A program made the position numbers and the translations under genes. From Liolophura sinensis (Eukaryota > Mollusca > Polyplacophora > Chitonida > Chitonidae), in NCBI RefSeq assembly GCF_032854445.1, contig NC_088295.1, forward strand, positions 48,471,385 to 48,535,384: a DNA stretch of 64,000 bases, in the 5' to 3' direction. A model generated the notes under the pieces. That model made no database searches. It was not told where the DNA came from and saw nothing but the letters and a program-made list of their open reading frames with translations. How positions within the stretch are numbered: position 1 is the stretch's first letter; every line of letters starts with the position of its first letter. Below are positions 1 through 64,000 of the stretch, one piece after another.

Positions 1-15
1 GGGGTCAGCTGTAAG

Positions 16-588
16 TTAAAGGAGAAGAAAACTTAAATATCAATCAAATACCATTGAAAAGAGTATGTATTTCCTCGCAGGTGCATGCCATAAAAAAAAT
101 TCTAATATGTACCTCAAGTTGATAAAGTATAAAAAAAGTGAGTGCCAAAAGCCGTTGTGGGCGACTCCATTTTGCCTAAGAACTAGTCCTGAAGTCTTCT
201 GTGTTAGGAAGAGAATTGTCGTCGGAAACCGCCGAAGTGCAATCTGTACATTTCCGGTAGAACTCTTCTTCCCAGAAGGTAGGGAACAGTACAGTTCGTT
301 TTCTGCTGATCAGGAAACCGAAATGCTGGGCGTAGGTTCTGAGTTTACACGAACAAGCTGGCAGTTTTAACGACTCTCATTGGCTGAGAGGCAACACACC
401 CCAGCATAAATTATGGGATGTTAAACATGGAGGACGCGATGGACTCAGCGATTTATGCCAGCTTTGCCGTTTTCAGGCTTTGTATGGCGAGGAAAAATCG
501 CAAAGTTATGCAGCAGGCACCACCAGATAGAAAAAATGTGCTCTGTTCAGCCTATAGTGTCATTTTTTAAAGTTTTCTTCTCCTTTAA
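16..588. mobile_element. TTAA-flanked inverted-repeat element (MITE-like)
   Basis: A perfect 19-bp inverted repeat bounds this stretch: TTAAAGGAGAAGAAAACTT at 16-34 and its exact reverse complement at 570-588. Each outer end is TTAA, which fits the TTAA target-site duplication of piggyBac-type (or Kolobok-type) DNA transposons. The 573-bp length and lack of a recognisable transposase make it a non-autonomous element. An open frame of about 100 codons at 65-370 lies inside but resembles nothing I recognise. The superfamily is inferred from the target site only; the ends do not start with the CCC usual for piggyBac. Confidence 0.7.
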
Positions 589-846
589 GGCTACGATGTA
601 GTGTTAGCCATTTACTATGATCTTAGGCTTACAATATTTTTGTGCAAGCAGGCTCTGGTAACCTATAAATATGGATTTATTTTTTTCTTATTTTTTTGTT
701 CTTCATTGAACTGAGAAATGATCTCAGCCATGGATTGATCACTTCAGGGCATGTATCACAAAATCATTGTCGTCCATTTATCAAATAAATAAATGAATAA
801 TTTTCAAAAGGTTGTATTTCTGAGTGTGCTTCTGATTTTTTTCCAG

Positions 847-1628
847 ACCTTTGAATTTAACATTACAGCGTGTGAAGGGAGAAGCCCAGAGGAGGAGTGA
901 GTATGTGATTAAATTTGAAGATGGCAGTGTGATTGACAGCTTCCCCGATCACATCCTACAGCCTCCTAAGCCAGGGCACGTAGGTGAGAGAGTAAACAAG
1001 AAAAATATCCCAAAACTTAGACCCACTCTAACACAGAAATATTGCCACAGTAGAGAATCAACATCAGACAGGTGGTAGGTGATACATCACAAGACTGTGT
1101 GAAGTAACTCGTTGAGATAACATAAAAACATGTGTTTCGTATGAACGATGTACTCTGTGGAAACAGAAACTCAGGAGACCTGCCTTTGGGCTTGTGATAT
1201 TTACGGACTTTAGGCTTGTGATATTTACAGACTTTAGGCTTGTGATGTTTACGGACGTTAGGCTTGTAATATTTATGGACGCTAGGCTTGTGATATTTAC
1301 AGACTTTAGCCTTGTTATATTAGACTTTAGGCTTGTTATATTTAATGACCTTTATTCTTGTGTTTTTTACTGACCTTCATTCTTGTGTCTTGTACTGACC
1401 TTCAGCTTTGTGATATGTATTGACCTTCAGATTTGTGATACTTACTGACCTTCAGGCTTGTGATATTCACTGAAATCCAGATTTCTCTCTGTTTTAGGGT
1501 TATTCATGCAGGACTTGATCATGTTTGTGGATGAGATTGAAGGAAAACGAGATCCCAGTGAAAACATAGCCAGGACAATAAGGTCTCTAGAACTGGCACA
1601 GGAGATTCACTCTCACGTAGGCCTCTGA
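847..1628 (+). CDS. Gfo/Idh/MocA-family oxidoreductase, last two exons (partial)
   Basis: Two exons, 847-983 and 1498-1628, join in phase (split Gly codon) and end at TGA 1626-1628. The acceptors are tttttccag and tctgttttag and the donor is gtgaga. The 89-residue product includes YVIKFEDGSVIDSFPDH and, from exon 2, FMQDLIMFVDEIEG and ARTIRSLELAQEI. This pattern (an F-x-x-D-L-x-x-F-V-D-x-I-x-G-K stretch, then an A-x-R-S-L-E-L-A helix) is the usual C-terminal end of Gfo/Idh/MocA NAD(P)-dependent dehydrogenases acting on sugars or inositol. The Rossmann domain must lie left of the window; I see no convincing further exon at 589-846. The exact enzyme is unknown. The gene is convergent with AK9. 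Confidence 0.55.
1188..1480. repeat. degenerate 24-30 bp tandem repeat in the oxidoreductase intron
   Basis: About ten units of the type ggcttgtgatatttacggac-ttta follow each other, first with 24-bp spacing and later about 30 bp as the unit changes to ttcttgtg...ttactgacc. The array ends about 18 bases before the 3' splice site of the last exon, and several later units carry ttcag, a possible decoy acceptor. Confidence 0.75.
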
Positions 1629-1693
1629 TGGATTGTCAAGAAGCTTTACGTCGTGCAGCATAGAATGACAATACTGGCATAATTTAACTTTAA

Positions 1694-1699
1694 AATAAA
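1694..1699 (+). terminator. polyadenylation signal AATAAA of the oxidoreductase gene
   Basis: AATAAA lies 66 bases after the TGA stop at 1626-1628, a normal distance for the end of a short 3'UTR. Confidence 0.5.
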
Positions 1700-2258
1700 T
1701 TTCAGTACACAAAACCGATAGCTAATTACTGCCCAAATTCATTTGAGTACACAGTATATATTCTTTATAAATATATATGTATTCAAGGGGCTACATATAC
1801 ATGTGAACAGCTTGTGAAGTCTTTGTCAGTTACATGCATTTGGATATTGGTATGTTTGAAAGGTGTACAGGTATGTCAGTATTCATATTGTTAAGAAGTG
1901 GGTAGATGACTAGTCTTTTTTAACTCCTTATCTATTGTTGAGGGTTATTTTTTATATGAATATTGAACAGATATGGTTGCAATGTTGGTGTGAATTGGAA
2001 TATTGTTATGGAGGACATGTTGGCAGAAAATGCCACAGCAGAATATTGCATAATTATTATAATTGGCCATAATTCAGAAACGCTCTACACATTTTGTTTT
2101 GAATGTTTAACCTACTTCATCGTGAATATTTAAAGCATTTTGTCGTAAATATTTAATACGTTGTATATTGAATTTAGCTGTACTGTGTGGCTGTTGCGGA
2201 ACACCCTCAAGTATATGTGCAGGAAAACATTAAATAGATGTACACTTCAATCAGACCG

Positions 2259-2622
2259 GCCCGGATAGCACAGATGGTAGAGCGTCCGCTTCGGGACCGG
2301 TAGATCCAGGATCAATCCTTGATCGAGTCACACCTAAGACTTTAAAAGAGGAAGTTGTAACTTCCTCGCTTGGCGTTCAGCATGAAGGGGATAGTGCAAC
2401 GACTGGTTGACCCGTATCAGTATAATGGCTCGGGCGGGGCGGCTTACTTGCCTTCGGTAAGTCGTCTCAGTGAAGCAGCACTAAATAAAAGAGCGGTGGA
2501 AATCCGTCCTGCTACAAGGAGGCACGTTACACGTACATGCACCCTAAAGATTCCTTCGTCGTCATATGACTGAAAAATTGTTGCGTACGACGTTAAACCC
2601 CAAGCACTCACTCACTCACTTT
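2259..2622 (+). mobile_element. tRNA-derived SINE, CACT-tailed family (copy 1)
   Basis: The left end looks like a tRNA gene: ggcccggatagcacagatgg, then tagagcgtccgcttcgg and a B-box-like ggatcaatccttgatcg. About 300 bp of non-tRNA body follow, ending in gttaaaccccaagcactcactcactcact. A second, nearly identical copy in opposite orientation lies at 54405-54778 and a 3' fragment at 43141-43193. A 67-codon open frame inside is shared with the other copy and is a by-product of the SINE body, not a gene. Confidence 0.8.
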
Positions 2623-2851
2623 TGGCAGGAAAAGAGATGAGAAATTTTCCCATAATCTCAATCGATCATGCCAATTATCACAGGACAGTGATTATTCCTC
2701 AGTTAACCAACTCTCTAACTCTGAAATTCATGTTCTCAGCAATTTAAATAGTGTTTTACCCTTTCACCTTCAGCCAAGGGGCGTGAACCCCATTTGCACA
2801 ACTTAAAAAGCCCTGTCCTCAAAACAGTTTTACATGCCCTACTATGAGCTA

Positions 2852-3063
2852 CTGTAAGTCTTCAACCATCTCAAATATTTGTAAGTTATTTATTCAAACA
2901 TATCCTGAAGATATTTATTGTGCTTAAAATTATGCTTTTGTCAAGCCCAGAAATTGGTCAAACATCATTCAATGTAGTTATATCTCCAAAATGGGAATTA
3001 AAAATACACATAAGTTGGTCTGAAAGTTGCTCTTTCATATTTGTGACAAGGTTGAGGATTTAG
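2852..3063 (+). mobile_element. dispersed ~200-bp inverted-repeat family, copy A
   Basis: Starts with a variant of taattcttcaaccttttcgc and ends with ...gaaagttgctctttcatatttgtgacaaggttgagg. It aligns along its length with copies at 5329-5512 (-), 23250-23460 (+), 32090-32256 (-) and 56767-56977 (+). The two ends are imperfect inverted repeats, suggesting a non-autonomous DNA element. This is one of the more diverged copies. Confidence 0.6.
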
Positions 3064-3652
3064 GGTGTATAATGCAAGTATATAGTATGTTAATCATTAT
3101 GAGTGTGAATAGACAAGTATTGTTATATCCTCCGTAATTTTATAATATTAGTACACGTACTGTGTATGTGCATTTATTCATTTTTCGAGGTACGGCTACC
3201 ATGTGTACGTACATTTTATCAACATCATCAGCATGTTAACTTGTATGTTCCTTACATGCCCTCTTTGTTACCCTTTGTTTCATTTTGAGAAGGAACAAAA
3301 TAGAATGAGTATTAAAGCGCAACAGGCATATTTCTTCACCTGTTGTTGTTTTTCCAGTCACATGACAGCAGAGGGGTTCAAAAATGGAGGAACCCACTTT
3401 ATGATCCCAAGTACCTTCTGATAGTAACTATTTAATTTACAGTGTTGTTTTAAGAATATTTCACTTGTGTCATGATGGCTGCCAGGTTTATGGGTAAAAA
3501 AGGAAAACCCTTGACAGGGCCTGGCAATAAAACTACTGTACTTCATCTGGTACCTTACAAACCTCCAGATGTACATGTGAGCTGTGGCTGTAGCAGTTGT
3601 AACTGGCATTTAACCAACCTGAAACATTGCTGAAGGCTTTAGTGGTATTCTT

Positions 3653-3889
3653 GGCCTCTGTGGCCGAGTTGTTAGCGTGCCAGTGCGGCACAGTTGAACA
3701 GGAGCCTCCCAACAGTGCAGTCAGTTAGAGTTCAAGTCCAGCTTGTACTGGCTACCTCTGCGGTTGTACATAGGGGGGTCTGGCAGCAACCTGCAAATGG
3801 TCGTGGATTTCTGCCTGATTCTGCTGGCCGTCGCCATGTATCTGAAATATTCTTGAGTATGGTGTAAAACGCCAATTAAATAAATAAAT
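3653..3889 (+). mobile_element. tRNA-derived SINE, AAAT-tailed family
   Basis: Head ggcctctgtggccgagttgttagc (A-box-like), gagttcaagtccagc (B-box), then the body cagcaacctgcaaatggtcgtgg and the 3' module tgaaatattcttgagtatgg-tgtaaaac, ending in an aaataaataaa tail. Compared with the complete copy at 55738-56003 it is diverged but nearly full length. Confidence 0.8.
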
Positions 3890-3994
3890 TTTGGACAGCC
3901 CATTTTACTGCATGGCCAGGATGTATCTGAAAACTGTTACATGTAAATCCTGTAGAAATGGAAGACCTACTAGAGACCTCTTTTCTCAGGTAAA

Positions 3995-4956
3995 TTTATT
4001 ATTTGAAGTCATTATCAGATCATAAACGTTTGTGTCACTTTATTTATGAAATTAGAACAATAACAGATATTTCTTACAAGTACAATCTTAGGAATGTCTA
4101 ATATGCAAGAGCAAAAAAAAAAAAAAACAAACAAAAACAACCAGCTCAGCAGTAAAAGTAAAACTGTATAATTTACTTAACCAAATATATCACAGTCAAA
4201 TACAGCTGCACTATGGGTCTGTTGTCCACTCAAGAGAGGAGCTAACAGGAATGATTCGCCTCTTTCGACACAATGAGCAAGTATTACAAAATCTTTGGCA
4301 GGATGGAAACAAAGTAATACATGTCACAACATCACAGACACAAGAATGTACTGTAGGTATAAGCAAACCCCTTGGTCCACTATAAATGAGCCCATTAATT
4401 GTGATACTTGTATGTACATGTATTTAAAAGGCACAGAGTATAAAGTGGAACGCATGTTTATACAGAGCAAATTGTATAACCTTAGTGAAAGAGTTACACA
4501 GACAAACGTAAAATGGCTTTCAATAGGGAATACAAGTCAAATACTGACAATTCACAAGGCAGAAGCACTTCAGGGAAAAGTGGGAAAGCCACTTGGATGG
4601 TTAATTTAAAAATTTTAAAACCTCAAAATCTGCTTAAAACACTCTGCATTAAAAAACAGCTATCCATCAACATTATTGGAAATTTTGTACAACCAAGTTC
4701 AAATCAATGGGTAATGCTGAAACTGACAAATACTGTTACAACAGGAAGATTCTTATGTAGTCTCATTTATATTAGAAATATGACAAATTCATTCTAAAAA
4801 ATACTAGGAATGTTTTTAATATTATGTATAAACTGACTTTCCATCTCATTAATGCGAGCACAAAATAAATAGATTACAGATACAGATTATGCACCTTCTG
4901 GTCAGTGGAAACTATCAACTCTTACAACACTGTATCAACATCCTTATCCAGGCACT
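3995..4956 (-). other. AK9: probable AK9 3'UTR with poly(A) signals
   Basis: On the minus strand AATAAA occurs at 4039-4044 and 3995-4000, the first strong signals after the AK9 stop at 4957. This would give a 3'UTR of about 0.9-1 kb. The A-rich stretch at 4110-4140 is T-rich on the mRNA strand. Several open frames here on the + strand show no similarity to anything I recognise and are taken as chance. The exact end is inferred. Confidence 0.45.
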
Positions 4957-7900
4957 TTATGCCACCCAAGTCTGTGTGGGCTCAATGCCCTTCAGCGCAA
5001 AGAATGTCTCTAGTTTAGAGTCAAAGTCCTCGGGTCTCTCTCTGGGCTCCTTGTATCGTACGGTCATCTTGTCTCCTAGATAGGATATCAGATTACACGT
5101 CTCCTCAAACTTCATTAGCTTCTGACGGTACTTCTTCCTCACATAGTCAGAGTTGTTTGGGTTGTAGGCTGGAATGAAATGCATGGTCATTATTTTATAT
5201 GATCTTTTAAGTTGGTCCCCGCGTATGCTATAACTTACACGCCAGCTATGGAGGAGTGTACTCCTTTGTTCTTTTCTGTAACACGTCACTGCTTCTATAT
5301 ATTTGTGCTTGTGAAGCAAAGAGCTACCCTAATTTCCCAACCTTTTCACATATGAAAGTGCAGCTTTCGGTGTATGCACCTTTTTACGTTGATTTTGGAG
5401 ACATTGGTTGGTTTAGCTTATTTCAGGGCTGCACAAATAGTCTATCCACAGCAATGCCCTCAGAATACGCCTAAATAAACACCTTGCAAACAGGCGAAAA
5501 GGTTGAAGAATTGCAGTAGCACACTGCAATGTAACAGCAGAGAATGTTATGTTTTTACACACATTAGAATGGGCTTGTGTATTTGTAGGCAACTGGACAC
5601 ATCACCAAGCTCCACACTGCATCTTACCATCTCATCAAGAATATTCATGCTCCCACAGCCAGCATATTGGTTGATTTTGCCTAGTATTATAATTCATGAT
5701 TTACCCAACGAACATGCTTAATAGCAAAAGCAAACAGCATACATGTAGACAGTAATCAATGGGGTTTTGCAATAAGAAATATGTTTTTCAAGGATCTTCT
5801 AGAATTCATACTATAGTCACATATGTGTGGATCTTTCAGGCAAAGAACTACAGTATAACAGCAGCTGAAATTCCATATGTTTTTGAGACCATTTCTTTGA
5901 CCTATATTACAACCTTTATTGAAGAATCTTATTTATTTTATAAAATAAATGTCAATACGAAATCTAAAACAAATACGACATTTTCAGAGGTAAACATGCA
6001 AGTCTTGGAATCAGGTCCTTCACACCTGAATACTTCACAGAATTTCAAACAACCATGAGTACCGGTACCCTACTACATGTATATATCAACCTAACTTCAC
6101 AACCTGGGAAACAAATTCATGCCAGCTTCCATACCTTTCAGGTAGTAAGCCACATAGAGCAGTGCTGATCTGCTGGCACTGAGGAAAGGGTACTTGGGTT
6201 TGAAGCAGCCAACAGCCGTGAGGGCCTTGGTCAGGAGACCAGCTGTTGTCTGCTCCAGGAAGCCCAGCATCGGCAGGGCTGTTGTCTCCATGTTCTCCTT
6301 CCTAGGGGGGAGTTTGTGAGGCAGTCGTAAGTTCCAGTACTTCTCTGGCAATCTGTACATGACCAGGAACCAGAATAAATATTAACTCCATGTACTTGCC
6401 ACTACAGCTCCGAAACTCCAAATTTTTGTTCAAAACAAACATACATGAAAATTTTCAGTCCAAAACAAGTTTTTGTTTTCAGGTTTTCCTGCTTTGTAAT
6501 TCCTGAGTTTTATATACATTCTTACTTTTATAAAAATATCTTCAATTTAAATACACAAGAAGATATTCGGTTTAGCAAACATAAATAACTTTAAGCGACA
6601 GGAGTTGTTATTTCAGTATGGGGTACATCAAAATGAATCTTTGCTATAAAATTGTACCAATAAATACAGGTGCCACACATTACTGTAATCAGCAGAATCA
6701 ATGGAAGATGAGCTCTATTGACTGAGAACAAGAATGCAGCTACGAAATACTTTCTCACCTCATAAATAAGTTGAGCTTGTCCTCTGACTCTAGGTGATAG
6801 AATTTCTCCCTGTATTCCACAATGAACTCTTCCGATCCAGGTACAATAGCCTCATACCTGTTACAAATCACAGAGGACAGTGTAGAAGGGCATACTGCCG
6901 CTCAATTGTTTTCACTGATGTCAACTGGGTGATCCTCGACAGAATAATAAATCTCCTTCACCATAAAGCATACATACAAGCCATATATTGACCATCAGGG
7001 TTACAGTTTATGAAAAGGTATGTGCATGAACTTAACTTGTATATTTACAATCTGTTCTAGCTTAGTAAAGACACAGGTCGGGTTTGATAGTCAAAGTTCA
7101 TCAGAATTATAATTTTGAATATATAAAATCTAGACCTAAAACATTTATTGTTAAGATTTACTTCGGCTTAAAAGAATTAGTCTGAAAATTCCCTGCACAT
7201 ACCTGCACTTGCCAGAGAGGAAGGTGACTGGGCAGTAGCCCTTTAACTCGATCTGTTGACCAGTGGTCATCTCTTCCGCTTTCCGTCTGCGGGGTAGAAG
7301 TTCTGGAGGGGGCAACTGGGTTGGGGCCAGTGGAGGGACGTACTTCTCTGGGCCAGCCAAGAAAATGTCCAGCTCTTCTTGACCAGCCATCTTATAATAA
7401 TGACCTGATAGATATAACGATACATTGAGAGACATTAGTAATAATGACCTGAGCAGAAATAAATATACATTTGCCGAGAGACATCTTGTAATAATGACCA
7501 GGGTAGAAATGAGAATACATCAGCTGAGGCATCTTGTAATAATGACCAGGGTAGAAATGAGGATACATCAGCCGAGGCATCTTGTAATAGTGACCAGGGT
7601 AGAAATGAGGATACTTCAGCCGAGGCATCTCGTAATAGTGACCAGGGTAGAAATGAGGATACTTCAGCCGAGACATCTGATAATAATGACCAGGGTAGAA
7701 ATGAGGATACATCAGCCGAGGCATCTTGTAATAATGACCAGGGTAGAAATGAGGACACATCAGACGAGGCATCTTGTAATAATGACCAGGGTAGAAATGA
7801 GGACACATCAGCCGAGGCATCTTGTAATAATGACCAGGGTAGAAATGAGGACACATCAGCCGAGGCATCTTGTAATAATGACCAGGGTAGAAATGAGGAC

Positions 7901-10309
7901 ACATCAGCCGAGGCATCTTGTAATAATGACCAGGGTAGAAATGAGGATACATCAGCCGAGGCATCTTGTAATAATGACCAGGGTAGAAATGAGGATACAT
8001 CAGCCGAGGCATGTTGCAATGATGACCAGGGTAGAAATGAGGATACATCAGCCGAGGCATGTTGCAATGATGACCAGGGTAGAAATGAGGATACATCAGC
8101 CGAGGCATGTTGCAATAATGACCAGGGTAGAAATGAGGATACATAAGCCGAGGCATCTTGTAATAATGACCAGGGTAGAAATGAGGATACTTCAGCTGAG
8201 AGATCTCCAGCAATAATGCCATGTGATTAAATGTGGATACCTGGCAGCTAGACATCCTATAGTGACAAAAATCTGTCGGCTTCATCAAACCAAGAATACA
8301 TGTATGTTATGTCACATAATGCAAACCGTCACAGCAACTTCCAAAGCCTTAGTTTTTGAAGACACTTCAGTTTACAGATTAAATGGTAGAACATAAATCT
8401 GTTCTGTTCTGTAAGGCATCCCCATACCACTTTTAAAAATGCAGCTTGTTTCTAAAAGGAACTGGTGCAGCTTTATGAGATTTTGAGACACTTTATGGCT
8501 TAATAACTCTAAATGTAAATCTGTTCTTATACCAGGTGAAAACTTGATATTGTTCACCTTGGCAGCCAACATGAGGGGATATAAGACACTTTCTGAGGCT
8601 AGGAATCAAAGGCATGCTACATATTGTCACAAAAGGTATCGCCATCGCTCATGACCTATGCAACATCAAAATTTATAGAAGAATGAAACAAAAAGTAGGC
8701 ATCATTTCTTAGAAAATGTACAAACCCTTGTCTATAATACCACTTTTAAATGTGAATTCTTCATCATTATCTGGACACAACTACACAAACACCTGTCCAT
8801 ATGCTATGCAATCTTACCCAGGCTCTGTGAGTTGCTATGGTAACCAGGTAAGCTGACAGGTGTCTTGCTAAGTGATGAGGATGTGTACCCAGTCTAATTA
8901 AGAATCAGAATTCCAACCTGTACCTCATGATTAGTGAGGGATCAATACAGATTAGTGAACTGCTCAATATATGGTATACTGAGAATTGACTATCACATTT
9001 GAAGCAAGTCTAACCCGCTATCACTACAGCCTGCACAGTCAGTCTCATCATCGGCCTACTGAAGTTCCACATTACCATGGTCAAATGCACAAATGTTGTC
9101 TCCCAAAAACTTGACCTTCCCTTTTTCTGAAGGAGTAGAATATATACTTGTACTGCAATGTTAATCCTATTCTAATAATTGAGAATGAGTAAAGTAAAAC
9201 ATTATTCTACTATAAACAGAAACAGAAAAAAAACTACTACTCTTACTCCTCATCAGTACAATTACAGTAAAAAGTTTCTTTGTTTGAAAAGTTCAGCATT
9301 TTTATTTTATTTTTTTTCGGACACAGATATAAATTTTCTGCATTTTTTTTTCATTGATGTTGATTACTAATTTACATATAAAACATTTCTGCAGAGTTAA
9401 TAATGATCTAGATGGCACCCTATTGTTGACTGCTGGCTACAATTTAATGTTTGGGGATACAAAGAGCTGTACAGTGTACCTTGGCTTGGTTTCTGTGCAT
9501 TTGTTGTGGGGGGGGGGGGGTGCATGTTGCTTTTTATGCTATCTCTGATCATCTCTTACCTCTGTACTCTGCAGCATACTGCAGTGTTGAGTTTGTGGAA
9601 CAGTCCACCAGTTCTCCCTTGGCCAAGCTTACAGGACAGTACTGACCAAAGTCACCCATACGGACCAGGAACTCATTTGGGGTCACACACAGGTTGGCGA
9701 TAGGGGCAGCTTTACCTGGAATACACATGTGGATTATAGCAAGAGACTTACAAAATGGCTGAGTTTTATACTCATGTCTTGAGGCACTTGAGATATTCTG
9801 CACTGCCATTTTAATTATCTCAACATTGTCTTAAAATGAGATGATGAAAGAGGATAATTTCAGAAGGAAATATGTTTTCATTATGTACATGCAATTTACA
9901 ACTTTTTTCAACAAGGTGAGTCAGAACCCAATGTGGCACAATGAGACATTTTCTCAGAACTTATCTATATAATCAGAAAGTGTTAGTCAGACATCTGTTG
10001 CCCCTCAATTTCAACATTTTGAAAAAAATTCACACTGTGAAGCAGAATTTTGCCATATTATCACATGTCTCCCCAGTTATGCCTCACTTACCATTCTGTG
10101 TTCTCTGCAGGTAACCCTGGATCTGTTGGACACTTTCTTTGCCCACCTCCAGGGCAGAGTTCCACACCTGCCACTTGGACTTCTCCCCATCTATCTTCTT
10201 GTAGTTCATATGTTCCTTCTCGTACCACTCCCTCACACTTATCACCTGAGCCTGGTAGGCCTGTAGCCTGGACAGTAGGATCTTAGCACTGTCGTGGAGA
10301 GGCAGGACC
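4957..10309 (-). CDS. AK9: AK9 exons 34-39: C-terminal CPV modules 4 and 5 and tail
   Basis: Exons 10092-10309, 9560-9715, 7203-7404, 6759-6857, 6135-6352 and 4957-5168. Exon 34 is a long helix (SRLQAYQAQVISVREWYEKE). Module 4 runs QYCPVSLAKGELVDC (Cys 1662) across exons 35-36 to GHYYKMAGQEELDIFL and KYVPPLAP. Module 5 is GYCPVTFLSGK (Cys 1745), EKFYHLESEDKLNLF and PEKYW. Unlike the first three, neither is followed by a P-loop. The tail (FLSASRSALLYVAYYLKG, SDYVRKKYRQKLMKFEETC, ISYLGDKMTVRYKEP) matches the C-terminus of human AK9. The stop is TAA at 4957. Confidence 0.95.
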
Positions 10310-13300
10310 CTGGAGGCACAAATTTATCTGTCACACTGTATGTACATGTATATGACCCACATATCACTTTTTGTCTTATCTTTCACACTATGTGTATGTA
10401 TATGACCCAAATACTACTCAATTGTTATAGTCTGTCACACTGCATAAACACGTATATGACCCAAATACCACTGAGTTGTTACACTGTATGTCACACTGTA
10501 TGTACATGTATATGACCCAAATATCACTCCGTTGGTACAATCTAACCAGTCACACTGTATGCATATGTATATGACCCAAATATCACCCAGTCATTATAAT
10601 CTAGCCTGTCACACTGTACGTACATGTATACGACCAAAATATCTCTCAGTTGTTATAATCTAGCCTGTCACACTGTACGTACATGTATATGACCCAAATA
10701 CCACTCAGTTGTTATAATCTCGCCTGTCACACTGTACGTACATGTATATGACCCAAATATCACTCCATATCACACTGTATGCATATGTATATGACCCAAA
10801 TACCACTCAGTTGTTATAATCTAGCCTGTCACACTGTATGTACATGTATATGACCCAAATACCACTCAGTTGTTATAATCTAGCCTGTCACACTGTATGT
10901 ACATGTATATGACCCAAATACCACTCAGTTGTTATAATCTAGCCTGTCACACTGTACGTACATGTATATAACCCATATACCACTCCGCTGTTATAATCTA
11001 GACTGCCACAATGTACGTACATGTATATGACCCAAATACCACTCAGTTGTTATAATCTAGCATGTCACACTGTACGTACATGTATATGACCCAACTACCA
11101 CTCAGTTGTTATAATCTAGCCTGCCACACTGTATGTACATGTATATGACCCAAATACCACTCCCGCAGATGGGCATGGTTTTCTCCCTGGGCTCTGCCTG
11201 GTTTGCTCCTACCACAATGCTGGCTGAGTCAAATATTCTTGAGTATGGTGTAAAACACCAAGCAAATAAATAAATCAAATAAATTAGTTGCACCTACTCC
11301 TGTTCCCTTGCCCATAAAACTGACCTCAATCGTATAAGTGGAAAATTCTTGAATGTGGCGTTAACCATTCAAATAAATAAATAAATAGAAGACATAGTCT
11401 GAAATCAATATCAACGATGTGACAATATATTGTTCTAGTTAACAGCACGTGCATATCGGATCACAAGCATACTGTACATGCCTTCCTTCTCTGGTGGGAT
11501 GCTTAGTTACGGAAAAAGTCTTTCAATGTGTAAAATTCAATTTTCGTGTTGTGTTACACAAATGTTACATGTCATTGCTCACCTTTCTACAGAGTTCCTG
11601 TCCTTGGTCCCTCGCACCATGAGCTCGGTGCTCTCTACCTTCAGCTCGATCACCCTGACAGGGATAATGCTACGCTCAGTCATCAAATCCACCTGCTTCC
11701 TGGTCATGGGATACCCATCTAAGATGTACCTGTCGATAATAGTTAAACATGTGTCAAGACCTATGTGTATACAATGGTGATTTCTATCACGTAGAATAAA
11801 GAGGTGACCAGGTTTGAATTAAAAGGGAAGATAACCTATGAAAGCTTTAATTTCTACAGGTGTCTATAAACTTAATCACTATCATTGTATCACTGCAGTT
11901 CACAGCTAACATATACCCTTGCAACTTAATTCTTGGCCTTGATAGGTATGTGGACAGAAAATTACTCTAGAAGAATTATTCCTGGATTCTGCTTTTTTGC
12001 TTTAAACTATGATGGGGTTTCTCCACTTAGCAAAAATTGTAATACGTGTACTTATAATGAGTTACACTGCAGGTGGCATAATGCTGTGATTATATGTGAC
12101 AAATGGAGCGAGCTGTATGCAGGTGCTGACAAACTCAATCATACTGGAGCTGAATTTCTGAAATAAATTTTAATAAGACAATGAAAAGTTTTCCGTTTGG
12201 TATGAGGCATGCCACCAGTCGCTGACTTAAATACTCTGTTATTGTGACTTCATGTCCAGCAAGTCTGTCTGGCATGGATTGTAAATGATGACTGAACCAG
12301 TTCTCTGAGGATCTTTGCCATGCCACTAGTCACTGATGACTTACCCTCTGGTTTGTGACTTCATATCCAGCAGACACACGTCTAAGGCCTGTACAGCTAA
12401 TTCATCTGGCACGACCAGACCTTTCTTCAGGTAACTTTCCATCTGCTTGGCCAGCTCAGTGTTGGGTTGATACTCAAGGATACTCCTCATGGCTTCCCCG
12501 ATGGACAGGTGCAATAAGCCATATTCCTCGGCAAAACGAGTTGCCACTAAAAATCAGGAAAAATCAATTTACTGACGAGTTTTTTTGTAACTCTATACTC
12601 AATAATTTATCACTTATACGATTTCAGTTATGAGTGTGGAGGAAATCCGACTGCCTGTGGAAATCCTATGGCAATTTACTGATGAACCATCCCAGGTGTG
12701 GAATACTCAGATACTGTAAATGTGTTCAGGTGTAATATTTTCCAAAAATTAATGGTGCCATATTCACAAAGCTTTTCCAGGTTCAATTTCTCAGAGGTGA
12801 CATGACCTAAGCTGTAGCGTCGAAAGATGAAGTGATTTGATTCTGACGTAAGTACAAAAAGAAATATTGTTCTATAAATTTTGTGAAAATGAACCCATAT
12901 GTCCAATATAAAACAATCCTTCGTGGACCTTTCATTTAGATATGGGTGAACTGACCCTTGATTTTACAGTCACCAAAAATTATGAATGTGGGCAAAACAA
13001 TTTGATGTACAAATAAATAATTCAATATAAATATATATATATATTAAAACTCCATTAGTACTCACAGAAATGTTTGGTTACACGATGCAGTGATTATGTG
13101 GAAATCATAACGAACGGCTTTAATAACGCCATTATCACAAAATCAGTAATAACCAAAATCTGATCATGAACAAAAGCTAAACACACGACACCTTCAACAA
13201 AGTCACAATGTCATCAATCGTCATACAAAATTGTCTTGAAATTACTCACATTACTCACACTGCTTTATACAAGTATGGATCTATCATTATTATTACTTAC

Positions 13301-16300
13301 AAGAAGTTTTGCCTGACTTGGGTGGTCCTAATATAGCCATCCTGATGGGGACCACAGGTTTGGGACTGGGCTGGTCCAAGTACTTGAGGGGGTCTAGCGT
13401 GAATTTTTCCCTGGCCTCTGGTGATGAGAGGTAGTAGAGGTGCTGTCTGTAGATACAGGGGTAGGTGTTGTACCCAGGGCCACTCATAGGCTGGACACAC
13501 TCCCCATCCTTCAACTGCAAGGCACATTTAATTGTTTTGTTTAATAACATTACACTATATTGTAATGCTGAAAATTTATCAGGTTGGAATTTGAATTTAA
13601 GGGTAGTTGTATCAGTCTATCTACTGCAAAAAATAAACAATGGCAACACCACAATTGAGGTTAACGAAGGAATAGGTATATCACAAGTCAATAATGGATA
13701 TCAGCTCCGTCAGGGTGCTTCAGGATGGAATTGTCACAGTTCAGCCTTTTACTTACTATGCAGGTTTTTGAGTCGTTTGTACTATGCTGTTTTTTGACAC
13801 AAAAGGGCAACTTGCCTATTTTATCCTGGCAGCTTTTATGTTTAGACAAAACTACGGTCAGAATATCATTATCTTTACAATATATGACACCTAATAGCAA
13901 ACTCACCTAAAAATATAAATCAGACCATTATTTCATTTTTTTTTATGCAGCATTACAATCTTCATACCTTAACTGGGCACCATCTTCCAAAGCGACTGGG
14001 TTGTTTGTAGCCAACTTGTAGCATCTTTTTGGCCAGTTTCTCGCTGATCGAGTAGACCCTCTCAAACATACTGTTTCTGAACTCCGTGAAAGGCTTTATC
14101 TTTTTGCTGATTGTGTATCTCACAATATGAGGCTTTCTTCCTCCATCTATCTCAACACGAGGGACTAGCAATTCTTCTAGAGTATCCTACAAAACACAAA
14201 CATGAGATAATCACTATGTGGCACTCACAGCGCTGATCTAGATAGTTTGGCAATACATGTCAAGCTCCTAAAAATTATACTGGAACAACCTGCCATGAAA
14301 ACAACTCTTGGATCGAAAAGTATGAAACTATAAACTGGTATTGCCTTTATCCTGGAAGAAGATCCATCTGAGGCCAATTCCACGAAACCATTTCCGACTT
14401 AAGTCAAACTTTGAAATACAATCTTAAAACTTACTTTGGGGCTTAACACGTTACAGTTCTGTCCATCTCATCAATGTAATCTTAAGACAAACGAGTCCGA
14501 ATTTCAACTTAGTGTACCCAAAACCAAAAAAACGTCACACACAGAATCTAAATTCTGACTTAAGTCAGAAATGGCTTTGTGAATTGGCTCCAGTTGTCTT
14601 TCAGATTTTCAACAGAAAGATGATAGAAAAAAAAAAACTCACTTTACTTTGACTTCAATCTTAAAACACAAACACACAGCTCTTGGTAATTCAAGTAATC
14701 CAATTTGATCTTTTTTACTGAATTCTAATTATCTTTCATACTGGCACTTCTTCTCATATTCGAGCTTCCCGATTTGCAGCATAACTTGTTTGATGTCTAC
14801 CATAACTGCTTCATCCAAAAGCCCTGGCGGCTGATTGGTGATGCCCCTCACCAGAGGATTGTTATATCTAGATTGTCTCTCCTTACCTGTACGATGGCCA
14901 GCCGGTTGGTGTCTGCATCATACACTTCCTCCAGGTCATTCTTCAGCCTGTCTGTAGCATCCTCCTCTAGCTCTTCCTCCTCCTCTTCCTCGACTTCCTC
15001 CTCCTGAAATGTAACACAGACAGGTTAGTTATCCATCGTCATGTTACACATTAAATATGCTATTTACATTATGGAAAAACAAGAAACACATACTCTATAC
15101 CCTCTTCAGAGTCAACTCTTATCAAGTTAACAATACGTATGCTCCATAATGCAGATAACAGAGCATGCCTTATAATGCATAACGCATGCTCAGTATGCCC
15201 TCCATAATTTTGTTAAATTAATTCTGAGCTGAGTTTCAGCTGATAACTTTGATTCTATTCTGTCACATCCTTTTTATTTAAGCTAATATACTTCCTTTCT
15301 TCTTATCTGCCCTTGCTAACGTTATGAACAATATGCACAAGCTGTCCTTGTAAGTGACTGACCTCAAACTCCTCCGATAAGATGACTTCAATATCTTCCT
15401 CTTCCTCGTCTTCCTCCTCCTCCTCAACATCCTCTTCATCGACAGTCCCAGCATCACTATCACGCTCTTCCATTCGAGCCTGACCACAACAACAGCATGG
15501 GTTATGACAATACATGACAACTTCTAAAAAAATTGTTTGCTTCTCCATCACTGTCCATTCCAACTAAAACCAATCACCATTCTTTAGTTGTTAGTGGTGA
15601 GTGAAATGTATGTTGATGCAATTAAGCAAAGGTATTTCTGATGGCTGTAGGGGTGTAACAGTCAATGATCAGCTTTGTAAAGGTCTAATGATCAAATAGG
15701 CATTGATATTTCCAAACTTCTGAAAGGAGATATGCCAAAAGCACATTTCTTAATATTTCTACATTGTACATGTAACATGTATAAAATAGTGTCATTATTA
15801 AATATCTGAGAAAAAAAAACAAAAAAAAATGAATAAGATAAGAACTGCTAATTCAGAACTCCTTACAATTCTCCTCAGAATTATTACACCTGGAAGTGAG
15901 TTCAATTTTGTACCAAGGCTCTGATTACTGGATTGACTAAAATACAGACCATCCACATTTTCTTACTCCAATTGGTTGGGTTGTCTGGCATTAATTCATT
16001 AGCTACTTGGTTAACTGTCACTTTAAGTTTTGTTATGAATCAACATTTAAATTTAATCAGTTACCAATATTAGCATCCAGTTAAGTGTCTAGCTTCATTT
16101 TGATAAGTTGACAAAAGGAACATAACAAGTCAAATAATGATGCCATACTTAGGCCTGGTCAGTTTCCTGAAACACACTATCAAAGCTAAGTATTTGTAAA
16201 ACACATGTAATACCATATTGGTGATTGACACATCTACATCTGCATGTATACTGCAGGTGTCATACATTCCATTTTGTTTATTTATTTATTTATTTGATTG

Positions 16301-19300
16301 GTGTTTTACGCCGTACTCAACAATATTTCACTTATACGACGGCGGCCAGCATTATGGTGGGTGGAAACCGGGCAGAGCCCGGGGGAAACCCACAAACATC
16401 CGCAGGTTGCTGGAAGACCTTCCCACTTACGGCCGGAGAGGAAGCCAGCATGAGCTGGACTTGAACTCACAACGACCGCATTGGTGAGAGGCTCTTGGGT
16501 CATTACGCTGCGCTAGCGTGCTAACCGACTGAGCCACGGAGGCCCCCATTCCATTTTGAGTTCTGAAGCAGAATTTGTCTTAGTTTGTAGTATTTCTTTT
16601 TTCACAAAATCTTGCCTTTTTCTGCGCTAATTTTTCTTCTCTTTCTTTTGTCAATTCTTCTCTTCTCTTCTGAATAGCTGCTTCCTGGAAAAAAAAAAGC
16701 ATTATCACAAATTTACATCACACATGAAAACACTATACAGCTCTTTCTGTTGATACTAGAACTGGACATTTCTTCGGGAACATTTACAAAGACTAAATAC
16801 AGAACATATTTCTTGTACAGAACTGTTGGATTATGGAGCTGATTTAACACACATACATGTCCATGTTTAATCGTTTCAAGTGAGAAACTACTTCTTATGT
16901 TTGACACTGATCAGTTAAAATAATACAGAACAAAAGCAACCCCATGCACATATAATAATGAATGTTTTTTCTTGTCTTAAACTTGTTACCATCGGGACGA
17001 AATCAGTTGGCCAGCCAGGGGGTGATGACTTTAGATATTAATATAATAATGCTTTTGTATTTCAGATCTGGAGTGTTGGCGATGTGGCATTAAACCATAA
17101 TCATTTCATTCAATCTGGAGAGTTGATATAAGGAATTACAACATGCACCGAAGATTTAATTACAGGAGGACATGGTCCAGGCTGGTAAAGTGTATTGTCA
17201 CATAGAAGTAATTTTCGCTTTAGCCTCAAAGCTTCAAGTTTCAACTATGTGCATTAATGACATTAAATGTTAACAAAAATGTTATACTGTAAACAATTTA
17301 AAATCTCGTCCAAGAGATTGCATTTTAAGAGGAAAATAAATGTCACAAAATGTTACATTTGGTGCTAAAACTTAAATAATTCTAGTAGGATACCATCCTA
17401 TTTATCAAGCCAACCTCAGATCAACAGAGCTCTCAGATTAATCAGGGGATATGAGCTCGGACGAAATTGTGGGTCAACTACAGTACATTTAAAAACGAGA
17501 AATCAGAAATCTTACCCTCTTTTTCCTGGCCTTTTCCCGTTTCTTTTGTTTCTTGGCCTCCTTCTTGTCTCTCTTCATCTTCCACTTGTCTAACTTTGGA
17601 GGTAACAGCCTGCCAATGACATCTGTGTCATCTACTGTCAGCATGATAGCACAGTCAGGGAAGAGTCCCATCTCTGCCAGGTACCGTGCCTCCTCCCCAG
17701 ACCTTGGAAAACCCTCTAATATAAAGCCTGTAGACCTGTGAGGTAAACACGTACAACGTTGCAACATGGATACTCTGACTAAAAGGCGAAATAAGGAAAG
17801 CGTACATATGCATAGACTGACTCACTAGTAAAAGAAGGAAAGGGTGCACATGCATGCATAGACTGACTCACTAGTAAAAGAAGGAAAGGGTGCACATGCA
17901 TTCATGGACTCACTCAACCATGAAATAAGGAAACTGAATGCACACATGCAGGATATGACAACTTATTGGGGAAAACGACATCAACAAAAACATATACATT
18001 AATGATGATGATACATATAGGCCTACCTCAAAATCTTACAAGGATATATAGATATGAACAAATACAGAAAGACTGCCACTGTCTGAAATTTTAATTTAAA
18101 AGTCCTCTTAAAGCTATAACACCAAAGGATTTAGTGGTCTATCCAACTGTTGTGTTCCTACCTTGCCTATATCTGGTTTCACTATCTTTATAGTATGAAC
18201 AGTTAACTCCAGGTAAAATAAACAATTAACTCACTTAAAAGGCTCTTTGTTCCACCAGTCAGGAATGATTTTGTCTAAGATTTCAGCTGTCAGTGGGTCA
18301 TCATTCTGCAGATTTGCCTTGATATTTTCTTCTTCCTCAGTCAATTCCACTTCAACTTCCTCAGTCTGTAGAAACATAATTCCACCACACTGTGAGCCTA
18401 GTCCTACACCCATTTGATCTAGGAAATCTAAAATTTCTATTCAACCCAATACATCTATTGGTGCTTCTGTTTTAGGCACTTCATTAATATTCATTAATAT
18501 CATATTCATAAATATTCATATTCCTTGTGGATAGTGTTTGTAGTTTGTTTCACTACATAGATATGAAATCACAGCCTAAATATTTCTTACAAATTCGTAA
18601 TATACTTAATCTGAACCTCATGGACAAACAATTATTTAAGGCAAAGAAAACAATAAAATTAAGTATATATCAGAAGAAAGACCAGAGAAAAGCTGTCCAG
18701 TAAAATACTTAAATTTACATGAATTTTTAAAATTTTTTCCAGTAAAATGGTTTTCAAACATCAGATGGTCTGTAGTGACCCAGAGAAATAAAATATAGCA
18801 GTCCACGTGTTAACTGCTTAAAGTGACAGTACTGACGTAGAACATGAAGTGAGGTCTCAATATAGTCAGAAAAGATCACCATAAAATCTAAAGTTTCAAA
18901 CGCATTTTACCGGGTTGAAAAAATTATAAACAATAAATCGAACTATTTTCATGGACAGTGTTTAATGGCCTTTCATCTGACAATTATGGGGGCCTCTGAG
19001 GCCGAGATGGTTAGCGTGCCAGCGAGTCACAAAGGCACAGATGTCTCTCACCAACGTGGTCACTGTGAGTTTAAGTCAGAAGTGTGAGCTTATGCTTGCT
19101 TCTTCTCCGGCCGTTAGGAAGGTCTGCCATCAACCTGGGGATGGTCGTGGGATTCCTATGGGCTCTGTCTGGTTCTGCCCACCATAATGCTGGCCTCCAT
19201 TGTCTAAGTGAAAAATTCTTGAGTACAGCATAAAACACCAATCCCATAAATAAAATTAATAAATCTCACCTATATATCATGTTAGTGTAATTTTCTTTGC

Positions 19301-22300
19301 CTTCAATACCATATCTCTGTCAGTTTGGTACGGAGCAAATTGTATCAACTCTTACCAGTGGCTCAGATATTCCTGTGTTCTCTTTTTTCAGCTCACTGGT
19401 GGGTTGTCTCTCATCAAAGGGTGTCCCATCTGGGCCTATCACCGCCCTTTCTTCTTCCTGCTCTTCACTGTACAACGAAAAGAAATCATGCGTACAAACA
19501 ATAGAACATCTTTCCATTATACAGTGGGTAAACCCACATTTCCATAAAGCACAATACTAAAGTAAAATCTAAAAAAAATAAATGAAATGACAATTTAATG
19601 CATAGTATTATTAGCTGTCCATCTGATGAGCCTTACGTTACATTCTTAGAATTCTTTCACTTTAACCCTGAACAAGTGTTAAGTGATGGGTGAGACCTGG
19701 GGGGTGAGGACAACAAACCACACATACTCCTCCTCTTCCTCTGGCTCCTCCTCTTCCTCCCCACTGTCCTCGTGCTCTGGGCCCACCTTCTTCTTGGTCT
19801 TAGCGATGATCAGCTCCTGCAGTCTCTCCCTGAATGAGATATGAAATATGCCCATCTTCTTGGCCAGGTGTCTGCCATGTAGAGTCTTACCCGCACCTCG
19901 TGCACCCAGGATTAACAGACGCAGGGGAGGGGCCTGCAGGGAGATGCAAATATCACTGAATTCTTAATTCAGTATTTTATAAAACATCACTTAATCAGCA
20001 ATTTGACAACAAGCAAAGGAATAAATCAACTTGTGGTTTATGTAAGTAAATTCAGAGCAAATGCTTCCAAAAAACTTCTAAGATCTATGACTGCCATGAA
20101 AAAGAGTTTCAAGAAGAAAGTCAACATTTATTTCTGATGACATCTTAACATTTATTTTCAAAAATGTCAAAGAATTATTTGTAAGAATGGCTGACCCTTA
20201 ATTCTGAGAATCCTAATACTTATTTCCCAGGGCATTTAACATTCATTCCTGATGATATCTAATATTTATTGGCAAGATTGTCTAGTATCTACTTTTAGGG
20301 TAAGCAACATTCATTTCAGAGGGTATCCAACATTTAGTGGCAAAACTGTCCAATATCTATTTCTACTGTACCCAACATTTATTTCTGAGGATATCCAACA
20401 TTCAGTTCTGAGGATATGCAACATTCACTTCTGAGGATACCCAACACTCATATCTGAGAACATCAAATACTTATTTCCAAATTCCAAGTAAATGTACAAA
20501 TCTTTATTTTGAGGAACTCCCTTTTCTGTAGGGATCTAGTATTTAACATTCTGAAAGAACCTGACCAACCTTTGGAGCCTCAGTTTTGGGGAGGAAGTCT
20601 TGTGGGCTGGTCAGGAACTTGTCCCGGGCCTCAACTGTTGACAGGTAGTACACCTTTTCACGGTAACGAACTGCTATCTCAGGGTTACCTGGATACAGAA
20701 TCCCAGTCTCCTTAAGAGCTACCGGGCAGAAGTGGTTTGTGTCACCTAGAGGCTTCTTTCGATTACGGTTAGGATCTTCCTCCTGTCATTCAGCAAGCAA
20801 ACAAATTACAAACAATGATAGCAAGATCAAGACTACATGTAATTATTTCTTTTCATGTGCATTCTATTTTGTACAGCTGTCAACGAAAGTTTATCTATGG
20901 CAATAATGCTTTAATTGATACAATTCGTAAAAATATTTAATTCATACAGAAAACAAATTTAAGTCAAGAAACATCTTGACTTAAAGTAGACCACATGATA
21001 TGTTCAGAAGAATTTTCATTTTGGTGGGGGAGGGGGTGTCATTTTATCTCTCTTTTTTTGGTGGATGATGGGGAATAATTGCTTTTTTTGTCAGTTTTTA
21101 AGTAAACTAAATGTGTAATTTATGGCAGTAAAAAAGTAGTTTCTAAAGTCTGCAGCTCTATACCTGTAAAAACTGATTTACCCCCACTTTTTAAGTCTTC
21201 ACACCCTTGTCTTTTCATAGGGCTCCTGGAACAAAAGGCTTAAAAAAAACACAGATACGGTGTATGATGATAACAAGGGAGATAACTGACCTCTTCTCCC
21301 CCTTCCTCCTCCTCCTCTGCCGCCTCTTGATCAGCCTCCATATCTTCATCCTCCTCATCCACATCTATCCCAGAGTATTCCCAGCCAGCGTATTGGAACT
21401 GACCTGCCAATGTATACACAACATATACAAGTACTTGTACACTATGCAATTGTAGACAAGTGTTGTAAAACTGCACATAGCCATAGAGAGCCATCAATAT
21501 ACATAACAGTTTGCTTTCCAATTCCCTTTTTTATGAACTTAAGCCATCATTCTTTTAAATGTTTTAAATTAACACACCAAAAACATGCAAAGTCAGATAC
21601 TACAATCCATAATGACTGCCATAAGCTGAATTTTTCCCTTCTTCGATCCCTACAAATTTACAAACTACAGTCAGAATGTCCTGACATATTTTGTTTCCTG
21701 CAGTGCCATTTTATTTATGGTTTGTCAAAGGTCAAGGTCCACAACCACAGATGGAAATATTAAAATTTTATTTAAAATAATTATTTAAATAGAAACAACA
21801 TCATGTATATATATTCTCAATGAATCCAGTGCAGAGAGTCTTTCTGAGTTGATCTTTATGTAACTTACAACATTCTTCTAGTTGCAAAAAAGCACTTGTT
21901 GTCTGGTAAGGAAACGCTTAAGATACCAGTCCAATCAAAACTACTGTTTCCCTCCCCTTCACAATCCATGTAACTACAAGTAACTTTTAAAATTCATTCA
22001 TGCCAAGACTTTCAAAAAATTTATTTCAATAAATTGGCTTTCCCAAATTTGCAATAGTCAACTTTGTTACCCCTACCTTCATACTACTGCATTCCAAAAC
22101 ACAGGAGGTAAATACCAAATTTAATTTGATTCAAAATGAAAAACTGAAATTGATTTGTCTGTTTTTGCATCTTAACTCTTGTGTAATCTTACAGCCCTGT
22201 TTTCCCAGAAGCAGCATATAACCTGCTATATTCTATATTCTATTCTCCGCTCTCAAGCCGAGTGCATGTGAAAGCTTACTTTCTATGTTTGTGATGGCCT

Positions 22301-25300
22301 CCTTCAGCAGTTCCTCCTCTTTCTTGGCGTCAACATCAATCACAATGGGGTCAATGTTGGTGCTGCCTTGTATGGTTGCCTGGACAGTGGGCATGTCCTT
22401 CTCGTGAGCTTTACGTTTCTCTTTGAATTCCTCCACCTCAGGACCCTCAGGAACTTTTATCTGTGCACAAATACATAATATGCTCAGTTTTACATTTGAT
22501 GCACTTGCCTTTCCTCAGCTAAAATTCAATAACTTCAATAACCACACTGATAGCATGAGCTTGCCCTTCCCTTTTGTAGTTACTCAAGGACAATATCTTT
22601 TACAGTAGGTAGTTTAGACCTGCTCAATGGTGTAACAATAAAACCTAAATCTGTAAAATGTGTCAAAAAAAAATGAAAGAATACAGCAATGTTCTTTAAA
22701 AATTAACAGTTATATGAAGTAAGCGTGTTCTATATTTGAGGAGTCTTATCTAATTAGTTTTGGGGATATTTTGCCCACAACACTACATGTACATGTACAT
22801 GATACACATCTACCCACTGACAGGTGCAAATCACTGACTGGATTCGCAAATACTGCTTTTATATTAAATAAGAATGATTTCATGTGAACAGTTGAGCTTG
22901 GTTTATTTATTTATTTATTTGATTGGTGTTTTATGCTGTACTCAAGAACATTTCAACTGTATGACGGCGGCCAACATTATGGTGGGAGGAAACCAGGCAG
23001 AGCCCGGGAGGAACTCACGACCATCCGCAGGTTGCTGGTAGACCCAGTTGAGCTTGGCAACCATGACTTTGCTACGTTTATCTATTAATGATGCTGGCTG
23101 ACTTGCAGCTGTATTTCAGGAGATTTCTGTGTACCTGAACTGGTGAAGGCATTTTCCTGGGAGGTACTCATTTTCTTCCATGAATATGTCAATAACAAAT
23201 ATAAGACACAATTTTCTTCCGAAGAGATTTTCAAAAGGTAGCCAAAATGTAATTCTTCAACCCTTTCGCATGTTTGCAAGGCGTTTATTCAAGCATATTC
23301 TAAAGGAATTAATCTATGTAGGCTGATAACATTACACTTTTTGTGAAGCCCTGATATTGGCCAATCAAACTAACGTAGTTTTGTTTCCAAATATCAACAT
23401 AAACATGTGCATACATTGCACTGAAAGTTGCTCTTTTAAGTGCCAAAAGGTTGTACTATTTTTAGAGCTTGTCATATATTTTAGCACCTGAGCACGTCAA
23501 GTGCTATGTACATGTATAACACATACCTCAGCCTCCGTTTCAGGAGTTATTTCCTCTTCTCCTTCAACAGCTAGTTCTGTAGATGGCGTTGGGGCTGTAT
23601 CAGAAAAGTATAAAATAAGGCAGACTGTTAATAATGCTTTAGCAGGACTTACATGTATGGTCTACAGGATATCTTCAACCTCTGACAATGATGTACATGT
23701 GGTCATGTTTTCATACACATTTGTTTCACCGTTCCTTTGATTCATAAACCTTAAACATATTTAAAAAAATTTCACTGGAAATTTATGTCACTGGCCAAGA
23801 CAGAAGTGAATATAGTTTTTCACTCCATTGGATATTGATGCCCGAACTACTTACAAGACTGCATAGCACAGTGAGACAAGGAAAAAAGGGGTTGATTTTT
23901 ATGTTACCCTGAGACATATATCAATGAAGGTGTGCATTGGATATGTGCCTTTAAACTAAGGAAATGCTCGTCTTGTACCTGAGTGGAGAATAATATATCT
24001 CGCTTGGCAGGCTAAAGGATCTCACTGGCATGCTTCTATCCCACCGCTAGCCCACATTCGACAGGCTGTAATCATTCGACTCTAATTCCTCCAGGTGTTG
24101 TTTATGAGGCAGTTTGGGGGATTTTTACTCATACTGCACAGCCCATCCAAAGATAACCCTTGCTATATGTTATTAGCTGGGGAACTCCTAGACAGCTTTC
24201 AGCCAGGTTTATATACTGTACATTTGAATGGATGAAATTGTGACATTAAGGTTCAGATTAATACTGTAAATTCCCAGCCAAACTTAGTATTTTGCACCCA
24301 CACTACACGTACCGGCACTCTGTTTGTCTTTCTCTGGTTCTGGTGTATTTTCATCCTCCACTTTCTCTTCCTCTTTGTCCAGATCATCTGTGTGGTCGAA
24401 ATAAAGTCAATATAAACAGAACTGCTAAAAATATAAGGCATATAGATAATGAAACCATCAGGAAGACTGAAACCTAACTATGAGAGGAGTATTTTTCTCT
24501 CTGTGGTTGTTTAACTACAATTTAGGGAGCGAAATTTACATATTCTGACAGTATTGTTTTGTTTGAAAATCCTTAATGTGGGCCAGAGGTTAATTTTACA
24601 GTGTCTGTACCATATCATTATATACGCACAATTACAGATCCTACCAGAATATCCTATCCTGCAGTCTACGTATGGTGGGCCGACCACACCATCTGCACAG
24701 GATCCGACTGTGGCACCATCTTGAGCGTAAGATCGCCGTATGATTTTACGGCATTAAAACAAGTTTGTATAAATGTGTATTTTGCAACAACAACCATCAG
24801 TATCAGTACTTTTCAGTGGCTTCAAATGTGAAGCAATATTTAATTACACCAGTCTGTATGCCTGTAGAATTTGTCATTAAAAATGACCCTGTACAAAGTC
24901 AGCATGAAAACCATACAACAATGTAACTATTTCAATGTCTGCACATTACACCCTATCTACAGTAGCTAATGATGATGTCAAGGTACCATTTGTGTATGTT
25001 CCCAATCTGTACAAGTGTGCCAGTTTAAAATCTACATTGTATAATATATGTCTGCGTATACATACTTTTATCACAAAAGAAAACAAACACCCGCACTATA
25101 TACCCAAATTTTGTCAGAAATTGTTCTGCAGGAAAAATACTTCATCTCAATACATTAAGACACGACGGATTTGCCATAAATAAGTTTGTAACACACACAG
25201 CCTGATCAGTGGCAAATTCTGATCAGGATGATGGTACCACGATGGTCTCACCAAATGGCGGACAATCATGTCAGGATGGCAGTAAGGAATGGATCAGGGT

Positions 25301-28300
25301 CTACGTATGATGGGCGTAGGGTATTCGTCTAGGATCGGGCTGTACCGTAGTGTACATTATATATGTACAAAGACATATGCTTGCCATACAACTTATGGGC
25401 TCACAATGCCACGGATGCTTTGTAAAACTAGCAGTAAATGCATCCACAGTACTAGATGCCCCTGACGTCTTGCTATGTGCTAAAGTACAGGGAAGAATTG
25501 GGTCAAGTGAAATACTGTATGTCACCTAAAGTTTAACATTTTTCAAGTGACACATTTTGTTTGATTCTGATTGGTTCATCCACCTAATAAGATTTAAGGT
25601 CTAATAGTGTTTATTGAAATCTGATTAATTTAAAACACTCATTTAAAGGCTTTCATGTGCTTCTGAAAGTGTGTTTTTTTTTATTTTCAAAGCTTTAGGT
25701 GAGAGTATTGAGTAGTTCAGAAGGTCTTCACCATATGTACTAAACTGACCTTCACTGAGATCTTCTCCAGCATCGAGTCTCCTCTGCCTCTCCTCCTCAG
25801 CAGCTATCCTCGCAGCCTCCGCAGCAGCTAGCTTGTCCTCCTCATCCTTACGCCTGCGAAAACCAAGGACCAAACTCACCAGTTAGAACATCTCCGTAAC
25901 TAAACACTACATATAGCACTTTACAGAAGAAAAAAAAAAAAGAATTTAAACAAATTTACTTTCAAGAGTTAGGTATAAGTACTAGCCTTCCTCGGCCAGC
26001 CAAACCTTTCCTCTGACCCTAGCCTCAATTTTCCAGCTAACCTTTCCTCTCAGCTCGCCTGACCTTTCTGCCTCAGCCAGCATGATCTTTTCTCCTCAGT
26101 CAGCCTTACCTTTTCTCTCAGTCCGCCTAACCTTTCCTCTGACCCTAGCCTTAATTTTCCAGCTAACCAATCCTCTCAGCCAGCCTGACCTTTTCTCTCA
26201 GCCAGCATGACCTTTCCTCTGACCCTAGCAAAAGTTTTCGAGCTCACCTTTTCTCCTCAGCCAGCCTGGCCTTCTCCTTGGCCTCCTCCTCCAGTCTCAG
26301 CTTGACCTTCTCATCGATAGCCTCTTTGTCCATGAGGTACCAGCGTTTGGTGAGGAAGCTGCCCTGCTCACTGCCATCTGTCAGACTGACTACCTCATCG
26401 GGCAAGAAATTCTTCTCTATCAGGGCGTTCCACTGCTCACGAGTATTGGGGTAGTTATCCAGGATCCACCCCCCAAACCTGAGTGAAAATTGCATATATA
26501 GTAATTTAACTACAATTTACTGAAATATTTTCTCTGGTAATATTTCAGTCTTGCATTCTAAAATGGCAGTGTTATAACATACCATGAAGCCCGAGTAAAT
26601 AAACTTGAATTCTCACTGGAAACATATGGAATGACTGAAACACTGACATCTTTACAAACAACATGTTCAATCAATAATACAATGTATTGTTCTGCATCTT
26701 AAAATGGTACAAATATTTTTGAAGCAATGATCCACATGGATAAATTTCTTGTCCATAATATGCTATCTCAAAAAAGAAGTTATGAAACAACAGATTCACA
26801 AATGTCCACGACAGAGATCTCAGGAGCCTGTTTTACACAGATGGTATAATGTGACTACCATGGCAAGATATCTCTACATGACAGTTGCATTTAACAAAAG
26901 TTACACCCACTTTATAAAACTGACACCTGGACTAGCTCTTTCATCCCAACCTGTACTTACATTGGTCCGTCTGTTCTGTCATGCCTCAGCTCCTTTTCTG
27001 CAGCTCTGACTGCCTCCACTAGCACCTCTAACTGCACCTCAGGGCTGAGGTTCACAGGCTCCTTCTCAGCTTCTGCCAGAGCAGCCTCCACGATAGTGAC
27101 CACCTCTGGGTGGTCGGCCTCCACCACCACCTCAGGAGGCGGAGGTTTCTCCACAGGCTTCTCCACAGGCTTCTCAGATGATGGCTCTGCCTCAGATGCA
27201 GGATTATCTCCCCCTGATTCTCCTACAACCATGCACAGAATGTCTAACTATCATTACGTTAAGTCAGGATCAATATAATTTTCAAAAAAAGTATAAAACA
27301 TACCATGCCGTCTAAGAACACTGATTGTTCAGCTTAAAGGCAAACTTTGGGTAATTAGCTAACTTCTGCCTATCTAATTAAAACATCATCTCAAAAATAG
27401 ATACCTATAATAACTTACAATGAAAGACATATACAACATCCAGGAATATCACTCTGCACATGGGAATTTAATTAATGACTGACACATGTACTTTCAAAGC
27501 CCACTTCATCTTCCATCATGAAAAAAAATTAAGAAAAATGTTTTGCAAGCAAAATACCATATACACTGGTAATTTAAATTATGTAAACCCATGCATTACA
27601 ATAATTTTATTTCTAAATTCTACACACATGAAAGATATCAAGTGTCTACTTCACGACAGACAGAGAGTTTTCATCAGCAAGAAGATCTTAAGTATTAAAT
27701 TATGTACAAGTTGGTGTGTATTAATGATTAAATGGCGTGAGCCAGTATAAATTAATTATGAGCCACACACCGTGTTACTGAGGTGAAGTCACACCTGCCA
27801 GCAGGTGGATTATAAGATATAGATGTTACTGCCTATTGCACGGCAACAGCATGCAGACAGTTCAGGGCACTTCAGCCTTGACGCTTGGCTCAGGGGTACA
27901 CATATTTGTACACTACCAGTTTAATGTACATGCTAGATGTGCCTGTGCTGGTCATGAAGAGAAGTCTTATGGAGAACAACTTTATTTAGAACATGATTTC
28001 ATCAGAATGGACACAAAATGATATACATATATAGTATACTATGAAAGGCATTTTCTGGGGAGCATTATGCATGAAGCTAAATTCTGTGGTACATGTAATC
28101 CACACAGTGTGGCTATTTCCTGGTAACTGGTGCTAAAGACTTGGTCAAGGTCACCAACCCGATGTGCATTTCAGTGTTGCTGACACACCATGAAGCCCAT
28201 AATCAGATGAGAAACTGGAGAGTCCACTGTATGAGAGAATTTATACTGTATTATCCGGATATGCAAGAGTAAGTATTTGTTCATTTATCATGTAATTGAA

Positions 28301-31300
28301 GTGTATATTACACCCTAAAGTCAAATTTGTGCTTCCTAGCACTTAAAGACATGTTAACACCACAGTATTAAACATTACTGAAGATTCAGATTATGGGAAT
28401 GTACTAGGGTTGTACTCCACACGAAACTGGATAAGTATGTGGGTGTTTTCTTGGCCAAGAACCTTTCTTTCTCCTTCTCTTTGTTTAAATTCATTCATTT
28501 GACTTCTACTATTACTGTACAAAAGAATTTCCCTTTAATGTATGATGCCAGCCAGGTATAGTAGTGGACAAGCCTAAAGTGTCTGGAAATCCACTGTATA
28601 ATCAATAATCCAATATTTGCTTAAAAGATAAATGGATCACAGAATGACACAAGTTTCAATGTCAAGAACTGCTTGGTTCTTACCATCTGTCTTAGCTTCT
28701 GTATCAGTTTCTGATTCCTCTTTTTCTGTAGTTGTTCCTGTAATGATAATTATACAACATTTAAAAAACAAAAAAAACACAAAAACACAATACACCTTCA
28801 CCTGAAAACTGGAACATGTAGTTTTGTTAAACAAAACATTTTGTATCTACCATTGGTGATTTCAAATATAGAGAAGAAATTATTCGACATCCAAATAATC
28901 AATTAGGACATGTGTAATTAATAAGTTGGCACATCAATTAAACATGACAAAATTTACACAATCGTTCAGTAATTTTTGGAAAACTTTAAGATAACAAAAC
29001 CAGGACGATCATAGACATCGATGCAAGCGATTCTAAATTGATTCCACAATAAAGAGTCACTGTCAAAGTAAAGTCATTCAATGACACCAAAAGCCATGGA
29101 TGCAAACAACATTTCAACAACAGACACATAACGTCTCAACAGAAGAATCAGATACGAAACAATGGAAGACTTCTGTCAAAGAATTAATGACAAGACATTA
29201 CATGATACAGGTAAATACATGTTAGTACCGTGCAATAGATCTGACATACATATAGGGGACCTCCGATTGGTAAGTGTGCTTGGGAAGCATAATGACTCAA
29301 GAGCCTCTCACTGGAGCAGTTGCTATGAGTTTAAGTCCAGCTCATGCTGGCTTTCTCACCAGTCATACAATCTCCAGATGGTTGTGCATTTCCCTCCGGT
29401 TCTGCCCGGTTTACCCCCACCATAACGCTGCTCTCTTTAGTTACATGAAATATTCTTGAGTACGGTATAAAACACTGATCAAATCAATAACCATGAAGAC
29501 AATCAGTCTGTACTCTGAGCTCTCTACATGTAGTCATATACTGGTTTTCATTACAAATGTGTATGTTGCATGCGCACATAATTATAACATGACTGTTTGT
29601 GATTCCTTCATACTGGCCAAGCCTTGCCTTACCCTCCTTCTTTTCCTCCTCAATGGCATTCTCCTCTTTTTTCTCAGCTTTATCTTCCTCACCTTCATCG
29701 TGATCCTCTGAATTATCTTTGTCATTGTCCTCACTTGCCTTAGACGCATCTACACAATGGGAACACATGCAAACAACATACAGACAACAAACAGTACATA
29801 CAACATGCAGGCTCACTTAGTAATGCGGAAACTCTCATCGTGTTACGTGCAAGTAAATACCAGAAACGTTGTTGTCTTCAGTGCCCTTAGTTACATGTAT
29901 CTGCGGGCAACACTATAATGTCCTTGTGAAAGCCCCATTCGGCAAATAAGCGGCGCCAGAGTTTACACCACATACTGAAGGACAGGAGAATTACATGGAA
30001 ATCTTTGTAACCCAATTTTGTAAAAATTTGTAAGAAAGAAAATGTTTCTTTTCAAAAAAATTTCATGTCCAGTGCTCTTGGTGGATAATTATGTAAGATT
30101 ATTTTTAACATGGTTACTTAACAACAAAAAGAAGCATAGCTATTTGCTCTATAGGTCAAAATAGTTTCCAAATACTAAAAAGCTAATTTTTACAATCATC
30201 TGTGGCATGCATGTGCATCTTCATCGGGAACTGCATCCAACACTTACATGAATGTATAACAAGGAACAAGTTACTGATAAATAGTACATGTATATTAAAT
30301 ACCCTAGGCACCAGAAATGTTTGTAAACATGCAGGTTGACATATGTGTAAGATGTATGTTATGCAGATGGGTGTGTGGAATAATAGGAGAGTTCTTGCAG
30401 CAATAAACAACATGTGAATAACAAAGATTAACATCAAAACAGCAATGAACATGAAAGAAAAAAACAACAAAGCCATAAAAAACAAGCAATCATTTCTGTC
30501 TTACCTCCCTCTGTCTCTGAAGTCAGTGCTGCAAAATGACAGAAAGGAAACAAATTACAAACTATTTTATCCAAAAACAGAATTATATTCAGGAATTAGA
30601 TGACACACATTTCTTTATTTATTTGAATGGTGTCTAATAATGTACTCAAAAAATATTCACTTATGAGCTATGAGAGTTGTGGGTAGAGGAAACCAAAGTA
30701 GCACAAGGTTTAGCTTGATAAGCACCTTCCTGACTTCTTAATTTAAAAACAAAAGCACATGGAGGCGGATTTTAAGTTTAATGGATATTCTTTTATCATT
30801 TTTAATTGTTTGGACATTTTCTAGTCAGGGTTAAAAGGCCACATAAAACATATCAACAATTCCAGCATATAGTACATAATCAACAATGATTTTCACTAAC
30901 ATTCACATTATTGAGGCAGTTTAAATTTTCCAAATTCCCACCATTAATACAATAAAAATAAAAGGAAAAAACAAAGATGGATATTTTAAAAAATTGCTAC
31001 CCAAGGGCTATCTGACCAACATGTATTTAAAAGAAAACACAACACCAGATTAAATGTATATATCTACTGACAAAGTATCTCACATGATTTATTTATTTAT
31101 TTGATTGGTGTTTTACGCCGTACTCAAGAATACTTCACTTATATGACGGCGGCCAGCATTATGGTGGGTGAAAACTTGGCAGAGCCCGGGGGAAAACCCA
31201 TGACCATCCGCAGGTTGCTGGAAGACCTTCCCACGTATGGCCGGAGAGGAAGCCAGCATGAGCTGGACTTGAACTCACAGCGGCCGCATTGGTGAGAGAC

Positions 31301-34300
31301 TGCTGTGTCACAAGCTGCGCTAGTACCCTAACCGAGCCCATATATGCCCCTATCCTACATGAAGTTTAAAAACCATAACTTTTTATCTTTGTGATGAGGT
31401 ATAGCTGAGAAATCGCAGTTCAAGGTAAGTAAAACCACACACTTTGAGAGAATCAAACGCACCACCGTGTTACAAATTTTATTTAAATTCAGGTGCAAGT
31501 TATCTCTGTAACACAAGAACATAGCTGTTTCTGCTTATGTCACCTAAACCCTGGTTTGCCTTTTAGCCATATACGCATGAAGTACAAGTTATGTGACATT
31601 GTGTTTTCGGTTCTTTTAACATGGTACATCCCGTAGCCTCATACGAATTCTAAAGTAAGAATTGATTCATTTGTTGTTTCACCCCTCTTCTTGAATATCT
31701 CAGGTTATAACATTAGCTGTCTTTTCCGTTAAGATAATTTTAGAGCCTCCACGTGCACACAAACATGGCCAGCTTAACAGAGTCACCGACCTTCCGTGGC
31801 TGCTATTGCTGCTGCCTCAGCATCCTGCTTCTCTTTGATCTTGGCCTTGACTGTCTGGATAGCTGTCTCCGTAGTGGTAGCTTTCACTTGCTCCAGGGTT
31901 TTCCTCTTCTCTTCTTCTCGTCTGGGTTTCAGAAGCTCTTCCATGTTTAATACCTACAAACACCAGACACAATGAATATGAGTTATATATGCAGGATTAG
32001 AATTATTAGAAATACCATTTATATGGAGGCTTTTTCTCTTTAGTCCATCCCTTTAGATCCCTTAATTCCGCAGCCATTTCGCGTATATAAGAGCCATTTT
32101 TCAGTGCTATTTATTCACCCTTTTTACCTAAGTACACTGGTTGGGATGGATTGGCAAATTTCAGGGCTTCACCATATGCATTTTAATTTGAAGACAATTA
32201 AAACAATGCCTTCAGAATATGCTTGAATGCAAGTATCCGAAAAGGTTGCAGAATTACATTATGTATAGTACATTTTTATATCGCCTAAGGTTTATTGTCA
32301 GATCAAAATCTTGATTCTATGTCTGATAATAGCTAATGTGAAGTTAAATACCAACATTTCCATACTAAGAAAATATTGTTAGATTCTTAGGTATTTCTTG
32401 CAAATAACAGCCTGACCAGCTATATTGAACCTCATAGTGTGTAGCTGCAAGATATATATTGTCATTCCTATAATATTATTTGAGAAATAAATTTTGAATG
32501 AATAACATTAGGTGAATTTACTCTCTCACCTTTGCACCATATTTCTGAGCCAGTAAATGACAGAGTGTGGTTTTCCCTGATAGTGGTGGTCCCAGCACTG
32601 ATATCTTACATGGGGGACGGGGTTGAGGCGGCAGCAAATAGGGCCTGGGGTTCTTTAGGAATTTCTCCAGAGCTACAGCACTTGACAAACAGTACATTTT
32701 GTCCAGGAAACTGAGAAAATGATCAAAACACATTTTTTTACTTAAAAAAAAAACAAACAAAAAAAAAAACATCCTAAATAAAACATATTTGAGATTTTCA
32801 AATTATTAAATACAAAATGAAATGGTATAATGAAACAATATCTTGCTTATGGCATTCTAATCAATAAAGTAAAAAAAGGCTGCATTGTGGTTCTGAAAAT
32901 CACGAGAGAACATCTGCACACAGAAGATGAAAAATTCCAAGGTAACGTTTGACCCCTACATACATAGTTTCAGGGGGTAGGCCCTGTTAAGAACTTAACA
33001 TATGTGCAATATTGGTGAAAAAGTTAAGGGTTCAAAAGCGCTGACTGATGTATTACACATACATGTATATATCCCAAAACTTTAAATGTTGCAATAAATG
33101 CGATTTTGTGTAAATTATCTTTTTAAGTCTGTGAATGAAGGAAATCTGTACGAAACCCAAATTTTTTATTGGCAAACAATATTTCTCTTTCCCCACGACA
33201 TGGCTAAAATACTGCCAAGTGGCAATAAGCCACAGTCATCCATATTTTTGTTTAAATTACTTCTTTGTTTTTTCCACAATTTGGTTAGTTGGTGACATTA
33301 CCTGACAGCAAACTCTGGTTTTCCTGGCAGCACATTGCCCTCATACAATGCCACAGGACAGTTCCTCAGCCACCTGCTTCTTCTCCACCTAAACCTGGGC
33401 GCCACCATCTGCCTGGGGGCCAGCATCCTCATAAGCTCATCAGTCTCTGTCTCTTCGGGGATCTCTTCTTCCTCTGCATCATTCAGGCGCTGCAGGACAG
33501 CAGCTGGGCGCAGCACAAAACAGCTCAGCCGTGACATCATTTGCTGCAAGTACAGATGATTCAGGTGTGAAAATATCCCCTGATATCCACTGACAACTGG
33601 GGCAAACTGCATAAAGTATCTTTCTCTCGCTACAGTTAAATCCTCAACAAATTCGATCATAGACATAGTGTATGTTTTAGCATAGTAGATGGCTGTTCAC
33701 TGAGCTGGACAGGTTATTTTAGAATTTTTATGAAGTTCATATCTGCCCCTACCTGAACAATACATTTTAGTCTTCAAAATCTTATGTAAATTCAATCCAA
33801 AGATATATTTTACTAGTCGATTTTATTGTGGATTTAGGGTACTTTCGGTAGTCATTTTACCAGGACATGTACTTCTTTACTTGACTGGTGTGTTATACAG
33901 TACTCAAGATCACCTAACTCAAATGATGTCAGCCTGTTTTAAGTTATAACTGCACTCAGGAATCTCTCACGTTAATATATGACAGTGTTGGGATTTATGA
34001 GTGGCAAACCACCACACCAGGTGCCTGACTAATAGCTTTGGGTATCCAACTCAAAAGAGAAAAAGAGGCTTTAACTTGATAATTAGCACATGTTGGAGTG
34101 CTGGAATACTATAAGAGAGCAAGCCAATTAAACATTTCTGTCAATACCCTGAACAGATTGTTGACTGGCTGATTCCCATCCAATTCAATGAGATACTGCT
34201 GGTCATGATCTGCCATGTAATCCTGAAATGTAATATAAATTTATTTATATAATATCCACTAAGACTTACTTGAAATAATCTGTATATTTTTCATCATTTG

Positions 34301-37300
34301 AAAATAAAAGAAAGTAAGTTTGTAAGTTATTACGAAGCATAAAGTAAGGCACAAATGAACAGCAAATCTATGATTTGTCACACTAGTTCAGAACAGCCTT
34401 CACACATTGCATTTGGACATGTTCAGACTGACACTCTTGGGCTATGACTGCAGTTTAGCTGCCTATATCTGTGTTATGACATCACTAAAGTAAACTTCTT
34501 GTGCACTGACAAAGAGATTTGCGGACTGAACAACAAATGACCACATAACTATTCTGAGGGTGTCGGCCAAGGGGTAATCACTACTTGTAGTTTGTTTCAC
34601 CCCTTGGCCTGATAAGATGAGCACCACACAGTCTATGATACCTCGTATATCCTGAGAACGTTGTTTTTGTAGTTTCGGATGTTGTCGGACACTTGTGTGG
34701 GGAGATCTTCTGGTCGTGTGACAAGTCGCTCCAGCACCTCTGGGGGAAGCTCAAGGAACAGGTCTCCTTCTCCCTGTCATAATTTTATTATAATCATTTA
34801 AATAACAAAACAGTAGGCTACATTTTATCTGAATCCTAAATTTATATCAACTAGTTGTCTATTATTTACTCCAAGAGCTTGATGAGCATGTACAAGTCAG
34901 CTTGACCCAGCATGTAAAATGCTGTGATAAGTCCATGTTTGTTCTCTTGTATTATGAACACATATGAGCAAGTACAAAACTGTGACATATTAAAGAAAAG
35001 TGTAACTGACAACTGTCAAGTCCTCCATGACCTGGTAAAACTGTCACATTCAGAAGCAATATTCAGTGGCATAAATAGAAAAGTGAAATAAAAATGGCTT
35101 CACTGCAATAAGCACAGAACTGATCGCTAGGTGTTTATACAGAATTATGTAATATTTAACAAATACTTTAACAAAAACTGTTGTGGTAAAGCTCAGCTTG
35201 TTTCACCTCATTCATAAATTCATCAGTTTCTTCCTCTTCATCATCTTCTATTTCATCTTCAACCTCTTCATCAGCTTTCTTTTCCTGAACAAACACGCCA
35301 AGCAATCTTGAACATACATTTTGAGGAAGACTGTGGTCATAAAATTTAGAAAGAAGCATAAAGTTGAAGTACAATTCATTCATAACATGTTATCATACTG
35401 ATTTAAATGATGCTCTCTGTATTCTAGTTCTGCATGTCATTTCTTATCAATTTCTACCACTGTATCTTATATCATGTACATCTCATTATTTGCTGTTATC
35501 TCCCTGTTAATGGGATATATCACACATTAGTGGAGGAGTACAACAAAATAAAATAAAATAAAAAAGATCATGACGATGAAAATGAAATATGCTGAAAATA
35601 ACTTTCAATAATAAAAGAAAGTCTTACAATTTTCTCAGGCTTATCTGGAGCATATGTTTCTTTGGTGAAGACCTCTCCAGTCAGAGAATCCACTTTCTGG
35701 CCACATCTCCTCACTTCTAAATCTTTATCTGGGATCTGAATAAAAAAGTAAAATATTCTTTACAGACCATTGTTCTTTTCATAACTACATGTACATGACT
35801 TCTATAGATTTAAAAAGAATATCCAAAAAAAAAAACAAAAAACAAAAACAAACCAAAAACACACACACACATGCACCCATGTATAAACAAATTCCTTAAA
35901 AATTATGAAAACTTAAGTTGTTCATTGATCTTCTCATTTAAATGTTAATTTGAGTTTGTATTTTTCAATTCCAGATAAAGAGTGGTGTGTGTTTGATTGT
36001 GGGGATGGGGGTTGGAGCAGATGGAGAGGATAGAGTTAGGCCAATACCAACAGGAAAGCAATGACAAATGTTTTTTGTTATGTGGACGCTTACCATGGTT
36101 ACACTGACAAATTTTTTTCCCCAGTCACGTGGAAAGTGCATTCATGTATTTCACTGACCAAGATGGCAGGTTACCCAGCGAAGATCAAAATAAGGGAGAA
36201 TGTGTATAAATATCAGACTGACATACAGTTCATAATATAAGGCTTGATTTTGACTTGATTTTGAAAGTCTGATAAAAGCACCAGTGCATGTACACTGATG
36301 TTTTGCCTTTACAGAGAATGTATGTGCTGATCTGACACACTAGGTAGACTACCATACCTTGATATTAATGATGAAGTCTGGCTTCAGCTTCCAACTCTTC
36401 ACCAGATCAAGCTGGTCTTTTATACTTAAACTGGCTTCACTCAGACTTGGGAAGTCATCCAGGACATAACCTGTACAAATGAACGAAAAGAGAAAACTTA
36501 CACAAATTAATGAATGTACCTCTGACAATATATAGTTATTGCATGTTACAGGGGACGTATTGTCACGTGTCAGCTCAATTAAGACTGACAGCTGATGTAT
36601 GACGAGTGAGCAGCGCGAGTTTTAAATGGCTGTTACAGTCAGGAAATCATGATGGTTCACTCTGCAAAGAAGCAATGGTTATTTCAGTTTATTGAATGAC
36701 ACATGGGAATCTTATACGCGACGCCATATTGTTTTCAGTGGTGTTTTATACACCAGAAAGAATGAATATATACAGAAGAAAACAATGTGAGTAACAGAAT
36801 ACAAGCCTAGGGTCGCACAACTCAAGTTGCAATAAGAAATAAATGTGATGTAGTTACATAAAAAGAAGACATGAATGAGGGGGAAGAGAAATTTACACCA
36901 GGTATTAAAAAATATTAAAATATACAACTGTAAACTCACCATGATGAATTACTTCTGGTGAGTTGATTTTATCCTCAATAATCTTTGTTACCACATCTTC
37001 TGGGATGGATTCTCCTCTCAACAACATCTCTAAACATTTCTTGCCTTCTTCTGTTTGCAGTTCTATGTGTTGAGCGAGCAAGTCAGTGGCTGAAACGACA
37101 AGAGACAAATGAATGGTCACAAGGCCACAGTATCCAAGTTAAAAATCAAAAGGTTCGGAATGTTTATTACAGAGATCACAGAATAAGTTCACAATATCAT
37201 TTAAATATTTGCTTTAAATCAGTGACAAAATTCATTTCATCCACCAGTGTATCATTCGTTTGCAACCTGCCGATGGTCATGAGTTTCCCCTGGGCTCTGC

Positions 37301-38215
37301 CTTGTTTCCTCCCACCATAATGCTGGCTGCCGGTGTATAAGTGAATTATTCTTGATTAGGGGAGTAAAACACCATTCAAATAAATAAATAAATAAAATTC
37401 ATTCATTCAAATTTATACATGTAGGCTAGCACTATTATCACCTAATCCAGAGATCAGTTCACCTACATGTACGTTATGGGTTTACTTACGATTCACACAT
37501 TCACACATCCATTCTGATGCCAGTCGATGGGCCAGGGCTGTTTTCCCAGAACCAGGCTTTCCAATGATAATAAAACATGTTGGCTTGGAGTGAAGAAACC
37601 TAAGCTCAGACTGAAAAACACAAAGGTAAAAGAATTACAAAAAATATATATGCTACATTCAAAGGGAATGAGGAACTCATCATTTTCTTTCAAAAATTTC
37701 TACCTTTATTGCATAAACATTTTTCGGTTAACAGGATGAAGAAAAATTATTCACACCAGAAATAAACTTTTAAAGGAATTACATGTTTTTGCAATTCTTG
37801 TCCAGGAATTCTTGAATGAAGATAAACTCTTTGCTGCACTGAGGTCTTCAGGAAAAAAATTACCTTATGTTTTAATTAAAAAGAAAAAGTACATGTATTG
37901 TGGTCCTAAAACCTAGTGCAAATCTGTTATAATAATAATTTTGCAAAGTGTGCAGATCATTTACTCAGATGTGTAAAACACTTACTCGAACTTGTTCGTA
38001 TAATGTTCATTATTGTTTCAATCTGGATTGTTTTAATATTGAAAGATTTGACATTAGAGGAATCTTAAAGTATCATCAAACTTTACCTCATCCTCATTAT
38101 AAGCATCCTTGTCCAGATTTTTTAGACGAGCTTCTTCCTCTTCCTCACCAAGAGAAGGGTTTGTGATACTCACTGCTGGTTCCATCACTTTGTCTTTCTC
38201 AATGTTTTCTTCCAT
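4957..38215 (-). CDS. AK9: adenylate kinase 9 (multi-domain nucleoside mono/diphosphate kinase), complete
   Basis: Thirty-nine coding exons join without a phase conflict from ATG at 38215-38213 to TAA at 4959-4957, giving 5793 nt and 1930 residues, close to human AK9 (about 1911). AK9 is a multi-domain adenylate kinase that uses nucleoside triphosphates to phosphorylate (deoxy)AMP, CMP and diphosphates; in animals it is linked to cilia and sperm flagella. Four Walker A P-loops are visible: GKPGSGKT (residue 60), GPPLSGKT (423), GARGAGKT (988) and GPPKSGKT (1438). Each has a downstream AK signature of the G-[FYW]-[IV]-L-[DE]-x-[FY]-P type. Glu-rich linkers and five repeated CPV modules separate them. 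Exon coordinates are given in the block entries. Orthology is very secure. Individual splice sites are by eye, but all fit consensus and phase. Confidence 0.96.
5329..5512 (-). mobile_element. dispersed ~200-bp inverted-repeat family, copy B
   Basis: Ends ctaatttcccaacctttt and aaaaggttgaagaattg are imperfect inverted repeats of about 18 bp. The interior contains the family landmarks cagggct and gcatat...cttgaat in reverse orientation. It lies in the last AK9 intron, 160 bases from exon 39. Confidence 0.65.
7405..8216. repeat. 48-bp minisatellite built from the AK9 exon 36 acceptor junction
   Basis: About 15 units of 48 bp (landmark gaccagggtagaaatgag every 48 bases from 7495 to about 8167), plus two or three decayed units at 7405-7490 directly against exon 36. 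On the coding strand each unit holds CATTTCTACCCTG-GTCATTATTACAAGATGCC. The second half matches the first 20 bases of exon 36 (GTCATTATTATAAGATGGCT) at 18 of 20 positions and the first half sits where the polypyrimidine tract would be. The acceptor AG is TG in the repeat. As 48 is divisible by three and stops are absent, several frames stay open across the array. Confidence 0.93.
9508..9520. repeat. run of 13 G
   Basis: An uninterrupted G13 run on the + strand (C13 in the AK9 sense strand), 40 bases downstream of the exon 35 donor. Possible assembly length error or G-rich structure. Confidence 0.8.
10328..11160. repeat. 59-bp minisatellite in AK9 intron 33
   Basis: About 14 units of roughly 59 bp with the landmark cactgtacgtacatgtatat-gacccaaata-ccactcagttgttataatctagcctgtca. 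The first (left) units are shorter and more diverged. The array ends about 18 bases from the 3' splice site of exon 34. The landmark contains the palindrome gtacatgtac-like core. It has no similarity to AK9 exons. Confidence 0.9.
11162..11283 (+). mobile_element. 5'-truncated AAAT-tailed SINE
   Basis: Begins in the body (gcagatgggcatggttttctc) and runs through attcttgagtatggtgtaaa to the aaataaataaa tail. It directly abuts the 59-bp minisatellite. Confidence 0.75.
11326..11386 (+). mobile_element. 3' fragment of AAAT-tailed SINE
   Basis: Only the last ~60 bp remain: gtataagtggaaaattcttg ... ggcgttaaccattc and four AAAT units. Confidence 0.65.
11583..14186 (-). CDS. AK9: AK9 exons 30-33: third CPV module, P-loop 4 and AK domain 4
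   Basis: Exons 13968-14186, 13301-13514, 12345-12546 and 11583-11729. Exon 30 ends RFGRWCPVK (Cys 1372) and exon 31 continues the CPV module (HLYYLSSPEAREKFTLDPLK) into the P-loop GPPKSGKTS at 1438. Exon 32 is the NMP-binding helix part (FAEEYGLLHLSIGEAMRSIL, VVPDELAVQALDVCL). Exon 33 opens with GYILDGYPMTRKQVDLM at about 1514. The 76-residue P-loop to signature spacing is canonical. The usual Arg is Met. A decayed copy of the exon 32 donor region lies in the next intron. Confidence 0.94.
12200..12300 (-). repeat. decayed single copy of the exon 32 donor junction
   Basis: The segment tgtgacttcatgtccagcaa with upstream gccaccagtcgctga matches the exon 32 end and its flanking intron (tgtgacttcatatccagcag and gccactagtcactgatga) displaced by about 112 bp. 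The donor GTAAGT of the true junction is lost in the copy. It is a local tandem duplication across an exon-intron border. Confidence 0.7.
14371..14594. mobile_element. palindromic MITE-like element with ~40-bp inverted repeats
   Basis: The left end (ggccaattccacgaaaccat, then ttccgacttaagtcaaact) and the right end read in reverse complement (gagccaattcacaaagccat, then ttctgacttaagtcagaat) match over about 40 bp. The ~225-bp length and lack of coding content fit a MITE or foldback element. It is in AK9 intron 29. A half-element with the same end is at about 52050. Confidence 0.7.
14887..17735 (-). CDS. AK9: AK9 exons 26-29: AK domain 3 signature, coiled coil, acidic tail; GC-AG intron
   Basis: Exons 17516-17735, 16616-16684, 15363-15479 and 14887-15003. 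Exon 26 starts STGFILEGFPRSGEEARYL, the best AK signature in the protein and the only one keeping the FPR arginine, followed by PDCAIMLTVDD (core strand) and a Lys/Arg-rich helix. Exon 27 is a charged coiled coil. Its donor is AAG|GCAAGA, a GC-AG intron: only this border keeps the phase with exon 28 (ARMEERDSDAG). Exons 28-29 are Glu runs ending NRLAIVQ. Confidence 0.92.
16277..16547 (-). mobile_element. complete AAAT-tailed SINE with 11-bp target-site duplication
   Basis: Full 271-bp copy in AK9 intron 27, on the same strand as the gene. The 11-bp sequence attccattttg is repeated exactly at 16266-16276 and 16548-16558. The head ggggcctccgtggctcagtc is tRNA-like with A and B boxes, and the tail is four AAAT units. 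Confidence 0.92.
16614..16616 (-). other. AK9: non-canonical GC donor of AK9 intron 27
   Basis: The exon end AAG is followed by GCAAGA on the sense strand. The only nearby GT donor (ten bases further, TTTT|GTGAAA) breaks the phase with exon 28, while GC keeps it. AG|GCAAG is the classical GC-AG donor context. Confidence 0.75.
17766..17950. repeat. 46-bp tandem repeat next to AK9 exon 26
   Basis: Four units: two nearly identical (catagactgactcactagta-aaagaaggaaagggtgcaca-tgcatg) flanked by two diverged ones. The array ends about 30 bases upstream of the 3' splice site of exon 26. Confidence 0.85.
18235..20782 (-). CDS. AK9: AK9 exons 22-25: second CPV module and P-loop 3
   Basis: Exons 20570-20782, 19728-19933, 19356-19467 and 18235-18365. 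Exon 22 holds FCPVALKETGILYPGNPEIA (Cys 926) and EKVYYLSTVEARDKFLTSP, a clear CPV/YHS-like module. Exon 23 begins APPLRLLILGARGAGKT, the third P-loop (988-995), and ends in a Glu-rich run. Exons 24-25 are acidic, then LTAEILDKIIPDWWNKEPFK leads into domain 3. The two copies of the domain 2 and 3 pattern suggest old internal duplication. Confidence 0.93.
18988..19262 (+). mobile_element. AAAT-tailed SINE, nearly full length, diverged
   Basis: Head gggggcctctgaggccgaga, later gtgagtttaagtcagaag, body ccatcaacctggggatggtc and the 3' module gagtacagcataaaacacc with the tail. Antisense within AK9 intron 24. Confidence 0.8.
20128..20480. repeat. degenerate ~25-bp tandem repeat in AK9 intron 22
   Basis: Irregular units of the type caacatttatttctgaggat-atc recur across about 350 bp, cleanest at 20370-20450. 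The array ends about 90 bases from the exon 22 donor. Confidence 0.7.
21291..26478 (-). CDS. AK9: AK9 exons 16-21: AK domain 2 core motif and charged linker
   Basis: Exons 26248-26478, 25750-25853, 24313-24387, 23527-23594, 22280-22460 and 21291-21403. Exon 16 begins with FGGWILDNYPNTREQWNALI, the AK signature of domain 2 at about residue 653, 230 residues after P-loop 2 instead of about 74. So the acidic linker is inserted between P-loop and signature. Exon 17 is an Ala/Glu/Arg helix (AAAEAARIAAEEERQRRLD), exons 18-19 are acidic, exon 20 has a KEEELLKEAITNIE helix and exon 21 is QYAGWEYSGIDV followed by poly-Glu. The donor of exon 16 lies beside an array of copies of itself (25975-26247). 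Confidence 0.9.
22902..23046 (-). mobile_element. 5'-truncated AAAT-tailed SINE with 11-bp target-site duplication
   Basis: Only the 3' 145 bp are present. Flanking copies gttgagcttgg at 22891-22901 and 23047-23057 are identical, so truncation occurred at insertion, as in L1-type reverse transcription. Confidence 0.88.
23250..23460 (+). mobile_element. dispersed ~200-bp inverted-repeat family, copy C
   Basis: Runs from taattcttcaaccctttcgc to agtgccaaaaggttgta, with the landmarks gcaaggcgtttattcaagca and tttgtgaagccctgatattgg. In AK9 intron 19. Confidence 0.7.
25975..26247. repeat. array of decayed copies of the AK9 exon 16 donor junction
   Basis: Directly downstream of exon 16, whose end reads GGCTGAGGAGAAAAG|GTGAGC on the sense strand, the intron repeats GGCTGAGAGAAAAGGTCA, GACTGAGAGAAAAGGTAAGG and similar strings about eight times in ~270 bp, with a second unit type (GCTAGGGTCAGAGGAAAGGT) in between. 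Many copies keep AAAG|GT, so decoy donors abound. One (AAAAG|GTAAGG) fits the consensus better than the assigned site. Confidence 0.85.
26961..31953 (-). CDS. AK9: AK9 exons 11-15: long acidic linker with small cassette-like exons
   Basis: Exons 31791-31953, 30505-30528 (24 nt), 29633-29749, 28684-28737 and 26961-27222. Exon 11 is a charged helix (EELLKPRREEEKRKTLEQV). Exons 12-15 are Glu/Asp/Thr/Pro-rich with little recognisable similarity. Exons 12, 13 and 14 all start and end in phase 1, so any can be skipped in frame. Exon 15 contains a short repeat EKPVEKPVEKPPPPEVVVEA and a helical stretch (VQLEVLVEAVRAAEKEL) leading to AK signature 2. The reading of the 24-nt exon rests on splice signals and phase only. 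Confidence 0.85.
29254..29490 (+). mobile_element. AAAT-tailed SINE, diverged
   Basis: Head ggggacctccgattggtaag, then caagagcctctcactggagc, gagtttaagtccagctcatg, and the 3' module attcttgagtacggtataaa. The tail is short (atcaaatcaat). Antisense in AK9 intron 13. Confidence 0.78.
30611..30698 (-). mobile_element. 3' fragment of AAAT-tailed SINE
   Basis: tttctttatttatttgaatg followed by a diverged form of the 3' module; about 90 bp remain. Confidence 0.55.
31088..31347 (-). mobile_element. AAAT-tailed SINE, nearly full length
   Basis: The tail is at the left (tttatttatttatttgattg), followed by gtgttttacgccgtactcaa, cggcggccagcattatggtg, gaggaagccagcatgagctg and a tRNA-like head that becomes degenerate near 31330. 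In AK9 intron 11 on the gene's own strand. Confidence 0.85.
32090..32256 (-). mobile_element. dispersed ~200-bp inverted-repeat family, copy D
   Basis: Reverse-orientation copy with tttcagggcttcaccatatg and a right end ccgaaaaggttgcagaatt; the left part is diverged. In AK9 intron 10. Confidence 0.55.
32530..33543 (-). CDS. AK9: AK9 exons 9-10: first CPV (YHS-like) module and P-loop 2
   Basis: Exons 33302-33543 and 32530-32710. Exon 9 ends with NCPVALYEGNVLPGKPEFAV from residue 363. Exon 10 continues FLDKMYCLSSAVALEKFL..PRPYLLPP and then the P-loop GPPLSGKT at 423-430. C-P-V-x-L, then K-x-Y-x-L-S, then F-x-x-x-P-x-x-Y-L is the layout of a YHS domain without its second cysteine. The same module comes before P-loops 3 and 4. 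The human order is identical. Confidence 0.94.
33868..33935 (-). mobile_element. degenerate 3' fragment of AAAT-tailed SINE
   Basis: gactggtgtgttatacagta-ctcaagatcac retains the 3' module in reverse orientation; no tail. Confidence 0.45.
34148..35735 (-). CDS. AK9: AK9 exons 5-8: rest of domain 1 and acidic linker
   Basis: Exons 35628-35735, 35207-35284, 34642-34773 and 34148-34222, all phase 0 and multiples of three. Exon 5 (IPDKDLEVRRCGQKVDSLTG) corresponds to the LID region of domain 1. Exon 6 is almost pure Asp/Glu. Exon 7 contains LERLVTRPEDLPTQVSDNI and exon 8 DHDQQYLIELDGNQPVNNLF, both close to the equivalent human AK9 stretches (RPEDYLENVENI; NPQYLIELNGNKP). Phase-0 borders mean each exon could be skipped without shifting the frame. 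Confidence 0.92.
36358..38215 (-). CDS. AK9: AK9 exons 1-4: N-terminus and adenylate kinase domain 1
   Basis: Exons 38087-38215, 37490-37610, 36940-37089 and 36358-36470. The start is the ATG at 38215, followed by an acidic 43-residue exon (MEENIEKDKVMEP...). Exon 2 carries the P-loop GKPGSGKT at residues 60-67. Exon 3 is the helical NMP-binding part (...ATDLLAQHIELQ). Exon 4 opens with GYVLDDFPSLSEA at residue 134 and ends at PDFIINIK, the central beta strand of an AK fold. The 74-residue spacing from P-loop to this motif is that of ordinary adenylate kinases. The usual Arg after FP is Ser here. Human AK9 has the same order. Confidence 0.95.
37257..37396 (+). mobile_element. 5'-truncated AAAT-tailed SINE
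   Basis: Starts at gcaacctgccgatggtcatg and ends with five AAAT units. In AK9 intron 2. Confidence 0.8.
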
Positions 38216-39430
38216 GATTGCTTTTCTCCGTTTTGTTTTTTACAGATGTTATGGATCCAGGGCTATGGTAACACAAACATATATGCATTCCAGAACATTA
38301 AAGTTCAAAGTTTTGTTTTGAAAAGTTCTGTAATCAGGTAAAATTTTGATAGATGTTTTAGTGTGTGTTTGGAAATACTTTTATCTTACAATATATATAT
38401 ATATATTTCTTTTTTCCACACTCATCATTTTGGTGAAAGTATTACTGGTCCCTGAAATTGAGTTCAGGTTCTGCTCTTTTGCAAAGATCCTGCAAATTCA
38501 GTACTTACTTGCATTTAAATACATGTAGTTTTGTCCAGGAAAATGAGTTGAAAAAGATGGAAGTGGACAGATACAAACTAAACCATTGACTCAACAATTG
38601 TGAGGGAAATGGCATTCAAGATGTTGACAACCAAAATGATGCAAGAGCTCACAAAAAGTATTAATATTAAAAAAGGAGATAAACATAATTTGTCCATTAA
38701 TTACTATAAAACTATGTTCAAAAGTATTGCTTTGAGATGAAAATGAACTCAGGACACATATGATTTGTAGAACCAACCAATCTTATTTGAGAAAACTTTT
38801 AAATGCCGAACACTTACAAACACAAATTAAGTACGTGTTTCAAACTGTGACAAAATCATCATTTGTAGATTAGTGTATCAAAGTTACTTCCACAGGGGAA
38901 GGAGGGACATATTTATAACTTTTATAAGACACACGAGTCGATTAGCTTTACCGTGGCAGTTAGATTATCATGAATATATGCACGCAAGAAATGCACTACT
39001 CATGGTTGCGCTATACTTATTTTGCCAAGTTTATATAAATAACATCATTTAGGTTACATAAGTAAAGAGTAAAATATTAAACATCCCAAAAGTACGAACC
39101 GCACACGGTGTCATACACAAACTTGACAAGCGACAAACAAAAACAACCAAACATCTATTACCTAGTGTTGTTGTTGAACGCTAAGCGTTGTTGGGTGTCA
39201 TCTGTCATCAGCTACTACATTATTTATTTAAACCAAAGCTGATAACAGCGCTAAAATATATGAAGACTCAAATACATACTTGCCCCCAGGACAGTGGAGT
39301 AATTCCCTGAGCTCAGCTCCTTTGAAAGATGTATTAAACATCCAAACTTCTTAAAAATCTATATTAGTCCGCGGTCTTTGCTCCAACCTGTCCGCCATAT
39401 TTGTTTGGTCGCCAAGGAGGTTCGATGTCA
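38216..39430 (-). promoter_or_regulatory. AK9: AK9 5' region: likely untranslated exon and promoter
   Basis: The coding ATG lies in a second exon. A possible 3' splice site (ttaccatag) is about 50 bases upstream of it and a possible donor (CACTAG|GTAATA) near 39170 on the minus strand, so a 5'UTR exon at about 39171-39400 is plausible. Around 39370-39440 the sense strand has AAATATGGCGGAC, close to a YY1 element, and an ETS-like ACCGGAAAT at 39430-39440. Transcription start is inferred, not visible. Confidence 0.35.
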
Positions 39431-39899
39431 CCGGAAATTACCGAGTGACAGGTATGTCCAGGTATAAAGTAAAAGTTTGGTTAAATGTTATTGTGTTTGT
39501 TTTTAAGAAAACACAATCTTGCTATCAAGCATTTGAAGTGTTGTATGATTCGAATTTTACATTTAACGTGGAGAATTAGTGTGTTGTCGCTTGTCACTGT
39601 CAAAGTACGTCACTGGGCGGGCACTTCAAACTATGACATCACCCACTGCGTGCTCGCACCTGTAGCAAAGTACCACATGTGACCGTTCCACTGATGCGAC
39701 ACTTTCACAGATTGTAAATCGTTTATTAAATTAAAAAGAAGTAATTGATTAATTATTTCCACATGTATTTTATACCAGATAACATGTAAACATTTAGCCA
39801 AATTTCTCTTCAGCTTCAGTTATTTGTGCCTGCAAGTTATGCTATCCCTGACTTGGTCATTTCGTTGCTCGTTCCATTATTCATCAATTTTATTTTCCA

Positions 39900-40022
39900 A
39901 TTTATTTATTCACAGTTGTGTATGTGAAATATTCTTGAGCATGGCGTAAAACTCCAATTAAACAAATAAATCATATATACAAATGCAAGTGGCTCTTTCA
40001 TATGCGAAAGGGTTGGGGAAAT
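39900..40022 (+). mobile_element. SINE 3' fragment next to an end fragment of the ~200-bp family
   Basis: 39916-39972 holds tgaaatattcttgagcatgg-cgtaaaactcc plus an AAAT tail. At 39984-40022, ggctctttcatatgcgaaag-ggttgggg is the terminal part of the dispersed inverted-repeat family. Confidence 0.55.
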
Positions 40023-40388
40023 ATGGTACGGCATCATAGTAACAGAGCTGCACTGTTGGAACCTCGTATAGGAGACAGGAATGGTTTCCCCACACACATT
40101 CCATATTTTCTTTGTACACAGGTTACTTCCCTTCCCATGGATTATGCCCCCTTGAAGATAGGTGTCAGTTCAACTATTCATTGTTATTGGATTTTCAAGT
40201 AGGCCTACTGGTGTACTGGAATTAAAACACTCACAGTAATCATCTGTGACTAATCCATTTGTAATACTACTTTTGAAACACTGCAGTTTGCTTCTGTGCA
40301 TTAAGAAACTGACAAAGTAAATGGCAATATAAGTCCCAAATGCTTTAATACTTAAATGGAGGACAGAAACATGCCATCAAGGGAGGTA

Positions 40389-40646
40389 AACAAGGCCACT
40401 TTCATTTACGTGAAATACCGGTACCATGGAAGACAAATGCAATATGTGAACATAATTTATTATTACCATACACAATCTTTCAGTTTTAACTTTGGTCCAT
40501 TTACAGAATACATGCATCCATATTTCAATGAAATTACATGAAACTTACCAGGGAATTTTTTTACACACTAATACTTAAGTAAAGTAATAAAACATATATA
40601 TCAGGGACTTTGTTACACACTAATACCTAAGTAAAGCAATAAATCA
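40389..40646 (+). repeat. direct duplication, copy 1
   Basis: Shares aaggccactttcatttacgt, gaagacaaatgcaatatgtg, tttaactttggtccatttac and cattacatg...cttaccaggga with 42206-42415, in the same order and orientation, with small indels. Copy 1 repeats its last module (cagggactttgttacacact-aatac) a second time. Confidence 0.8.
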
Positions 40647-40770
40647 TGTGTGATGCACAAGTACGCTTATTGCAGTATCAGCTGTGGATTCTAATAAAGT
40701 CAGATATTTACTTAACCTCCTGACCAGCAAGAGCTGGCTTTGACAATGGCAGACAGTTGCTGTGTCAGTG

Positions 40771-40893
40771 CATTATTTGATTTATTTGATTGGCGGAGCC
40801 CGGCGGAAACCCACGGCCATCCACTTTCCACGACCTTCCCACATACTGCTGAGAAGGAGCCAGCATGAGCTGGACTTGAACTCACACCGACCG
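40771..40893 (-). mobile_element. AAAT-tailed SINE with internal deletion
   Basis: The tail atttgatttatttgattggc joins straight to ggagcccggcggaaacccac, so the 3' module is missing. The rest reads ccagcatgagctggacttga with a B box. Confidence 0.7.
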
Positions 40894-42205
40894 ATCAATG
40901 CATAAACGGAGTCAGAAAAGGCCATATACACGTGTGAGGGTCATGGCAAACTTAGATGGCAAAATTGCAATGAAAAACCACGTAAAGCCAGGTGTAGCTT
41001 GTCTGGGCGATCCAAAGCAACTGGGTCCCATTTGACAAAGCTGACCTATGCCTAATGCTTACATCAAAAAGTGTGACAATACCATGGGCATCAAGTCAAG
41101 TCCAGATTCATCTTCATTGAGCATAACAGCTGCTCCTAGTCATAGACCCGGCTGCAGCGCTTTCTGACTCTTCCATTATTTAAAGTGACATCAATTTTAT
41201 TTTGTCACCACTAATAAATTCAAGAAATTGAAAACTGAAAATCCACTGTTTTACTTTGTCAGACCTTAATGTTGAATTTCAGATTTTCCTGATTTTCAAG
41301 GCTTTGCAATCATGTACATAATCATATCTTCTGCAAGAAAAAAATGAATAATCCACAAGTCCCACAAGTTAGATGATTTTCAAGTTTAATTATATATCCC
41401 CCGACATCAAAAAATGATTTATTTCACCCATAAAACAAGAATTTAAATTGGTATGGTCTAAAGCAGGTGTTTAGATACAAAACACAAACTTACATTCAAA
41501 TAAATGTCATGTATCACATGCTCATTTGTAACATTATTATGCAAAAGCAATATCTACCAAACAGTGGTTCCAAAAACACATCATACAAAAATTATTTTCA
41601 AATGTCCTTTTATCCTTAAAATAAAATTCAACACCATATTCACAAATAACTTTTCACACCTTTTCATCTGAAGTGTGAATTATTTTCATGTTTTTTTCAT
41701 GTTTTCTCCTTTAAAGGACAGGACAGCACCTGGCTAAAACATATTGCAATCGAAAGTAGGATAGTCAAGCTTTCACCGAATAACGTAGAACAAAATGACA
41801 GTGCTGCACAAATGACTGGTGTGAGTCAAGGCAGCCATCTTGAGAATTTTATCCAATCAAACGCCTTGCTATCAGGTTGCATGGCGTAAGCTGTGGCATA
41901 GCCTTTATCCATACACTTCATGAAGTGACATATGGTAACATAGAATGACTGCATAAGACATCATTTTGGGTCGCTTACAAATGTTTATTTACGTGTAGCC
42001 GAAGGGCCACTTCACACAAGTGTTGTGGAACAGGTCAGAATCATTTACAGTGTATCAGTTGATTTACAAGACGAAGTTTCACTAAACTGTTATTGGGTTG
42101 AAAAAAATCCAAAAGCAAAATTTAATACCGGTTTAGGATAGTTTGAGTGGTAGTCTTTCAATGGACATAAACATCAGTCAGGTGATGTTCCTTATCATTC
42201 TTACA

Positions 42206-42415
42206 ACAAGGCCACTTTCATTTAAGTGAAATACCATGGAAGACAAATGCAATATGTGAACATAATTTATTACTACCATACACAATTTTTCAATCTTTCA
42301 GTTTTAACTTTGGTCCATTTACAGAATACATGTTATTCATATTCTTACTGAAATTACATGAAACTTACCAGGGACTTTGTTACACACTAATACTTAAGTT
42401 AAGCAATAAATCAGT
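42206..42415 (+). repeat. direct duplication, copy 2
   Basis: Counterpart of 40389-40646 about 1.8 kb away. Contains an extra ttcaatctttcag duplication relative to copy 1 and lacks the doubled end module. Confidence 0.8.
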
Positions 42416-42688
42416 CAAAGTCTTAGAAAAACAAAAATGAGTATGTTCAAAATTTGACACTAAGCGTACATAAATTTACATTAATTAGTGTAATACATAT
42501 CACAATAATATTACTAATACGGAAAAGTAATTATACTACAATACATGGTGCATAATATCAGCCGCATCAGGAGGTAAGTGGTGTTTAGTGAATGTTAGAC
42601 TGCACCAATAGTGAGAGAATTTGCTTTTAAATGTTCCTTCATGTAATCAATGATCAAAAGCATAAACAATTCTTTGCACTCAACAGTG

Positions 42689-42799
42689 CATTTATTTATA
42701 TTTATTTATTTATTTATCTGATTGTAGCTGTACTCAAAAATATTTCCCTCATTAGACTGGGACCAGTGATGTGGTGGAAGGAAACTGGGCAGAGCATCT
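42689..42799 (-). mobile_element. 3' fragment of AAAT-tailed SINE, diverged
   Basis: tttatttatttatttatctg then a diverged 3' module (gtactcaaaaatatttccct) and ggaaactgggcagagc. Confidence 0.65.
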
Positions 42800-43140
42800 A
42801 TTTGTATGTAGTACATGTACATATGGGGAAACAAACTTGCTTGCAATAAAAACAAAACTATAATGAATTCAGTTGATTTCATCTGTATGTGCTGCACACA
42901 TGTATGTAACAGGTATTACTGGCAGTCGCAAAATAAAATTTTAATATTTGAATGTAGACAATAACTGAATATCCACCATGGTCTCATCATGGCAACTAAC
43001 CAAACAGTACAACACTAGTGTACATGTAGTACATCAAACAATGTTCAACATTTTCAATAATGGATACTCGTACAAGTTTACTACTTTGCTGGCTTAAATT
43101 TTAATACATTTCTGGACTACAGATTCCTGAAACCATTTGT

Positions 43141-43193
43141 ATGACCGAAAAATTGTTAAGTACGAAGTTAAACCCCAAGCACTCACTCACTCT
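43141..43193 (+). mobile_element. 3' fragment of the CACT-tailed SINE
   Basis: atgaccgaaaaattgttaag...gttaaaccccaagcactcactcactc matches the last 50 bp of the copies at 2259-2622 and 54405-54778. Confidence 0.75.
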
Positions 43194-43528
43194 AAAAAGG
43201 AGGTGAAATATTATTTAAGGATGGCCTGATCTTTCAAGTAGACAAAAGTAACCTCGACCTATATACACACCAAAGCCTTCAACGTAACTTCGCGTCCCAG
43301 ATACATCTTCCTACATGTACATCGCAGTTTCCACCCTTCAGATTATGCATAATGGCTATAACCTACATGTAATTAAACAGTCAAAAATGTGGTGTATCAC
43401 TGCAGAGAACAAAAGTAAATATCTAGATATCATATTGTCCTGGTCTAGTACAAAAAAGTGTGCTTCAATTCAGATAAACTGCATGATAAGACAACTTTTA
43501 ATATCTGGCCCAATGATGGATGGAGCTT

Positions 43529-43592
43529 TATTTGATTGGTGTTTTACGACGATCTCAAGAGTATGTCATTTGGTCATATGACAACAGAAGCA
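43529..43592 (-). mobile_element. SINE 3' fragment that may supply the ENPP poly(A) signal
   Basis: ctttatttgattggtgtttt-acgacgatctcaag is a reverse-orientation SINE end. On the ENPP sense strand its tail gives AATAAA at 43530-43535, 103-108 bases after the ENPP stop. Confidence 0.6.
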
Positions 43593-43637
43593 GAGCACCA
43601 GTAGTAACGAACGCATCAGTTATACTGAATGGTAAGG

Positions 43638-46600
43638 TCAAAGGTCAAAGTTTTCCTCTTCCATTTCATCATCTTCGTTTAACAAAGGCACCTTGACCTC
43701 ATGATTCATGTTGTTCACACTGAGGAGCCTTATATCCTCAAGGGAGATAACTCTACTGTGCATTTGTCGCTGCCTGAATGCACCAATTGTACATACACCA
43801 GTCACTAAGGCACAAAACACTGCAACGCAGAAGTCTGAAAAAATAAACCAGGATTTGAGCTAAAAACAAGCCAACCATACAAAAGATGCTGACTATTTAT
43901 TTATTTATTTGATTGGTGTTTTACACTGTACTCAAGAACATTTCACTTATGTGACGGCGGCCAGCATTACGGTGGGAGGAAAGTGGGCAGGACCCGGGGG
44001 AAACCCACAACAATCTGCAGGTTGCTAAAAGACCTCCCCACCTACAGACAGAGAGGACAGTGATAGCAAAGATGCTGAATAATATTCTCTTTTGCATTAA
44101 TACACATGTACACCTATATTACTTTAATTCTTCTAATTTTTGGTACAGATAGTGGTAGTGTTGAAAGTAGAATATTACATTTCTATACATGCCTTTTGGA
44201 AAAGTAAAGATATGACAATGTTCTCCATTAGATGGTCTAACCATGTGAGAAAAAAGGAACGCAATAATCTTGCTACAATTACATATATATATTGGCTAAA
44301 ATGAGCAGACCAGGTGTCCCAATAATTAGAAGAAATAGAATACTTGATTAGTGTTCTATGTTGTTCTTGAGAACTATTTCACTTGTCTGACAACAATCAG
44401 GTTTATGGGCAGAGCAATGCTGACAGATCCCGGAGAAAAACACACCTAAAAGTTTTAACGAACCAGATGTTTATTAGTGGGATTAATACTCACAAGTAAG
44501 AAGAGTGTAGTTTGTTGCTCTTGTTGCATCACTCTCTCTCTCAACCAGGATGTGCTTCACGTTCTGGAATGACCCATTATTTGGAGCTGGGGTGAGCTCC
44601 AACACATGACACATGAGCTCATAGAAGTCTATGTTACTTAGCACCTCTGTCGTGTAATTCTTTTTAAAAGCTGGTCCATGTGCGATGAAAAAGGGATGCA
44701 TATTCGAAACTGACGGGAAATAACCATGTAATCCCGCTGAAAAACATCAACAATATCATTTCAGCTTTTAAATGTAAAATAGATTTAATATTTAAATCAT
44801 GAATTATTGTCTGTTTCACCTTCATGCGTTTTATATCCAGTTCAAATGACATCATAATATTTTGATGTATATGTATTATGTTGACATATGGATATGTTGG
44901 AATGGAAAATGTCAGTTTTCTGACAGCACACACTGACAGGTATGTGTCCTTAAAGTAAACAAATATTACAGAGTATAGTTTCTTGGAGAGTGTTCCTGGA
45001 GAAATTTTGGTTGTTGGACTGGTGCTTGGCTTTTCATGTTGTTAAAATATTTCCAACTTTACCTTGGTCAAATCACTCTGGCATGTCCTCAAAATTTCAA
45101 CAGGTCACTTCATGACTGAAGCCTTATCCTGAGAAACCAGAACTGACACGGACAATCAGCCTGCCATTCCCTACACTATCTCTATAATTCTGATCACCAA
45201 GCAAAGCCAAAACATTGTAGTGTAAACACAAACAGCTGTAAATTAGTGAGCTTAACCACAGCTAGTGTAACTGTGGTTACATAATTATTTGAGTGAACTC
45301 CATCAATTAACCAGACATAAGATGTGGGTTAAATCCCATTCATGGATATAGAATTTAGCAGATTTTTCAGTCATTGCTCCCTTGTGTAGTTTTTCATGAA
45401 CTTTGTGGGAGACAAACTTCCCTCTAACCAATCTGGTAAGTGACAACTGAGAGACTTTACCAATAACTCACCAAAGATCTGAGCCTTCCATCCATACAAA
45501 ACTGGCATTAAATATGGCATTAAAGAACATGAAGAAATAAAAAGAGAAAAAAAATGAAATACATTAAAAATGTAAATAAACCAGCGCATTACCATCTTTA
45601 TAAGAACCCAAATAAACATGATATTCGAATCTGCTCACTTGTGGAATATTTCTTCTCGTATTCTGCTCTTATCAGATAAAACCCCTCATCAACAGTTATG
45701 ATGAGTGGACTAATGCGGTCATTACTACTGTAGTTCAGCTGTGTCATCAAAGCGTCAGATCTTCTGTAAACTTTCACTTCTCCGTGCTCGGCCTCCATCT
45801 TTTTAAGCTTTCTATAAACTTCTTCTTCCTTCCCTGAAAACACAGAAAAGTAATGTGACAGAGTCATTTGGTTTTTGTTTTGTTTATAATAGCTATCCAT
45901 ATAACGAACATTCCCTGTCCCTGACTGCCCCCGGTACAGGTTAGCTATGACGCGCCTGGGATAAGTCATGTTTATGATGCTGCTTGTATCCACTCCATCG
46001 TATGCAACTAACCTGAAAGGAGTGCTTTATGTTATTTTACTGCCCAGTTCTAAGCCATATCTCATAAGCAGAAACCATATTGTTTACACGATTCTGTCAA
46101 TGTAATAATGAGTTTTAGTTAGTGTTTGTTAGCGTTTATATGTAGTCCTGATAAGCTGCGGGCTACTTATAACAGTTAGTATGACGACGTTTCGCTTGTG
46201 CTAGGTAAAGATGACTGCTACCGAATAACATGGCTACAGCTAGCCGAAAGTTTAAACTGGTGCGCAAGTTGTACAGGCGATCATCACATGTTCAATGTCA
46301 TTTGCCTATTTCTGCATCATAATGTTATGAATCTTGAATATCTTGAATTTTGTTATGACTTGATATTACCACTATTGCACATGTAGTTTTCAATGCAGCT
46401 ATGTGACGATATGTTTCACTGCTCTGTCGTATAATTATACCAGACTTACCAGACATATCTGTTAATTCAGCTGTCGTGATTCACCGCAAAATTGCCCGAT
46501 TAGGATTTCTTGTTTCTAGTACCATTCAATGGTTACTTTCCTTTACACAGTTAATGTTTGTGTATTTAGGCAGACACATATGTCATGACTGTGTGATGTA

Positions 46601-48815
46601 GCGGTATTCTGGGCTGGATATAATGTATCTCCTGGTCAACAGGGTTAATTAAGTTCATCACGATTTGTCTGATAATTTCTTTATCATATCATTTACAACA
46701 ATATTGCTATACTTTTATGTGTTCAGCTTTATAGTTTGTGTTGACAAAATGTAATGGTGCGCACACTTTGCAAAGCATTTACTGTGTATAACTGTGTATA
46801 TGAGACTGTGTATACTAGTAACTGTATATACGATAATAACTAATACCCATAGCTCTGGGCTAAAGATATTTAAACATTCATTATTCTCTAATCTACATGA
46901 ATTGTTTACTGCATTTGTTTGAAATGAACATATCTGTGTAACATTACTTATGTCACATTCTGTGTTTATGTTCATAAGTTAATTCACGGGACCAGTGAAT
47001 ATAATTATACACAAGAAGACCTCGCCACCACAAATCATGTGTGTTTCGTTCTTTTACCATGTTACAGATAAAAAAAAACAAAAAAAAAACACAACAGAAA
47101 CTTAGTCCAAAAAATGTTTTTGTCATGTGATGAATTTTTAGAGGTGAATAAATGTCAGAATATATTACTTTTGGAATGAAAAGTTAAGTGTCTCCAGAAG
47201 GACATCATCCTACCTTCCAAACCAAAAACCAAAGACATTTTATTAAGATGGATAGAGCTATGAGGCAAAATGTGAAATTTAGTCAAGGGCAAAATTTTAG
47301 GCCTTTTACCATACAGCTGAATATAAGAGATCTTCAGTTTATATTACATTGACAATACCCACTATCAAACACTTTTTGTCACAAGGGCTGTGAGAACAGC
47401 AGAGAAAGAAGAATCATCAAGTATTTTGTGTCTAAAAATGGGACTGAAGTAACAACTTAGGTAAATATGTGTCAGATATGCCAAATTTCCACTACACATG
47501 TAACTTAAACTTCATAACAGCTCATGTTTACTTGATCATGCATTTCTATAAAGTTAAGGTTTGAGTCCATGTTCTACTGGATATAGCACATACATTATAA
47601 GGGCCAAATAATACGTCATACTCCCTCTGTGAAAATGATGGGCAAAATTACACCATAAATATTTGCGACAGAAAATCTTTTTTTCCTTTTTTTTTTTTTT
47701 TTTGATTACTTTCCTGTTATGTTGTAATGTTCAACTTTTAAAAGAATACTGGTGCTTATGTTGACTGGGTTTATTTTACAACTTCTACAAAAAATATAGT
47801 CATAGTCATTCACAAATTCAAAATAACCAAATTCCCATCATAACAATTATGCTCTCTGTACAAGGAGTTTGTTTGACAAAGCAGCCAGAGCCACTTGAAT
47901 ATGCATACCTTGGACTGGATTAAGGAATCCCATGCTAGAAAGCTGATAATCCTGATACAAACTTCCTTCAACATACGGTTCAAGACTGATGGATTTGTTA
48001 CTCAAAACTTCAGACATTCCATGGTCTGCAGTTACTAAAATATTCATCACTTCATAAAGCCCTTTATCCTTGAGCTGTTCAATTAAATATCCAATCAGAC
48101 CATCCAGCGCCATTACTGTATCCTTCATCTGTTCTGAGTTTGGACCAAACTCATGACCAATTTCATCTGGTTCTTCAAAATACAGAAGTCCTAAATTAAT
48201 TGGTCTATCGTCCTTAAGAAACCAGCTTATGACAGTGTCGATTCTGGTCCTGTTGTCAACTGTTGTGTCAAAAAGTGGAGGTCCCCTCTGATATGTCGGG
48301 GCGATTCCTTTGACAGCGGCTAATGAATCTGGCCAGAGCATTGATCCAGAGAAACGCTCGTTAGACTTCAACTGATTGGTTACCCAAATTGGCTCCACAC
48401 CAGTATTAAACCACTTGGGGTCAGTCTGATCTGCATTGTCTGCCATGTGAAATTCACCAAGCTTCGGATCATAAAAATTATTGGCCACTATCCCATGGGA
48501 TTCTGCATACATTCCTGTCAGAATTGTATAATGATTTGCCATGGTTACTGTGGGCATCACGTTTTGTACGTGCACAGCTCGCACACCATCCTGCATCAAG
48601 GTGTGGAAGTTTGGGGTGTCGAACTTGTCCACATAATCCCATCGAAACCCGTCGAACAATATCACCAACAAAAGTGGATGATTTGACACTGCTTGCACAG
48701 CACGCGATACAACAACAACCCAGGTGCATATTCCAACAACCTGCTTCCAACAGCTAACTGCACACCGCCTCCCCAGCCACATTTTCTTTGTGAGAATGCT
48801 ACCCCTGTCCCGCAC
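43638..48815 (-). CDS. ENPP4/5-like ectonucleotide pyrophosphatase/phosphodiesterase, complete
   Basis: Exons 47909-48815, 45639-45833, 44494-44736 and 43638-43834 join in phase: 1542 nt, 513 residues from ATG 48815 (or 502 from the Met at 48782, directly before a hydrophobic signal-like stretch). The family hydrolyses extracellular nucleotides and dinucleotides with two zinc ions. All seven expected site residues are present: Asp55 (ILFDGFRWDY), Thr91 (PTVTMANHYT), Asp217 and His221 (EEPDEIGHEFGP), Asp264 and His265 (VTADHGM), and His371 (GLHGY). Exon 4 encodes a single membrane segment (about 448-467) and a short acidic cytosolic tail ending EEENFDL, as in type I membrane ENPP4 and ENPP5. 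The F-P of the usual TFPNHY is M-A here. Whether it is closer to ENPP4 or ENPP5 cannot be settled by eye. Confidence 0.92.
43893..44067 (-). mobile_element. 5'-truncated AAAT-tailed SINE with 11-bp target-site duplication
   Basis: In ENPP intron 3. aaagatgctga is repeated exactly at 43882-43892 and 44068-44078. Confidence 0.85.
44338..44455 (-). mobile_element. old, degenerate SINE-like copy
   Basis: ttgattagtgttctatgttg, ttcttgagaactatttcact, ggtttatgggcagagc and atcccggagaaaa follow the AAAT-SINE order but are strongly diverged. A similar old copy is at 60935-61110. Confidence 0.5.
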
Positions 48816-50056
48816 CTCCTGTCATACGCCTCTCCCTACAACTGCCCCCGCATAATACATTTTGATTTTTTTTCACAACGTCATTCTGCCATTGTTGTTC
48901 ACCGTCTCACATGGTGTGATGTTGCTGATAACCTGCGAGAGAGGGCGCTTTACACGTGATATAATTTGACAGCTCGTCTTCGGTGAATGATGTCAGTCAA
49001 CACTGAACAGTGCACGCAGATGTGCACAGACTTGGTCTGTCTTTGTTAAATGCCCCAAAGGTAGTATTTTGAACATATCAGCGAATCTATTAATTAAAAT
49101 AAATAGGCCAAAACCTACGTGACTATGTCAGTAAAGTCCGTGTTCAGTGTTTTGGTACGTCTATCGTCTCTTCTCACGATTCGAGTTTCGTAGGGTGTTT
49201 GTAAATGCTACAAATGTGTGACTGAGGTAGGCCTACCTAAAAACATTTTGAGGTCGTAGTGGTTGCCAAAAGATGTCATGGCTTAAATTGTAAAGTGGTC
49301 TGTTACGTTTCGACAGACACGACTGAAGTCAGCTTTACAAGTGTGGTTAATTAAATGTGAATATTTCATGACTATGATCGAATTTTCTTGCAGCATCTAC
49401 TGTCAACAAACGTTTGCAACAACAACAACCAATGACAACAATCCATTGTTTGCCATCAACACAACTCTGTCAAGCAGTAATATTAATTAAAAAAAATGTT
49501 ACACGGCATAAAAGTTGAGAAGTTGAGATAGCGGGAGGTGTCACGTGGTAAAAGATATGGCATCATTTTTTAGGGAAAAAAAATGCACTTCTCGTTAAAC
49601 TGTGTAATGAATCCTCCGAAAATGGAAAATGAATGGTTGACATTGACATCACCTTGAATGACAATGATATCACCTGTCATTTAAGATTACGACACAGTAT
49701 AGGAACCATAGCCCAAAGCTAGGCCGGGCATTCCTACCGTAAGATTAGCTGATTTGAATTGCCGGAGGAGATGACAAGAGAGAGTGATCATTCCCCAACT
49801 GCATGTGCAGTAACTCCTCTATATACGAAGCCAGCAACTTGCAATTGGTTTTCCCCAGGGCTGTGACCATCATAATGCTGGCCGCCATTGTATAAGTGAA
49901 ATATTACTCAGTACAATGTAAAACATGAATCAAATCAATAAATAATAAAAAAAAAAAAGTCAATCTTTCTAACAAAATTAGAGAAACTTATTATGTATTT
50001 CCACAGACTTAAATACACGCATTGCATTCTGTTACAGGTTCACACATTTTGTGATC
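48816..50056. promoter_or_regulatory. divergent intergenic region between ENPP and TIPRL
   Basis: The two coding starts point away from each other, 1.24 kb apart, so this interval must hold both 5'UTRs and promoters. No TATA box is evident at a confident position. A SINE fragment lies at 49815-49948, close to the TIPRL start. Confidence 0.5.
49815..49948 (+). mobile_element. 5'-truncated AAAT-tailed SINE upstream of TIPRL
   Basis: agccagcaacttgcaattgg, then ataatgctggccgccattgt, the diverged 3' module tactcagtacaatgtaaaac and an aataaataat tail. Confidence 0.75.
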
Positions 50057-53000
50057 ATGGCTACTGAACGTGCAAAGTCTCGCAGTGTGACAGAACAGTT
50101 TCGTATGGGACCTTGGCTGATCACAACCAGAAAGAGTCACATTCTAGAGTCAGAAGGTCCACAGAGACAGACGTAAGACAGCGTATCACTCATAAGCCAC
50201 ATTTGTGTTTCAGACAGCACGCTTCTACACTGGCCAAATTACAGCAGCAGTGATCAATTTAGCACCTAGTCATGGACAGTGTCCCATGAAGTTTGAAGCT
50301 GCAGGTGCTTTCTACAGCCCAATAAAACAACAACATTTCAAATTACGTTTAACACCTTCCACTTGGTAGCGTGAGTTTCTCCATTGTTTTTGCTTCAAGT
50401 TCCTGCGCATTGGAACACTATGTGGTATGCCGAATTCCAATGAAATGGATATTTAATGCATTGAGTGCGCCGCAACTAGGTTAAAACATACAGCCAGGGG
50501 AGTGAGAATCAGCATCCCGCTTTGGCCTACTGCCTGACCTTTCAACCAAAAAAAATGGAGTGAATCTGAAAAGAGAACTTGACTTAATAATACTGAGATC
50601 CATTATCTTTCCACTAGGATATATTTCAAACAAACTGCAAAAACTTTCATTTACAAGTAACTTCATCATGGACATAAATTTAGGTCATTCACAGCATTTC
50701 TAGTGTTGTTTTGAAAACTGTCATTAGACATTAATGGGAGACTCGAAGACAAGGTACACAAAAGGTCAAAATCGCAGTTGAACAAATCATTTTCTAATGT
50801 GATGTTGCAGCAGTTGTGTACTTCCTGTGTGTTTTATGAGCACACATACATCAATATTTGTGATGTATTAAAGGAATGAGTTCAAGAGCTCATAGCTTTG
50901 GTCCGTTTTGTTTCAGGTTTGAGGGAGTTTTACGAGTTCCCCATTTTTGTCAAGTCTGTTATACCTATATTGTCTGTATCTTTTCAGGTTTGAAAGTAGT
51001 CTGAGATTGCCACAAGTACCTGAGATGATATTTGCTGACAATGTTTTACGCATTCAGCATGATGATGGCTTTGGTCTGGAGTTCAATGCCCTTGACGCTT
51101 TGCGGCGCGTGGATGCTGATCACGATCCTCTCAAGGTGGCTGTTTCTGAGGCTTGGAAGGAAGCCAGGTAAAGAAATAATGATAAAGCACTTGTACAATA
51201 TACTAAAATATTTCAGGATTTGATGTTGGATTGTATAAATGGTTAGAAAATCCTGTTTAATTATTTTGGTTTCCAAATGATGAATTAAAGTAACAACGAG
51301 CATATTTAACACCATTTGCTAAGATTGAGAAAGTATTCCGGTAACTTATGAACAGCCAAGGTTTATATTCTGGGCTAAACTTCATTTCTAACGTGACATC
51401 ATAGTCTCTTAAAGGGTTGATGATGTCGCAGGTGATCTGCCCCTTACTTTTATGATCTTTATTAAGGAATACAGTTCTTGCTGCTTTAGTTGTGTCTTTA
51501 AATTTGGAAGATTGTCCGGCAGTTTCCTCTGCCCATGAACTCGACAGCAGCTATTTCACAGAGAAAATCTAGAGCATTAAACACTAGCCACATAAATACT
51601 ATGGAATTCTGTACTGGATTTTAATGAAGGAACATTAGCAACCAAGGAGTTTTCTCTTGTTATTTTCTGTAATACATCACTGTGAGGAAAGAGGTTCACA
51701 ATCACTGTGGCATAACAGCGGGTATTTTTCACCAGTTGGAACTAGCTTCTGTAGGCAGGCATTGAGAGACCTGTGAATAGGTAGCCTTCAAATTCAGCTG
51801 CCTTGGTACTTATCTGTTAAGGTGCTTTGGAAGTACTATACAGGTATAAATGTGTTGGCATTGCAGCTGCCCACTACAATGAGACACCATTGTGAGTACA
51901 CTGAAATGTTGTAAGTCAGTGTAAGGATAATGTTGTGAGGACTTGGGTGTGCTGTGACAGGGGGAGATAACCACACTCAGTAGTCCAGGCCTGCATGGTT
52001 TCTTGTATATCTGGGGCCAGTTTCATGAAGCATGCTTAGTGTTAAGAGCCAATTCCACAAAGCCACAAATGAAGTGAAAATGAAGTCATGAAACGAATCA
52101 TTCTTCTGTTGTAGAGCTGATTGCGAACACATCAACGACGTACACAAACCATTTGATTGGACGTATACTACAGACTACATGGGCACACTGTTACACAATG
52201 GAGACCACAAACTGAACGTAAGACCTTCAGAATTCTTTTTCGCTGATTCTTCATGTGCTCTGTGAATGTTGATGTATTGTTATCCATATTGCCATTGCAC
52301 TTTGAAGTTTTAAATCAAATATATTTATTTGTTTCATTGTTTCATTTATTTGTTTCATTGTTGTTCAATGTCTTAGTCGAGAATTTTTCAGTTAACGACA
52401 ACGGTCATTTTTATGGATGAAAAACGGTCTAGTGCACAGGGAAAACCACAGACCTTTTGCAAGCTAAACGTACTGCTAAATTTTTCGACGTCAACCTGCG
52501 GATGGTCGTGGGTTTGCCCCGGGTTCTGTCTTGTTTCTTCCCGCCATATTATACGTGAAATATTCTTGAGTACAGCGTAAAACTTCAGTCAGGTAAATAA
52601 ACGTGTAAATTTCTACCCACAGCTCACAGACAAGTCTGGTGTAGACTCTGGATGTATTTAATTCTGTAGGCTCTGTCATGAATTAAATAAATGTTTTTTT
52701 GTTGTAAGGTCTAACTGAAACTTTTTTTTTCCCCAAAATTTGTTTCATCCAAAATTATAATGTGTCTGAATTCTGCTTCTTCATGCACAAACATTTTTTA
52801 TTTTAAAAAAAATGTTGTTATTTTATTGATCTAGTGTTTCTGTACCATTAAAATTGAATATTTTTATCTTCTTGTGTTCTATCCCAAAAAATATTTGTGA
52901 TATATATGTGTTTTTTTGTAACTGATTCTGTTGAAGGTGACAGAGACGTCTGACAGAATAGATTTAGAAAAACTTAAGCAGCGGGAAAAAATTATGTTCT

Positions 53001-56000
53001 ATGATGACATTGTGCTATTTGAAGACGAACTGGCTGACAATGGGGCTTCAGTTTTAAATATCAAAATTGTAAGTTATGAACCATAAATGAAATACATCAT
53101 GTTACTCTACCAGTTTTTAGATTTTATCTGTTGCACACACAAAAAATAATGATAATAAATAAAGCATTAACTTGTAGATATTTCTCAAGAGGTGTGCAGG
53201 CCTTCAGGTATACTAAATTTCAATGTAATTTTTGTTGACATTGGTCTGTTTGTTTTGGTCAAGCCGCCTTAATGTCTTACTTCCTGACCTCTTGACTGAT
53301 GTTCACTGTATTTGCAAAATGTTTCTATCTTTGCACTAATTAACTCATTGATGATGGTAGTGTTAAATTAAAAGAAAGCTTAACTATGAAGAAAGGTTCA
53401 TCATGCAGACAACTGAAATTACTTATATTATTTTTTCAGACGTCGTTTAAGAGTGTTGAATGGCATTCAGATATTTAAATATTGATGGGCTTTATGGGCC
53501 ATATTGACGGTATCTAGGAGCTCTGATGCCACATCACCTCTTTTTTCACCTGATCTTCACCAGTAGAAAGAATTTTTTGGGGACATTATTTCAGTAGTAT
53601 TGTACTTATAGATGAAAATAGTGATTCAAAACATTCATTGTCGTTATTTGAGTTGGATAAGCTTCCTGTGACGTCAGAGTTCTTAAAATCTGATAGTATT
53701 GTCCATAAAGCCGACCGTAGAATTCAAATGTCTAAGCACCTTTTCACAAAAGTCAACAAAAATAAATGAAAGTATATTTATGCATAGTTTTAAGTGACAT
53801 ATTTAGTGGCTTCTGTTGATGTTTAATGGTTTTCTCCCTTTTAAGTATTCAGTGTGGAATAGGGGCCTGTTTTACTGAGCAGGAACTGAATGGGTTTTGC
53901 TCTAATCTTCTTTTGCAAGTTGAACATGAACTGCTTTGTACAGTCCTGTAGTTTAGAGTTATCTGAAATCAGTCTCTCACTAAGCTTATTAATTCACTGG
54001 TTTACATTGTTTTCAAAAATATATGGGCTTCAACTAAAGAATTTGCTCAAAGATTAGAAAAAAGTAAAAATCTGATTAATATAAATATGCTTGAAAAGAT
54101 TCTTCGTGTGCATATTAATTTTAAGTCTTTTGTAACGTGATGACTTGGCAGACTTAGCGAGAAATATTAGAAGGAAATATTACTGAACTATGCATTCGTA
54201 TATAAACTGAAAATTTTATTCTGTGGTATATATATATATTGTTTTGTTTTGTTATGCAGAGGGTTATGCCTTCAAGTTTTTTTCCTCTTGATGCGCCAGT
54301 TTATGAGAGTAGATAACGTGATGATACGAGTCAATGATACAAGAGTATATCATGAGGTTAGTTGTGAAAATATTTGACTTGTCAAAATTGTGAGTTCATA
54401 CAGAGTGAGTGAGTGAGTGAGTGAGTGCTTGGGGTTTAACGTCGTACTCAACAATTTTTCAGTCACATGACGACAAAGGAATCATTAGGGTGCATGTACG
54501 TGTAATGTGCCCCTTTGCTGCAGGACGGATTTCCACCGCTCTTTTATTTAGTGCTGCTTCACTGAGACGACTTACCGAAGGCAAGAAAGTCACCCCGCCC
54601 GAGCCATTGTACTGATACGGGTCAACCAGTCGTTGCACTATCCCCTTCATGCTGAACGCCAAGCGAGGAAGTTACAACTTCCTCTTTTAAAGTGTTAGGT
54701 GTAACTCGATCAAGGATTGATCCTGGATCTACCGGTCCTGAAGCCGACGCTCTACCAACTGTGCTATCCGGGCCGGTCAGTTCATACAGATCCTGGGAAA
54801 TTAAACATTTACTAGACCCGTATGAACTAAAACTCCTCAGTGCTTAAATGAGGCATTATGTGATTTAAATTCAACTTCCATGTCCACATTTTGTGTTGAG
54901 ATATTCATATATGTCAGGTGTGTGTATGAGCATGAATTTATTGATTTTATTTATTTCCTTTATGTTTTACGCTGTACTCAGGAATATTTCCTTTTACAAC
55001 GGCGATCAACATTATGGTGAAAGGAAACGGGGCAGAGCCCTTGGGAAACCAACAAGGTTGCTGGCAGACCTTCCCTCATATGTCCGGAGAGGAAGCCAGC
55101 ATGAGCTGGACATGAACTCACAGCTACTGCATTGATGAGAGGCTCCTGGGTCATTGCGCCAAGCTGGCCCGCTAACCACATTTGCCATTCAGAGTAAAAT
55201 GTACATGCTGTTATAACAGCAGTTTAATTTTAAACATAAAATCTAAAACGTTTATAGCTAGTGTCATTTTTATGGAAATCCACTTGCATTTTATCTTTTT
55301 CAGGCAGACAAGAACTACTTTTTACGAGAATTTACCAGTAGAGACGATAAAGTAACTGATATAAAGGTGAGCACTATATTTTTGTACAGTTTGCATCTAG
55401 TTTTCTTATGGCCGAATCCCACAGCATTTCACAACTGCAACAACAACTGTTAAGTTATTAACTGTTGTAATGACAGACTCAAATTTTTGGCCCACTGGAA
55501 AGAACAAAAGTATTCTGTAGGTAGCACTGATGATTCCTGGTAAATAGCATTATGTATCTAGTGACCTCCTTGAATGGGTTCATATAAATATTTGGTAAAA
55601 AAAAAAATAAATAAAGATATAAAAATCGGAGGAATACATATATGATCTGTCTGATGATTTGTGAAGATAGACATCCATTTCCCAGATTTCAAAAGTGTAT
55701 TAGCAGTTAAACTTGGAATTAACTTTAATCCAGACTAGGGGCCTCCGTGGCTCAGTCGGTTAGCACGCTAGCGCAGCGTAATGACCCAGGAGCCTCTCAC
55801 CAATGCGGTCACTGTGAGTTCAAGTCCAGCTCATGCTGGCTTCCTCTCCGGCCGTAAGTGGGAAGGTCTGTCAGCAACCTACGGATGGTCATGGGTTTCC
55901 CCCGGGCTGTGCCTGGTTTCCACCCACCCTAATGCTGGCGGCCGTCGTGTAAGTGAAATATTCTTGAGTACGGCGTAAAACACCAATCAAATAAATAAAT

Positions 56001-58062
56001 AAATTAATCCAGACTAAAGTCCAAATGGTTTTGTATTAAAACAACACTGGTGTTAGGATTTAAGCCTGGCTTAACTTTTAATACGCTGTTGGCCCACTGG
56101 ACTTTAAGCAATGGATGGTTTCCTCTCACTCAACCATTGTAACAGTGTTACTTTTTTTATTGCATTCTCTGTTCAATAAAGAAATAGACCCTTCTCAACT
56201 GTCAGTCAAGAAAATGCACGTGACCAATCCTTAGCAATATTGTTGCATGTTGGTGAACCAGATGTCCCACACATTGGTTACAGACGTTCAAACTTTCTTT
56301 TACATTATTACATCACAGTGGGAAGCTCTTAAAATGCTACTTTAGTGTCATGAGATACCAGGCAGAAATGTTACACTGATGTGAAAGATACCCTGTGGAA
56401 CAGAACTAACAGCGCAGTTCACAAAGATTTACCATGGATAATACTTATGCCTATAAGTGAAGAGTAGTCAAATACAAAATCTTTGGCAGTTTCTGTAAAA
56501 TTTTTCTGATGTGATGTGATAATAGTCATGATGTGAGGATGACTCAGGCAGATGTGACGATGAATGAGGCAGATGTGACAATGAATCAGGCAGATGTGAC
56601 AATGAATCAGGCAGATGTGACATTAAGTAATTCATTTACGCTGGAGTGATGTCATGTGCATTTGAAAGTATGTCATTTGTAGCTGTACGTCAGCCAAGTG
56701 TTCTTGCCTGAGATCACAACAGGCAAAATTGGAACTGTCAGAAAACTTTTGTGTCTGTAATTCCTGTAATTCTTCAAAATTTTTGCTCGTTTGCAAGGTG
56801 TTTATTCAAGCATAATCTGAAGGCACTATTCTGTGTAGACTAATAAAATTATACTTTTTATGAAGCCCTGGAACTGACCAATCCAACCAGTGGAGTTTTG
56901 TCTCCAAAATCTTATTATAAATGTGCATCAATTGTACTGCAAGTTGCTCTTTCATGTATGAAGAGGTTGGGGAATTTGGTTTACTCTGAAACTAACAATA
57001 GCGATTCTAATACAATGCAAGTTTGTCACTATTTTGGAAAGCAATTTAGAAATCTCCATTCTTATCATTTAAACCTGCTTTTAAGACACAGTTCTTTACA
57101 CTGGAGTAGCTCTTTAAAACTCCTTGTCGCCTGTAACAAAACAAAGTTATGAACTCTTGTTCTGTCTTTTATTGTATCACAATTTTCAATGTATGTGTGC
57201 TCATAAAACACCTATGGCCTAAACAAGCACTGCAACATCACAGAAGAAAACAGTGTTTTTACACTGCGATTTGGACCCTTTTCTGTAACTCCTCCTCGGT
57301 CCCCCACTGCTTTCACTGGACTGGAATAACTAGTAATGTTGTCATGAGAAGGGGTGATGGTACATGGGATGTAGTGGATCTATCCTTGTGAGGCCTTGAC
57401 ATCATTGAAAGAATGAACATTTGTAACCAGTGTGCGGGACGTTTGGTGGACCTAATTGCAAGAGTACCAAGTAGGATTGGTTAAATGTATACTCAATGAA
57501 AATATAAACGCACATATCAATTTTATATTGTTTTCTCTCAGTACTAAATAATGTGTCAACTCAACATTTAGGGTGATTATTCATTAGCAGTTGTGGTTTC
57601 CACCAGATTCCAATAACTCAGGAGCTATGGCAGAGTGGTGGGTAATCACATTTCACGCTCCGTGTGATGCTAACGGTGGACAAACTCGTTACAGAGTATA
57701 TATTCTTGATTGACACTTGGGAATGGTTAATGGTGTCACATGTTGGAATTCTTGCTTATTGAACTGGGCCTTTAGGACCGGCTTCCTCTCCAGTGGTTTA
57801 TCAAGCATTTGGCATTGCATAGGATCTTTTATGGATCATAAAGTTAGTTTGATTGATATAATACGTATATGCATAATAGATATAAATATTGGTAGTACTT
57901 TTATTAACCAGAAATAAATGTGTTGGATATTTCCTTTTTCAGCTTAAACCACATCTGTTCACAGACCCGAATGAAATGGCAAAATGTTTGACAGTGAGGA
58001 AGGAAGTATTTGAAAAACTAGAATTTCCTTTGCCTGCGAAACAGAATACAGCCGTGTCATGA
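50057..58062 (+). CDS. TIPRL: TIP41-like protein (TIPRL), seven exons, apparent frameshift in exon 5
   Basis: Exons 50057-50172, 50988-51167, 52115-52217, 52937-53068, 54260-54356, 55304-55366 and 57943-58062, stop TGA at 58060. Without one surplus base in exon 5 the product is 269 residues (human TIPRL 272). TIP41 proteins bind and restrain PP2A-type phosphatase catalytic subunits and act in TOR and DNA-damage signalling. Family hallmarks: [88 protein letters not shown]. Exon 5 is 97 nt where 96 are needed between two phase-0 exons. After the T7 run at 54277-54283 the frame shifts by one and meets TAA. Every other exon is intact with good splice sites, so this is more likely a sequence error than a dead gene. 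Confidence 0.93.
52016..52080 (+). mobile_element. hybrid of two MITE-type ends in TIPRL intron 2
   Basis: ggggccagtttcatgaagca matches the end of the palindrome at 58300-58424. Immediately after it, gagccaattccacaaagcca matches the end of the element at 14371-14594. Confidence 0.5.
52490..52603 (+). mobile_element. 5'-truncated AAAT-tailed SINE
   Basis: gtcaacctgcggatggtcgt through attcttgagtacagcgtaaa to a short tail, in TIPRL intron 3. The stretch before it (about 52370-52470) looks like an older copy in the opposite orientation. Confidence 0.72.
54405..54778 (-). mobile_element. CACT-tailed SINE (copy 2) with 12-bp target-site duplication
   Basis: Complete ~374-bp copy, from gtgagtgagtgagtg (tail) to ccgggccggtc (tRNA-like head). 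agttcatacaga occurs at 54393-54404 and 54779-54790. Very similar to the copy at 2259-2622. It lies 48 bases after TIPRL exon 5. Confidence 0.88.
54944..55186 (-). mobile_element. AAAT-tailed SINE, diverged
   Basis: attttatttatttcctttat, then gttttacgctgtactcagga, ggaagccagcatgagctgga and a tRNA-like head that decays at the right end. In TIPRL intron 5. Confidence 0.8.
55738..56003 (+). mobile_element. reference-quality AAAT-tailed SINE with 13-bp target-site duplication
   Basis: The most intact copy (266 bp): ggggcctccgtggctcagtc then ggttagcacgctagcgcagc (tRNA-like, A box), gagttcaagtccagc (B box), body, attcttgagtacggcgtaaa, tail. ttaatccagacta is repeated at 55725-55737 and 56004-56016. 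Sense orientation in TIPRL intron 6. Confidence 0.95.
56530..56626. repeat. 21-bp tandem repeat
   Basis: Four to five units of aggcagatgtgacaatgaat-c in TIPRL intron 6; the central two are identical. Confidence 0.85.
56767..56977 (+). mobile_element. dispersed ~200-bp inverted-repeat family, copy E
   Basis: From taattcttcaaaatttttgc to gaagaggttggggaattt, with gcaaggtgtttattcaagca and tatgaagccctggaactgac. In TIPRL intron 6. Confidence 0.7.
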
Positions 58063-58299
58063 CGTTCAGCTGCATGTTATAGTTGTAATTATCGCATCGT
58101 CTCATTTTAGTGTACATGTAGCTTTAGTTGAGGCGGTTGTGTCTCAGTGCAGCCTGGTATGATCCGTGCATGAGCCTAGTTTCTCCGAGCTGTCTTAATT
58201 TTTGAACGGTTTTGAGATAACAAAGTGTCATTGATATTTACGATTCTATTCCTGACCAAATATTGAAGTAGAGGAAAAGACTTTTTAAGGACCTTGGGG

Positions 58300-58424
58300 C
58301 TGGTTTCATGAAGCTCACTGGATAGTTACGTAAGCTCTTAACTACCATGGCAACGTATGTTGTAGAGATATAGTCCACTTAGCAACGGGCAATTTAACAC
58401 TAAGTAAGCTTCATGAAACTGACC
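58300..58424. mobile_element. short palindromic MITE-like element after TIPRL
   Basis: The ends ggggctggtttcatgaagct and agcttcatgaaactgacc are inverted repeats; 125 bp long. It is in or near the TIPRL 3'UTR. Confidence 0.6.
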
Positions 58425-58904
58425 TTTGGTCTTGTCTCCCTGCAGCAAATCGTCCTTCGACCAATGAGATCGCAGACCTGCTGGTTTGAATCCAGATATT
58501 TTTTGTTTGGCTGCAGCTTTAAGGCAGGGTTTATGCTGGTGCTGGGCAAAGAGCTGTGGTTACTCTACATACAAACTTTCTGCTGTTATAAAATTGGGCA
58601 ATTCTTACCAGTAAGCACCGATGAAGTACATCACTAATGATCTGTACTATGAACTTTTCCTGAATAGCAATTGTCCTCCCAAGCCAGGAACAATAGCAGT
58701 TTTCCGCACATTTTCACAAGCTCTTCAGCTTGAATATCGCATGCTAGTTTAGGTGTGAAAAGTGTGTCTTTTTTTTTTTTTGTGACATTCTATGTAGAGC
58801 TGTCTCAACATTTTTGCTGTTACCCCTTTCACTTTCTTATAATTTGATTAGAGCTCTTCGGTGCTCATATATGTGTCTTAAAATGTCTTGAAATCATTTG
58901 GCAG

Positions 58905-59147
58905 CTTCTGTGGGAGAGTGTTGTGCGTGCTAGCGCAACACGTTGACTCTGGAACCTCTCACCATTGTGGTCAATATGAGTTCAAATCCAGGTCTCGCTG
59001 GCTTTCTCTCCCGTCATGTGTGGGAAGGTCTGCCAGCAACATGCAGATGGTCATGGGTTTCGTCCCACAGAGAAGCTGCTTGCTGTAGTTTTAAGTGAAA
59101 TGTTCTTGATTGCAGTGTAAAACTCGAATCAATTAAGTAAATAAAAT
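58905..59147 (+). mobile_element. AAAT-tailed SINE, diverged
   Basis: cgtgctagcgcaacacgttg, gagttcaaatccaggtctcg, tctgccagcaacatgcagat, attgcagtgtaaaactcgaa and an aagtaaataaa tail. Confidence 0.75.
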
Positions 59148-59477
59148 AATCATATTATGTAGATCTGGAAAAAATGAATCATTGAAGACACATTTATGTA
59201 CAATAGATTATTTGGCATACATTGGTTACAATAATTGTCATCTATTATTATTTTCATGTAGTGAATGAATTTTCATGTAATTGTACATTATAATATGGGA
59301 ACATTTATATGCTTTACACAATGTTTCATTTTTTACACCCCAGTGCTGTCTCATTCTTTGTACATTATTTTTCATTAAATGGGGGACAGTCTTTGTGTTT
59401 GTGCCATGTGAACACATTCAGTCTAAGTTTGCAGTCTCTGGATATTAGGCATGTGTTTAAGCGGGACTTGATATAAC

Positions 59478-59710
59478 AGCTTGCTAATGGGTGTGCTTTG
59501 AGTTCAAGTCAAGCTCGTGCTGGCTTCCTCTCCGGCCATACGTGAGAAGGTCTGTCAGCAACCTCATTGGTTTCTGTCAGCAACCTGCGTATGGTCGTGG
59601 GTTTTTGCTGGGCCCCGTTTCCTCCCACCATAATGCTGGCCGCCGTCGTAAAGGTGAAATATTCTTGAGTACGGCATAAAACACCAATCAAATAAATAAA
59701 TAAATAAATT
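59478..59710 (+). mobile_element. AAAT-tailed SINE with internal duplication
   Basis: Lacks the first tRNA-like part. The module tctgtcagcaacct occurs twice in a row (59551 and 59573). 3' module and five AAAT units intact. Confidence 0.85.
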
Positions 59711-60934
59711 AATAAACGCTAATGGGTGAAAAGCAGGCCAAAATTTTAGCAGTAGCAGGCCTGTCAAAAATGACCTGCTTAGGCGACACCAATTTTACTT
59801 TGTGTTTTATGGGTAAACCACCACTAAAAAATCGAAAAATTGAATAAAAAAAAATAAAACAGCAAATCCCCCTTTTTATTTTGTCCAGTCTTTGTCTGTT
59901 TATTTATTATGATTTTGCTGTTTTGACTTTCCAATCCAGTAATTTTCAAGTTCCATTTTTATACCCTCCTCTGGCATAGGTTTATCCCACCAGTAAAGCT
60001 GCAATTTAAGTTGGTGTATCCTAATTATAAAATGGAACATAGAAAATTGCAAGCGATTTTGTGATTAAAATCGTCTCACTGGCAGATGTATTAACAAAGT
60101 GTGTTCGGACTTCAATTTGCAAACCGAAGAAGGTACTACGTGTTGCGCCGTGAATTTTAGCAAGTCCTTCATTTGGACTGCAGAATATCAGCAACTAAAT
60201 AAAAATGGCAGGCTGTCAATGATTTTCTAATTGGAATGCAGACTGAGGTATCCCTGCTTTTATGGATACTTTGTCAGGTTGTCAATAGTTTGTGATTTCT
60301 TAAGGTTCAAGATAGCGTCGTTCACTGATAAACCTCTTGACTGGGTAAATGCAAAATACAGTTGAGCATTGCGTGAAACCCCAATCAAATAAATGAGTTA
60401 AATTCCATGCCCCAAATCAACCTGAAGATTCACACCAACAGAACCATATCATGTGAACAAGCTAAACTGGGAATTTCATTTTGTTTTCAGAGCATTATTG
60501 TCTTCATATGTTCTTCACTGGCCTGGCACTAGATGTCTATAGCATGAATGGTAACAAAGTTTGGTTGGGTTATCATATTTGGTATGTTTAGCTCATACGC
60601 CTTATGTTTTAAAGAGCTGCAAGAGTTGCTGATGGATCTGGTACCTTGGTGGGTCCATATCTCTCCACTCTCTGTGGCTTGACTGAGCCTCTAGTCCACT
60701 AAAATCAAAATTTCCGAGCTTTCTGAGATTGCCTTGCATGAAGTTCTTAACACCCTTAGAAAATAGAATGTTAAAGGTTGATCAGCTGACTAACCGATGG
60801 ACAAACAGACAGCTATAAAACTCCCAGGCTAAATAAAAAGGGTGGTGTCAAAGACGTATTACAAGGATGAAACATGATCTGGCTTGAATTGTCTAGTTTT
60901 ATTGTTGAAAATGACAAACATTTTTTTGGGATCG

Positions 60935-61110
60935 CATTTAGTATGCTTTGCTAAAGACTATTTCACTTAGGCCATTTAGGACGTCATTCAGGTTTATGGA
61001 TGAAGAAATCAAGCAGAACTCGGAGAAAACCATTGGCCCTCACTATGAACCTGACAAACCAAGCTCCCCACGAAGCTTGGCGCTGTTAAAATTAAATATT
61101 CGTTCGAAAA
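60935..61110 (-). mobile_element. old, degenerate SINE-like copy
   Basis: ggtttatggatgaagaaatc, agcagaactcggagaaaacc resemble the copy at 44338-44455; order as in the AAAT SINE, strongly diverged. Confidence 0.4.
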
Positions 61111-61254
61111 TATGACACGCCAATCAAAGGTGTTTACAGTCAATGAACATAATAAGTATTCATCACTTTGAACATGGCCTTCACGCTGCTTGACATTTTT
61201 ATCAGCATCGGTGACTTCAGTTGTAGTTTCAGTGTAAAAGAAGATGTGTCTTAC

Positions 61255-62340
61255 CTCAGTATTTAGTGAGATTGCCTTTCGTGCGTATCACTTCCTGAAT
61301 TCGACCTGTGAAACTTGAAAATAAATCTCGAGGTATTTTTTGCCACAGCTGGTATCCATTGACGATGTCTGTAGCCACAGCTTGAAGGTCTCGTGTCAGT
61401 CTAAGCTAAATATTTTTGATGATAGTTAGATCGGGGGGTTGTGCTGGCCATTTAGTAATTTTTATTTCATTTTCTTCCATAAATTCACGGACTACACGGG
61501 CTCTGTGTGCAAGTGCGTTCATCCATGAAAACGTAATCATTATTTGGAAAAAGGCAGGCTATAACAGGCCATAATTATTATCAATTATATCAGTATATTT
61601 CTAACCATATATATTACCATCTACCGCCAGTAATGTTCCAACACCATTATGATAGACACAGCCCCAGACAATTAACGTTATCTTCCTCCGAGATGGCGGG
61701 CAGACTAAGACGGGGACTTTTAACTTCATCATGTTTTCTCCATAAATAAACGCGATTGTCCACCCCTATCACAGCTTGACTTTCGTCAGAAAATACCACA
61801 TTTTCCCTCTCTCGATCATTCGTCCAGTTCCTCCTTTCCTTACACCATTTTACACGCTTTTTTTTGTTCACCTCCATTTTCTTCTTTGCAAACCGTCTTT
61901 TGTACCCCGCTTGCTGTAATTTTCTTAACAGTTTTCTTACAAAATTGATGCTCCTTCCCCTCATTTAGCGTGTTAATGACAAAAACGTAATCGTCTGTTA
62001 CATTTCACAAGCCCAATAAGAAATGTGTGATCTCTTACTGTGACGGGCTGTGCCCGGTTTCCACCCACCATAATGATGACCGCCGTCGTATAAGTGAAAT
62101 ATTCCTGAGTACGGCGTAAAACACCAATCAAATAAATAAATAAATCTTACTGTAAACATTTTTTTCTCCCGCTTCGGGGCTTGTTTTCGTCGTTATCGTC
62201 TGCTGGAAAATTACTTAAAATGCTGGTAAGTGTTGCCCTTGGAATCCTAAACGTACGTGCTAACTCTGATTTACATGGAGTATTAAATGATGCGTTTAAA
62301 ATTATTATTTTATCGACTACATCCACACTGGTACTTGTAT
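61255..62340 (-). pseudogene. Tc1/mariner transposase remnant, interrupted by a SINE
   Basis: Minus-strand fragments in order: a helix-turn-helix piece ELARTFRIPRATLTSILSNF (62250-62190), then KRVKWCKERRNWTN and ENVVFSDESQAVIG (61880-61770), WGCVYHNGVGTLLAVDG (about 61660-61610), and WMNALAHRARVVREFMEENE with WPAQPPDLTIIKN (61540-61430). This is the Tc1 layout. The first catalytic Asp (FSDES) remains. The second Asp is Met (MNALAH where DNAPxH is usual) and the last Glu is Lys (IIKN for PIEN). Stops and frameshifts confirm it is dead. A SINE sits at 62042-62144. Terminal inverted repeats were not identified. Confidence 0.88.
62042..62144 (+). mobile_element. 5'-truncated SINE inserted in the Tc1 remnant
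   Basis: gggctgtgcccggtttccac to the AAAT tail, flanked by tcttactgt at 62033-62041 and 62145-62153. It splits the transposase reading frame, so it is younger than the transposon. Confidence 0.9.
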
Positions 62341-62371
62341 TACTTAATTACTTAGTATGTGTATACATACA

Positions 62372-62379
<8 letters not shown>

Positions 62380-62414
<35 letters not shown>
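62380..62414. repeat. (AT)n microsatellite
   Basis: About 17 AT units following a short GT run. Confidence 0.9.
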
Positions 62415-62421
<7 letters not shown>

Positions 62422-62462
62422 TAAAGCATTCAAATATATAACAAATTCAGGAGCAATATCAT

Positions 62463-63798
62463 TTTATTGCAAACAAAACAAAACTGGGAGATAAAAAATA
62501 CAAATGCCTGCCAGAGGGCTTTAGAGCTATGAGAAGAATCGGCTGGGAAGTTTCCTTATGTTGGGTTAAGAAAAATACAATCGAAAATGTTTGTATAAAG
62601 CACAAGGAAACTACAACACCATGTTTCAAATCACAGAAATAATGTTGATACCTGAGATATTTTCAATTATCTGTATAAATATATCTAGTTCAATCCCTTC
62701 AAGAATCTAGGAATTACAATCACAAGAGTATTGGCCCTTGACCACCAGAAGGCAGAACAGTTCGTGGGTGGACTAATAATGCTGATTATGATCCGTTATT
62801 TCCTGGTTGAGATTAAATGATAGCATCCAGAAGAAAAATTTCCTCACATGAAATTTTCCTGCTTGCTAACCATGACATGATCGCATGACATAATTTCTGT
62901 TCGGTGTGATAGAGACACACATTTCCATTATCCAAATAAACATACCTTGTGTGTGCCTTAAACAAGTCTCATCTATACATCTAGCCATCTGATTAGATGA
63001 GAAAAAAACATTAATTTACACAGAACTAAAACCTCCTCCAAATGCATAATACTGTCTGTATGCACTATATACATGACGATCTAAAAAAGTTCTAAACAAA
63101 ATATTTTATAAGTAGGATTGATACATGGATACCAGAGTTATACATGCGCATGTGTATATAGTTCTACATAATAAAATAACATATATATATATGTAGAATT
63201 GTAAAAGATTTAGAAAAAGCACAAAGGCAATAGGTCTACCAGTAGACCATACTTTGCTGAGACATACAAACTTTTCACATTATCCTAAAATCATTCAGAG
63301 GGCTTTTCAAAACAAAAATCAAGGCAAGACATCAATTATTCCATAAAAACCAGCATTTTGCCAAACTATAAACTATAAAAACTCCAAAAATGTATCAACT
63401 TATGCTATACCTAAATTCTACGCTGGTATCCAGGTACTCGTCCTCATCAAAAAGCACTGAAATCTATTTTTCCTGGGGAAAACTTTCTAACGTGTACATT
63501 ATAAAACCTGGTTTTTCTGATGCAAAATGTATTAAATCAAAACAATTAAAACAAATTCACATAGCACTTGACCAGTTTTGTGTAAGGTGTTAACAACTAT
63601 TTTTGTGCAACATGTGCAAATTTCCCTAATTTCACAATACAACTACATACACTTCTAACTGTACAAATACACATAGGCTTTTATATACCGGTGTCTATTT
63701 AAACCTCAACATGCTGTATTTTCCTGGGATTTTTTAATAAAAATTAGCAGAGTGCATTTGTGTGGCATAACTTTTGATAAATTCATTATCAAAGAACT
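62463..63798 (-). other. probable 3'UTR of the right-edge gene, with poly(A) signal
   Basis: Minus-strand AATAAA at 62468-62463 is a strong candidate end. Between it and the stop at 63801-63799 no other coding sequence is recognised. The 1.3-kb length is inferred. Confidence 0.4.
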
Positions 63799-64000
63799 CT
63801 AACTGCGCCTCCACGGCAGCTTGATTAGTTTCCTTCCATCGGGCCACTCAAAGCGTGTCTGGTACTCCGTGAATCCTACCTCATAGACAGACCGTCCCAG
63901 CGGCCGCCCGTGGATGGCGAAGTTCGGTGCAGGGTTTATGGTGAAGTCGCTGGTGGGTAAGTCCATCGGCGGGCGAGTGTAGCGCTTCGTGTACTCGGTC
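63799..64000 (-). CDS. C-terminal exon of an unrecognised protein (partial)
   Basis: An open minus-strand frame enters from the window edge and ends at TAG 63801-63799, with 66 residues visible: TEYTKRYTRPPMDLPTSDFT, later NFAIHGRPLGRSVYEVGFTE and FEWPDGRKLIKLPWRRS at the end. GC content and third positions differ sharply from the AT-rich flank, as expected for coding sequence. The short, aromatic and basic repeats with TEY and W-P-D motifs recall small axonemal or microtubule inner proteins, but I do not recognise the family. The 5' part is outside the window. Confidence 0.6.
   Translation of the reverse strand, partial: TEYTKRYTRPPMDLPTSDFTINPAPNFAIHGRPLGRSVYEVGFTEYQTRFEWPDGRKLIKLPWRRS

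Follow-up and report, generated by a model that had tools for sequence, protein, structure and literature searches.

A minisatellite in the AK9 gene of the chiton Liolophura sinensis that appears to derive from an intron-exon junction

Introduction

Minisatellites that repeat a splice boundary in tandem beside the true one have been described in amphioxus as 'mirage' minisatellites. The cases given in the available parts of the reports are Adh3 and the globins BflGb6 and BflGb9 (PMC3087553), TnC as a further mirage, and PGBD5 as a similar but imperfect one (PMC3902484). As these parts present them, the mirages do not disturb splicing (PMC3087553; PMC3902484), and those of the globin genes were proposed to feed intron gain (PMC3087553). 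Tandem genomic duplication has also been linked to intron gain in the potato RdRp gene, according to the available part of that report (PMC4974935).

Here we analyzed a 64,000-nucleotide stretch of the Liolophura sinensis genome (the window), in which a 48-bp minisatellite adjoins an exon of AK9, a cilium gene. Judged from the genome sequence of one assembly, this array matches the mirage kind already described in amphioxus. As far as the mirages are characterized in the available portions of PMC3087553 and PMC3902484, they share five features with the chiton arrays: the tandem repeats of a splice boundary stand beside the true boundary, acceptor and donor kinds both occur, unit length ranges from 10 to 160 bp, splice signals survive in many copies though not in all, and cluster edges escape homogenization. 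In contrast to the mirages, the host is a mollusc rather than a lancelet, and the acceptor AG is lost in the 15 standard units of the AK9 acceptor array. With the potato case, to the extent that it is described in PMC4974935, the common feature is tandem duplication within a gene, whereas the chiton host intron pre-exists and no new intron is seen. New here are a second, donor-side array in AK9 and a set of five firm and one tentative cases in 264 kb. No mirage-type array outside amphioxus was named among the matches listed from the literature searched, which took in few subscription papers, and a mollusc report may exist. Several arrays in one stretch of a mollusc chromosome suggest that the kind is wider than amphioxus.

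Results and Discussion

The array adjoins a conserved exon of AK9

AK9 lies on the minus strand of the window. The exon beside the array (7404-7203) starts GT CAT TAT TAT AAG ATG, completes the split codon G/GT (here and below a slash marks the splice boundary) and is followed by the donor GTATGTG. Joined to the preceding exon (9715-9560), it aligned without a gap through the junction to two AK9 chains of solved structures (E 2.5e-54); the junction peptide reads ...AAEYRG/HYYKM... against ...AAEFRGHYYKM... in the chain. Only one of these chains bears the label Adenylate kinase 9, the other being filed under a different molecule name; we take both to be mammalian. A single spaced query built from pieces of 26 additional exons, which were chosen by eye, matched the AK9 chains from about chain residue 115 onward (E 5.5e-284); one more piece, with its acceptor at 29749 and outside this query, was likewise chosen by eye. 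The exon model spans chain residue ~115 to exon 7404-7203, leaving aside the gene start and the exons below 7203. Because pieces of 28 exons match AK9 chains, the gene looks intact as far as it was modelled. The identification of the host gene as AK9 in the original prediction is thus supported by these matches. The conserved, gap-free junction indicates that the exon start is old coding sequence, and that the array is intronic and derived.

Directly upstream of this exon, the anchor GTCATTATTACAAGATG occurred 18 times on the minus strand at up to 6 mismatches in 17, the true exon at 7404 counted in. Fifteen anchors lie exactly 48 apart from 8170 to 7498, flanked by diverged anchors at 8220 and 7448, and one more eroded unit near 8264 was recognized by eye only. 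In the standard unit about 31 nt with partial similarity to the intron end are followed by 17 nt of exon start. Mean pairwise identity among the 15 standard units is 93%, with 10 distinct sequences, and inspection of the unit table showed a uniform center and diverged edges. The array had been placed at 7203-8216 with about 15 units right beside the exon. It does lie upstream of the exon and does hold 15 standard units, but the exon itself starts at 7404, the array extends to about 8285 and the unit nearest to the exon is diverged rather than of the standard TG form. A genome search that skips common words, and so falls short of proof, found no second genomic place for the array sequence. Coordinates are collected in Table 1.

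Table 1. Features of the AK9 acceptor region and splice-junction arrays in the 264-kb sample. Positions without a prefix refer to the window. Shuffles and genomic 20-mers: number reaching the observed edge match.
Feature	Position	Strand	Edge match	Shuffles	Random genomic 20-mers	Basis or remarks
AK9 exon with duplicated 5' end	7203-7404	-				phmmer to two AK9 chains, E 1.3e-15 and 2e-15
True 3' end of intron, weak acceptor	7405-7431	-				AG at 7406-7405; score 6.4, lower in 2/27 other AK9 acceptors
AK9 acceptor array	7388-8200	-	18/20	0/2000	0/3976	Tandem Repeats Finder (TRF): period 48, 17 copies, 92% matches
Diverged unit with AG retained (decoy acceptor before 7448)	7432-7481	-				unit table, site scores; TACTAAT at 7440-7434
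15 standard 48-bp units	7482-8201	-				TRF and unit table; TG replaces acceptor AG in 15/15
Eroded outer units	8202-8285	-				anchor scan and inspection; anchor at 8220, another near 8264 by eye
Preceding AK9 exon, ends ...AAEYRG	9560-9715	-				protein alignment, splice score; donor GTAAGAG
AK9 donor-side second array	25998-26247	-	19/20	1/2000	0/3989	
AK9 exon with duplicated 3' end, ends ...EEAKEKARLAEEKR	26248-26478	-				AK9 match, splice score
Donor array, CUB-domain gene	L008:3040-3439		18/20	1/2000	0/3989	
Donor array, L015 gene	L015:840-1259		16/20	1/2000	1/3986	
Acceptor array, membrane-type exon	L006:2280-2372		18/20	0/2000	0/3987	
Tentative donor array, rhodopsin-family receptor exon	L007:4990-5635		15/20	26/2000	28/3986	

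The unit resembles both sides of the splice boundary

The best units match the exon start at 18 of 20 bases, as originally predicted, and the alignment of the units with the exon bears this out. The 20-base match also withstood the shuffle test proposed with the prediction: its identity was reached by none of 2000 shuffles and none of 3976 random genomic 20-mers, and the local alignment score of these 20 exon bases by 0/5000 shuffles and 0/17,992 20-mers sampled from the window. With 40 exon bases the score was reached by 1/5000 shuffles. On the intron side the match is weaker, its score being reached by 30/5000 shuffles for the last 30 nt, by 43/5000 for the last 36 nt and by 44 of 17,992 window 30-mers. 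The match to the exon begins at the splice boundary, and in these 17 bases the consensus unit has a single mismatch to the exon, at a synonymous third position (TAC for TAT). The unit thus holds intron and exon sequence of a splice boundary, strongly on the exon side and less so on the intron side. The true boundary beside it is intact, as the exon joins the preceding one gap-free in the two AK9 chains. The start of the exon is conserved in these chains (RGHYYKM), which argues that the array came from the exon and not the reverse. The proposed growth from the acceptor region of the host gene is consistent with this junction origin and direction.

Most units lack the acceptor AG and the nearest one keeps it

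At the position of the acceptor all 15 standard units read CCCTG/GTC, the true site ATCAG/GTC and the diverged unit at 7448 CTCAG/GTC. A single change before amplification would explain TG in all standard units. Acceptors were scored with a weight matrix built from the 27 other AK9 acceptors, whose own scores are somewhat raised because the same sites trained it. The decoy at 7448 scored 11.4, against 6.4 for the true site, and mis-splicing is therefore possible. The predicted silencing of the extra sites by an AG to TG change thus holds for the standard units but fails in the nearest one.

Use of the decoy would read G/GT CAT TAT TAC TAA, placing a stop at the fifth codon. The motif TACTAAT lies 31 nt before the true exon and downstream of the decoy AG, where standard units have TACAAGAT; no other sequence resembling a branch point was seen in the 60 nt next to the true acceptor. 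Of the 27 other AK9 acceptors, only 8 have a relaxed branch motif and 3 the strict CTAAY form in the interval from 60 to 12 nt ahead of the exon, so that the motif carries little weight as evidence for a branch point; its role as one is a guess.

Further junction arrays lie in the surrounding 264 kb

We extended the window by 100 kb on each side, giving 264 kb with 43 TRF arrays by the cut-offs chosen. Five firm junction arrays and one tentative one were detected among them, a count that leaves room for more since most genes in this sample lack a gene model. Two of the arrays were first seen by eye. A later scan listed 19 array/strand/type rows, of which 6 were kept and 13 dropped by eye, some from DNA and others from the peptide alone. 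In a first automatic scan (27 rows), AK9-trained codon scores failed to separate true from false exons, and splice and edge criteria were used instead. Within AK9, the 29 exons have 58 junctions, with edges set by splice score; 54 were scanned and the 4 with an unclear edge dropped. Three exon edges matched at 18 or 19 of 20 bases within 1500 bp, the next best reaching 15. These were the acceptor at 7404, the donor at 26248 and the edge of a Glu-rich exon at 15003; this last exon resembles another exon, not an intronic array, and was rejected.

The donor-side array in AK9 consists of degenerate copies of the exon end plus donor (exon 26478-26248) with intron-start segments between them. Among the other host genes, two joined exons of the CUB-domain gene matched CUB at 4.4e-19, and the receptor exon beside the tentative array matched Pfam 7tm_1 (E 2.5e-31). 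The L015 gene gave no match in solved structures or Pfam. For its exon and the L006 exon no Pfam match passed the cut-off, and the coding call comes from the open frame and splice sites.

The decoys in these arrays are largely intact. In L015 all five donors, the true one and four decoys, share one sequence (GAGGTAAGG) and score 11.0 each. Five decoys in the CUB-domain gene score at least as high as the true donor, and GT is lost in one of six matched copies. The AK9 donor array has one decoy with a score of 11.6 and two with 10.6, compared with 10.1 for the true site, and some of its copies are without GT; both extra copies in L006 retain CAG. An in-frame stop follows the true donor ahead of the intact decoys in AK9 (at once), L015 and the CUB-domain gene. 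Among the four other firm arrays, decoys are mostly or wholly kept in three and mixed in one, so that silencing by loss of the splice signal does not stand as a general rule, and the true site must be chosen on some other basis.

On a wider scale, it is possible, though somewhat less likely than not, that splice-junction minisatellites are recurrent across chiton genomes, at roughly one per 50 kb as gauged from a single 264-kb stretch, and that they arose apart from those of amphioxus. If so, arrays in which a true site stands next to several identical, intact donors or acceptors would be standing natural tests of splice-site choice, and they would also give rise to branch points, cryptic exons and intron change. 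The five identical donors in a row in L015 are a direct natural test of how the spliceosome chooses among equal sites. The decayed AK9 copy may supply such a branch point, and chiton junction arrays may feed intron gain, as proposed for the amphioxus globins in the available part of PMC3087553.

Tandem duplication best explains the array

The AK9 acceptor array is most likely a neutral product of tandem duplication. Slippage or unequal exchange would have produced tandem duplicates of a segment across the 3' splice junction, comprising about 31 nt of intron and 17 nt of exon. The acceptor would then have been lost in one of them (AG to TG), and amplification and homogenization of this TG form would have yielded about 15 units, with the copies at the edges decaying. 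The array would remain intronic and be spliced out, with no job for the AK9 protein. It may be tolerated because most copies lack the AG, because the strong decoy AG lies upstream of the sole branch-point-like motif within 60 nt, and because splicing at the decoy would bring in a stop at the fifth codon. The sequence itself shows the junction origin and its direction, the distribution of TG and AG, the stop behind the decoy and the absence of coding constraint, whereas slippage, homogenization, splicing out, branch-point use and neutrality are inferred. From the sequence we hold this course of events, including the tolerance of the array and its lack of a protein role, to be highly probable.

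The duplication may instead have been directed to splice junctions, for example by repair of R-loops or of spliceosome-linked breaks, rather than being random. Five firm and one tentative cases among 43 arrays speak for such targeting, as do the several arrays of this kind in amphioxus (PMC3087553 and PMC3902484, available parts). Two of the five AK9 arrays touch a junction. Random placement, in which some exon edges are approximate, gave means of 0.37, 0.70 and 2.46 when exon overlap was limited to 30, limited to 60 or unlimited. The probability of at least two in five was 0.05 under the strictest of these nulls, but 0.14 and 0.84 under the looser ones. As the outcome depends on the null, we claim no targeting and regard it as unlikely.

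Slightly less likely still is that selection keeps the array as a splicing regulator, with its pyrimidine tracts or exon-like enhancer copies tuning a weak acceptor. The true acceptor is indeed weak (6.4), and every unit holds a pyrimidine stretch and exon-derived sequence. Moreover, the distance to a splice site is at most 60 bp for four of the five AK9 arrays, compared with 1.06 expected (P 0.0092, with the threshold chosen post hoc). However, the units vary at protein-changing sites, and junction-touching arrays are no commoner than under some of the placement nulls.

Exonic use of the array, adding an in-frame repeat of 16 residues (PRLMYPHFYPGHYYKM) to AK9, is very improbable. The 48-bp unit is a multiple of 3 and a frame of 304 codons is open across the array, but this frame differs from that of the exon, which closes at 7519. 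Several frames are open because the array is homogeneous, and the two AK9 chains have no insertion at this position. The distinct changes in the exon-like codons of the 15 units are mostly non-synonymous (2 synonymous, 5 non-synonymous), and they number 7 in the 17-nt part and 7 in the 31-nt part. No protein-level constraint and no open frame shared with the host exons was thus found in the AK9 array, which we conclude from its sequence to be noncoding. GHYYKM had been named as the amplified peptide core, from the fourth of the repeated modules of the protein. The AK9 chain has five similar modules, and the conserved HYYKM lies in the fourth, but 'amplified peptide' is misleading, since the flanking exons join without a gap and the codon changes given above place the array in an intron.

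Finally, the region is rich in minisatellites (43 arrays in 264 kb) and the intron-side match taken alone is not strong, but a chance likeness of an unrelated minisatellite to the exon start is scarcely credible, as no shuffle (0/5000) and no window 20-mer (0/17,992) reached the exon-side score and the match starts at the splice boundary.

Other repeats in the region

A 59-bp minisatellite (TRF also fits 177) at 10328-11162 of the window ends 19 bp before the AK9 acceptor at 10309. It was rejected as a junction array: the exon edge matches it at only 10/20 and, as tested, it contains intron sequence only. A 24-bp array at 1183-1473 lies just upstream of what appears by eye to be the last exon of a plus-strand gene, and its units contain a CTGAC...TTCAG-like run. 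Another array (L012:9213-9652) sits in an intron of an apparent TCP-1 chaperonin gene, recognized by eye, with its last unit entering the intron end. The mitochondrial genome, whose gene order fits a chiton-like mollusc, has a long two-base repeat between cox3 and a tRNA cluster (L003, about 4390-4760). On a contig of 108,685 bases (C99), seven COX1 copies about 15.5 kb apart mark tandem mitochondrial genomes, probably an assembly product.
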